From a virus: a stretch of 42,210 bases of DNA. The translations under genes and the position numbers were made by a program. The notes beneath the pieces were generated by a model, which was not told where the DNA came from, ran no database searches, and worked only from the letters and a program-made list of their open reading frames with translations. The stretch is from the IMG/VR virus record IMGVR_UViG_3300034082_002654, positions 1-42,210 of that record, one strand, 5' to 3'. Positions 1-42,210 of the stretch are shown in pieces; the stretch's first letter is position 1, and every line of letters starts with the position of its first letter.

Positions 1-380
1 TTGCGGTCGTCTCTGAACTCAGTTATTTCACCAGCAATTTGCTTGAGCATGAAATTTTCCAAGACTTGTACATTCTTGGCCAGCTTTTGTTCGTAAACTT
101 TGCGAGCACGTCTGTTGGCTTCTGCCAATTTGACTTTTTGTGCAGCAACTGAACGTTTGTCTTCGGCAAATTCATCTAGTTCTTTGCGGATGACATTGTT
201 CAACATTGTGTCCATGGTTTCCACAAGAACTGCTCTTTCATGCTCAAAACGCACAGCATAGCTTTCTTCCAGCTTGTGCTCTGCTTCCTTGAGCTTTTGG
301 GCAAATGCTTCTTGTAGTGCTGTGCGAGTTTCCTCGCCCAGGACTTCACTCTCAAGAAGTTCTTGTAGGTTCTTTTCCAT
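1..380 (-). CDS. 22: Prohead core scaffold protein, gp22-like (C-terminus outside window)
   Basis: Reads from ATG at 380 towards position 1 without a stop, so only the first about 126 residues are seen. They are strongly charged, rich in Glu, Lys, Ala and Gln, and look like continuous alpha-helix/coiled coil. An AAGGAGAT ribosome site lies just upstream of the start. T4 gp22 is the main internal scaffold of the prohead, degraded by gp21 before DNA packaging. The assignment rests on composition plus position: it directly follows the gp21 protease gene, as in T4 (20-67-68-21-22-23). The major capsid gene would be expected next, beyond the window. No sequence search was possible. Confidence 0.75.
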   Translation of the reverse strand, partial: MEKNLQELLESEVLGEETRTALQEAFAQKLKEAEHKLEESYAVRFEHERAVLVETMDTMLNNVIRKELDEFAEDKRSVAAQKVKLAEANRRARKVYEQKLAKNVQVLENFMLKQIAGEITEFRDDR

Positions 381-398
381 AGGATTGGGATCTCCTTG

Positions 399-1031
399 TT
401 AAATCTTCAACTCATCAACCCAGCGTAGCAGTGTTTGCTTGAGATACTTCTGAGCAGTAGCATCGTGACGCACACTTTCGGCCAGATCCATGATGTTGTT
501 GCCAAACTTTCTGTGTTGCAGTGCTTCATATACTGGAACAGGATATGCACTGGGGGCACTGGGCTTGGCCACTATGTCCACGGTCAACATTTCAAAATCT
601 GAAACATTGCCTAGGTCGTCCACATTGCCAGATCCACGAGAGCTAACCCCCAATTTGACTCCACTTTCCAGCAACGTTTTTGCGATTTGACCGCAGGGAG
701 TGGGCAGCAGCTTGAGCTTGCCCATGCCGTTGGGGCCATCCATCCACATTTTGACAATATTGTGGCTCACTCTGTCCAAATGAATTTGTAGTTCTTGGGG
801 ATGATCCAATTCACCTGGAACTCCATTGTCTGAATTACAGCAATGGTTGATCGTCTCCACAGCCTTGCGGATTTGATCCACGGGATAAACACGCCCGTTG
901 TGATTCTTGATTCCACCCTGGATGAAGATGCCTTCCATGAATAGCTTCTTGGATCCATCTTCCTGACCTTCGGTCAGGAGTTTGAATCCAGCATCATCAA
1001 ATCTCAGGTGTTCTTGTAAAATTAGAGCCAT
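399..1031 (-). CDS. 21: Prohead core protease gp21
   Basis: A 210-residue serine protease of the T4 gp21 family (peptidase S77), which matures the prohead by cutting scaffold, capsid and packaged proteins after [L/I]-x-E motifs. Visible hallmarks are GELDHP with the likely catalytic His near residue 77, and GVSSRGSG with the likely catalytic Ser near 130-131. The length matches T4 gp21 (about 212 aa). The N-terminus MALILQE contains an L-x-E that could be a self-cleavage site. A TAAATA box lies 31 bases upstream (1062-1067). Next gene downstream is the scaffold. Its specificity bears on two proteins at 18.8-21.9 kb with possible cleavage signals. Confidence 0.92.
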   Translation of the reverse strand: MALILQEHLRFDDAGFKLLTEGQEDGSKKLFMEGIFIQGGIKNHNGRVYPVDQIRKAVETINHCCNSDNGVPGELDHPQELQIHLDRVSHNIVKMWMDGPNGMGKLKLLPTPCGQIAKTLLESGVKLGVSSRGSGNVDDLGNVSDFEMLTVDIVAKPSAPSAYPVPVYEALQHRKFGNNIMDLAESVRHDATAQKYLKQTLLRWVDELKI

Positions 1032-1061
1032 TTGTTTTCCTTGGCATTACAATATCACAGT

Positions 1062-1067
1062 TATTTA
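1062..1067 (-). promoter_or_regulatory. TAAATA late promoter box for gp21
   Basis: On the minus strand the bases read TTTTAAATAACTG, 31 nt ahead of the gp21 start. T4 late promoters consist of a single TATAAATA-type box recognised by gp55, which is encoded in this window. Confidence 0.55.
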
Positions 1068-1165
1068 AAAGTGTTTTGGTTATCTGTATGAGTTAGCTAC
1101 CAAAACCTGTGATTTTGAACAAAACTGCCAGAAATGGATAATTTCTGGCAGTTTTAATTCAATTG

Positions 1166-2107
1166 TTAGCGAACCCTTCCGCTGATGGGGCTCTTGGGGT
1201 TTCCAGCACCAAAGCCTTCACTACGATCTTTGTTTAGCAGGGCCTTGCTGTTGCCTTCCTTGCTGACAGCGCTCATGCCATCAGTTGCCTTCCTGCGGTT
1301 GGCCTTGGCACCCATGCTATCGCTGCTGGGAGCACCTTGCAGGTCATAACCAGTGTGCTTGGCACCCTTGCCTGTGACCACAGGCTTGGCACCCATAGTG
1401 TCTTTCTGGCTGGTGGGAACTGGACTCTTGGTGTTGGTTTCTGCACGGGCAAATTTGCCACTGCCTACTTCTCCACCCTTTGCTGCATGCACAACATCTA
1501 GGTCAACGTTTTCGCTCAGTCCATCAAAATCGTCACTTTCATCCATGTCGCTTTCCCAGGCTTCTTCAACCTCTGTATCAGCGTCCATTTCGTCGTGATG
1601 TTCTTGTTCACCAGATTCTTCGTGCTTGAGGGCTTCAAATTCTGCCTTGAGCTCTTCGATAGCAGCTTCTAGGTCAGAAATTCTTTCTTCATCGCCGTCT
1701 GCATGCTCTGAGTCCATGTCCGTGTCATGTTCATCGTCCATGTCCACTTCAATTTCTTCATCTTCGTCATCGGCATCCATGTCATCAACATCGTCAATGT
1801 CTGTGACTTCCAGCTCATCGCCTAGATCATCCACAGCATCGTCAGTGTCTTCTTCCGTGTCCATGCCTTCCATGGGAGCATAGTGTTCTTCAGCGTTGAT
1901 TTCGTCTTGGTTATCTTCAATATCATGAGCCCAGTGATCGCCTTTGTTGCCACCCAACATGTCTTCTTCCATGTCTTCGTGGCTCATCATTTCTTCATGG
2001 ATAGCGCGAGCTTTTTCCAGGAAAATTTGATGCAACAATTCTTGGGCTTTGTCTTCTTGTTCATTGATGAGGTATTCCATTACCTTCATCAGCTTTGCAT
2101 TTGCCAT
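1166..2107 (-). CDS. Acidic prohead core protein, gp68-like
   Basis: A 313-residue protein. I start it at ATG 2107 (MANAKLMK) because an AAAGGAGAC ribosome site lies immediately upstream; an ATG 36 bases further out lacks one. The N-terminal 40 residues form an amphipathic helix followed by a long Asp/Glu-rich segment (about residues 45-215), then a Gly/Ser/Lys-rich tail. T4 gp68 and gp67 are small charged prohead core proteins encoded between portal and gp21, and this gene occupies that position, but it is more than twice the length of T4 gp68 (141 aa). The homology is inferred from synteny and the helical N-terminus. A TAAATA box lies upstream at 2145-2150. Confidence 0.65.
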   Translation of the reverse strand: MANAKLMKVMEYLINEQEDKAQELLHQIFLEKARAIHEEMMSHEDMEEDMLGGNKGDHWAHDIEDNQDEINAEEHYAPMEGMDTEEDTDDAVDDLGDELEVTDIDDVDDMDADDEDEEIEVDMDDEHDTDMDSEHADGDEERISDLEAAIEELKAEFEALKHEESGEQEHHDEMDADTEVEEAWESDMDESDDFDGLSENVDLDVVHAAKGGEVGSGKFARAETNTKSPVPTSQKDTMGAKPVVTGKGAKHTGYDLQGAPSSDSMGAKANRRKATDGMSAVSKEGNSKALLNKDRSEGFGAGNPKSPISGRVR

Positions 2108-2144
2108 GAGTGTCTCCTTTGGTAAAGTGGTCAGACTCAACATA

Positions 2145-2150
2145 TATTTA
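2145..2150 (-). promoter_or_regulatory. TAAATA late promoter box for the gp68-like gene
   Basis: Minus strand reads CTTAAATATATG, 38 nt before the start codon at 2107 and upstream of a good ribosome site. Confidence 0.55.
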
Positions 2151-2189
2151 AGTAGGGTTTGATATCTAGTATGATTTCAGTGAGAAATC

Positions 2190-2414
2190 TTATAGACCTG
2201 GCATGCCTCCTGCTTCTTCTGCAGGGGCTCCATAAATTAATTCCAGTACATCTCTACGTACTAGATTTTCCAACTGTCTAGCTGCTCGCATTTTCTTAAG
2301 CTTGTTGAGGTGTGCAAGAGTTATTCTGGGACGACGAGTATCATCCAATTGCAATTGGCTATACTTGTCATCTTCAGGTGTATAATAAGCGGCTTCTACT
2401 TCGAAAATCTTCAT
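2190..2414 (-). CDS. Small basic prohead-region protein (74 aa), gp67 position
   Basis: Start chosen at ATG 2414 (MKIFEVEA). The frame is open nine codons further upstream, but a TAAATA box ends 5 bases before this ATG. The protein has a basic central segment with RRPRITL and LKKMRAAR, then a short Pro/Gly-rich end. It lies between the fibre cassette and the gp68-like gene, where T4 carries gp67 (prohead core, 80 aa), and its length fits. I recognise the type as a small protein recurring in T4-like phages, but its function is inferred from position only. Confidence 0.6.
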   Translation of the reverse strand: MKIFEVEAAYYTPEDDKYSQLQLDDTRRPRITLAHLNKLKKMRAARQLENLVRRDVLELIYGAPAEEAGGMPGL

Positions 2415-2419
2415 GGAAA

Positions 2420-2425
2420 TATTTA
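2420..2425 (-). promoter_or_regulatory. TAAATA box 5 nt before a start codon
   Basis: Minus strand reads CTAAATATTTCCATG. The gap between the box and the ATG at 2414 is 5 nt, with no ribosome site between, so transcription would start at or next to the start codon. Confidence 0.5.
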
Positions 2426-2476
2426 GTACTTGTTCACACAAGCGTGATGTTTGTTGACTCTAACATCCTCACCCCG

Positions 2477-4093
2477 TTAGGAAATTCTCATCCATAGACC
2501 CCATACTATCAACGTCTTGTTAGTGTCTCCCTGGGCGATGGTCAAACCTTCTCCGCAGGCTGTTCCCATGTTTTTCCAAATTCCAGTCCACGTAGCCACT
2601 AAATTTCCCTCACTATTGTAGGTGCCCATGGTATTCAAAGTTCCAGATGAGTCACTCACAGGAATTATTCCAGCCAATCTCAATTGATTTGCTTCCTTGG
2701 TTGTACCTGGGTAGGCTGTTTGTATGCCTCCATTATTTTCATCGTAGGCCACAGCCAGCGTATACGATCCCACATCACCTGGATTGGGCACAAAAGGTAT
2801 AGTGCCCACTGGCAATGGTCCAGTAGAACCACCACCACCGCCACCACCGCCACCGCTAGTTACAAACCTTTCCACAATTGTCTGTGATCTTATTATTCGT
2901 CCCCCGCGATTGGCTAGTAAGAAAATACCATTACCCCATGCTCCTGCCGAGATATAAAGATCACCTGCTGCCAAACTACTCCAAAAAGTATCAGGAGGTG
3001 TAACGGGCGCCCAATTGAGTCCATCTGGACTGTATCCTATCTTGTTAATGGCACCTGATACAAACAGTCCATTACCATATGATATTGTTTGTACACTATT
3101 ACCTATATCCAGGGTGTCTTGCAGTTCCCAACTTACTCCATTATTACGACTAACAATTATACAGGATTCACTGGCACTAGGGCTATGGCTGGTACCTGCT
3201 ATCCATCTGCCATTTCCATACGTCACAGTGTAATGTGCCCTGTTTGTTTTGACCGGGGTAGTTTGCCTGAGAGTCCATGTTTGTCCATCAGGACTGGTGG
3301 CAATATGATTCTCAAAAATAGCACCAAATTGAGCAGGTTCGGACACAACGCCACCAACTGCTATAAAGGTCCCATTGCCCCAAGATACCCCATATACAGG
3401 CACACCAGCACCCAGAGCGCTTGTAGCCAAAGTATTAAATTGAACAAGATCAGAGCTGAACACAGTGATTCCTGGTTCTGCAGTGGTATTAAGATTGGTC
3501 ATTCCCACAAACACATACCCAATATCTGGGGCATACGCTGCCCTAAAAAATACCTCAGTGCCGCCAGATCGTTTTTGCGTCCAGTTGAATCCGTCTGGAC
3601 TGGAGATAATGGACCCACCAGCACCACATGCTATAAATTGATCTTCTGCGAAAATAACACCATACACTGCTGATCCAAGTACCAATGGATTACCACCATT
3701 CAAATAATCAGTCAAAGGCACAGCAGTAAACCCAAACCCTGACGTATCTGGATTCATAAATCCCACAGCTATCCTGGCTTGGCCAGCACTTTCTCCCACC
3801 ACAACAAAGGTTCCTGCACCATATGTTATACCATAAATGGTGCTGAACATTGTTCCTGGCGTGATATCCACCCAAGTTGATGCCAAATATTGTTGAATAC
3901 TCAATCCTGTTCTGGTCTGCACACTGTCTAAACTCAGAGGAGTAATAGCAGCTTGATTCACTGTACCCAGTTCCATACTCTGGCCATCCTGAGATACTCT
4001 TAAAATTTGACCAGGAGATGCATTACCATATGAACGGGATTTCACATCTGCAATGTCATAACCAATCAATCGTGTATCAAGTAATCTGGGCAT
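2477..4093 (-). CDS. Tail fibre/adhesin with beta-propeller-like repeats
   Basis: A 538-residue protein. Residues about 75-400 hold repeated blades of the form YGNGxFIAVG followed by SPDGxxWT, the pattern of Asp-box/sialidase-like beta-propellers. A run of ten glycines near residue 425 separates this from a C-terminal domain of about 100 residues. The N-terminal motif with ASPGQILRVSQDG resembles the start of phage fibre and decoration proteins. It is likely a virion surface adhesin for host or glycan binding. It lies downstream of the beta-helix fibre gene and a small structural gene on the same strand, so the three may form one receptor-binding cassette. The ligand cannot be told from the sequence. 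An AAGGATAAG ribosome site precedes the start. Confidence 0.7.
   Translation of the reverse strand: MPRLLDTRLIGYDIADVKSRSYGNASPGQILRVSQDGQSMELGTVNQAAITPLSLDSVQTRTGLSIQQYLASTWVDITPGTMFSTIYGITYGAGTFVVVGESAGQARIAVGFMNPDTSGFGFTAVPLTDYLNGGNPLVLGSAVYGVIFAEDQFIACGAGGSIISSPDGFNWTQKRSGGTEVFFRAAYAPDIGYVFVGMTNLNTTAEPGITVFSSDLVQFNTLATSALGAGVPVYGVSWGNGTFIAVGGVVSEPAQFGAIFENHIATSPDGQTWTLRQTTPVKTNRAHYTVTYGNGRWIAGTSHSPSASESCIIVSRNNGVSWELQDTLDIGNSVQTISYGNGLFVSGAINKIGYSPDGLNWAPVTPPDTFWSSLAAGDLYISAGAWGNGIFLLANRGGRIIRSQTIVERFVTSGGGGGGGGGSTGPLPVGTIPFVPNPGDVGSYTLAVAYDENNGGIQTAYPGTTKEANQLRLAGIIPVSDSSGTLNTMGTYNSEGNLVATWTGIWKNMGTACGEGLTIAQGDTNKTLIVWGLWMRIS
2829..2855. repeat. Trinucleotide-like tract encoding a ten-glycine linker
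   Basis: A tract of alternating accacc/gccacc units on the plus strand encodes the poly-Gly linker of the fibre protein on the minus strand. Such tracts can change length by slippage in multiples of three without breaking the frame. Confidence 0.7.
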
Positions 4094-4111
4094 GGTTATC
4101 TTATCCTTGTG

Positions 4112-4528
4112 TTAGCTGGCTGTTGCATTGGCAATTTCTAGAAGACTTACCACAACATCACATCCGTTAGCTTGGCTGGGTTTGACCCAAATTTGATCAT
4201 TTGCGCCCAAGGAGAGATTGCCACTCAAAGGGTCAAACGCATTGGCTGGTACCACTGGATAGGCCTTCACCAGGTAGTACGCATTAGCAGAGTTGAACGT
4301 GAGTGACTGAGAATTTTGAACTAATACATCAACTAATACATTATTAGACAGTAAATTGCTGATTTGCACAGTCAACACCACGCTGGTAATATCAGCTGGT
4401 GCAATTCCGCTGTCCAGAGTGTTGTTGCCTGCCACATATGAATTGACGCCATATATGAATGTGGGGGTATCACTTGTTGTAAGTTTTACTTTGATATTTT
4501 TAAATTTAAAGATGGGCGGTGTTGCCAT
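4112..4528 (-). CDS. Small fibre-associated structural protein (138 aa)
   Basis: The sequence is rich in Val, Ser, Asn and Thr with alternating hydrophobic residues, suggesting an all-beta fold. No signal peptide or membrane segment is seen. It lies between two fibre genes on the same strand with gaps of only about 20 bases, so it is probably co-transcribed and may be a fibre head, chaperone-like or decoration protein. The C-terminal part (residues about 105-138, with LGANDQIWVK and VVVSLLEIA) resembles small virion proteins I associate with marine T4-like phages, but I cannot name a family with certainty. Confidence 0.6.
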   Translation of the reverse strand: MATPPIFKFKNIKVKLTTSDTPTFIYGVNSYVAGNNTLDSGIAPADITSVVLTVQISNLLSNNVLVDVLVQNSQSLTFNSANAYYLVKAYPVVPANAFDPLSGNLSLGANDQIWVKPSQANGCDVVVSLLEIANATAS

Positions 4529-4548
4529 TGTTCAGCTCACTGTTTGTG

Positions 4549-6333
4549 TTATTTTCCGCGTCGTGTCAATGCTAGTATGAATGGTGCCATAAATCCAAAA
4601 ATGCTCTGGTAAAATGCTCTACCATCAATAGCACCTTTTTTCTGGTTAATTCTAAAACTTGGCCTAGCTGATGATTGTATTTGTGTGAGGCTGTTAAACT
4701 CTCCAGGAGTTATTAATCCCACATAAAAATCTCCACTTTCATCAGTGGTTGTGTGATAAATTCTACCGTAGATTGCCAAAGTAGTTGCACTTTCAATACT
4801 TGCTTGTTTTTTGGCAATAGTATATTTATTGGGATCTGATCTGCCTGTGCCGCCTTGGCTGGCACTTAAACTGTGGTAATCCAGGCCGGCTCCAGCATAG
4901 CTCATGGTATAACTGCTTGCTTCAACCAAGCTACCAAATCTTGTACGTATTTGCAATTGGCTTGATGGTGGGGGTGCTACATTTAGAGTAAGAATGCTGT
5001 TGTTGTTGCTACCATCAGCAATGGATTCAACACGATACACTGTGGCAGTGGCAGGAGTGACTGTAACAGTGAGATCACTCAACTGATCATTATAGGCTTT
5101 GTAATTGGGATCGGTGGTCCAGGTTAATTGATTGGCACTGGAAACTTGCCAGGTTTGGTTGACACTTCCTGGCGCACCTCCGTAGGGGGCATTATCTAAA
5201 AATCTATAACCTTCACTCCAGAGTGCGTAATTGCCAAAACTGCAATTGCTGTTGAGCAGAGTAACATGTCCGCCATCCACACACAGGATCCCAAATTGGC
5301 AGAAATTCACAAAGAAGCTCACCAATTGCATATAACCTTTGCCTACTACTTTGACGCCTATGCCACCCAAATTTATCTGTGTGAATGCATCTACTACTAT
5401 GCTGTGCAATCTGCTGGTTTGATTGTTGATTTTATTGCTGTCAACAAGCACGCCGCCTCCTCCAGGATAAACACCGCTGCCTGTGCCTGGATCACCGCTG
5501 ATGCTGCTGCAATTTTGAATATAAGGACTGACATTGATGGTACTGCCTGGCAAAAATGCAAATGCAAATCCAGTTTGCTCTGTGTTGCGCGGCAAATTCC
5601 TTCCACTGGCATTGGCATATACAGTGGGATCCAGAGTATCAGGTATGGGAGTGATATCCAGTGCACTGGGTTCCAGTTTGTGATCTCTCACTGTTATACC
5701 ATACACATATGTTCCACTGTCCAGATAGAAAACATTTTGCGTAGCCAAATCAGCTCTGGGACGCACAGTAACACTACGCAGATTATCACCAATTATGCTG
5801 ACTCCTGCAGGCACACTGATGGGGGTGACTTCTTCATAATCTCCACTGGCAACTAGAATGGTAACATGACCTTCTTCAAAGGTGCCTCCCAGTATCAACT
5901 GAGCAACACTATCACAAGCACCTTTTATTGTTTTTTTGGCAGAATACCAACTGAGACCACTGTTGCTATCGTTACCGTTTTTACTCACATATATGCGATT
6001 GGGAACCAGGCTCTCAGCAATGCTTTGCAAACTGCTGGCATTGACAATAGCCCATTCAAATCCTCCCTGGGCAGCTCGTTGATAAATTTTGAGAGCTTGG
6101 TTTGTGATATCAAACCACAATTGACCTTCTAGAGGATTGGCCGGAGGACTGATATTGGCAAAATTTTCTGTTATATGAACAAGATCTTCATTCAAAGCCG
6201 TGCCGTAATTGGCGAAATTTTTACCAAACAATATCAAACTTGTTCTTGTACTGTTGCTTTCACCAGGAGGTATGCTAGCCAATATGGGCCCGTCGGGCTG
6301 ATTGCGAGTGGTTCGGATGTTGAAATTTGTCAT
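4549..6333 (-). CDS. Tail fibre/tailspike with right-handed beta-helix
   Basis: A 594-residue protein. The N-terminal about 80 residues carry the signature of T4-like fibre/baseplate-attachment domains: LILFGKNFANYG, a short helical stretch, then PLEGQLWFD. From about residue 113 (RIYVSKNGNDSNSG) it becomes a parallel beta-helix of the pectate-lyase type, common in tailspikes that bind or cut surface polysaccharide. The beta-rich C-terminal 180 residues could be a trimerisation or receptor domain. No catalytic pair can be assigned by eye. It is the first gene of the fibre cassette and has a TAAATA box 4 bases before its ATG. Confidence 0.75.
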   Translation of the reverse strand: MTNFNIRTTRNQPDGPILASIPPGESNSTRTSLILFGKNFANYGTALNEDLVHITENFANISPPANPLEGQLWFDITNQALKIYQRAAQGGFEWAIVNASSLQSIAESLVPNRIYVSKNGNDSNSGLSWYSAKKTIKGACDSVAQLILGGTFEEGHVTILVASGDYEEVTPISVPAGVSIIGDNLRSVTVRPRADLATQNVFYLDSGTYVYGITVRDHKLEPSALDITPIPDTLDPTVYANASGRNLPRNTEQTGFAFAFLPGSTINVSPYIQNCSSISGDPGTGSGVYPGGGGVLVDSNKINNQTSRLHSIVVDAFTQINLGGIGVKVVGKGYMQLVSFFVNFCQFGILCVDGGHVTLLNSNCSFGNYALWSEGYRFLDNAPYGGAPGSVNQTWQVSSANQLTWTTDPNYKAYNDQLSDLTVTVTPATATVYRVESIADGSNNNSILTLNVAPPPSSQLQIRTRFGSLVEASSYTMSYAGAGLDYHSLSASQGGTGRSDPNKYTIAKKQASIESATTLAIYGRIYHTTTDESGDFYVGLITPGEFNSLTQIQSSARPSFRINQKKGAIDGRAFYQSIFGFMAPFILALTRRGK

Positions 6334-6337
6334 GTGG

Positions 6338-6343
6338 TATTTA
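6338..6343 (-). promoter_or_regulatory. TAAATA box 4 nt before the tailspike start
   Basis: Minus strand reads GTTTAAATACCACATG. The box ends 4 nt before the ATG at 6333, with no ribosome site in between. Confidence 0.5.
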
Positions 6344-6368
6344 AACTATCCTATAACTGCCTGGTTAA

Positions 6369-8135
6369 TTATGCTGGCGCGCCAGGAGGTGGAGCAGCCG
6401 GGGCAGGCGCAGCGGCTTCTGGTGCTGCGGGTGGTGGTGCTTCTGGTGGTGTCTCCGCACCTGGTTCAGCGCCAGGTATGGGCTCAAATTCTGGTCCCAT
6501 CTCTGGTTTGACTCCCAATGCTCCCAGACCTACTTGATCTTGTTCTAGCGGACTTGTGCCTGTTCTGTCTTTGACTCTCTTGGCGTTTTCTTCTTTCCAC
6601 ATGCGCTCATTTTCCAGGATGTCGCCCTCTGTGAGACCCAGATAGCGTTCCATGGCCCATCTTTTGCTCATGTATTTGACAGCATCTCCGCCCATGACAG
6701 TGTTGAACAAATTGGCACGTTCACTATCCAGAGCCATTTTTCTATATTCACTGAAGCTCTGTGGTGGCATAAATGCCAATTCAAACAAATTGGCAGCTAC
6801 TTCAATGCCTCTGTTCTTGAGAAACAGTTTGAATTCATTATCAAATGTGGGTGCAACAGAATTTTGCAGGCGTTGGCAATATTTGTTGAACCGATATTCC
6901 TGAATAAATGCTGTGCCCACTTTGCCATCATTGTAGCTTGCGGTGCCATCATCTGGACCAGTGGGCAAATAACTGCTGGGAATTCCCAAGCCTCGCATGA
7001 GTTTGTTGTTGAAGTATCTCAGGTCATCAATTGTGCCCAGGTTTTCACCTGCTCCAAGACTTTCAATTTTGGTGCCGCGTTGTTCATTGTTGGTGGCCAA
7101 AAAGAAATCTTCAGTGATGCTGATGGGATTGTAGGCCGTGTCCAGGATGCTGCTGCCACCTCCTGTTCTATTGGGCATGCGTCTCTGATAGATCTCATTT
7201 TTCACACGCTCCACATAGGCCATGGCTCGCTGACCCTGCAACTGACCCACGTCAATGTAAAACACTCTACGCTCAGGAGCTCTCACAATCCTGTAGATGA
7301 GAATGCAATCTTCCAGCAAGTCTTTTTGTTTGTAGGTTTTATACACAGCTTCCAGGATACTCAAGCCAAATGGCCAGTATTGATCCATGCCTTCACTCAA
7401 GCTGCAATGCACCACGTGAGCTGCATCCACTGGCATGCTGTTGGCAGGGTTGTAAAATCTGCTGGTTCTACCACCAGGTGTAGTGGGCTGACCATAGTTT
7501 ATGTTGCCTGCACCTGCTGCTGAATTACTGCTGCGTGGATATCCTCCAGGAAAGCTGTAGTTGTCATGAACCATGGGATTGGTGGCAGTGAGATTCTGCA
7601 TATTGAAGTCCAGATCTCTAATCACATATTGTTCTACACTTTTGCCTTCAGCCTCATTGACAATGATTTTTTCAACTTTGGCTGCATCCACCCACATGAG
7701 TTCAAATGTTTCTGGATCTCTCACAAAGAATTGATCACCATATTTGATGGTGTTGCGGAAAATTCTCCAAATCCTTTTGTTGAATTGATTGATGCTGCAC
7801 CATTGTTGTAGTGTTCTTTTGAGTATCTCAATTTCTGTTTCTGTGAGATCTCCACGGAAAATAAATCTAAAAGGTATGGGCTCATCATCATCCTGATTTT
7901 GGGTGCAAAATTCAGCAATGGTGTCCAATGATCTGTTGATTTCGCTATCCAAGTCAGCTTGATCGTATTGCACATATCTTTCAATACGATTGGGTGCACC
8001 TGCATATACTTCAGGCAGATAGCTTTGAAAATTATGTGATGTGCCAGCATTGCTGTTTTCTTTGCTGAGTTGTTCCAGGCGCTTTGTCATTTGCGCTTGA
8101 CTGGGAACAGTGGTAAAATATTTTCGCCAGGCCAT
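6369..8135 (-). CDS. 20: Portal vertex protein gp20
   Basis: The 588-residue portal forms the dodecameric ring through which DNA is packaged and to which the tail attaches. The N-terminal region (MAWRKYFTTVP, then GAPNRIERYVQYD), the clip/stem section with DFFLATN-type loops and the YLPTGPDD segment are typical of T4-like portals. The length is slightly above T4 gp20 (524 aa), explained by a C-terminal extension of about 45 residues almost wholly Pro, Ala, Glu and Gly. That tail is low-complexity and its role is unknown. A TAAATA box lies at 8167-8172; no clear ribosome site precedes the start. Confidence 0.93.
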   Translation of the reverse strand: MAWRKYFTTVPSQAQMTKRLEQLSKENSNAGTSHNFQSYLPEVYAGAPNRIERYVQYDQADLDSEINRSLDTIAEFCTQNQDDDEPIPFRFIFRGDLTETEIEILKRTLQQWCSINQFNKRIWRIFRNTIKYGDQFFVRDPETFELMWVDAAKVEKIIVNEAEGKSVEQYVIRDLDFNMQNLTATNPMVHDNYSFPGGYPRSSNSAAGAGNINYGQPTTPGGRTSRFYNPANSMPVDAAHVVHCSLSEGMDQYWPFGLSILEAVYKTYKQKDLLEDCILIYRIVRAPERRVFYIDVGQLQGQRAMAYVERVKNEIYQRRMPNRTGGGSSILDTAYNPISITEDFFLATNNEQRGTKIESLGAGENLGTIDDLRYFNNKLMRGLGIPSSYLPTGPDDGTASYNDGKVGTAFIQEYRFNKYCQRLQNSVAPTFDNEFKLFLKNRGIEVAANLFELAFMPPQSFSEYRKMALDSERANLFNTVMGGDAVKYMSKRWAMERYLGLTEGDILENERMWKEENAKRVKDRTGTSPLEQDQVGLGALGVKPEMGPEFEPIPGAEPGAETPPEAPPPAAPEAAAPAPAAPPPGAPA

Positions 8136-8166
8136 GCTTGAGGTACGTTTCCAAGTTATTTCATTA

Positions 8167-8172
8167 TATTTA
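8167..8172 (-). promoter_or_regulatory. TAAATA late promoter box for the portal gene
   Basis: Minus strand reads TGTAAATATAATG, 31 nt ahead of the portal ATG at 8135. Confidence 0.5.
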
Positions 8173-8198
8173 CATGGTATTTGACTGGAGGATCAATA

Positions 8199-10283
8199 TT
8201 ATTGATTTTGAATACTGGAATTAAGAATTCTTGTTTGCAGTTGAATAGAGGACAGTATATCCTGCCAGATTTTGGGATCTACATATTCATTTTGCTGTTG
8301 CGCTTTGAGTTCAGCTTGTAATTTTTCAATTTGTGCTGCCCTTTCCATATAAGCTGTTTCTCCAATTTTGGATTTACTGGCTGCTTCTTTATCTACTCGT
8401 AGATTCAGTGCTTCATCTACTTTCGTTGCCGGTAGAGGTATGATACCTCCACTGGCAACGGCTCTACGTTCGTTTTCCTTATACAGGTCACTTTTTGCTC
8501 TCTTTACAAGATCATCTTCTATCTCTTTAGGAGTTTTATTACGGATGTAACTAGGTAAAATTGAGGCAATCATCTCAACAAGTCCTGCTCCCCACGCCTT
8601 AAGTCTAGTGACTAGACTGTCCCAAGCCTCTTCCAGAGTATTTTTGAGAGTTTTCCACGCAACTGACAATACTTCACCTATAGCAGTTGTGATTCCTGCG
8701 AAAATGCCATCTTTGCTAAACGATCCGGCTATTCTACCCAATGGAGTATTTTCTCCCCCCATGGCCTCGGCCATTTTTTTAAGGCCTTCTCCAGGACCTG
8801 CTGAAGTGCCAGCCATTACTATGGAATTCATACTTTTTAACCAACCTGCTAGACTTTCCAAAGGTCCTGCAATCAATCTTAACATGCCTTCTTGTATTTG
8901 GCCCAGCGCTGTGTTAACTGTGTTTTGTAGGCCAGTTAGGGTTTGAGTGTCAGGTGCTACTCCGCCAGGAGTTGGGGCAGGTGTTGGTTCTGCAGGTCGT
9001 CTAACTGATGCTCGTGCAGCTACCATCATTCCCATTCTTTCTATAAGTTCTGGCCCTCGTTGGCCATATGCCATCCCTGGTTGTGTCTTACTTAATTGCT
9101 CGTAGCGTTGTGCAAGTTGTTCTCTAAATTCAGGACTGGCTATAATATCAGTTTGTCCAGTTCGCATTGCGTCCATTATCTGATTGAACATTGGTGCACC
9201 AATTACCTGTTGCAGGTCTGCACCTACTTTGGTGGGAGCACCAGTTATTGCTTGCAATTTAATTGCTTCAACTTCTTCAGCTTTTGCCCCGAGTCCATTT
9301 ATTAGAACTCTGCCAGCTTTCTCCATAGCAGTTGCTTGGTCATTACTAACACTAGCTAACAAAAAATTTAATTTTTTCATTTCGGCTAGACGCCGTTCTT
9401 CCTCTCGCTGTTTTTTGCCACTCGCTCCTGTTAGTTTATTCAGTTCTCTTTGTTGTTTGACACTTTCTTCAAATGCTACTTTTTGTTCTTCAATGGATCT
9501 CAAATACAGAGTGCCTGACAGCCTACTATTCTCCAAATATTCTGCGAACCACTCATTCCCATCTTGCAATTTAAGACCAAATTCTTCAAAAAATGATTGC
9601 ATACTGTTGGTGGTTTTTAGAAAGTTATTCTCACCAAATTGTTGAATCGCCGCTCCTGAATTTTGTGCAATTGCAGCAAATTGGTCAACTGTCAAACCTG
9701 CACCAGCCACATCTGCTCTGAATTTAGTAACGCTGCCACCAAACATGATGCCTTGATCCACCATGCTCATGAATGTATCCCTTGACTGGAATAATTGTTG
9801 AGCTAGACCAGTTAGTGCCCCTGCTGCAAATCCAATAGCAGGGCCTACAACAGGCATAGTTCCTATGCCTTTTTCAATATATTGACCTAAGTTGCCAATT
9901 GCACTGCCTACACCGTTTGGGCCAGTGAGTGATTTACTAAATTCTCTTACAGCAGCGTATCTGTTCCTTTTCGCAAACGCAAAACTTTCTTTTTCGTAAT
10001 CAGTTTGATTTTTTTTATCTCGTGAGGCTTTGTTTGTAATTTGTAATAAATCTGTTATAGCTCTTGTGTATTTGCCTCCTGCTTTTGCTGTTATCTCTAG
10101 TGACTCGGCAAGATTGTCCACACTTTCATCTGCTTGATTTACACTTTGTGAAAATCCAGTCAAAGCTGTGCCTTGTTTCTGTAAGATAGTAGCTAATGAA
10201 CTTGCACTTTTTTCAGTAGCTTTGGCGATACGTTCCAAAACTCGTTCACTAGCCCAATTTTCACCTGATGTTGGTCCACTCAT
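8199..10283 (-). CDS. Tail length tape-measure-like protein
   Basis: A 694-residue, mostly helical protein. Long charged heptad-like stretches occupy residues 1-130 and 265-320. A Gly/Ala-rich hydrophobic segment near residues 140-165 (PVVGPAIGFAAGALTGL) is typical of tape measure proteins, which span the tail tube and end near the membrane. A second hydrophobic/amphipathic region lies near 530-580. T4 gp29 is 590 aa. It is transcribed divergently from gp26, a hub gene, which fits a tail role. The assignment rests on architecture rather than a unique motif, so another large virion protein remains possible. An AGGAGT site lies upstream, rather far from the ATG. Confidence 0.6.
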   Translation of the reverse strand: MSGPTSGENWASERVLERIAKATEKSASSLATILQKQGTALTGFSQSVNQADESVDNLAESLEITAKAGGKYTRAITDLLQITNKASRDKKNQTDYEKESFAFAKRNRYAAVREFSKSLTGPNGVGSAIGNLGQYIEKGIGTMPVVGPAIGFAAGALTGLAQQLFQSRDTFMSMVDQGIMFGGSVTKFRADVAGAGLTVDQFAAIAQNSGAAIQQFGENNFLKTTNSMQSFFEEFGLKLQDGNEWFAEYLENSRLSGTLYLRSIEEQKVAFEESVKQQRELNKLTGASGKKQREEERRLAEMKKLNFLLASVSNDQATAMEKAGRVLINGLGAKAEEVEAIKLQAITGAPTKVGADLQQVIGAPMFNQIMDAMRTGQTDIIASPEFREQLAQRYEQLSKTQPGMAYGQRGPELIERMGMMVAARASVRRPAEPTPAPTPGGVAPDTQTLTGLQNTVNTALGQIQEGMLRLIAGPLESLAGWLKSMNSIVMAGTSAGPGEGLKKMAEAMGGENTPLGRIAGSFSKDGIFAGITTAIGEVLSVAWKTLKNTLEEAWDSLVTRLKAWGAGLVEMIASILPSYIRNKTPKEIEDDLVKRAKSDLYKENERRAVASGGIIPLPATKVDEALNLRVDKEAASKSKIGETAYMERAAQIEKLQAELKAQQQNEYVDPKIWQDILSSIQLQTRILNSSIQNQ

Positions 10284-10312
10284 AGATTTTTACACTTTAC
10301 TCCTGATAGATG

Positions 10313-10318
10313 TATTTA
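10313..10318 (-). promoter_or_regulatory. TAAATA late promoter box, tape-measure side of divergent pair
   Basis: Minus strand reads GTTTAAATACATC. Together with the box at 10325-10331 on the plus strand it forms a compact divergent late promoter pair. Confidence 0.6.
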
Positions 10319-10324
10319 AACAAA

Positions 10325-10331
10325 ATAAATA
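10325..10331 (+). promoter_or_regulatory. ATAAATA late promoter box, gp26 side of divergent pair
   Basis: Plus strand reads AAAATAAATATATG, 28 nt before the gp26 start at 10359. The two boxes of the divergent pair are 6 bases apart. Confidence 0.6.
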
Positions 10332-10358
10332 TATGTAGATTATTTGAATGGAATAAGA

Positions 10359-11195
10359 ATGACCAATCCTCTAGAGAAATATTATAGAGTCCCAAAACTC
10401 TACACAAAGATTCCCAGCAATTTGCAATTTTATCCTGCAGGTATGATTGAAACTACCGCTAATGGTGAATTAGCTATATTTGCAATGACTGCGTTGGATC
10501 AAATTATGATTAGAACTCCAGATGCTCTACTCAACGGCGATGCATTGTTGAAAGTTATCCAAAATTGTGTGCCCGCTGTAAAAGATCCCATCAATCTAGT
10601 AGAACCAGATATAAATGCCTTGTTATTGGCAATAAGGATTGCCAGCAAAGGACCTATTATGGAAGTAGATGCTGTTTGCAATGATTGTCAACATGACAAT
10701 CATTATCAAGTAGATTGCCAGGCCATTCTAGAAACTCAAGCACCTCTTGATAATAGTAATACATTGGACATTGATGGCAATCTTTTGGTTCACATAAAAC
10801 CCTATAATTTTCATCAAAGAAATCTAACACTATTGAATGAAATTCAAGAAACGCAAGCAATCAAATTATTGGAAAATAATGAAACTCTTGAGGAGACTGC
10901 AAAAATTATTAAGGTAGGTAATCTTGTCATCAAAATGGCCACACGTACCTTTGAAATTGTAGCCAAAAGCATCACCCATATTGATATTTTGCATACAAAA
11001 GAAGTTGTTACAGATCCAGATCATATTCGCAGTTTCATTACCAATATATCCAAGCAACAAGCTGATGCAATAATGGATAAAATTCGTGAATTAAACAATG
11101 CAGGCATTGATACCCAATGCAGTTTTACCTGCAATAATTGCGCTCATGAATGGAAACAGCCTTTGGACTTCGATCCCGCAAGTTTTTTCGCCTAA
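10359..11195 (+). CDS. 26: Baseplate hub protein, gp26-like (T4_baseplate family)
   Basis: A 278-residue protein starting at ATG 10359 (MTNPLEKYY); an in-frame TTG 15 bases earlier lacks support. The N-terminal pattern, with a conserved FYPAGMIETT stretch and PDALLNGDALLKVIQNC, is that of the T4 gp26 hub family. Two Cys pairs (CNDC near residue 112 and CNNC close to the C-terminus) look like zinc-binding knuckles. gp26 takes part in assembling the central hub of the baseplate. It overlaps the next gene by one base (TAATG), which suggests translational coupling. The late promoter lies just upstream. Confidence 0.82.
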   Translation: MTNPLEKYYRVPKLYTKIPSNLQFYPAGMIETTANGELAIFAMTALDQIMIRTPDALLNGDALLKVIQNCVPAVKDPINLVEPDINALLLAIRIASKGPIMEVDAVCNDCQHDNHYQVDCQAILETQAPLDNSNTLDIDGNLLVHIKPYNFHQRNLTLLNEIQETQAIKLLENNETLEETAKIIKVGNLVIKMATRTFEIVAKSITHIDILHTKEVVTDPDHIRSFITNISKQQADAIMDKIRELNNAGIDTQCSFTCNNCAHEWKQPLDFDPASFFA

Positions 11196-11428
11196 TGCTC
11201 CTTGAAGGAAATCCTGAGAAGATTCAGTCTACTTTGGGGAGCATGACCAAACAGCGGCAAAACATTGAAACAGAAATAGCAACAATAGTATTTTATATGC
11301 AAGGCGGTTTGAATTATACCGATGCATTTGGACTTACCATGGATCAATTAGAATCCATGACCCAGGTGATTAATGAACATTATGAGCGACAAAATAATGC
11401 AATGAATAGTACACGAAAGGGGATTTAG
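11195..11428 (+). CDS. Small hub/tail assembly protein (77 aa), gp51-like position
   Basis: Starts at the ATG overlapping the gp26 stop codon. The protein is helical with the motif FYMQGGLNYTDAFGLT, then a charged helix. In several phages a short protein with this 'x-x-GG-x-x-x-x-DA' pattern follows the gp26-like gene and acts as an assembly factor; in T4, hub assembly needs the catalyst gp51. No enzymatic motif is present and none is expected. A strong terminator follows 28 bases after the stop, so gp26 and this gene form a two-gene operon. Confidence 0.7.
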   Translation: MLLEGNPEKIQSTLGSMTKQRQNIETEIATIVFYMQGGLNYTDAFGLTMDQLESMTQVINEHYERQNNAMNSTRKGI

Positions 11429-11456
11429 ATATATCCTTCCGATAGGGATAGCCATA

Positions 11457-11487
11457 CTTCTCCCCACGCAGGGGAGAAGTAGTTTTT
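11457..11487 (+). terminator. Rho-independent terminator after the gp26 operon
   Basis: A 9-bp perfect stem (CTTCTCCCC at 11457-11465 with GGGGAGAAG at 11471-11479), a 5-nt loop ACGCA, then TAGTTTTT. The U-run is on the plus strand only. Confidence 0.85.
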
Positions 11488-11835
11488 GATGATCTTTCCG
11501 ATGAGGTGTCACCATTGCTCTAGTCACCCCTGTTTGTGATAAACAACTGGCAGAGTACCTATTTTCCAGTATGAGGGCTCGCTTCCGGGATTTATGTATT
11601 GACAGAGTCAATACTACCCTACTCGGTTAGGGGAGGTCCCCAGCACATGCAATCACACTAGAGCTGTTGCGATTGCATGCTCAAACTTCACCTGGCAGGT
11701 GAGAGGTCTGATCCTTTCACTTGGCATTTCCAGCGGAGGCTCGCCACGCTATTCCTCCATGCAGTTCCCCATCCTTCGCGATAGGGGGGATGCAGACAGA
11801 TCTTAACTGTCATCCAAAGCTGGTATGGTCACTTA
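11488..11835. ncRNA. Candidate structured RNA, multi-hairpin gene-free region
   Basis: No coding frame here looks real and the two flanking genes converge on it. It is packed with inverted repeats: GTATTGAC/GTCAATAC (11596-11603 with 11607-11614, loop AGA), CATGCAATC/GATTGCATG (11646-11654 with 11671-11679), TCACCT/AGGTGA (11688-11693 with 11697-11702, loop GGC), CCCTA/TAGGG (11617-11621 with 11628-11632), TGTTT/AAACA near 11531-11545, ACTGG/CCAGT near 11547-11570, and more G/C-rich pairs at 11734-11790. The strand is undecided: simple hairpins fold on both. The minus strand carries TATAAGTG at about 11833-11840. No tRNA, group I or group II core could be recognised. Confidence 0.5.
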
Positions 11836-11851
11836 TAGTCTAATGATAAAA

Positions 11852-12679
11852 TCAGACAAATGCCTTGCTTGTTACAGTGCCATCGCGAATATTTTTCCTA
11901 TTACCAATATCAGTGAGTTTGATAAGATATTTGTTGTGAGTATCTCTGAATTCTGCTACCCAGGGTGTGTCATAGCTGACCCAGCGACCAGGTTCTTGTC
12001 TGATCACCATGGTGGTCCAACGATTGAACTCATTGAGATTGACTCCCAACACCTGGATGGGATTGTGTGTGAGTGGTGTTGTAATTTCTGTTAGATCTTG
12101 TTCATGATTGTATTTGATTTTGATAGCTGAACGTGGAACTTGTAAATGTCTCTTGCTGTGTATGTCTTGTTTGCTGAGATTGCTGGGAGGCACACGATAG
12201 GCCACTTCTATGATTTCACTGTTTTGTGGATCCTTGAGAATATCTGCTTGTTCACGGAAAAACTGTAATAGATCCACCACCATCTGCTTTTTGGTTTGGG
12301 GAACAACTACAAATTTTTGTTTGAGAATGGTTTCAAAAACCCACTTCATGTGATCAGCCAGGGTAAATTTCCCCTGGTTGTCCTTGAGAGCTGGCAACAG
12401 TTGCTGGATCCTTTCAGGAAGTTTTGCATCTGCGTTTTTGAGATCCTGCAATTGCAATCCATGCTCACACAAGGCTGCCAGCAGTTGAATTTCCGTGTCA
12501 GTGATGGCAGACACCTGTTTGGGAAAGGCTCGTGTGCGACTTTCAAAGCATTCCACAATGGTGTTGTATAGTGCCAATTCATGTAGAACGAATGCCTGTA
12601 ATCTCTTTTGATCCTGGGCATCCACAACAATAAAATGACTGTGGTCCTGATGTTTGCGATTGCCTCTAACGTTGTTCAT
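11852..12679 (-). CDS. Unknown 275-aa protein of the recombination cluster
   Basis: Start set at ATG 12679 (MNNVRGNRK), with AGGAAG just upstream; the longer open frame has no support. The protein is mostly hydrophilic, predicted helical in its first 170 residues and beta-rich after that (IKIKYNHEQDLTEI onwards). No Walker, nuclease or zinc motif is visible. It is divergent from the PD-(D/E)XK resolvase and next to gp46/gp47, so a DNA replication or recombination role is plausible but unproven. A sigma70-like promoter (TTGACT, 17 nt, CATACT) lies upstream, suggesting early expression, which fits DNA metabolism. A 7-bp hairpin follows the stop codon. Confidence 0.7.
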   Translation of the reverse strand: MNNVRGNRKHQDHSHFIVVDAQDQKRLQAFVLHELALYNTIVECFESRTRAFPKQVSAITDTEIQLLAALCEHGLQLQDLKNADAKLPERIQQLLPALKDNQGKFTLADHMKWVFETILKQKFVVVPQTKKQMVVDLLQFFREQADILKDPQNSEIIEVAYRVPPSNLSKQDIHSKRHLQVPRSAIKIKYNHEQDLTEITTPLTHNPIQVLGVNLNEFNRWTTMVIRQEPGRWVSYDTPWVAEFRDTHNKYLIKLTDIGNRKNIRDGTVTSKAFV

Positions 12680-12703
12680 GAATTTACACTTCCTCTCATG
12701 GAT

Positions 12704-12732
12704 TAGTATGGCAACTATCGACCACACAGTCA
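12704..12732 (-). promoter_or_regulatory. Sigma70-like promoter for the unknown 275-aa gene
   Basis: On the minus strand TTGACT is followed after 17 nt by CATACT, about 30 nt before the ribosome site of the gene starting at 12679. No TAAATA box with suitable spacing precedes this gene, so early transcription by unmodified host polymerase is inferred. Confidence 0.45.
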
Positions 12733-12775
12733 ACTTGTGTGTAAATATGAGTAGATAAAGAGGATCACACAACAC

Positions 12776-13282
12776 ATGCCCACCAAAGGCAAAAGCAAAG
12801 GCAATCAAGGGGAACTCAAGATTGCCAAATTCCTAACAGATTTATTTGAGGCCAAATTCATGAGGGTCCCTAACAGTGGCTCTGCCATTGGGGGCAAAAA
12901 TGCTCATCGCAAGCAACTCATGGACAGCACACAAATCAGTTACTTCAAAAGTGACATTATCCCACCCAGTAACATGAAAAAACTGGTGGTGGAAAGCAAA
13001 TTCTACAAGGATTTCCCTTTCCACAAGCTGGGCACTGATCAACACATTGCACAACTGGACAAATGGATTGATCAGACTCTGGTAACAGTAGAGCCAGGAG
13101 ATTTGTGGTTTGTTGTGGTTAGAATCAATCACAAAGGCAGTTTTGCTGTGTTTTCTCAAACATGGAAGGAAAAATTCCAGCTCCAAAATCACACCATGTA
13201 TTTTGATTATGTGTGGTGTGATTTTGAAACGCTGTTTGAGAACAACAAACAATTGATAGCAGAGATCACAAAGACTGTCTAG
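12776..13282 (+). CDS. PD-(D/E)XK nuclease, Holliday-junction-resolvase-like
   Basis: A 168-residue protein with the archaeal Hjc/PD-(D/E)XK layout: a basic N-terminus, GNQGELKIAKFL with Glu13, FKSDI with Asp60, and VVESKFY with the E-x-K pair at 73/75. Members of this fold cut branched or linear DNA with two metal ions. T4 resolves packaging branches with gp49 (endonuclease VII, a different fold), and this gene could be its replacement, given the gp46/gp47 neighbours. The stop codon overlaps that of the convergent gp46 gene in a shared CTAG. AAAGAGG lies upstream as a ribosome site. Confidence 0.72.
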   Translation: MPTKGKSKGNQGELKIAKFLTDLFEAKFMRVPNSGSAIGGKNAHRKQLMDSTQISYFKSDIIPPSNMKKLVVESKFYKDFPFHKLGTDQHIAQLDKWIDQTLVTVEPGDLWFVVVRINHKGSFAVFSQTWKEKFQLQNHTMYFDYVWCDFETLFENNKQLIAEITKTV

Positions 13283-15054
13283 ACTGATTCATAATCAGTA
13301 CTGAATCTCGTAAACCCTGATTCTTTGATTACAGATAAGATTTGGCTCACTCTGGGTATCAGTTCTTCCTTGTGACTGATAAGGAAAATACTCTTGTTCC
13401 TGTCTCTGGCCATGCCTTTGAGAATTTCAATGGCTTTTTCCACACCAGCCGTGTCAATACCCACATCCACCAGTTCATCAATGCCCATGAAGTTCACACT
13501 GGTGGTCATGTTTTCAAAGATGTCTCTGAATGACCAGCTGAGAGCAAGGATCACTCTGGTGCTCTCACCTCTGCTCAACTGTGCAAAATCCATGTCCTGT
13601 CCCATGTAGTTGATTTCCACACTGAGATCATTCTGGAATTTCACAGCATGACTGATGCCCAGGGTGGTGAGATAGTCGTTGAGTCTGTGGTTGAGATAGG
13701 CTAGATTCTGATCAATAATTCTCTTTCTGATAAAGCTTTCCTTGCTGGTTAGCAATTTGTAGAGGAATTCCTGATGGTCCTTGAGACTGGTGAGTTCATT
13801 TATTTCATCGTAACTGACATCTTGTAGTGTATCGTTGAGGCTGCTGAGTTGATCTGTGTTAGGATTCTGTTCCAGTTTCAGTCTTTCCACCTCACGATGC
13901 AACTCTCTCACACTGTTTTTGTGATCATAGGCAGCATCAATACTGTCATACACAGTGGGTAAGGTTTGCAATACAGCCAGCTCATGATCCAACAATTTTT
14001 GATCATGTTCAAGATTGCTCACCAGTGGTTGTTCTTGATTTATCAGTTGATCCAGATGTGCAATTTGCGTTTCCAGATCCTCTATCAACTGTGCTTGTTT
14101 CTGATTGTGCATTTGTTGACCACACATGGGACAGTTGTGTTCCAGCACACTTGTGTAATGCTGCACCAATCTGTTTTGCTGATTCTCACTTTGAGAAAGA
14201 TGCTGACGTTTGGCATTAAGCTGTACAGTGATGCTTTTTCTAGCCACAGTGATTTCCTGCAATTTGGCATTGCTTTTGTGGGCTGCGATTTCAGCTTCAA
14301 CATCCAGATGATCCAGTTCGGCCAGAGCTTGTGAAAGTGATTGTATCTGTTGTTGATGGTTGTGATCCCATCTGGCAATCTTGGTATTGATCTCTTGTAT
14401 GGCATTTAGAATTCTCTGATTGCTGTTTTGCACAGTGTGAATTCTAAATTCTTCCTGCTCTATCTTTTGGCGAGTGATTTTGATCAGCTCTTTGAGATTG
14501 TCTGCCTTCTGACTGAGTAAAGTGATACCCAACAGCTCTTCAATAATCTCTCGCTGTTTGCCTGCAGCCATGCTCAAAAAGGGTTCTGTATAGGTGTTCA
14601 AACACACAATGTGCCTGAACATGCTCCAGCTCAACCCCAGCACCTGATCAATTTCCTTTTGTGTATCCTTGTTCTCGCCCTGAGCTTCATCAGATGTGCT
14701 GTCAGTGAGGCTTTTGTCGTTCACATAGTATTTGAAAAAATTGGGCCTGCGGCCTCGTTCAATCCTGTAGGTGCTGCTATTGACTTCAAATTCCACACTC
14801 ACCACCATGTTTTTCTTGTTGATGGTGTTGATGAGATTGTCTTTTTTGATGTTGGTGATGGCCTGCCCATACAGTGCGTATGAAAGAGCATTAAACAGTG
14901 TACTTTTTCCTACCCCATTTCTTGATCCACTACCACCCAGATCTAGGTTTTCACCCAATACCAAGGTAAGACCACCTCCAGAGAAGTCCACGGTTTGAGT
15001 GACTGCTCCCACAGATAGGAAATTTTTGATGGTAAGATTTTTGATGGTTATCAT
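13279..15054 (-). CDS. 46: Recombination exonuclease subunit gp46 (Rad50/SbcC-like)
   Basis: The 591-residue SMC-type ATPase partners gp47 in resecting double-strand ends for recombination-dependent replication. Visible features are the N-terminal P-loop SRNGVGKST near residue 43-51, long coiled coils on both sides of a zinc hook CPMC near residue 310, the ABC signature LSRGEST near residue 485, the Walker B region GIDELVDVG, and a switch His in LISHK near the end. The length fits T4 gp46 (560 aa). Its start overlaps the gp47 stop by one base (TAATG), so the two are translationally coupled. Confidence 0.95.
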   Translation of the reverse strand: MITIKNLTIKNFLSVGAVTQTVDFSGGGLTLVLGENLDLGGSGSRNGVGKSTLFNALSYALYGQAITNIKKDNLINTINKKNMVVSVEFEVNSSTYRIERGRRPNFFKYYVNDKSLTDSTSDEAQGENKDTQKEIDQVLGLSWSMFRHIVCLNTYTEPFLSMAAGKQREIIEELLGITLLSQKADNLKELIKITRQKIEQEEFRIHTVQNSNQRILNAIQEINTKIARWDHNHQQQIQSLSQALAELDHLDVEAEIAAHKSNAKLQEITVARKSITVQLNAKRQHLSQSENQQNRLVQHYTSVLEHNCPMCGQQMHNQKQAQLIEDLETQIAHLDQLINQEQPLVSNLEHDQKLLDHELAVLQTLPTVYDSIDAAYDHKNSVRELHREVERLKLEQNPNTDQLSSLNDTLQDVSYDEINELTSLKDHQEFLYKLLTSKESFIRKRIIDQNLAYLNHRLNDYLTTLGISHAVKFQNDLSVEINYMGQDMDFAQLSRGESTRVILALSWSFRDIFENMTTSVNFMGIDELVDVGIDTAGVEKAIEILKGMARDRNKSIFLISHKEELIPRVSQILSVIKESGFTRFSTDYESV

Positions 15055-16085
15055 TAGATACTCTGATAGATTTGTGTGAGTAGATTGTTGTCCATGGTGG
15101 TGCTTTCAATATTGGCCAAATGCCCCAAAACAATGCTGTCTACACTTTCAAAACTCACCTCATCATCACTGTATTCCACATCCTCCAAGCCGTTTTGATT
15201 GTTGATAAAATGTATGTCCAGTGCTTGCAGTTCATTTTCCAACAAATCTCTGATAAAATTGCTGTCTTCATAATTGATGTCTACATCCACATTGATTTTC
15301 GCAAATGTTCGATTGTCAATGTATGTGTGTGGATCAACCAAAACCTGGCTGAGATTCAATACTCTGAATTTGGGAGCACCTGGCCACCTGGCAAATGTGG
15401 GATCCTTGCCAGGCCGCCAGAACATACAGCCTCTGTCATCATCATGTGCATCAGCAAAGTTGTGTGGAAAGGGATTGCCAATATAGAGAATGTTGCCCTT
15501 GCGCTGTCTTTTGTGGAAATGCCCACTGAACACCAGTTGTTGATTTTTGAAATGATCGGCATTGAGTCCACCATGGTCTGGCAGTTCCACCATGGCATTC
15601 ATCTTGAATTTGGCAATTTCTGCATGACAGAATAGATAAGGGTTTCTTATGTGGCTGATTTTCTTGTATTCATCTCCCACCAACCAGGGAACAAACGCAA
15701 AGTCATTTACAAAAATTGGTTTGGTCACCAAGTGTATGTTGGTGAATTCCTGAGCATAGGGAATACTGTGCATGTCCAGGTTGTCACGGAAATACAAATC
15801 GTGATTGCCCAACAACATGATCACATTATCAAATGCAGCGCTCAGCATGCGCAGGGCCTGCAAGCTGTAATTGAGGGTGATCACATTCACACTGCTGCGA
15901 TTGTGACTCCAATCGCCCAGGAACAAACAAGTGCGAATGGTTTTTTGTTGGGCTTGCGCAATCATCCATTCCACAAATTCCACGCACCATTCATTGTGCT
16001 GGCGGCTGTTGTTGCGCATGCCTAGATGTAGGTCACAAAATGCTACGACATGACTCATGTCAACCTTGCTTAAATTCATACTCAT
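15054..16085 (-). CDS. 47: Recombination nuclease subunit gp47 (Mre11/SbcD-like)
   Basis: The 343-residue calcineurin-like phosphoesterase is the nuclease half of the gp46/gp47 complex. All metal-binding motifs are seen in order: CDLHLG, FLGDWSH, LLGNHD, FCHAEI and FSGHFHKRQ. The C-terminal third is more variable and acidic, as in Mre11 proteins, where it contacts the ATPase. Two nearby ATGs (16085 and 16079) are possible; the first has GGGGAA directly upstream. The EDxHD homing endonuclease gene lies just upstream on the opposite strand. Confidence 0.95.
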   Translation of the reverse strand: MSMNLSKVDMSHVVAFCDLHLGMRNNSRQHNEWCVEFVEWMIAQAQQKTIRTCLFLGDWSHNRSSVNVITLNYSLQALRMLSAAFDNVIMLLGNHDLYFRDNLDMHSIPYAQEFTNIHLVTKPIFVNDFAFVPWLVGDEYKKISHIRNPYLFCHAEIAKFKMNAMVELPDHGGLNADHFKNQQLVFSGHFHKRQRKGNILYIGNPFPHNFADAHDDDRGCMFWRPGKDPTFARWPGAPKFRVLNLSQVLVDPHTYIDNRTFAKINVDVDINYEDSNFIRDLLENELQALDIHFINNQNGLEDVEYSDDEVSFESVDSIVLGHLANIESTTMDNNLLTQIYQSI

Positions 16086-16176
16086 GATTCCCCATATAAT
16101 GTAATTATGGCAGACAGTTTGTGTTTAAATCAACTGTGATCAGCAGACATCAATATTGAGATTCACTTTGACATAG

Positions 16177-16182
16177 TAAATA
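16177..16182 (+). promoter_or_regulatory. TAAATA late promoter box for the EDxHD endonuclease
   Basis: Plus strand reads CATAGTAAATACTATG, 26 nt before the chosen start at 16209; the ribosome site GGGGG lies between. Confidence 0.5.
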
Positions 16183-16208
16183 CTATGCAAATGCTTTGGG
16201 GGTTCACG

Positions 16209-17855
16209 ATGAGTCTGGATAATTTGAAACAACAATTGGTCAATCAGCAGGTGAATGCAATGCAATTGGGCCATCAATTGAAGAAATATCAACAACAATT
16301 GGATGAATTATTCCCACAGCAAGCGCCTTTGGCTGCAAAATTTCACGCCTATGTGTATGGTGCAACTCCAGCAATTTGTGATCAAAGCAACAAATTTCGC
16401 ACATGGGACGGATGGGATCAAGGATTCAGACAGTTTTGTGGCAATCAGGGCAGTTGTGTGTGCAACGGACAACATGCACAAACCAAAAGAACTGAGAAAA
16501 CTGTAGAGCAACAAGAATTGATTGTGGAAAAACGCAAACAAACCAATATTAAAAAATATGGTGCAGAGTTTGCCAGTCAGACCACACAGATCAAAAATAA
16601 AACATTGGAAACTTGCATGCGCAAATATGGTGCACGTTCCCCCACCAGCAATAGAGAGGTTTTGGAAAAAAGTTCTCAGACTTGCATGCAACATCATGGC
16701 ACGGCTTGGCCTCAACAAAATCCAGAAATTTTTGCCAAAACACAAATGGTATTCCAAGAACTGTTTGGAGTAGATAAGCCTGCTCAACACCCAGAAATAA
16801 GAGAGCAATTGAGAACAATGAGACGGCAACAGGGCTATGACTTGTTGGCCGTCAACTATCCACAAGTGATTCCCATGTTTGATCAAACGACTTATATGCA
16901 AGCAGATTTTGCCACACAATTGGAATGGAAATGTGTTGAATGTGATAATATATGGTCACAAACAAAACGACCTCATGAAGATCCCAGATGCATAATTTGT
17001 CATCCAGCTAGAGAAACCTGGGGTGAGACTGCAATCAAAAAATGGCTTGTGGAGAATAATCAAAAATTTGTTCAATGGGATAGAGAACAAATAAGCCCAC
17101 TGGAATTGGATTTTTGGCTTCCGGACCACAAAATTGGTATAGAATTCAATGGCACATGGTATCATAGAGAAGATGCAGTTCCCAGCAGAAATTATCATCA
17201 ACAGAAGTTTTCAGCTGCTCACAAAAAGGGCATCAAATTGATCCAAATATGGGAGCATGAATTGATGTATAAACCACAAATTGTCATGGATAGGTTGGCG
17301 CATGTGATCAATTTTCACAATAAAAAAATAGCTGCGAGAAAATGCCAAATTCAGCCCATAGATCATATGATTGCACGTGAGTTTTTCAATACACATCATT
17401 TGCAGGGACATCAAAACAGCAAACACATATATGGGCTGTTTTGTAATAATCAATTGATTGCTGCTGCTAGTTTTGTGCCTGTGAGATACAACAAAAAGGC
17501 AGAATGGGAATTGTTGAGATATGCAACTGTGGGTGGTCATCAGGTGCAAGGTGGATTGAGCAGGCTGTTGGCACATGCACAAAAAACAATAGGATTCAAG
17601 TCCTTGCTCACATATGCTAATTTGAATTGGGGTATGGGAAATGCCTATGCTGTGACTGGATTTGTATTGGATCATATCAGCAAACCCAATTATTGGTATT
17701 TCCGAGGGCTCAAGGAAATACACAGCCGAATCAAATTCCAAAAACACAAGATAATTGGAAAGGCGCCTGGCAACTCAGAGAAAGAGATAGCCCAAAATAT
17801 GGGCTATCACAGGTTTTTTGATGCAGGAAACAGTGTTTGGATCAAATACTGGTGA
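16209..17855 (+). CDS. EDxHD (Vsr-like) homing endonuclease with C-terminal GNAT/Mom-like domain
   Basis: A 548-residue protein starting at ATG 16209 (MSLDNLK), preceded by GGGGG; an ATG at 16185 is less likely. Parts in order: about four degenerate repeats of the form KYG-x-x-x-P/A-S-Q (about residues 112-205), as in DNA-binding arms of phage endonucleases; two CxxC pairs (CVEC, CIIC) forming a zinc ribbon; then a Vsr-like nuclease core with WGETAIKKW, LELDFWLPDHKIGIEFNG, TWYHRED and LIQIWEHEL, matching the E-D-x-H-D pattern of I-Bth0305I-type enzymes. The last about 180 residues (HHLQGHQNS, WELLRYAT, LLTYANLNWG) resemble a GNAT-like domain of the Mom type. It sits between gp47 and gp55, and its stop touches the gp55 stop. 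Confidence 0.8.
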   Translation: MSLDNLKQQLVNQQVNAMQLGHQLKKYQQQLDELFPQQAPLAAKFHAYVYGATPAICDQSNKFRTWDGWDQGFRQFCGNQGSCVCNGQHAQTKRTEKTVEQQELIVEKRKQTNIKKYGAEFASQTTQIKNKTLETCMRKYGARSPTSNREVLEKSSQTCMQHHGTAWPQQNPEIFAKTQMVFQELFGVDKPAQHPEIREQLRTMRRQQGYDLLAVNYPQVIPMFDQTTYMQADFATQLEWKCVECDNIWSQTKRPHEDPRCIICHPARETWGETAIKKWLVENNQKFVQWDREQISPLELDFWLPDHKIGIEFNGTWYHREDAVPSRNYHQQKFSAAHKKGIKLIQIWEHELMYKPQIVMDRLAHVINFHNKKIAARKCQIQPIDHMIAREFFNTHHLQGHQNSKHIYGLFCNNQLIAAASFVPVRYNKKAEWELLRYATVGGHQVQGGLSRLLAHAQKTIGFKSLLTYANLNWGMGNAYAVTGFVLDHISKPNYWYFRGLKEIHSRIKFQKHKIIGKAPGNSEKEIAQNMGYHRFFDAGNSVWIKYW

Positions 17856-18710
17856 CTATAGTAGGGCACCAGTGGGAGCTAGGATTGTTGACGCAGTTGG
17901 AACAGGACCATCAATGGCTGTTCGCTGAGCCATCTGGTCTTCCACCTGCCTTGTATGACTAGGTGTGCTGTTGTGCATGATCAACAAATCATCTCTGATC
18001 ATTTGACTTTTCTTTTCGGTAGTGAGAATCTTGAGGAAACTGGTTGAAACGCATTGTGTATAATATGCAAAAGGATTGCTGCTCTTGCATTCATCAAATT
18101 GCAGTCCCACTTGACTTAACTGCAAAAGAGCCTGGGCTCTCATCTCATCCAGATAAGTGTAGCCTCTCCAATTGCCCCTGTGACCATAGCGTTCCACCAA
18201 TTTCATCCACATGCTGCCCAATCTGTTGGTGACTCTTCCATGTGTCAAACTGAATTCTCCATTTTCCATGCCACCCTTCCAGTGGCTTTTGCCCACACAT
18301 TTCCACTCCTGATTGTCCCAAATCCAATGTTGAAAGGGTGGAAACTGGCATCTGATGTGCCTTTCTGCTATGGTTTTGGCCTTGCCCTCCTTGGCTGGGT
18401 TAATGGGCACATGTTCAAAAGTCATCAGCCTCACAACAATTTCATTCAGGGGAACATCATCCAGTGTGAGCTTGCTTTCAAAATTTTTGCTCTTGTTCTC
18501 TTTCTTTTCATCTGTTTGCATGTCCTGCAACTTCTTTTGCCTGGCTGCTTCCAAAACATCAGCAGTTACATTGGCTAGACTGTGTGCTATAATATCATAG
18601 TTTTTGTATCTATTATCTACAAAACTACAAAATGTCAGTTTGCTTTCATGTATGGCAGCCAACAAGTCTTTGTTGGTGAGATATTTGATTTTGGGAACAA
18701 TTGTTGTCAT
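17856..18710 (-). CDS. 55: Late transcription sigma factor gp55
   Basis: A 284-residue protein. The segment at about residues 170-245 carries a sigma70 region-2-like helix set: WRGYTYLDEMRAQALL, SNPFAYYTQCVSTSFLKIL and EKKSQMIRDDLL, matching T4 gp55, the small sigma that directs polymerase to TATAAATA late promoters. T4 gp55 is 185 aa; the extra N-terminal about 100 residues and the KEGKAKTIAERHI section have no obvious counterpart. The many TAAATA boxes in the window agree with its role. A short AAAGAC site precedes ATG 18710. The C-terminus runs to the base next to the endonuclease stop codon. Confidence 0.9.
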   Translation of the reverse strand: MTTIVPKIKYLTNKDLLAAIHESKLTFCSFVDNRYKNYDIIAHSLANVTADVLEAARQKKLQDMQTDEKKENKSKNFESKLTLDDVPLNEIVVRLMTFEHVPINPAKEGKAKTIAERHIRCQFPPFQHWIWDNQEWKCVGKSHWKGGMENGEFSLTHGRVTNRLGSMWMKLVERYGHRGNWRGYTYLDEMRAQALLQLSQVGLQFDECKSSNPFAYYTQCVSTSFLKILTTEKKSQMIRDDLLIMHNSTPSHTRQVEDQMAQRTAIDGPVPTASTILAPTGALL

Positions 18711-18791
18711 GCGTGTCTTTACAAATGGATAATGGTTTCAATCAATTGTGCTGACCAATTTTTTGGTTGTCAATTGGCACATTTGACACAG

Positions 18792-18797
18792 TAAATA
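18792..18797 (+). promoter_or_regulatory. TAAATA late promoter box for the three-domain protein
   Basis: Plus strand reads CAGTAAATAAGTG, 35 nt upstream of ATG 18833, with AGGAAC as ribosome site between. Late expression fits packaging of the product into heads. Confidence 0.55.
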
Positions 18798-18832
18798 AGT
18801 GTTCATCTGTAAGAGAATTTATAGGAACTCGC

Positions 18833-21097
18833 ATGTTACTGTCTCAACTTTTTGCTCCCCTCACACTATTGGAAGCCAAAGCTCGCATAGAGCATCCTGA
18901 AGATCTCCTGTTTGATTATGGATTGCGTGGTGCCAAAACTGCACTGCAAATTTTACAAACCACCGCTCAACAGCCACAGAGTGTATCAATTAAATTTGAT
19001 GGAAGCCCTGCTCTAATATCTGGCTGGAGAGGCGATGAATTTGTGCTCACAGACAAAGCTGGGTTTGGTGCCAAAGGCTACGATGGCATGGCCACCAGTG
19101 CCAAATCCCTGGAAAACATGCTCATGGGTCGCAAACAAAAGGACACCAGTGAAGAGGCAGTGGCTAGACGCAGCAAATATGCCAAAACCATAGCCAGCTT
19201 GTATCCCATACTCAAGGCTGCTGTTCCACAGAGTTTTGAAGGATATGCTCAGGGAGATCTGTTGTGGGTGGGCGTGCCTCCCATCAAAGACGGCATGTAT
19301 GAGTTCAAACCCAACAAAATTGTGTATCGTATTCCTGTGAACAGTGAACTGGGACAACAAATTGCCAAAAGCCGTGTGGGCATGGTTGTTCACAGTGTTT
19401 TCCACAGTCAACAAGATCAGGAACCAGAAGCTCTGAGAGATGTTGCTAGTTTGGGCTGGAAAGTTCCTGGCAAACTGGTGGTTGTTCCTCATGAAATAGA
19501 ATTCAGCCAAAAGCTCAGATTGAACGAGGCTCTGGAAAGCAGATTGAAAAAAGTTCTGTCACAGAGGGGATCAGCTATTGATCAACTGTTTAATAGTTTG
19601 GCATTGGCTGATAAAAATATCAAGGCCTTTCCTGGCTTGCTCAAGAGCTTTTTGGCCTACAAAGCAGGCCAGGGTGATGACGATTTCAGCCAGGCATCAC
19701 AAGAGTTTGTGGAATGGCTGTTGAGTCCAGCCAGCAAAGCCAGTGCCAAGATGCAGGGAGCTGTCACGGACTGGATTAGAGAAAATTTGGATGGCTACAA
19801 TGCTGTGTGGATGATTGTAAAACTCCTAACTGATTTAAAATTGGATCTCAAAAGCCAAATGGATGCACAAGTGGGCAACTTGGTAAGTGCTCACCTGGAT
19901 GACAAGCCAGGCCATGAAGGATTTGTGAGTGTGACAGATCAGGGTATTATCAAATTGGTAAACCGCGCTGAATTTATGAAAAAAGACAAACTACAAGAAG
20001 TCACACAACCCATTAAAACCAAACATGTGGCCTGGACGTTCGGGAGGGCCAATCCACCAACTCTGGGGCATCAACAGTTGGTGGACACTGTGGCCAAAAA
20101 CGCCAAGGGCGGTGATTATTGGATTTTCCTCAGTCACAGCCAAGACCCCAAAAAAAATCCCTTGCCCTATGAAGCCAAGAAACATTTTGCGCAACAGATC
20201 ATGCCCAAACACAGTGAGCATTTTCAAGTGCCTGATGAAATTAGGACATTTTTGCAGGCAGCTGATTGGCTTTACAAACAAGGCTATAGAAACATGACCT
20301 TTGTGGCTGGAAGTGATAGATTGCCAGAGTTTGAAAAACATTTGAATACCTGGAACAGTGCAGCAATCAGAGAAAAAGCCCCCCTGGAAATTGATGGCAA
20401 TCTAGAGGTGAGAGAGCCCATCAAGATATCCTTTGCCAGCGCCGGTGAAAGAGATCCAGATGCTGAGGGTTTGACTGGTATCAGCGGCACCAAGGCCAGA
20501 GAGGCAGTTGCTCAAGATGACTTGGGCGCTTTTCAGGCCAGCACAGGATTGTCAGGCAAGCTTGCAAGAAGCATGTTTGATAGTGTAAAATCACACATGA
20601 ACGCACCCAAAGCCAAACCCATGAAAAAATTAGAGGAACACGCTGATCCGGATCACAGCAAAGGCACAGTTGTCAAACTGAGATTGGCCCAGGAAAGTGC
20701 ACAGCAGTTGTATGAATGGTGTCAGGATCAAAACATCAATAGTTTGGACCCCTATGATTTCCACATGACACTGGTATTCAGCACCACTCCTGCGCCACAA
20801 TTGGCTGATTTGCATGCCACTGCCACACATATACCAGCACAAGTCAAGGGCTGGAAAATCTTGGGCGAAAGTGCACTGGTGTTGGATTTACATTGTCCAC
20901 TGGCAGAACAAATGCACAAACGCATGCTGGAATGCGGCGCGTCTCATAGCTACCCCACGTTCATTCCGCATACGTCAGTTGTGTATGGTTGGAACAGCCC
21001 CAAGCTGCCTGATCAACTGCCACCATTTGATTTGTTGTATGAGATGGTGGAAGTGGAGCCCTTGGATCCCAATTGGGGCGTGGTGAGAAAGACCTGA
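18833..21097 (+). CDS. Three-domain protein: ligase-like nucleotidyltransferase, NMNAT-like, 2H phosphoesterase
   Basis: A 754-residue protein from ATG 18833 (MLLSQLF), with AGGAAC upstream. Domain 1 (about 1-390) has IKFDGSPALISG with Lys54, the K-x-D-G motif I of ligase/capping nucleotidyltransferases, and LTDKAGFGAKGYDG, typical of a family of T4-like phages (DUF6267-type). Domain 2 (about 395-580) is a cytidylyltransferase/NMNAT fold: FGRANPPTLGH, then AGERDPDAEG and ISGTKAR. Domain 3 (about 615-754) has the two HxT/S motifs of 2H phosphoesterases, HMTL near 643 and HTSVVYG near 712. Together they suggest RNA end repair or NAD-linked nucleotide chemistry, but no substrate can be read off. 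The N-terminus LTLLE|A fits a gp21 cleavage site. Confidence 0.8.
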   Translation: MLLSQLFAPLTLLEAKARIEHPEDLLFDYGLRGAKTALQILQTTAQQPQSVSIKFDGSPALISGWRGDEFVLTDKAGFGAKGYDGMATSAKSLENMLMGRKQKDTSEEAVARRSKYAKTIASLYPILKAAVPQSFEGYAQGDLLWVGVPPIKDGMYEFKPNKIVYRIPVNSELGQQIAKSRVGMVVHSVFHSQQDQEPEALRDVASLGWKVPGKLVVVPHEIEFSQKLRLNEALESRLKKVLSQRGSAIDQLFNSLALADKNIKAFPGLLKSFLAYKAGQGDDDFSQASQEFVEWLLSPASKASAKMQGAVTDWIRENLDGYNAVWMIVKLLTDLKLDLKSQMDAQVGNLVSAHLDDKPGHEGFVSVTDQGIIKLVNRAEFMKKDKLQEVTQPIKTKHVAWTFGRANPPTLGHQQLVDTVAKNAKGGDYWIFLSHSQDPKKNPLPYEAKKHFAQQIMPKHSEHFQVPDEIRTFLQAADWLYKQGYRNMTFVAGSDRLPEFEKHLNTWNSAAIREKAPLEIDGNLEVREPIKISFASAGERDPDAEGLTGISGTKAREAVAQDDLGAFQASTGLSGKLARSMFDSVKSHMNAPKAKPMKKLEEHADPDHSKGTVVKLRLAQESAQQLYEWCQDQNINSLDPYDFHMTLVFSTTPAPQLADLHATATHIPAQVKGWKILGESALVLDLHCPLAEQMHKRMLECGASHSYPTFIPHTSVVYGWNSPKLPDQLPPFDLLYEMVEVEPLDPNWGVVRKT

Positions 21098-21126
21098 TGT
21101 AATATTCCAGGCCTTGACTGCAAGAA

Positions 21127-21939
21127 TTATTTGATACCTGTTAGCCTGGTTATTCTGGCAACTTCTTCCTGATTCTTTCTAATATCTCCAGGCTTGCGTG
21201 GAGTGCCATCGGGATTGACATCTTGTGCCAAATCCTTGACCAACTTTTGAAAAGCTTTCACCAGTTGGGGAGTTTTGTGAATGGCATCCTGTAGTGTTTC
21301 CACACTCAAGAATACATCCTGATTGTATCTGGGCCCAAACATTTTCTTGGCAATCACATTGGCATCTTTGCTTATGGGTGTCTCATCTTCTCTGCGAATC
21401 AAACCTTTTTGCCAACTGTATTTCATACCCAGTGCCTTGGCTACACTGCTCATGAGCAGATTCCTGTCAGCACCGGTGTATTCACTGCTGTCTCCTGCAC
21501 TGAACATGCCAAATTTCAACCACTGTTCTTCTGCAGGTCCACCACCATGGAACATAAAGTCAACTTGTACAAACCCCAGACTGGGATCATTTCGAATAGG
21601 CATTTTAAAGTGTACACTGATTCCACTCTTTTTCACCCATTGTGATGGATCACCCCCGTTTATAGATTCCACATATTTTTTCAAATTTTGAACGAGTTGA
21701 TCCTTGGTCATAAACAAAGGATCAACTGCCACGTCTATATCGCCACTTGATTCTTTTTTACCAACACTTCCTAGCGTGTTATTCACCAGTGGTAGTTTTG
21801 TAATCTTTTCTAAATGTTGTAAAGTAGGCTTGATATCTTTGAGTTCGATTCTCTTGGTTTGAATCGTGCCATCTGGGGATTTAAAAACATTGCCGCCTTC
21901 GGCGAGAATAGGGTTGTGATGAAGTTCAATTAATCTCAT
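21127..21939 (-). CDS. Pol-beta-type nucleotidyltransferase, phage family
   Basis: A 270-residue protein. LGSVGKKESSGDIDVAVD near residues 57-74 is the GS...DxD nucleotidyltransferase signature, and a third acidic position is likely in VQVDFMFHG near 155. Proteins with this exact layout are common in marine T4-like phages, usually near a DUF6267-type gene like the one convergent here; substrates are not known to me. It resembles no CCA-adding or kanamycin enzyme closely. The N-terminus NPILAE|GG matches the [L/I]-x-E gp21 site at Glu14. The start at 21939 has a TAAATA box only 5 bases upstream, with AGGA partly overlapping. Confidence 0.82.
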   Translation of the reverse strand: MRLIELHHNPILAEGGNVFKSPDGTIQTKRIELKDIKPTLQHLEKITKLPLVNNTLGSVGKKESSGDIDVAVDPLFMTKDQLVQNLKKYVESINGGDPSQWVKKSGISVHFKMPIRNDPSLGFVQVDFMFHGGGPAEEQWLKFGMFSAGDSSEYTGADRNLLMSSVAKALGMKYSWQKGLIRREDETPISKDANVIAKKMFGPRYNQDVFLSVETLQDAIHKTPQLVKAFQKLVKDLAQDVNPDGTPRKPGDIRKNQEEVARITRLTGIK

Positions 21940-21944
21940 ATTCC

Positions 21945-21950
21945 TATTTA
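21945..21950 (-). promoter_or_regulatory. TAAATA box 5 nt before the nucleotidyltransferase start
   Basis: Minus strand reads AAGTAAATAGGAATATG. It is back to back with the plus-strand box at 21958-21963 that serves the GIY-YIG leader. Confidence 0.55.
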
Positions 21951-21957
21951 CTTGACA

Positions 21958-22024
21958 TAAATAAAGTGTGGATCACGGAATTGGCCTTCCCATCCACTCT
22001 AAACGCTATTAAGGAGCATTCAGC
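21958..22024 (+). promoter_or_regulatory. Homing-endonuclease leader A: late box, 5' stem-loop, TAAACGCT, ribosome site
   Basis: TAAATA (21958-21963) is followed by exactly 36 nt, then TAAACGCT (22000-22007), 4 nt, AGGAGCAT (22012-22019) and the ATG at 22025. The 36 nt fold as GTGGAT (21968-21973) with ATCCAC (21992-21997) and GGAA (21977-21980) with TTCC (21987-21990), with a 6-nt loop TTGGCC. The same architecture, with different stem bases, precedes the HNH gene at 39182. The stem would be at or near the 5' end of the late transcript. Confidence 0.7.
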
Positions 22025-22977
22025 ATGTCATATTTAAACACAATACCATTCTATGTCTATAAAATTGTCTGTAAACCAACAGAACAATATTATTTTGGAT
22101 CACGATACAGTCATTCATCAAACGGAATTCAACCCGAAGATGATTTGTGGAAGAAGTATTAAGGAACTATTTTACTAGTTCTCTGCTAATCAAAGATCTA
22201 CTTCGTGTTTATGATAAGAATCAATTTGAAGCAACTATCGTTCAAATATTTGACGATAAGAATGAAACATTTTGGTATGAGCAAACGTTGATCAAAGAAC
22301 ATATTGATGATCCATTATGTTTGAATTTGAATTTTGTGAATTACAGAGAAGGCAGAGGAATATCTATACCTGCAGGGTTAAAGGTGTGGACACACTCTAT
22401 CACACGCAAACGACGATATTCAAACACATCTCCAGGAGTTGATTGGTGTTTAGGCGGAGGTGGTCATACAAATTTTGTAGCCTATCATAATAAAGATAAC
22501 AAGATCAAATATTTTGATTCGGATCCTGGAGAAGAATGGACTAAAGGATTTGGTAATCTTTGTCGCATGAATTCCATAACTTATGGTAACAGTTACAATC
22601 TAAATAAATTATGGTGGAACAATGGTGAACAATCAGTCATGCGTCAACAATGTCCTGGTGATGCATGGAAGCCTGGAAGATTGTCTTGGACCACTAAAAC
22701 CTCCCCATCACAAGCTAAGAGAGCCAAAATAAGCCACGCCAACAATGGCAAGAAAGCGTACAATAATGGAGATTACACTATTATGCGCAAGGAACACCCT
22801 GGTCCGGAATGGGTTGAAGGTGTGTTACCAAATATGACCACTATGATGAAACGCAGTGTGGCAAAGCGAGGTAAACCAAGCAACACCAAGGGTAAACATT
22901 GGTGGAATAATGGTTCAGAAAATAAGCTTGCTGAAATTTGTCCTGGTGTTGACTGGATCAAAGGTAGACTACTCTAA
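22025..22977 (+). pseudogene. GIY-YIG homing endonuclease, frameshifted
   Basis: From ATG 22025 the frame gives MSYLNTIPFYVYKIV, EQYYFGSR and DLWKKY, the GIY-YIG core with its catalytic Arg, then hits TAA at 22160-22162. The rest of the domain (NYFTSS, YEQTLIKEH) continues in another frame from about 22162 to 22977, so one base is missing or two are extra. No slippery heptamer is seen at the join. The C-terminal half has about five repeats of about 25-45 residues ending in the pattern [C/H/S]PG-x-x-W-x-x-G, often with WWNNG before it, a DNA-binding repeat known from phage homing endonucleases. The gene is dead, assembled with an error, or read by frameshifting. Confidence 0.78.
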
Positions 22978-22985
22978 CCAAATTT

Positions 22986-23002
22986 AAACAGAATACCTGT
23001 TT
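22986..23002 (+). terminator. Weak hairpin after the GIY-YIG gene
   Basis: AAACAG (22986-22991), loop AATAC, CTGTTT (22997-23002). There is no U-run after it, so termination is uncertain; it may only protect the 3' end. Confidence 0.3.
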
Positions 23003-23012
23003 CAGGCTGTGA

Positions 23013-23018
23013 TAAATA
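23013..23018 (+). promoter_or_regulatory. TAAATA late promoter box for the tail tube cap operon
   Basis: Plus strand reads TGATAAATATC, 27 nt before ATG 23046. The next three genes overlap by single bases, so this box may drive all of them. Confidence 0.6.
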
Positions 23019-23045
23019 TCAAAAAGCAACAGTTGAGAATGTGCA

Positions 23046-24020
23046 ATGCCAAAGTTTGGTGGGTTTAATCTGGGAAATATAGGAGGAGCATTGCTTACCA
23101 ATGCAGTGGGCAGTGTGGCCAATGCTGTGTTGCCTCGCAGTGCATTTGGCAATTTTGGACTGGGCGATCAGGTCAGTAGTTTTCCCAAACAAAATGCCAA
23201 GGATAGAAAAGCCAGTTTGCGTCCCAGACCGGCAGCAGCAAACACCATCTACGGTAGCGGATTGCTTTTGCCCATCAAAGAAACTCAGGGTTTGGTATGG
23301 CCCTATCAACCACAAATCACATACAATCACAGTGTGGATTATCAAGCTCTCAGCCCAGTGCATGCCAATCAGGACTTTCATGTGTTCAGTAGAGTGCCTG
23401 CTGTGAACTTGCAGGTAAACGGCAGTTTCAGTGTGCAAAATCAAATGGAGGGTGCCTATGCTCTGGCAGCCCTACATTTCTTTCGCACTGTAACCAAAAT
23501 GAATTTTGGAGAAAATGACCCAGCAGCAGGCACACCTCCGCCCATACTGTTGTTTAATGCTTACGGTCCCTATGTGTTTAGTGATTTGCCGGTGATAGTC
23601 AAAGACTTCAATGTTGAGTTTCCAGACGATGTGGATTATGTACAAGTGGAAGTCACTGGTGTAGATGCTGGCAACACCACTCCACAAAGCCAAATGAGCA
23701 GCAGTATATTGCAAGAAAGACTCACACCACTGCCTCCACAACAAATACTCAGAGATGCACAAGGAAGATTGCAAGGGTTTGTGGGAGCAGCAGATGGCAG
23801 CTATTTTGACGGCCCAGACAGGAGAGTGATTGCAGGAAGAAACACACCAGTGCCTTCAACAAACACTACTGCTGCCAGCCAAAAATACACAGTGTGGTTG
23901 CCCAGTTTGTTTAAAATTTCCTGCACCATGATTGTGCAACATACACCTCGGGATCTGCGCACCAGATTCAATTTGCCCAGATTTAGAGACGGTGCACTCA
24001 ATCAAAAGGACTTTATCTGA
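23046..24020 (+). CDS. Baseplate tail tube cap/initiator, gp48/gp54-like
   Basis: A 324-residue protein. The core (about residues 90-205) has QITYNHSVDYQ, ALHFFRTVTKMNFGEND, PPILLFNAYG and DFNVEFPDDVDYVQVEV, which I associate with the T4-like baseplate protein on which the tail tube polymerises. T4 has two such proteins, gp48 (cap) and gp54 (initiator), and I cannot decide which this is. Position fits: it is followed, with one-base overlaps, by gp53 and a hub-like protein. The N-terminal 45 residues are Gly/Ala-rich and hydrophobic. No strong ribosome site is seen before the ATG. Confidence 0.65.
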   Translation: MPKFGGFNLGNIGGALLTNAVGSVANAVLPRSAFGNFGLGDQVSSFPKQNAKDRKASLRPRPAAANTIYGSGLLLPIKETQGLVWPYQPQITYNHSVDYQALSPVHANQDFHVFSRVPAVNLQVNGSFSVQNQMEGAYALAALHFFRTVTKMNFGENDPAAGTPPPILLFNAYGPYVFSDLPVIVKDFNVEFPDDVDYVQVEVTGVDAGNTTPQSQMSSSILQERLTPLPPQQILRDAQGRLQGFVGAADGSYFDGPDRRVIAGRNTPVPSTNTTAASQKYTVWLPSLFKISCTMIVQHTPRDLRTRFNLPRFRDGALNQKDFI

Positions 24021-24319
24021 TGCCCAAAGCCTCCTACAGCAAATCCAGTCCCTACTATAATACTCCACAAAACAGTTGGTATTTGGAATTGTGGAATGCT
24101 CCACAAATTGCCACCAGCAATACAGACGGAATTTTCACTGTCACAGACAGATATCAAAATCGTCCAGATCTACTCAGTTATGATGCTTATGGTACACCCA
24201 AATTATGGTGGGTGTTTGCCCTGGCCAATCCCAATCAGATAAGAGATCCCATTTATGATCTGGTGGTGGGGTTGAAGATAGTCATCCCCAGCAAAGACAG
24301 CCTGCAAGGATACATCTGA
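24020..24319 (+). CDS. 53: Baseplate wedge protein gp53
   Basis: The 99-residue protein carries the diagnostic gp53 segment: VTDRYQNRPDLLSYDAYGT, then KLWWVFALANPNQIRDPIYDL and a closing IVIPS, a LysM-like pattern. gp53 joins neighbouring wedges in the baseplate. T4 gp53 is 196 aa, and shorter forms occur in other T4-like phages. Its ATG overlaps the previous stop by one base and its stop overlaps the next ATG (TGATG), so all three genes are coupled. Confidence 0.88.
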   Translation: MPKASYSKSSPYYNTPQNSWYLELWNAPQIATSNTDGIFTVTDRYQNRPDLLSYDAYGTPKLWWVFALANPNQIRDPIYDLVVGLKIVIPSKDSLQGYI

Positions 24320-27300
24320 TGGCTCAGAGTCCCAGAAATGGAACACCCACGGCCTTTCAGGCCAAACAGGCATTATCAAGAGCTCAACAGGCTGAACGCA
24401 GATATCAGGATGATCAAAAAATTGGTCAACAGATTGATGATCCTGAACTCAAGGCGCAGGTATTGTTGGACAGTGAATCCACTCGTAGTAGAGAGCTGGA
24501 AAAATCCAACACTGTGCTGGAACAAACCAACAATTATGTTCCTGTGGTGCCCAGCGCAAGCACAGAAACCCTCAATGCACAATTGGGTCCTACAACAGAA
24601 TTGCCTGCTGTAACCAGTGATACCATTTTGAATGAGCAACTAAATCAGGCATTACCAGCACCTGACACCTTGATACCAGTAAACACTGATCAGATCATAA
24701 ATGAAAGCATCAGCCAAACTCTGGGACCACCCCCTGAGTTGCCTGCTGTGACAAGAGAGCAGTTGGCATCGCCCAAGCCTGCCAGTGGAACTACTCCTGG
24801 TGGCAGTGCATCACCCAGCCCCAGCAACACCAATGCCACTGCCTCAGCCACCACCAGCACCAATCCTGTTAGCTCTACAAATGCTGATGGTGCAACTGCT
24901 AATACAACATCAATTCCCAAACAATTGGGTGATGTGAAGTTTAATTTTCAGGATAATGAATTCAATCAATACGATAGAGTGGCCTATCATTTCAGGTTGG
25001 TTTTGGTAAATGACCTGGATGCCAATGATCCAGATGTGGGTAGAAAGATCATCAACAATCAGGTGCGCAAATTCATAATTTGTGAAAGTGGAGTTACACT
25101 GGGATTCAACCTAACAGATGTGACTATCACTGACATTGTCAGTCCCAATTTCCGCAGTCGCAGCAACATGACCACAGAAATAAGGCTCAAGATGATTGAG
25201 CCTTATGGAATGACATTACCTGACAGATTGTATAATGCCAGTAAACAATTGGGTATTCCACAATGGCGCCTGGCACCCCTGTTCTTGGAATTGGAATTCA
25301 GATACATCAAGAGTGATGGCACCATCTACAATCCCCAGGGTGAACAAAAACTCATCAAAGTCTACAGCTTGAATATCATTGAGTTTGACAGCCAGCTGAC
25401 AGAATCTGGCACAGTATATGATCTGCAATGTGTTGCCAAAGACAACATGGGGTTTAGAGATTTCTATCAGATCATGACCAAAACACACAGTGTGGAAACC
25501 AAGGGCATGACCATCAATCCCAATGGCAACAGTGTGGGCGGTTTTTTTGAAAGTTTGGGCAAGGTGATCACAGACAGATATGCCAAGGAAAGAAAGGACA
25601 ACATTACCAGTCAAGTTGTGCCACCTGTGATGGAATATATGTTTGTTGTGGACAAAGATCTAGCCAAGCAGGAAATAAATTATGATGATACTGTGAGTGC
25701 CAGACGCAGAAGTTTCAAGGGCACCAGCAATGGTGAGATAACCATTGCCAGAGGCATAAGTGTAACAGCACTTGTGGACGATGTTCTTGCCAGTATCAAA
25801 GAAGTAAAATTTTTCATAGCAGATCAATATGCTGGCCTAATAAAAATTCCTCGTCTGGAATGTATTACAGAAAACATTGGCTGGGATGGACTGCGCAAGG
25901 ATTACATCAGACGATTCACATTTGTTATAGGGTTGAAAACAAGTCCCAGACCCATACCCTATAGACAGTTGGCTGAAGAATTGCAGTCAGATGCACAAAG
26001 ACAACAATCCAGGTTGAAGATTCTAGCAGAGAATATGAAAAAAGCCTATGAGTATTGGTACACAGGCAAAAATACTGAAATACTCAGTTTGGATGTGAAA
26101 TTCAATCAATTGCATGTGGTGGTTGAGCCAGCATTGCAGACAACCCTGCCGCCTGAACTCACAGACAGCAAAAAGGTTGACACCAGGGATGCTGTGCTCA
26201 AACAAAAAGCCAATTTGGAACAAGAACGAAAGTTATGGACCAATCCGCAGGCTGACGCTGTGAATCCAGATACTCAACTCAAAGAAACCTTGCGTTTGAA
26301 TGAAGAAATTCAACGCACAGAAGAACGCTTGATGGAAATCAACACTGACAGCATCTATCTATTTGATGCCAACAGCCAACTGAGACCCATGTTGGGGTTG
26401 GGAACCACACCCAGTCAAAAAGAACAACAGGCTATTACACAATTGCAAAATTTGAGATCCAACCTCAACAAAGCTAGTCAAGTAAAACAGTTTGTGGAAG
26501 ATGTCAGCAGACAGATCATGGATAACAATCGCCTGCAACTGAGCTGGAGCACAGATCCCAGAGACATGCAAAATACACAGACTCGTGCATTTGCAGGCAC
26601 CACCAACAGCAATGACCCAACATCATCCACACGTGCCATAGTCAGCAGCATTCTCACCCAAATATATGACAGATCTGGAACACAAATGTTGGAAATAGAC
26701 ATGGAAATCCGAGGAGACCCTTATTGGTTGGGTCTCACTGATGTGGAACGCACTGTGGAACTCAGAGAAATTGTCAACAAACTCAACAACAACCAAAGTG
26801 TACCCAACAATTTGGGAAATCCCACCAACACAAATAATAATTCACAATTTGTGAATGTATATGACACAGATGCAACCATTTTGCTAAAATTCAGGAGTGG
26901 TGGACAACCCAGTAGTGAGACTGGGTTGCAAAACCTGGAACAGGAAAGTGATTTCTTTTATGGTATCTATATAGTTTTGGAAGTGAATCATGAATTCAAA
27001 GATGGCAAATTCACACAACGACTCAAAGCCATGAGAGACACACTCATAGATTTGACTGCCATCAGAGCAGCAGAAAAACAGGGCATGAGTACCAATCAAC
27101 CAAACACTTTACCAGGAGTTACTCCTACAAACTCACCGTTGCAACCAAATAATGGTGTCAATACAACTCAGTTAATTAATAATGGTGAGAGCTCAGGAAA
27201 GATGATTGCCAGAGCCAGTAACAATCCCAATACAAATCAGATTGCATTGACTCCTCAACAGAGCACATCATCCGCAATGGCCACAAATAATAGTGATTAT

Positions 27301-27609
27301 ATCTCAGGAAACAGCCCAGAAGCTGTAGCTGCCAGAAATGCTCAACTGGGACCTATCCGACAACAGTCTCAAAATACTGAGTTTGCAGGATACAAGGGCA
27401 CCCAGGCTGCCAATTTAGGACCTTCACTTAATTTAATGGGTGTAGATGGCTTAGGGCAAGGCGATAATAGTAGAAGTGTGTATTTGCCCCAATCTACCAC
27501 TTACCAAAGAGCAGGAATTCTCGAGCCTGGACAAAGTTCCATGGGATACACTATAGATCCCAATACAGAATATGTTGATGAGAAGGGTTTGATTCAACTA
27601 AAAAAGTAA
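24319..27609 (+). CDS. Large baseplate hub-like structural protein (1096 aa)
   Basis: Residues 1-205 are low-complexity (Pro, Ser, Thr, Asn, Ala) with imperfect repeats such as LGPTTELPAVT and LGPPPELPAVT. Residues about 210-560 form a folded, mixed alpha/beta region with RVAYHFRLVLVND and IKVYSLNIIEFDSQ, resembling hub proteins that bind tail tube and spike. A charged helical region (about 555-735) and an Asn/Gln/Thr-rich tail follow. Its place between gp53 and the gp5-like spike suggests a gp27-like hub role, but it is nearly three times longer than T4 gp27 (391 aa) and I see no decisive motif. Its ATG overlaps the gp53 stop. Confidence 0.55.
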   Translation: MAQSPRNGTPTAFQAKQALSRAQQAERRYQDDQKIGQQIDDPELKAQVLLDSESTRSRELEKSNTVLEQTNNYVPVVPSASTETLNAQLGPTTELPAVTSDTILNEQLNQALPAPDTLIPVNTDQIINESISQTLGPPPELPAVTREQLASPKPASGTTPGGSASPSPSNTNATASATTSTNPVSSTNADGATANTTSIPKQLGDVKFNFQDNEFNQYDRVAYHFRLVLVNDLDANDPDVGRKIINNQVRKFIICESGVTLGFNLTDVTITDIVSPNFRSRSNMTTEIRLKMIEPYGMTLPDRLYNASKQLGIPQWRLAPLFLELEFRYIKSDGTIYNPQGEQKLIKVYSLNIIEFDSQLTESGTVYDLQCVAKDNMGFRDFYQIMTKTHSVETKGMTINPNGNSVGGFFESLGKVITDRYAKERKDNITSQVVPPVMEYMFVVDKDLAKQEINYDDTVSARRRSFKGTSNGEITIARGISVTALVDDVLASIKEVKFFIADQYAGLIKIPRLECITENIGWDGLRKDYIRRFTFVIGLKTSPRPIPYRQLAEELQSDAQRQQSRLKILAENMKKAYEYWYTGKNTEILSLDVKFNQLHVVVEPALQTTLPPELTDSKKVDTRDAVLKQKANLEQERKLWTNPQADAVNPDTQLKETLRLNEEIQRTEERLMEINTDSIYLFDANSQLRPMLGLGTTPSQKEQQAITQLQNLRSNLNKASQVKQFVEDVSRQIMDNNRLQLSWSTDPRDMQNTQTRAFAGTTNSNDPTSSTRAIVSSILTQIYDRSGTQMLEIDMEIRGDPYWLGLTDVERTVELREIVNKLNNNQSVPNNLGNPTNTNNNSQFVNVYDTDATILLKFRSGGQPSSETGLQNLEQESDFFYGIYIVLEVNHEFKDGKFTQRLKAMRDTLIDLTAIRAAEKQGMSTNQPNTLPGVTPTNSPLQPNNGVNTTQLINNGESSGKMIARASNNPNTNQIALTPQQSTSSAMATNNSDYISGNSPEAVAARNAQLGPIRQQSQNTEFAGYKGTQAANLGPSLNLMGVDGLGQGDNSRSVYLPQSTTYQRAGILEPGQSSMGYTIDPNTEYVDEKGLIQLKK

Positions 27610-27671
27610 ACATTTATTACAATTGGTAAGAAAGTGAATTATATTCAAGATTATCTACAAGGTAACTAGTT

Positions 27672-30600
27672 ATGGCAAATTTAGGAAAGTTTAGTACACA
27701 GTTACCCAAAGCCTATAACATGGATCCTGAGGGCAAACGCAGCACCTGGGATAAAATATATGCTGGTTTTGTGAGAGACACCCAGGATGGTTCCAGACTG
27801 GGTAGAATCAAGGTTTGGATACCTGAATTGTGCGGACCCGACACGGAAGACACCTGGATCATTGTGGACTATGGTAGCCCATTTGCTGGAGCAACTCCTG
27901 CTGCTGATCTGGGGGCCAATCCAGGTGGTGGACAAAAAAGTTATGGCATGTGGATGATACCCAAGGACAAGGACAACCAGGTATTGGTGGTTTTTGTAAA
28001 TGGAGATCCCAACAGAGGTGTGTGGATAGCCTGTTTGCCACATGTGGATGCTCATAGAATGACTCCCAGTATGCCTGGCAACAGTATCCCTCCTGAAGAA
28101 GCCAACAAAAATGTTGCTGCACCTCCCTCTGAGGCCCCAGCACAAACCATGCCTGCCGTTGGGCCAGCCACCCCTGCAACTCCCAGTGCCGCAGGGGGTG
28201 ACAGTCAGCTGGGTCCCACACAGCAACGCAGTGGAACTGATCAGATCCCTGCACTGGGAAATGCTACTCGCAGCAGTCACAACAGTTATGATGTTTTTGG
28301 TATCAATACTCCTGGTGGCAATAGATTTATCATGAGTGATGCTGAGGGAGAAACTCAGATCAGATTGGGCACCAGAAACAACATTCAACTTGTGTTACAC
28401 AATGAAACAGGTATTGCCACTCTCATGACAGGAGACGGCAAAAGCAGAATTGAACTGCACAGAGATGGGGCAATCTACATTTATGGTCAACAGAACATAA
28501 ACATTCGCAGCAAACAGGATGTGAACATTCATGCAGACAAGAATGTGAACATCCAAGCTGGAAACCTGGTGCAAATCAAGAGTGATGCTGCTATGAAAAT
28601 TCAAAGTGGTGATCGCATGAATTTTTATAGCCTTGCCAACATACACATGACCAGCATGGGCGAACACCATCGTTACAGCAATGGTCACATTTTTGATACC
28701 AGCAGTCAAAAAATCAACAGATTGGCCAACTTTGGGATAAGAGACACCACCAACAGTGGCAATATTGATGTATTCAGCTGGGGCAGTATTGTGCTCAACA
28801 GTGCCAATGATTTTGATATCAAAACAGTTAGTAAATTGTCACTACAAAGCACATTGGGAACAATGCATCTCAAAACCCATGATGTGTTGAACATATGGGG
28901 GCAAAATGATGTGAACATCAAAAGCACCACAAAAGTCAACATACAAAGCACAGAAGATCTTAACATCAAAAGTGGTGCAAATCTCAATCTAGATGCAGCA
29001 AGCAGTGGAAATATAAGAAGCAGCAACCCCTTGAACCTACAAAGCCTCAATGGCAACCTCAATATCAAAGGTGGTACAACAGTTGTTATTGGACCCACCA
29101 GCATCATTAATGCTGGAACTGTACCCAGTGCAGGTGCTGCTGGTGCTGCTGACAATGCCCAAGATAGTGTGCCCATAGCAGAACAAGCACTACCTGCTGT
29201 GATAGCAGATACTCCCACAACCTACAATCGTGTGGAAAACAGTCCAGACAGCAGTGGAACAGGCGGTAGTGGAGGACCTGGAGGTGCAGGCGGCGGCGGC
29301 AGCCAGAGTGTGATCAGCACCATCACAAGCGAAACACCTGGACCAGAACCTGACACAACAAGATTCATGAACAGTCCTGGTTACAGTGGCACCAACACTG
29401 TGGAAATAGCAGAAGATGTTGCAGAGGGTATAAACACAGGACAAATCTTGAAAAATCAAAGCACGCCATTGCAAACATTGGGGTTTGTGGGCAGTGGAGC
29501 AACCATTGGTGAAGGTGGGGGTGCTACAAATGACAAGGGATTCAATCCCTTGATTTATGAAGCCATTCAGGCCATACAAACAACCTATCCCAGAGCAAGA
29601 CTCAGCAGTGGAGTAAGAACCAGTGATGGTGCCAGTCAGCACAGTTTGGGGAATGCTGTGGACTTTGTATTGGATGGATTGAGCACCATTGAGCGCAGCA
29701 GCCTCATGCAAGAAATAGCCACAGGAATAACCAGCGGCAATGGGCCCTACAGATTTGTCAGAGGTGTGGGCACATATGATACAACAGGAAGAATCCTTCA
29801 CTTGGATTGCCGTCCTAGGAACAGTGCTGGTGTTGTTAATGCCATGGATGCTTGGGGGCCCAACTACAGCATCAGTAGCATCAGTAGCACACCCAGTTGG
29901 TTCCAACAGGCCCTGCAGGCAAGTGGAGGCAGTATTGGCTTGAGGCCAGCCAATCCCAGGTCCCAAACTCCTGGAAAACCTGGTGAACCTGCACCCACCA
30001 ACAGTGAACCGTTGAGATGGATTGGCACAGGTTATGAAGCAAATGGTGCTCCCAGATATAGAACCGAGCCAGTTACAAACTGGACATTCAAACCAGCCAA
30101 TCAATACAGCATAAGTGACATAGGCTTGACAGATATCAAAAATTTCGAAGGTCTGAGAGGGCCTCGACCAGACAATCTCACAGGCAAACAATTTGAGAAT
30201 GTGTGCGGGGGCAAATCCATGATTGGTCATGGACATGTTTTGACAGAATCAGAAATTACCAATGGCAAGGTTAGTATCGAAGGCACAGACGTCAGTATCA
30301 AGGACGTGTTGAGTGCAGAGAATGCTTTGAAACTTCTCAAGCAGGATATCAAGTCTGCAGAGGGTTGGGTCAAATCTGCATGTGGTGATGTGCCACTCAC
30401 ACAGCAACAATTTGATGCACTGGTGGATCTAGCCTGGAACATTGGTGAACAGAAATTCACCAACAGCAAACTAGTGAAATTTGTCAAAGAGAAAAATTAC
30501 AACAATGCAACAACAGAATTCATCAAATGGTGTCAAGCATGCGGTGTGATCCGAGCTGATCTACAAAGTCGTAGAAAAGCCAATGCACTGCGCTGGTGTG

Positions 30601-31115
30601 GAATCATGAGACCAGAAACTCCGGTGCCTGTGAGCTCAATTGCAGCAGACGGAGACATCAGTCCTGTAACAGGCAGCGGCAGTGCGGCTGAAGCCATGGC
30701 CTGGTTCCAGAGTGCACAAGGTGGCAACTACAGCAAAGCACAGGCAGCTGGCATTGTGGGCAACCTCATCCAAGAAAGTGGATTGCGCCCTGGAATATCA
30801 GAAAAAGGTATCAATCCAGGCAATGTCAAGGCAGGTGCTGGGTTGGCACAATGGACCAGTTATGGTGGACGCAAAGAAAGAGTGGCTCAATATTTGAATG
30901 TGAGAGATGTGAGAGAGGCCAGTTTCCAACAACAACTTTCAGCAGTCACTTGGGAACTCAGCACAAGTGAAAGAGGGGCAGATAGAGCCTTGCGTGCCAC
31001 AAATGATGTTGCACAGGCAACCACAGTGTTTTGTAATCTATATGAACGCCCACTGGCATCAGCAGCCAACATACCAGGTAGAATAGCAAATGCCAACAAA
31101 TTACTCAGCCAGTAG
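27672..31115 (+). CDS. 5: gp5-like baseplate spike with M15 peptidase, GH24 lysozyme and tail lysozyme domains
   Basis: A 1147-residue protein with AAGGTAAC upstream. Order: OB-fold domain (about 25-135; GRIKVWIPELCG, VFVNGDPNRGVW) as in T4 gp5; a linker; VgrG/gp5-type beta-helix repeats of D-V-N-I-x-A (about 255-470); a Gly-rich linker; an M15-like peptidase (about 620-735) with SQHSLGNAVDF and ILHLDCR; a GH24 lysozyme (about 815-975) with NFEGLR and IGHGH; and a phage tail lysozyme (about 1005-1147) with AAGIVGNLIQESGLRP and GLAQWT. It would pierce the outer membrane and open peptidoglycan at infection. In T4 the only lysozyme lies before the beta-helix; here three hydrolases follow it. The Thr preceding IGxGH in GH24 enzymes appears to be Met. 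Confidence 0.88.
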   Translation: MANLGKFSTQLPKAYNMDPEGKRSTWDKIYAGFVRDTQDGSRLGRIKVWIPELCGPDTEDTWIIVDYGSPFAGATPAADLGANPGGGQKSYGMWMIPKDKDNQVLVVFVNGDPNRGVWIACLPHVDAHRMTPSMPGNSIPPEEANKNVAAPPSEAPAQTMPAVGPATPATPSAAGGDSQLGPTQQRSGTDQIPALGNATRSSHNSYDVFGINTPGGNRFIMSDAEGETQIRLGTRNNIQLVLHNETGIATLMTGDGKSRIELHRDGAIYIYGQQNINIRSKQDVNIHADKNVNIQAGNLVQIKSDAAMKIQSGDRMNFYSLANIHMTSMGEHHRYSNGHIFDTSSQKINRLANFGIRDTTNSGNIDVFSWGSIVLNSANDFDIKTVSKLSLQSTLGTMHLKTHDVLNIWGQNDVNIKSTTKVNIQSTEDLNIKSGANLNLDAASSGNIRSSNPLNLQSLNGNLNIKGGTTVVIGPTSIINAGTVPSAGAAGAADNAQDSVPIAEQALPAVIADTPTTYNRVENSPDSSGTGGSGGPGGAGGGGSQSVISTITSETPGPEPDTTRFMNSPGYSGTNTVEIAEDVAEGINTGQILKNQSTPLQTLGFVGSGATIGEGGGATNDKGFNPLIYEAIQAIQTTYPRARLSSGVRTSDGASQHSLGNAVDFVLDGLSTIERSSLMQEIATGITSGNGPYRFVRGVGTYDTTGRILHLDCRPRNSAGVVNAMDAWGPNYSISSISSTPSWFQQALQASGGSIGLRPANPRSQTPGKPGEPAPTNSEPLRWIGTGYEANGAPRYRTEPVTNWTFKPANQYSISDIGLTDIKNFEGLRGPRPDNLTGKQFENVCGGKSMIGHGHVLTESEITNGKVSIEGTDVSIKDVLSAENALKLLKQDIKSAEGWVKSACGDVPLTQQQFDALVDLAWNIGEQKFTNSKLVKFVKEKNYNNATTEFIKWCQACGVIRADLQSRRKANALRWCGIMRPETPVPVSSIAADGDISPVTGSGSAAEAMAWFQSAQGGNYSKAQAAGIVGNLIQESGLRPGISEKGINPGNVKAGAGLAQWTSYGGRKERVAQYLNVRDVREASFQQQLSAVTWELSTSERGADRALRATNDVAQATTVFCNLYERPLASAANIPGRIANANKLLSQ

Positions 31116-32348
31116 CAATGGGGGATTGAAAGTGGTGATGGTAATATTTGCTGGTATAATAGATCTCACATTGGCTGCCAATCCCAACACAGGTTTGGCA
31201 GCCAAATTGATAAAGCTGCAAAACGTAAATGGAATATACTTGAGCAGCTCAGCTATTCCACCCAGCAATTTGCTGATAGCTTGAAAAAATGGTTTCACCA
31301 ATTGCATCCACAATTCAAAAATAAGAGTGGGAATTCTGTTGAATAGGTCTTGCACTCCCTGAACTATCCTGCTGAAATCTATTTCAGGCAAGGTGAGATT
31401 CCAGTTGAATCCTGTAAACTTCAATAACTCGCCAATAGTCCAGGGAAAAGGCCAGGGTATCCTACTGAGTATTGCACCAAATGCTCGTGTGAGAATGTCC
31501 TTGAGGTTGAAATTCAATAATGCTGTGATGGCCAATTGCATGCGTTCCACAACACCAGTTGCCAGATTACTTACTCGAGTCCAAATAGCACCAAAAATTT
31601 CAGCAAAGCTGGGTACTGTGAACGTAGGCAACAAAGGGAATCCCAGTGCTTGCCAAATTTTTTCTATGGGTTTTGTGATTTTGGTGATGGCAGTCAAGGC
31701 AGTCCAGATTATGTTACTGAGGGCCTTTTGTATTTCACTGAAAATTCTATTGATGATATTCACAATGTTGAAGTCTGGCATTTTCAAGGTCAACTCACCT
31801 GTGAATTCCAGATTCCAGGGCAGTCCCAATGCTGCTTGTACACGTGCCAATTGTGCTTGGATTGCGGCAAAAATTCTAGCCCTGCCTTCAGCTGTGAACA
31901 TATCAGTGAGATAAACACCTGACAGAAAAGGAATGGGAACTTTCAGCAAGTTTAAAATGAAACTCAATCCAGGAATTTTGCTGAGAATATCAATTAATTT
32001 TTCATGCAAATACAGTTTGAATTCATTCCATAATGCTCGCATTCTCAAATCAAACTCAAATTCAGGCAATTGTATTGTGGAGAACAATGGATCAGGCAAA
32101 CTGAAATTCAATGCTCCCATGATTCTACGCAGGGTGCTCAATAAATTGTCAATGGCCTGTGCAATTTGCTGTTGTAACCCATCAGCAACACAATCAATAA
32201 TTCCACCCAATTGAGCAGGAATGCTGCCCAGCCCTCTACCAAAATCGGTGAGGTTGCCCAGATTGCCCATTATGTCATCTGTGCATGAAAATGTGGGCAA
32301 ATTTACATTGAGACTGACGTTGGCACATCTGGATAATAAATCACTCAT
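31101..32348 (-). CDS. Unknown helical protein (415 aa) next to the spike gene
   Basis: The sequence is unusually rich in Leu, Ile, Phe, Pro and Ala, with many short amphipathic helices broken by prolines (LPWNLEF, IPWPFPW, LPEIDF). There are few charges and no clear transmembrane count, signal peptide or enzymatic motif. It could be a membrane-active or virion-internal protein, for example a component associated with the baseplate hub. Its 3' end overlaps the convergent spike gene by 15 bases (31101-31115). A TAAATA box lies 5 bases before ATG 32348, so it is probably a late gene. I do not recognise the family. Confidence 0.75.
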   Translation of the reverse strand: MSDLLSRCANVSLNVNLPTFSCTDDIMGNLGNLTDFGRGLGSIPAQLGGIIDCVADGLQQQIAQAIDNLLSTLRRIMGALNFSLPDPLFSTIQLPEFEFDLRMRALWNEFKLYLHEKLIDILSKIPGLSFILNLLKVPIPFLSGVYLTDMFTAEGRARIFAAIQAQLARVQAALGLPWNLEFTGELTLKMPDFNIVNIINRIFSEIQKALSNIIWTALTAITKITKPIEKIWQALGFPLLPTFTVPSFAEIFGAIWTRVSNLATGVVERMQLAITALLNFNLKDILTRAFGAILSRIPWPFPWTIGELLKFTGFNWNLTLPEIDFSRIVQGVQDLFNRIPTLIFELWMQLVKPFFQAISKLLGGIAELLKYIPFTFCSFINLAAKPVLGLAANVRSIIPANITITTFNPPLLLAE

Positions 32349-32353
32349 GCCAA

Positions 32354-32359
32354 TATTTA
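32354..32359 (-). promoter_or_regulatory. TAAATA box 5 nt before the unknown 415-aa gene
   Basis: Minus strand reads CTCTAAATATTGGCATG. No ribosome site lies between box and ATG. Confidence 0.5.
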
Positions 32360-32444
32360 GAGTGTATCAAAAGCGCCAGGCAAAACTTGTGATCCATTTT
32401 TGCCTGCTTTCTGTACCAAGTGCCTGGCACTGTGAGCTTGTTTG

Positions 32445-32684
32445 CTAATGCTCATGTGGTTCTTGTGGAGATTTCTGCCACACTGCCCCAAACATGTTGC
32501 AATCAGCTTCGCGCAAAAATTCAAATTCAAATGTTTTAGTCTTCACGCGGAAGACCGCGAGAGCTGTATAATTCCAAGTGTACCGAAACTTACCCACATA
32601 TTCTGAAAGCCATCTGAACATGTGCATGATCTGTGCTTGATCTGGTATTGTTAACACTAGCTTGTGAGGTAGAGTTTGATACAT
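32445..32684 (-). CDS. Small hypothetical protein (79 aa)
   Basis: An open frame with ordinary composition for this genome, mixing charged and aromatic residues (MFRWLSEYVGKFRYTW, KTFEFEFLREAD). It has no known motif, no signal peptide and no membrane segment. A weak AGAGATA may serve as ribosome site. It lies alone between the 415-aa protein and the GC-rich island. The even residue mix makes it more likely real than a chance frame. Confidence 0.5.
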   Translation of the reverse strand: MYQTLPHKLVLTIPDQAQIMHMFRWLSEYVGKFRYTWNYTALAVFRVKTKTFEFEFLREADCNMFGAVWQKSPQEPHEH

Positions 32685-32958
32685 GTGATATCTCTAGGTT
32701 TGGTGTAAAATGAGCACTTGACTGAGGTAAGCTTGACTCATGAACCCCAAGCCAGCTGAAACATCACAGCATCATCCTGGCATTGAAAGAGTATGATCCC
32801 CGGGCACCAAAGGATATGTTGCCTCTAGAATGATAGTCAAGAATCCATTGGCGAATTGGTCGGTTCAACCATTCATCCTTATCGTCCAAGGGAGGCTATT
32901 CATGGAGCTCTACAGCAGCCTTCTCAATTATGGAATAGTGAGTGCTCCTGATTGGATG
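32685..32958. other. Gene-free stretch before the helicase island
   Basis: No convincing frame, tRNA or terminator in 274 bases. The motif CTTGACT occurs twice (around 32716 and 32732). Composition changes from AT-rich to GC-rich at its right edge, so it may mark the border of an inserted block. Confidence 0.4.
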
Positions 32959-34515
32959 TCATTTCCCGTCAACCACAGCATCAATTACCTGACGCTTGGC
33001 CAAAATAAGGGCAGCCATTTCCTCCTCCACAGTTCCTTCCGCCACAAGCGTGTAAACCGTGACGTTATCCTGCTGACCAATGCGGTGGATACGATCACTG
33101 CACTGGTCAAATTCGGCAGGGCTCCACGGAAGTTGGAGGAACGCACAAGCCTTGGCGGCAGTGAGCGTGATACCAAAGCCACCGCTGGTGATGTTGATCA
33201 CGATCACCTTCACGGTGGGATCGGTCTGGAAGTCCTCGGCAGCCTGGGCACGATCCTCAGGGCTGATGCCACCACGGATCATGCGCACACCCACACCAGC
33301 ATCACGCACACGATCATGGATGGTGTTCACCATCAGCTGGTGATGGGCAAACACCACCAGCTTCTCGCCCTCTTCCACATAGTCCAGGATCCACTCCACG
33401 GCGTTGGCCAGCTTGGCGTAGGCAGCAATCTCGCGGCACTTGTTGATGGCCACGATGGCCTCATCGCTCTTGGCAGGGTTACCACCATAGCGCACCAGGG
33501 TTTCCATGCCCTGTTTCCAGTTACCGCTGTGGTCAAAGGCGTTGGCCACACTGTCATACTCTGCGCGGTCAAACTCCAGGGGCACTGTGACAAAGGTCTT
33601 GGGCGGCAGTTCCTTGAGCACATCCTCTTTGCGGCGGCGGATCATCACAGTGTCCAAGAGCAGCTTGTTGAGCTCATCCTGGTTGGTGCTGCCCGAGAAA
33701 TCCCAGCCAAATCGTGTGCGCTGGCCATCGCAGTAGCGGGTGGCAAACTTCATGAAGTTGCTGAACTGGGGCACCCAGTCCGCAATCGTGCTCACTGTGG
33801 TCCACAGTTCCAAGGGTCTGTTGACAATGGGCGTGCCTGTCATGAACGTGACGCTGGGAACGCCCTTGTGCAGCACCCGGAAAACCCCCTTCTTGTTGGG
33901 CACAGGCTCCTTGCCCGTGACCAGACGCAGGATGGCCAGGGTGCGCTGGGCCTTGGCGTTCTTGATCTTGTGGCTTTCATCCACAGCCACATAGTCATAC
34001 TGGATGTTTTCCAGCACTTGCAGGTTGCGCTTGACAATGTCATAATTGATCAGCGTGACATCAAACCCAGACTGGGGAGTCTTGCTGAAGCTCACATGCG
34101 GATACTGGCGCTTGAGCTGCTCCAGGCGCTGCTTGTTGGGCACAAAGCCCACCACCAGCACCTTGAGCTGAGTGCCCAGCATGCGGGTGATCTCGTTTCG
34201 CCAGTTGAGCAGCAGGGTCTTGGGCAGGATCACCAGCATGGGAAAGCGATGATTCTTGAAGGCATAGGCCATCACCTGGGCTGTCTTTCCGGTGCCAGGC
34301 TCATCACCAATCAGAGCAGTGCCGTTCCACTTCTCCAGGTGGGCAACACCAGCAGCCTGGTAGGGCTTGAGGGTGAAGGCAAAGTTGGCAATCTTGCTGA
34401 CCTGAGGCAGCGTGCTCCAGTAATCCTGGACGCTGCTGGTGAGATCCAAGCCCAGGCTGTAGGCCAGCTTGGTGGCTTCACGCACGCGAGCAGGGGTCGC
34501 AGCAAATTCCAGCAC
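32959..34515 (-). CDS. SNF2-family helicase, SMARCAL1-like
   Basis: A 518-residue SF2 ATPase starting at GTG 34515, with GAGGAGATAG upstream. Motifs in order: GDEPGTGKTAQ (Walker A, near 70), LVILPKTLLLNW (Ia), VAVDESHKIKN (DESH Walker B, near 172), FMTGTPIVNRP (III), VVFAHHQLM (IV), INITSGGFGITLTAA (V) and SDRIHRIGQQDNV (VI). The family moves on duplex DNA and can anneal or remodel forks. T4's comparable enzyme is UvsW, which has a different sequence. The gene is markedly GC-rich compared with the rest of the window and has its own sigma70-type promoter. The HARP-like protein is encoded directly upstream on the same strand. Confidence 0.92.
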   Translation of the reverse strand: MLEFAATPARVREATKLAYSLGLDLTSSVQDYWSTLPQVSKIANFAFTLKPYQAAGVAHLEKWNGTALIGDEPGTGKTAQVMAYAFKNHRFPMLVILPKTLLLNWRNEITRMLGTQLKVLVVGFVPNKQRLEQLKRQYPHVSFSKTPQSGFDVTLINYDIVKRNLQVLENIQYDYVAVDESHKIKNAKAQRTLAILRLVTGKEPVPNKKGVFRVLHKGVPSVTFMTGTPIVNRPLELWTTVSTIADWVPQFSNFMKFATRYCDGQRTRFGWDFSGSTNQDELNKLLLDTVMIRRRKEDVLKELPPKTFVTVPLEFDRAEYDSVANAFDHSGNWKQGMETLVRYGGNPAKSDEAIVAINKCREIAAYAKLANAVEWILDYVEEGEKLVVFAHHQLMVNTIHDRVRDAGVGVRMIRGGISPEDRAQAAEDFQTDPTVKVIVINITSGGFGITLTAAKACAFLQLPWSPAEFDQCSDRIHRIGQQDNVTVYTLVAEGTVEEEMAALILAKRQVIDAVVDGK

Positions 34516-34540
34516 ATCTATCTCCTCGTTTCGTGTGGCC

Positions 34541-34568
34541 AGTATAGCAGGAAATCACCCTCTGTCAA
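34541..34568 (-). promoter_or_regulatory. Sigma70 promoter for the helicase gene
   Basis: Minus strand: TTGACA (34563-34568), 16-nt spacer, TATACT (34541-34546), about 25 nt before the GTG start. The terminator of the upstream gene lies directly before the -35 box. Confidence 0.8.
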
Positions 34569-34570
34569 GC

Positions 34571-34600
34571 CAAAAAAGTGTGGCATTTTTGCCACACTTT
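34571..34600 (-). terminator. Terminator after the HARP-like gene
   Basis: An 11-bp perfect stem AAAGTGTGGCA/TGCCACACTTT (34575-34585 with 34590-34600) with a 4-base loop. On the minus strand a T-run follows. The stop codon of the gene overlaps the stem by two bases. Confidence 0.85.
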
Positions 34601-35330
34601 ACAGTGCAGCCAGGGCAGCTTCAAACTGAGCCAAAATCTGGGGATCAGCATGGGCAATCACCAGCTTGCCAGCCTGCAGGTCCACACCAGGAGTGTGGCC
34701 CATGATCTCAGCCACCTTGCTGCTCTCAGCAGCCTCTGTGACGCCCATGAGCTTGTCCAGCACCCGGCGGTGGAAAACCACAAACCGTTCCTCGATGTCA
34801 AACTCCCAGGCCAGCGCCACGTTCATGATCAGCACAATGCTGGATTCATTCACAGGCACACTCCAGGTCTTGGAGCCAGCATCCCAGCCTGCCCAGAACT
34901 TCTTGCCCTTGTGCTCGCCACGGATGGCTTTGATGGCGTCCACCAGCTCACGGTTGAAGCTGAAGCTGAAAACCGCAGTTTGATCCTTGCTGGTGAGCTT
35001 GCGGTCAGCCTGAGCTGCCTTGCCCTCCAGCGGAGCAGGAGTTCCCAAGGGCTGCTGAGCGAACACAGGGGCACAGAGCCACTCCTGGATCACAGCATCG
35101 CCACCCAGTTGCTTGCGGTATTTGTTGATCAGCTTGAGAGCTGCCGCCGCCTGCTTTTCGCTCCAGGCGCGGCCCTGCTGGGCACGCTGGGCCAGGCTGT
35201 GGCCAAAGTTGGTGTCCATCTTGCTGAAGCCAGCACCATCCCAGGTGCTGGCCCCGTTGCACACGCCAGCCAACTGGAGAATCATGCGCTCGGCAGTGAT
35301 ACCCTGAGGATTCACACTATAGTTGTTCAC
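34599..35330 (-). CDS. HARP-like protein paired with the SNF2 helicase
   Basis: A 243-residue protein. I start it at GTG 35330 because TTGAGGAGGGT lies directly before it; the frame is open further up, but that segment contains the promoter. The N-terminal half has WDGAGFSKMD and AQRAQQGRAWSEKQA, a phage module I associate with these helicase partners. The middle (about 115-180) has FSFNRELVDAIKAIRG then KTWSVPV, the pattern of the HARP domain, in which a F-x-x-x-x-[E/D]-L-I-x-x-[I/F]-K helix precedes a beta strand with W-x-[I/V]-P. In SMARCAL1 the HARP domain is fused to the helicase and confers annealing activity; here it is a separate protein. Confidence 0.72.
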   Translation of the reverse strand: MNNYSVNPQGITAERMILQLAGVCNGASTWDGAGFSKMDTNFGHSLAQRAQQGRAWSEKQAAAALKLINKYRKQLGGDAVIQEWLCAPVFAQQPLGTPAPLEGKAAQADRKLTSKDQTAVFSFSFNRELVDAIKAIRGEHKGKKFWAGWDAGSKTWSVPVNESSIVLIMNVALAWEFDIEERFVVFHRRVLDKLMGVTEAAESSKVAEIMGHTPGVDLQAGKLVIAHADPQILAQFEAALAAL

Positions 35331-35355
35331 CCAACCCTCCTCAATTTCTGATGCC

Positions 35356-35383
35356 AATATAGCACAGTCAGAGCTATTGTCAA
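35356..35383 (-). promoter_or_regulatory. Sigma70 promoter for the HARP-like gene
   Basis: Minus strand: TTGACA (35378-35383), 16-nt spacer, TATATT (35356-35361). The -35 box lies 10 nt after the stop codon of the 54-aa gene. Confidence 0.8.
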
Positions 35384-35392
35384 CCACTTTTT

Positions 35393-35557
35393 TCAGAAAC
35401 TTTGGATAGCATTTTCAAGGCGCTGCGCCTCCTTGAGAGCTGTGGAGACGTTGGGATAACGCTTGTGCTTGAGGGCCACATACCCACGAAGGTAGTTGAT
35501 ATCCAAGGCCCAGCCACGACGTTCACAGATATCAATCAGCATGTCTTCCGTGGTCAT
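35393..35557 (-). CDS. Small early protein (54 aa) of the helicase island
   Basis: Starts at ATG 35557 (MTTEDMLIDI), with AGGAGCC upstream. It reads as a compact helical protein with an aromatic middle (GWALDINYLRGYVALKHK). It has its own sigma70-type promoter and the GC-rich codon choice of the two downstream genes, so it belongs to the same acquired block. No known domain. Size and early promoter are reminiscent of small host-takeover proteins, but that is a guess. Confidence 0.65.
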   Translation of the reverse strand: MTTEDMLIDICERRGWALDINYLRGYVALKHKRYPNVSTALKEAQRLENAIQSF

Positions 35558-35592
35558 ATTACAGGCTCCTGTTTGATTGCCTTTACCCACAC

Positions 35593-35620
35593 ATGATAGC
35601 ACAAGCTGGCTGGGTGTCAA
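35593..35620 (-). promoter_or_regulatory. Sigma70 promoter for the 54-aa gene
   Basis: Minus strand: TTGACA (35615-35620), 16-nt spacer, TATCAT (35593-35598). This is the third promoter in the island with identical 16-nt spacing and a TGNGC or CTGC motif just before the -10 box. Confidence 0.75.
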
Positions 35621-35628
35621 GCTATTTT

Positions 35629-36540
35629 TTAACTAACAGGCCGCCAACAGGGGATGGGCATGCCAAACAGGCTGTAGAATATGGCCTGCCTTACCAGCAA
35701 ACCGTTGCCTGTTTGTTCAAAATATTTGCTGCGGGGATCTGCATCCAGGCATGTGGGCAATTCATCCACTCTGGGTAAGGGATGCATGAGAATCATATCT
35801 GGCCTGGCCAGTTGCATGAGCTCCAGGCTGATGCCATAGTTGTTGATCTGTTGCAAGAGAGTCACATCCTGGATGCGCTCTTTTTGTACTCTGGTCATAT
35901 ACACCACATCAACATCCTGGATGCAGCCATGGAGATCTCTGTGCCACACATCCTTGGTTTGGGTAAGCTCTTGGGGCATTAGAAATCCAGGTGGGCACAC
36001 AAGATGGATCTGCACATCATACATGCGCAACAGCTTGAGCAAACTGTGAACAGTTCTGCCATGCTTGAGATCTCCCACCAGTGCAATGCTCAAGGGTTGA
36101 TCAAGAGATTTGTGTTTGTGGATGGTGTAGAGATCCAACAGAGCTTGTGTGGGATGCTCTCCCACACCATCACCACCGTTGATGATGGGCACCTTGCTCA
36201 CGCGGGCTGCTCTGGCTGCACTGCCTTTTTCTGGATGACGCAAAACTATCACGTCACTGTATTGCGCCATGACTTGTATGGTGTCTTCCAGAGTTTCACC
36301 CTTGCTGACACTGCTGAAACTCACATCATTGATGGAGATGACACTGCCACCCAGTCTAGCCATGGCGCTGTGGAAACTGCTGCTGGTTCTGGTGCTGGGT
36401 TCATAAAACAAATTTGTGAGCACACTGCTGCTGGCAACTGTGTATGTGCCTCTGGGTGCAGTTTCAATTTTTTCTGTGAGTGCAAACAGATCAGCAATGC
36501 TTTGTATGTCAAATTGGTCCACGCTCAGCAAATGACTCAT
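35629..36540 (-). CDS. pyrB: Aspartate carbamoyltransferase (PyrB)
   Basis: A 303-residue enzyme that joins carbamoyl phosphate and aspartate in the first committed step of pyrimidine synthesis. All active-site segments of the E. coli-type catalytic chain are visible: FYEPSTRTSSSF (carbamoyl phosphate loop), KGETLEDT with the essential Lys, LRHPEKG, GEHPTQALLDLYT, GDLKHGRTVHSL, YMTRVQKER and MHPLPRVDEL. Length and C-terminus (YFEQTGNGLLVRQA) match E. coli PyrB (311 aa), so the enzyme appears complete. No regulatory PyrI chain is seen, so it may act as an unregulated trimer. It follows the phosphoribosyltransferase with a 3-base gap. The gene matches its phage neighbours in composition, unlike the adjacent GC-rich island. 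Confidence 0.93.
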   Translation of the reverse strand: MSHLLSVDQFDIQSIADLFALTEKIETAPRGTYTVASSSVLTNLFYEPSTRTSSSFHSAMARLGGSVISINDVSFSSVSKGETLEDTIQVMAQYSDVIVLRHPEKGSAARAARVSKVPIINGGDGVGEHPTQALLDLYTIHKHKSLDQPLSIALVGDLKHGRTVHSLLKLLRMYDVQIHLVCPPGFLMPQELTQTKDVWHRDLHGCIQDVDVVYMTRVQKERIQDVTLLQQINNYGISLELMQLARPDMILMHPLPRVDELPTCLDADPRSKYFEQTGNGLLVRQAIFYSLFGMPIPCWRPVS

Positions 36541-36543
36541 GTG

Positions 36544-36993
36544 CTATTCCTTTTCCCAGGGAAACACTAGCCAGCAGGGATGTGTGCTCTTGTTGATGTG
36601 GTGTGCTGCAAAATCCACTGAACTCATGCTGGTTTGATTGTTCACCAATGTGGCCAATTTGATATGATCACTATCACCCAGGTGTTGTCTGATTTCTCTA
36701 ATGGTGTCACCTGTGTCATTGATATCATCCACAACCAACACATTGTAGCCAATGGTTGCCCAGTTGGTAATCTTGCTGGTGTTGGCATGATTGTGAATTT
36801 TGTGGTCGCGCAAGCTGATGTTGATGCTGTCCATTTCCAAATCAAAATGATGACTCAGCAAAACAGCAGGAATCAATCCGCCACGAGCCACCCCCACAAT
36901 GATCTTGGGGTGCCAACCACTGGTGTTAATCTGATCAGCCAGAGTTTGTATGTGTTGATCAATCTGTTGCCAGGAATAATATATCTTGTTCAT
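36544..36993 (-). CDS. Phosphoribosyltransferase (type I, xanthine/hypoxanthine-PRT-like)
   Basis: A 149-residue protein from ATG 36993 (MNKIYYSW); an alternative ATG at 37011 adds six residues, and neither has a good ribosome site. VGVARGGLIPAVLLSHH gives the PPi-binding loop, VLVVDDINDTGDT the PRPP-binding motif with two acidic residues, and WLVFPWE near the end is typical of Gpt/COG2236-type enzymes. These transfer ribose-5-phosphate from PRPP to a base; the base cannot be read from the sequence. Next to pyrB it suggests boosting of nucleotide supply, either purine salvage or another PRPP reaction. Confidence 0.85.
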   Translation of the reverse strand: MNKIYYSWQQIDQHIQTLADQINTSGWHPKIIVGVARGGLIPAVLLSHHFDLEMDSINISLRDHKIHNHANTSKITNWATIGYNVLVVDDINDTGDTIREIRQHLGDSDHIKLATLVNNQTSMSSVDFAAHHINKSTHPCWLVFPWEKE

Positions 36994-37024
36994 GATGTGA
37001 GCATGCTGCATAAAACCACTACTG

Positions 37025-37816
37025 TCAAATAGGTACCCTCACTGGCACACCCCATCTCATGCCAATCATAGGCTCATATACACTGAGTTTCAATGCCACA
37101 TACCCTCCGTGTATCAACACTTCATAAGTTTTGGTGAGAGCAACATGTAGATTACGATCTGTTGGTTTGTAGTTCTCTACAAATTTGTCCAGGTCCAAGT
37201 ATGTTTTCCAATCCCAAAATTTCTCAGGCACATGTCCCTTGAGCATGCTGTGACTGAGGTTGGACAGCGTTCTGAAAACCCGTTCGTCTGATGTATTCAA
37301 CACCATTTCTGCTGCCAGCCGCACAGCATCATCAGGATGTGATTGTTCCAGATCTCGCAAGACATCTTTGAATTCATCAATCTTGTGCAGGTTGGCCCAA
37401 CGCAAGGCCTCTCTGCTGTCCAAAACAATGTCGGGTTCGCTTGTATAACTGAACACGTGGGCACCATCAATGGGAAAAATCACATAGGTTTGGCCAAAAA
37501 ATTTGGTCATCTGTGATCTACTTGTGGTGAAAATACTGTTGTGTCTCTGTGCCTGTATGCCCAACAAGCTTAACATATAATCAAATTGTTGGCTGTAATA
37601 GGGATCGCTGTCCTTGGGTTTGCGATACTGCATGCTGTTGCCCACAAATGCTGGATAATCAGCGTTTCGTAGGCCTCTGTACAACCATTTTTGAGCACGC
37701 TGTACCTCTATTATGTATTTGGCACAGTGCCTGTCAATGAGGGCCAATACTTGTGTGGGGTCCTCCACTTGTAATTGGCTACCTGGAGTTGGAACTTGTA
37801 TTTCATCTATTTTCAT
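37025..37816 (-). CDS. ADP-ribosyltransferase-like protein 1
   Basis: A 263-residue protein from ATG 37816 (MKIDEIQ), 4 bases after the previous stop codon. It has an R-S-E arrangement reminiscent of mono-ADP-ribosyltransferases: Arg47 in WLYRGLRN, FTTS at 96-99 followed by FGQTYVIFP, and Glu232 in YEVLIHGGY, comparable to the classical E-V-L-[I/L]-x-x-G strand. The marker RKPKDSDP (65-72) is shared with the adjacent paralogue. T4 encodes three such enzymes (Alt, ModA, ModB) that modify host polymerase and other proteins. The assignment comes from motif pattern only; overall similarity to those enzymes is not evident. Confidence 0.6.
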   Translation of the reverse strand: MKIDEIQVPTPGSQLQVEDPTQVLALIDRHCAKYIIEVQRAQKWLYRGLRNADYPAFVGNSMQYRKPKDSDPYYSQQFDYMLSLLGIQAQRHNSIFTTSRSQMTKFFGQTYVIFPIDGAHVFSYTSEPDIVLDSREALRWANLHKIDEFKDVLRDLEQSHPDDAVRLAAEMVLNTSDERVFRTLSNLSHSMLKGHVPEKFWDWKTYLDLDKFVENYKPTDRNLHVALTKTYEVLIHGGYVALKLSVYEPMIGMRWGVPVRVPI

Positions 37817-37820
37817 AATA

Positions 37821-38606
37821 TCAACCCGGTTGTTGGGAGTAATCAATACCCCATAGTTTTTCTATCCATCTACCAAAAATTGCACCCTTGAGTGCAATGT
37901 AGGATCCACTAATGAGTATTTCCACTCCCTTGTGCATGGCCAAGTCCAATTGTTGTGCCATGGGGCTATAGTTGGCAATAAATTCACTCATGCTGCTGAG
38001 AGCTTGCTCTCGATCTTTATCCAAAACAATATCTTTTTGTTTAGTATATGTGTAGTGAAATTGATTGTTTTTGGGAAAAATCAAATAAATGTCACCATAC
38101 ATATCAGCTTGATCCAGATCAGTGCTGACAAATATGCTGTTGCTGCGCAAAGCCTTGAAGTTCAGTTCACGCAGATAATCATCAAATTTTGCTGTGAGTT
38201 CAGGATCACTGTCCTTGGGTTTTCTATTTGTTTTGGTAACACCACTGAAGGCTGCGCCTCTATCTGTCATGCCACTCAGCAAAAATTTTTGCGTTTTTTT
38301 GTTGAGGCCAAGTATTGTGCTGCACTCTTGTTCAATTGTTTTGAGTATTTCTCCAGCTTTGGGTGGTTGTTGTTTCAGGATTTTGTGCATGGTAGCGTAT
38401 ACATGAGCCAACTGTTGATTGAGATCATGCATCTGTGTATTCAATTTGGTTTTGTCTGGACTATTTTTGTCAGCCCAAAACCAATCATTTGCAACTTTGG
38501 CATATTCTGCTTGGAGTCTAACCTTTTCTTTTTCCAGGTCATCCAACTCAGTTTGAATTTTGGTTTTATACTCTGTATTTGAAAGTTGGATCTCGTTTAT
38601 TCTCAT
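37821..38606 (-). CDS. ADP-ribosyltransferase-like protein 2, missing the expected Arg
   Basis: A 261-residue paralogue of the next gene: the same start (MRINEIQ versus MKIDEIQ), the same RKPKDSDP block (128-135), SNSIFVSTDLDQADMYG (155-171) and VEILISGSYIALK (228-240) with Glu229. An extra coiled-coil segment occupies about residues 15-80. Where the partner has WLYRG, this protein reads FLLSG, so the NAD-binding Arg of the R-S-E class would be Ser111. It may be inactive, regulatory, or use another Arg (Arg116). It is the first gene of a four-gene operon; a TAAATA box lies 25 bases upstream. Confidence 0.58.
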   Translation of the reverse strand: MRINEIQLSNTEYKTKIQTELDDLEKEKVRLQAEYAKVANDWFWADKNSPDKTKLNTQMHDLNQQLAHVYATMHKILKQQPPKAGEILKTIEQECSTILGLNKKTQKFLLSGMTDRGAAFSGVTKTNRKPKDSDPELTAKFDDYLRELNFKALRSNSIFVSTDLDQADMYGDIYLIFPKNNQFHYTYTKQKDIVLDKDREQALSSMSEFIANYSPMAQQLDLAMHKGVEILISGSYIALKGAIFGRWIEKLWGIDYSQQPG

Positions 38607-38630
38607 GATGTTCTCTAGGATACCAGATCA

Positions 38631-38636
38631 TATTTA
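38631..38636 (-). promoter_or_regulatory. TAAATA late promoter box for the ART-PRT-pyrB operon
   Basis: Minus strand reads TTGTAAATATGATC, 25 nt before ATG 38606; AGAGAAC may serve as ribosome site. The four genes downstream are separated by at most 31 bases. Confidence 0.55.
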
Positions 38637-38668
38637 CAAATGTTTATCCCAGCTGATTATAGGTAGGG

Positions 38669-38674
38669 TAAATA
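38669..38674 (+). promoter_or_regulatory. TAAATA box 8 nt before the gp25 start
   Basis: Plus strand reads GGGTAAATATTGTCACAATG. No ribosome site lies between box and ATG 38683. It is divergent from the box at 38631-38636. Confidence 0.55.
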
Positions 38675-38682
38675 TTGTCACA

Positions 38683-39078
38683 ATGGCAAATTCAGCAAGC
38701 AACAGGGTGTTTGTGGGCTACAGCAGCGTAGACACCAGTATCAAGCAAACACAATACACAGATCTGGACCTGATCAAAAGAGATTTGATCAATCATTTTT
38801 ATACCAGAAAAGGTGAACGTGTGATGATGCCCACTTTTGGAAGTATAATCTGGGATATGATTTTTGAACCCATGACTGCTGACAATGTGACCCTTATTGT
38901 GGATGACAGCACAAACATTGTGCAACAGGACACTAGAGTGAATCTGCAAAGCATCAATTTGGTGGAATATGATCATGGCATTCAACTGCAAATGAACATA
39001 TACTACCAGCCCCTGGATATAGTAGAGGCATTCAGCCTGGATTTTGACCGTAGAACTGTGGAAGCCACCTCATCATGA
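38683..39078 (+). CDS. 25: Baseplate wedge protein gp25 (GPW/gp25 family)
   Basis: The 131-residue protein matches T4 gp25 (132 aa) in length. Family hallmarks are DLDLIKRDLINHFYTRKGERVMMP (residues about 27-50), with the charged ring of the fold, GSIIWDMIFEPM and the C-terminal strand pattern. gp25 initiates the contractile sheath at the baseplate wedge. Its stop codon overlaps the ATG of a truncated gp6 start (ATGA), showing that gp25 and gp6 were once coupled as in T4, before the HNH gene entered. Confidence 0.93.
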   Translation: MANSASNRVFVGYSSVDTSIKQTQYTDLDLIKRDLINHFYTRKGERVMMPTFGSIIWDMIFEPMTADNVTLIVDDSTNIVQQDTRVNLQSINLVEYDHGIQLQMNIYYQPLDIVEAFSLDFDRRTVEATSS

Positions 39079-39113
39079 GCCAATCACTGAGACAAACCAA
39101 CCTTGAGAACTAA
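39075..39113 (+). pseudogene. Stranded original 5' end of gene 6 (12 codons)
   Basis: From ATG 39075, which overlaps the gp25 stop, the bases encode MSQSLRQTNLEN then TAA. The working gp6 at 39943 begins MSQSIRQTNL. The protein is the same at nine of ten positions, but almost every codon differs. The stop codon at 39111 is the TAAATA box of the HNH leader. The insertion therefore fell after codon 10 of the old gene. Confidence 0.85.
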
Positions 39114-39181
39114 ATAGGTGTGTGTCAGGAGGGTTGCGCCCCTCCTGACACCTAAACGCTCAATGGAGGAGCATCTAGCCT
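39111..39181 (+). promoter_or_regulatory. Homing-endonuclease leader B: late box, 5' stem-loop, TAAACGCT, ribosome site
   Basis: TAAATA (39111-39116), exactly 36 nt, TAAACGCT (39153-39160), 6 nt, AGGAGCAT (39167-39174), ATG at 39182. The 36 nt hold a 12-bp perfect stem (39122-39133 with 39140-39151) and a 6-nt loop TTGCGC at the same offset as in leader A at 21958. Stem bases differ between the two, but pairing and spacing are kept. Confidence 0.75.
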
Positions 39182-39892
39182 ATGAAATTATTTATCAGTG
39201 TAGGATTGCCTGTTGACAATCCTTTTATAGTCAACAAATATACATATTGGTACTATGCCATTATATCTTCAGCCTGTTCAAGGCACAATATAGAAGGATA
39301 TAAAGAGCAACATCATATCATACCCGATTGTTTTTTTATCAACAATAGAAGTAAAGGATCTAGACCAGGCTGGCTTCCTGGTGATTCAAACGATTCAAGC
39401 AATTTGGTACAGCTAACATCAAAGGAACATTTTATCTGTCATTGGCTTTTGACAAAAATGGTAACTGGACAAGCCTATTACAAAATGGAAAGAGCTTTGT
39501 GGATGTTGAGCTATGCCTCCTATGGAAGACCTCGCATTTGTAGTTCTGCACATTATTCAAGAGCTAAACTTGCAGCAATCCTACACAAATTACATAAACC
39601 ATCTCCTAAAAAAAATAAAAAATATGGTAAACAAAAAAATCCATATCAAGGACCACGGAACACTCCCAATTTAGGCAAATCTATACCAATGGAAACGAGA
39701 GAAAAAATAAGTAATAGCCTCAAAGGCCGTGTATCGCCTCGCAAAGGAAAAGTGGGAGAGCCCTCACCTAAAAGAGGGAAAGATTATGGTAAACAATCAA
39801 ACCCTGCACCAAAAATAAAATGCCCTACTTGCCCCAAATTGATTAGCAGCAATAATTTAAACAGGCATATGCTGAAATGCAATATTGAATAA
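39182..39892 (+). CDS. HNH homing endonuclease with NUMOD3-like repeats and C-terminal zinc finger
   Basis: A 236-residue protein. The HNH core lies at about residues 42-95: EQHHIIPDCF with the His pair, NLVQLTSKEHFICHWLL with the Asn and later His. Residues about 140-210 hold GKSIPMETREKISNSLKG and two PSPKRGKxYGKQ-like units, matching NUMOD3 DNA-binding motifs. The C-terminus CPTCPKLI...HMLKC is a CxxC-HxxxC zinc finger. Such enzymes nick a specific site in an allele lacking the insert and drive their own copying. Here the gene splits gp25 from gp6 and is introduced by leader B. The protein shows no truncation. Confidence 0.88.
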   Translation: MKLFISVGLPVDNPFIVNKYTYWYYAIISSACSRHNIEGYKEQHHIIPDCFFINNRSKGSRPGWLPGDSNDSSNLVQLTSKEHFICHWLLTKMVTGQAYYKMERALWMLSYASYGRPRICSSAHYSRAKLAAILHKLHKPSPKKNKKYGKQKNPYQGPRNTPNLGKSIPMETREKISNSLKGRVSPRKGKVGEPSPKRGKDYGKQSNPAPKIKCPTCPKLISSNNLNRHMLKCNIE

Positions 39893-39914
39893 TCTAGCAA
39901 CTTAAAACCGTTGA

Positions 39915-39920
39915 TAAATA
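39915..39920 (+). promoter_or_regulatory. TAAATA late promoter box for the re-started gp6
   Basis: Plus strand reads TTGATAAATAATC, 22 nt before ATG 39943. The relocated gp6 thus has its own promoter, replacing the lost coupling to gp25. Confidence 0.6.
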
Positions 39921-39942
39921 ATCAATCAGTTGGGATATATTC

Positions 39943-42210
39943 ATGAGTCAAAGTATTCGTCAGACTAATTTATTTTTGGGGCAGGATTGGACAGTAATTT
40001 ACAACGCAATGAGTGCCATCAATTTTGCCGCATATGATTATGACACCATTCGTCAAGCCTTGATTGATTATATCAGAGTCAACTATCCAGAAGATTTCAA
40101 TGACTGGATCAGCAGCAGTGAATTTGTGGCCATTATTGAAATGCTGGCTTATCTGGGAGGCAACCTGGCCTTTAGGGTGGATCTCAACACCCGAGAGAAT
40201 TTCCTCACAACTGCACAGAGGCGTGAAAGCCTCATGCGCCTGGCAAGGTTCCTCAGCTACAACCCCAGAAGATGTTTGGCTGGACAAGGCTTGCTCAAGC
40301 TCACTCAGGTGAGAACAGATCAAACCATATATGACAGCAATGGCACCAACCTGCAAAACCTCACCATCAACTGGAATGACACCACCAATCCAGACTGGTA
40401 TGAACAGTTTATTCTTGTTTTGAATGCAGCATTCCAGCCCAGCAATCCTTTTGGCCAGCCTGTGAAAAATGGCTCAGTGGGCAGCATCATTGCAGCCAGA
40501 TATGACTTCAACAACACCACCAGCAACAATCTAGCGTATGCCTACAATGCCACTGTGAGTGGCACAAGAATGAATTTTGAGTTTGTGAATCCAGACTTTG
40601 AACCCGCAACTGGTGGCAGCATCAACACGGGCAGCAGTGGCTACTACAAAGAAAAAGCCCCCAATGTGTTCAACAGTTGGAGCATGATTTACAGGAATGA
40701 TGGCAATGGCAACAGCAGCACCAACACTGGATTCTTTGCCATGTTCAAACAAGGCACACTTGCATATACAGATTATTTGCTGGACACACCAGTGCCCAAC
40801 AGAGTTATCGACATTGCAGCCACCAACGTAAACCAAAATGATGTGTGGGTGCAAACAGTGGATGACACAGGCATCCCCCTGTTAGATTGGACCAAAGTTC
40901 CTGCAATTTTCAACAGCAATCTGGTTTACAATGATCTGGACCGACTGACCAGAAATATCTATCAGGTTGTCACAAGAGACGTCAATGGTGTGGACAGCAT
41001 CAGTATTAGATTTGGTGATGGTAATTTTGGAAATGTGCCCACAGGCAGAATAAGAGTTTACTATCGCACCAGCAACAATCTCACATACACTGTGCAACCT
41101 CAGGACATGAGTTTCCAGAATCTCACACTGGGGTATCAGAGTCAGCTCAACACCATCAACAACCTCACCATGCAATACAGCTTGCAATATCCTGTTGCCA
41201 ACAGCCTCAGTAGAGAAAGCAGCGATAGTATTAGAGAACGTGCGCCAGCTGTGTATTATGCACAAAATCGCATGGTGAACGGAGAAGATTACAACGTATT
41301 TCCCCTGCAAAACAGCCAAGCCCTCAAAATCAAGGCAGTGAACAGAGTCTACAGTGGACAGAGCAGATTCCTTGACATAAATGATCCCACCAGCCAATAC
41401 AGCAATGTCAAAGTATTCAGCGATGATGGGATCCTGTATCAGGAATATACACCTGTCTACAAAGAAGTTTTTGCCACCAGCAATCTCAACACCAATCAGT
41501 TCATAGAAAGTGTGGTGCAACCTTTGCTGTCAGGCAGCACTGACACTGACAATGTGAATATAGGATTGAGAGATTTCTATCTGGAAAATTATCCTTACTT
41601 TCCTGGCGGTGGACTTTATTGGCAACCCACTGGTGGCAGTGTTCCCAATGCTGCCCAGGGCCAATTTGTGTACACTAATTCCAACAGCACTGCTACTCCC
41701 ACGCAAATATTTTTACCAGACAAGGAAAAAGGCTTGGTGACTGGCAGCATGGTGAAATTTACCAGAGAAGGTTGGGTAAATGTGGTGAACCAGGGCAGCA
41801 GCGAATTGGGCATCTACAGCACAATCTTGAGTAGACCTGTTAGCGAATATCTCACTGACACAGGAACTGTGAAAAACCTTGTGCAGCAAATTATGCCTCC
41901 TATTAGAGTTACTTTGACCGAACAGGAAAAGGCCAGCATTTCCAATGCTGTGCAAGCCAAAAGAAATTTTGGCTTGCGTTATGACAACAGTGCCCAAACG
42001 TGGATTGTACTCAATGCACAAGACGTGGCCATCAATGCTGCATTCAGTTTGGACAATGCTGGTGATGTTAGCAAAACAAACATTGATGCCAGTTGGTTGG
42101 TGCAGTTTGTATATTTGGCCAATTTTGGTTGGCAAATCACAATGAGAGCACTCAATTATTATTTTGAGAGTGTGAGAGATGTGCAATTTTATTTTGTGAA
42201 TACACAAAAA
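39943..42210 (+). CDS. 6: Baseplate wedge protein gp6 (C-terminus outside window)
   Basis: The frame is open from ATG 39943 to the last base (756 codons, no stop), so it is incomplete. T4 gp6 has 660 aa, so this form is longer. N-terminal blocks LFLGQDWTVIYNAM, RVNYPEDFNDWISSSEFVAIIEMLAYLGG and RVDLNTRENFL are classic for gp6 of T4-like phages, and the middle has the gpJ-like ISIRFGDGNFG and VNGEDYNVFP segments. Six gp6 dimers form the inner ring of the baseplate. The first 30 bases are synonymous to, but almost fully different from, the stranded copy at 39075. Only a weak TGGGATA precedes the start. Confidence 0.93.
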   Translation, partial: MSQSIRQTNLFLGQDWTVIYNAMSAINFAAYDYDTIRQALIDYIRVNYPEDFNDWISSSEFVAIIEMLAYLGGNLAFRVDLNTRENFLTTAQRRESLMRLARFLSYNPRRCLAGQGLLKLTQVRTDQTIYDSNGTNLQNLTINWNDTTNPDWYEQFILVLNAAFQPSNPFGQPVKNGSVGSIIAARYDFNNTTSNNLAYAYNATVSGTRMNFEFVNPDFEPATGGSINTGSSGYYKEKAPNVFNSWSMIYRNDGNGNSSTNTGFFAMFKQGTLAYTDYLLDTPVPNRVIDIAATNVNQNDVWVQTVDDTGIPLLDWTKVPAIFNSNLVYNDLDRLTRNIYQVVTRDVNGVDSISIRFGDGNFGNVPTGRIRVYYRTSNNLTYTVQPQDMSFQNLTLGYQSQLNTINNLTMQYSLQYPVANSLSRESSDSIRERAPAVYYAQNRMVNGEDYNVFPLQNSQALKIKAVNRVYSGQSRFLDINDPTSQYSNVKVFSDDGILYQEYTPVYKEVFATSNLNTNQFIESVVQPLLSGSTDTDNVNIGLRDFYLENYPYFPGGGLYWQPTGGSVPNAAQGQFVYTNSNSTATPTQIFLPDKEKGLVTGSMVKFTREGWVNVVNQGSSELGIYSTILSRPVSEYLTDTGTVKNLVQQIMPPIRVTLTEQEKASISNAVQAKRNFGLRYDNSAQTWIVLNAQDVAINAAFSLDNAGDVSKTNIDASWLVQFVYLANFGWQITMRALNYYFESVRDVQFYFVNTQK

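Follow-up and report, generated by a model that had tools for sequence, protein, structure and literature searches.

A homing endonuclease has to be expressed, without doing harm, in whatever genome it enters, and cis-acting RNA of phage homing endonucleases is an already known kind of element. A 5'-terminal stabilising hairpin is also known from the mRNA of a host gene, in the ompA leader. In I-TevI, I-TevII, I-TevIII and segB of phage T4 and in mobE of Aeh1, a late promoter is combined with a hairpin at the ribosome-binding site, and the nuclease is held back early in infection (PMC2988022). For seg43(25) of Aeromonas phage 25, which encodes a segD-like endonuclease, a stable hairpin lies immediately upstream of the Shine-Dalgarno sequence (PMC2988022).

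We analysed a 42,210-nt stretch of viral DNA (positions 1 to 42,210 of IMG/VR virus record IMGVR_UViG_3300034082_002654; hereafter the window) with tail, baseplate and portal genes, in which a GIY-YIG and an HNH homing endonuclease gene follow related leaders, A and B. The leader is a conserved RNA structure with two hairpins, H1 and H2, and promoter box, leader and open reading frame (ORF) form one inserted unit at both sites. The T4-type genes (I-TevI, I-TevII, I-TevIII, segB and Aeh1 mobE) are alike in having a late promoter, here a predicted one, directly upstream and a hairpin at the ribosome-binding site (PMC2988022); their RNA structures were described singly, whereas here one homologous two-hairpin RNA precedes many unrelated nuclease families. 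The T4-like Escherichia phage Ozark, which has an I-TevIII-like gene, gave no match to our model R2 at E up to 1, and I-TevI, segB and mobE were compared by description. So was seg43(25), which shares a hairpin by the Shine-Dalgarno sequence but is a single case for which no second hairpin is mentioned. The ompA-type hairpin likewise forms the extreme 5' terminus of an mRNA, but of a host gene and with no mobile cassette. Freshwater-2 RNA (RF02980) is also a structured 5' leader beside a Shine-Dalgarno sequence in phage DNA; it differs in sequence and fold and, at the locus concerned, does not stand in front of the endonuclease.

The leaders matched nothing in Rfam 15, whether in the window (E up to 5) or at 18 loci with diverged leaders (E up to 1); sub-threshold matches to sR35 and SNORD31 in the window were attributed to chance. 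Near the leaders of two other loci we observed a near-threshold freshwater-2 RNA (RF02980; L206:2013-2086), immediately ahead of the next gene after an HNH gene with the leader, and a GOLLD RNA with an internal tRNA (L152:959-1418), just upstream of a leader-bearing HNH gene and with tRNA genes beyond; both are elements other than the leader. We found no description of such a shared leader in the openly licensed literature. Within what could be tested, we regard as new a family of homologous RNAs that unrelated nucleases have in common and that is inserted together with them.

Reading the sequence bore out an earlier note on this DNA, which had placed both leaders here and given them a common order: TAAATA, 36 nt, TAAACGCT, 4-6 nt and AGGAGCAT (Table 1). 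The note's ATG does follow AGGAGCAT, after a spacer that we correct to 5 nt (TCAGC) in A and 7 nt (CTAGCCT) in B, and a stem closes a 6-nt loop at positions 18-23 in both, as described. Exact copies of TAAACGCT occur in the window in these two leaders only. A second hairpin, absent from the earlier note, is H2, formed by CUAAACGCU and AGCAUUCAG around the Shine-Dalgarno sequence.

Table 1. Positions of the two inserted cassettes and their parts in the window
Feature	Position	Strand	Remarks
Cassette A	21940..23010 (approximate)	+	Absent from L380; edges uncertain by 20-30 nt
Leader A, TAAATA box (late-promoter-like)	21958..21963	+	Direct reading
Leader A, after TAAATA	36 nt; TAAACGCT 22000-22007; 4 nt; AGGAGCAT 22012-22019; ATG 22025		
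Leader A, hairpin H1	21968..21997	+	Covariation; model match 21965-22024, 77 bits
Leader A, H1 stems	P1 21968-21973/21992-21997; P2 21977-21980/21987-21990		
Leader A, H1 loops	Internal CAC 21974-21976 / C 21991; 6-nt loop 21981-21986		
Leader A, hairpin H2	21999..22023	+	CTAAACGCT 21999-22007 / AGCATTCAG 22015-22023
SegE-type GIY-YIG homing endonuclease gene	22025..22977	+	Behind leader A; interrupted by 11-nt insertion
TATTTA behind leader A	22031..22036	+	Inside coding region; reverse complement of TAAATA box
Cassette B	39105..39942	+	Absent from L349-L357
Leader B, TAAATA box (late-promoter-like)	39111..39116	+	Direct reading
Leader B, after TAAATA	36 nt; TAAACGCT 39153-39160; 6 nt; AGGAGCAT 39167-39174; ATG 39182		
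Leader B, hairpin H1 (type B)	39122..39151	+	12 bp, without internal loop; 6-nt loop 39134-39139
Leader B, hairpin H2	39152..39178	+	CTAAACGCT 39152-39160 / AGCATCTAG 39170-39178 around Shine-Dalgarno
HNH homing endonuclease gene	39182..39892	+	Behind leader B; PHROG 655, NUMOD3 motif
TATTTA behind leader B	39189..39194	+	Inside HNH coding region; reverse complement of TAAATA box

Searches of viral contigs with the pattern CTAAACGCTN{3,8}AGGAGCAT returned 61 stretches, in most of which TAAATA and a hairpin are spaced in the same way; the remainder, without either, were set aside as chance matches. A second pattern, TAAACGCTN{3,8}GGAGCATTCAGC, gave 49 matches in viral contigs with leader context. 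The pattern AAACGCTN{3,8}AGGAGCATYYAGC matched bacterial genome contigs (257 Gb) three times, in no case strongly against the leader model, which argues that the leader is not a product of chance. After deduplication the pattern scans yielded 26 distinct leaders. Of these, 23 belong to type A, whose H1 is broken by the internal loop CRC/C; the 3 of type B have a long perfect stem as H1 and stood on PHROG 655 HNH genes only. All but one of the 26 precede endonuclease-like ORFs, the exception being L019 with a 38-aa ORF; the ORFs comprise SegE-type GIY-YIG, GIY-YIG of PHROG 15526, HNH_3, PHROG 655 HNH with NUMOD3, PHROG 10820 and PHROG 3339 / DUF7487. A further homing endonuclease gene of PHROG 3339 lies in the window at 16185-17855, with TAAATA upstream and without the two-hairpin leader.

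The family was widened by protein searches for the endonucleases followed by the covariance model on the loci; in all, the model finds some 150 distinct leaders, and almost every one comes from an uncultivated phage. The leader stood directly before the start codon in about 60 of the 76 loci of the HNH_3-type search and in more than half in the other searches, and the proteins at leader-bearing loci were often just 30-45% identical to the query. The two isolates with the leader are Rhizobium phage RHph_I1_18, the sole new find when leader sequences were compared with named phages by blastn, and Variovorax phage V45v66, whose leader as a blastn query matched itself alone. Model R2 found no match in seven of nine named phage records.

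Covariation had been claimed from the two window leaders, which are thin evidence because their stems belong to two subtypes (leader B itself matched the covariance model at 39117-39179 with 27 bits); the structure stands on compensatory changes in the wider family. Among the 23 type-A leaders, H1 had 56 double-change cells compared with 15 after shuffling and at most 16 in slid controls, and H2 was invariant. In the diverged leader L032 (4918-4975), H2 was kept with new bases, CUAUAACU/AGUUACAG. Across an alignment of 95 leaders, 96.6% of cells were paired, 16 of 17 base pairs had changed on both sides, and double-change cells numbered 307, compared with 79 +/- 7 after shuffling and at most 29 in slid versions. 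Since this alignment was fitted to the model, H2 was tested separately without it, by anchoring the strands of 101 leaders at both ends and scoring the inner five positions: these formed a mean of 3.71 pairs, compared with 2.53 when partners were swapped and 2.81 in the best of 500 swaps. TAAACGCT, which the earlier note took to be fixed, is not so across the family and varies together with its partner strand. The Shine-Dalgarno sequence AGGAG lies inside H2, in the loop and 3' strand; in leader A the loop, ATTAAGG, holds most of it.

The proposed covariance-model search was run, with matches almost confined to homing endonuclease starts. Gene-blind scans of whole records with the RNA models placed 63 of the 65 matches taken forward at the start of a homing endonuclease (HNH, GIY-YIG or other), the blind part being where matches fall within records preselected to hold at least one endonuclease relative; a few of these 63 endonuclease-like N-termini were cut short by a stop. 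Of the two exceptions, L282 was a 20-bit match attributed to chance and L277 a copy that lacks an ORF. Endonucleases were called from N-terminal motifs, BLAST clusters with HMM-classified members and HMM scans of odd cases. Single genomes may hold many copies: 13 in the 333-kb record IMGVR_UViG_3300032242_000723, with HNH, GIY-YIG and other nucleases, and 10 in a 155-kb contig, although copies per record are not a random sample because the records were chosen for holding an endonuclease relative.

The claim that leader sharing is independent of the nuclease protein agreed with a comparison of leader and protein relationships. Full-length clustering of the proteins was useless because shared C-terminal motifs merged nearly all of them, and the first 110 residues of 148 proteins were clustered, giving three large and four single clusters. 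In the comparison (INDEPENDENCE from nuclease), mean leader identity was 0.715 within and 0.707 between nuclease clusters, and one HNH gene (L003) and one GIY-YIG gene (L032) had leaders 95% alike. Leader history is thus decoupled from nuclease history. Swapping of the leader between nuclease genes would be the natural reading of these identities; strong constraint on the leader would also reduce the contrast within and between clusters.

Empty sites support the earlier suggestion of a mobile expression cassette: cassette A, which lies between two divergent genes, and cassette B are each absent from relatives (Table 1). Cassette B begins about 6 nt before TAAATA and ends where the start of the next gene is regenerated. 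It splits the 5' end of that gene, leaving a 12-codon remnant, MSQSLRQTNLEN (39075-39113), that ends in the TAA of TAAATA, and is followed by a new, differently coded start, MSQSIRQTNLFLGQDW, from 39943. In the GIY-YIG gene of cassette A, the insertion TAAGGAACTAT at about 22160-22170 brings a stop and breaks the frame after 45 codons. The interrupted form also occurs in L017, L023 and L062, and intact 313-aa copies in L008 and L052; that of L008 matches Pfam PF19835 (SegE_GIY-YIG), and the downstream frame in the window matches PHROG 314. The stretch to be skipped has the same codon, UAU, on either side, so that the frame would be regained by a bypass like that of T4 gene 60; more probably the allele is simply broken.

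Of 151 distinct leaders, 146 had TAAATA close to the start of the element and 101 had the first H1 base as the sixth nucleotide after TAAATA; most leaders had GGA 8-11 nt before the ATG. We take the box to resemble a T4 late promoter; if it works like one, the mRNA would start at the foot of H1. Several type-A leaders (among them L002, L011 and L027) also have a recurrent TGTCAA, the reverse complement of the -35-like TTGACA, from a few to about 15 nt before TAAATA.

The reading that we favour, and consider probable though well short of certain, is that the leader is the conserved 5'-UTR RNA of a portable late-expression cassette for homing endonucleases, made up of a promoter, a hairpin at the 5' terminus and a second one that would restrain translation. 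The cassette would carry its own late promoter, TAAATA, and transcription would start at or beside the first base of H1, so that the mRNA would open with a nearly blunt hairpin. Such a terminal hairpin should hinder 5'-end-dependent decay, a stabilising role that would fit the spacing from TAAATA to the first H1 base, and H2, folding around the Shine-Dalgarno sequence, would restrain translation. The data show the RNA structure, its near-exclusive tie to homing endonucleases, its independence of nuclease type and the cassette boundaries at the two sites; from there on we infer promoter activity, start site, 5' protection and translational restraint. Inserted as promoter, leader and ORF, the nuclease would be expressed late and moderately anywhere, independently of neighbouring genes. 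By analogy with the T4-type genes, holding the nuclease back early would be the most economical purpose here.

A second box bears on two of the other readings. Of 151 leaders, 131 had TATTTA after the start codon, compared with 13 of 750 control ORF starts (2%). In most leaders it, or TACTTA, lies 4-9 nt behind the element, and its distribution over all three reading frames (86/22/20) makes it a nucleotide-level feature. One possibility, which we hold only tentatively, is that in read-through RNA AUAAAUA and UAUUUAU close a three-way junction with H1 and H2 and so lock the start, that transcripts from the cassette's own promoter, which would not contain the first strand, are translated, and that the whole module evolves independently and is swapped among unrelated selfish nucleases. 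In about 82% of the short local folds the TAAATA/UAUUUA stem was no more than 1 kcal/mol from the optimum, and its median probability was 0.01 when folded with long flanks. Pairing extended slightly further beyond the core than in swapped partners, both outward (1.22 compared with 1.03, p 0.007) and inward (0.48 compared with 0.34, p 0.02), with p values that ignore kinship. In long-flank folds the mean unpaired probability of the Shine-Dalgarno sequence was 0.44 in read-through and 0.45 in late RNA, and because it is equally exposed in both, a simple on/off switch is unsupported. All five leaders that lack TAAATA also lack TATTTA, compared with 14 of the other 146; we rejected this joint loss as a sign of coupling, since it is confounded with subtype and the deviants show no alternative pairing.

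The positions that do not pair are themselves almost invariant: C-R-C opposite C in H1 and, at the third position of H2, an A-C mismatch in 100 of 101 leaders. That the mismatch and the CRC loop are conserved suggests that something outside the cassette account recognises them. The leader may be the binding site of a shared phage or host protein regulator, such as a translational repressor, with the stems presenting the site and the repressor reading the CRC loop and the UC-UAA/UCAG bases. We regard this as unlikely, since the phages that carry the leader differ in host (Rhizobium, Variovorax and many uncultivated ones) and such a regulator would need to be widespread.

It is more improbable still that TAAATA and TATTTA are opposed late promoters, with sense and antisense transcripts that would each start at the foot of one hairpin and an antisense RNA that would temper nuclease expression. 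TATTTA is the exact reverse complement of the box, its position 4-9 nt behind the element is independent of frame, and the distance between it and H2 mirrors the TAAATA-H1 distance; but about half of the type-A leaders lack TATTTA, and the base preferences around the two boxes are mirrored just partly. Inverted repeats at the left end of a mobile unit could also act as DNA, forming single-strand hairpins in recombination or replication as the cassette moves. The fixed distance to the start codon and the Shine-Dalgarno sequence within H2 point instead to a function in mRNA, and the right ends that were read show no matching structure, so we give this reading very little credence. A self-cleaving or otherwise catalytic RNA through which the nuclease mRNA is processed at its 5' end, in purpose like the lariat-capping ribozymes of some intron endonuclease genes, is scarcely credible: two compact hairpins just ahead of a homing endonuclease, with unpaired bases that do not vary, would suit it, but no Rfam ribozyme matched at permissive thresholds and the promoter position would already set the 5' end at H1.

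The leader model provides a sequence handle by which homing endonuclease genes can be found from the leader alone, including those of two isolated phages. If the shared module travels with its own late promoter, as we think probable, selfish genes would exchange regulatory parts besides enzymes.
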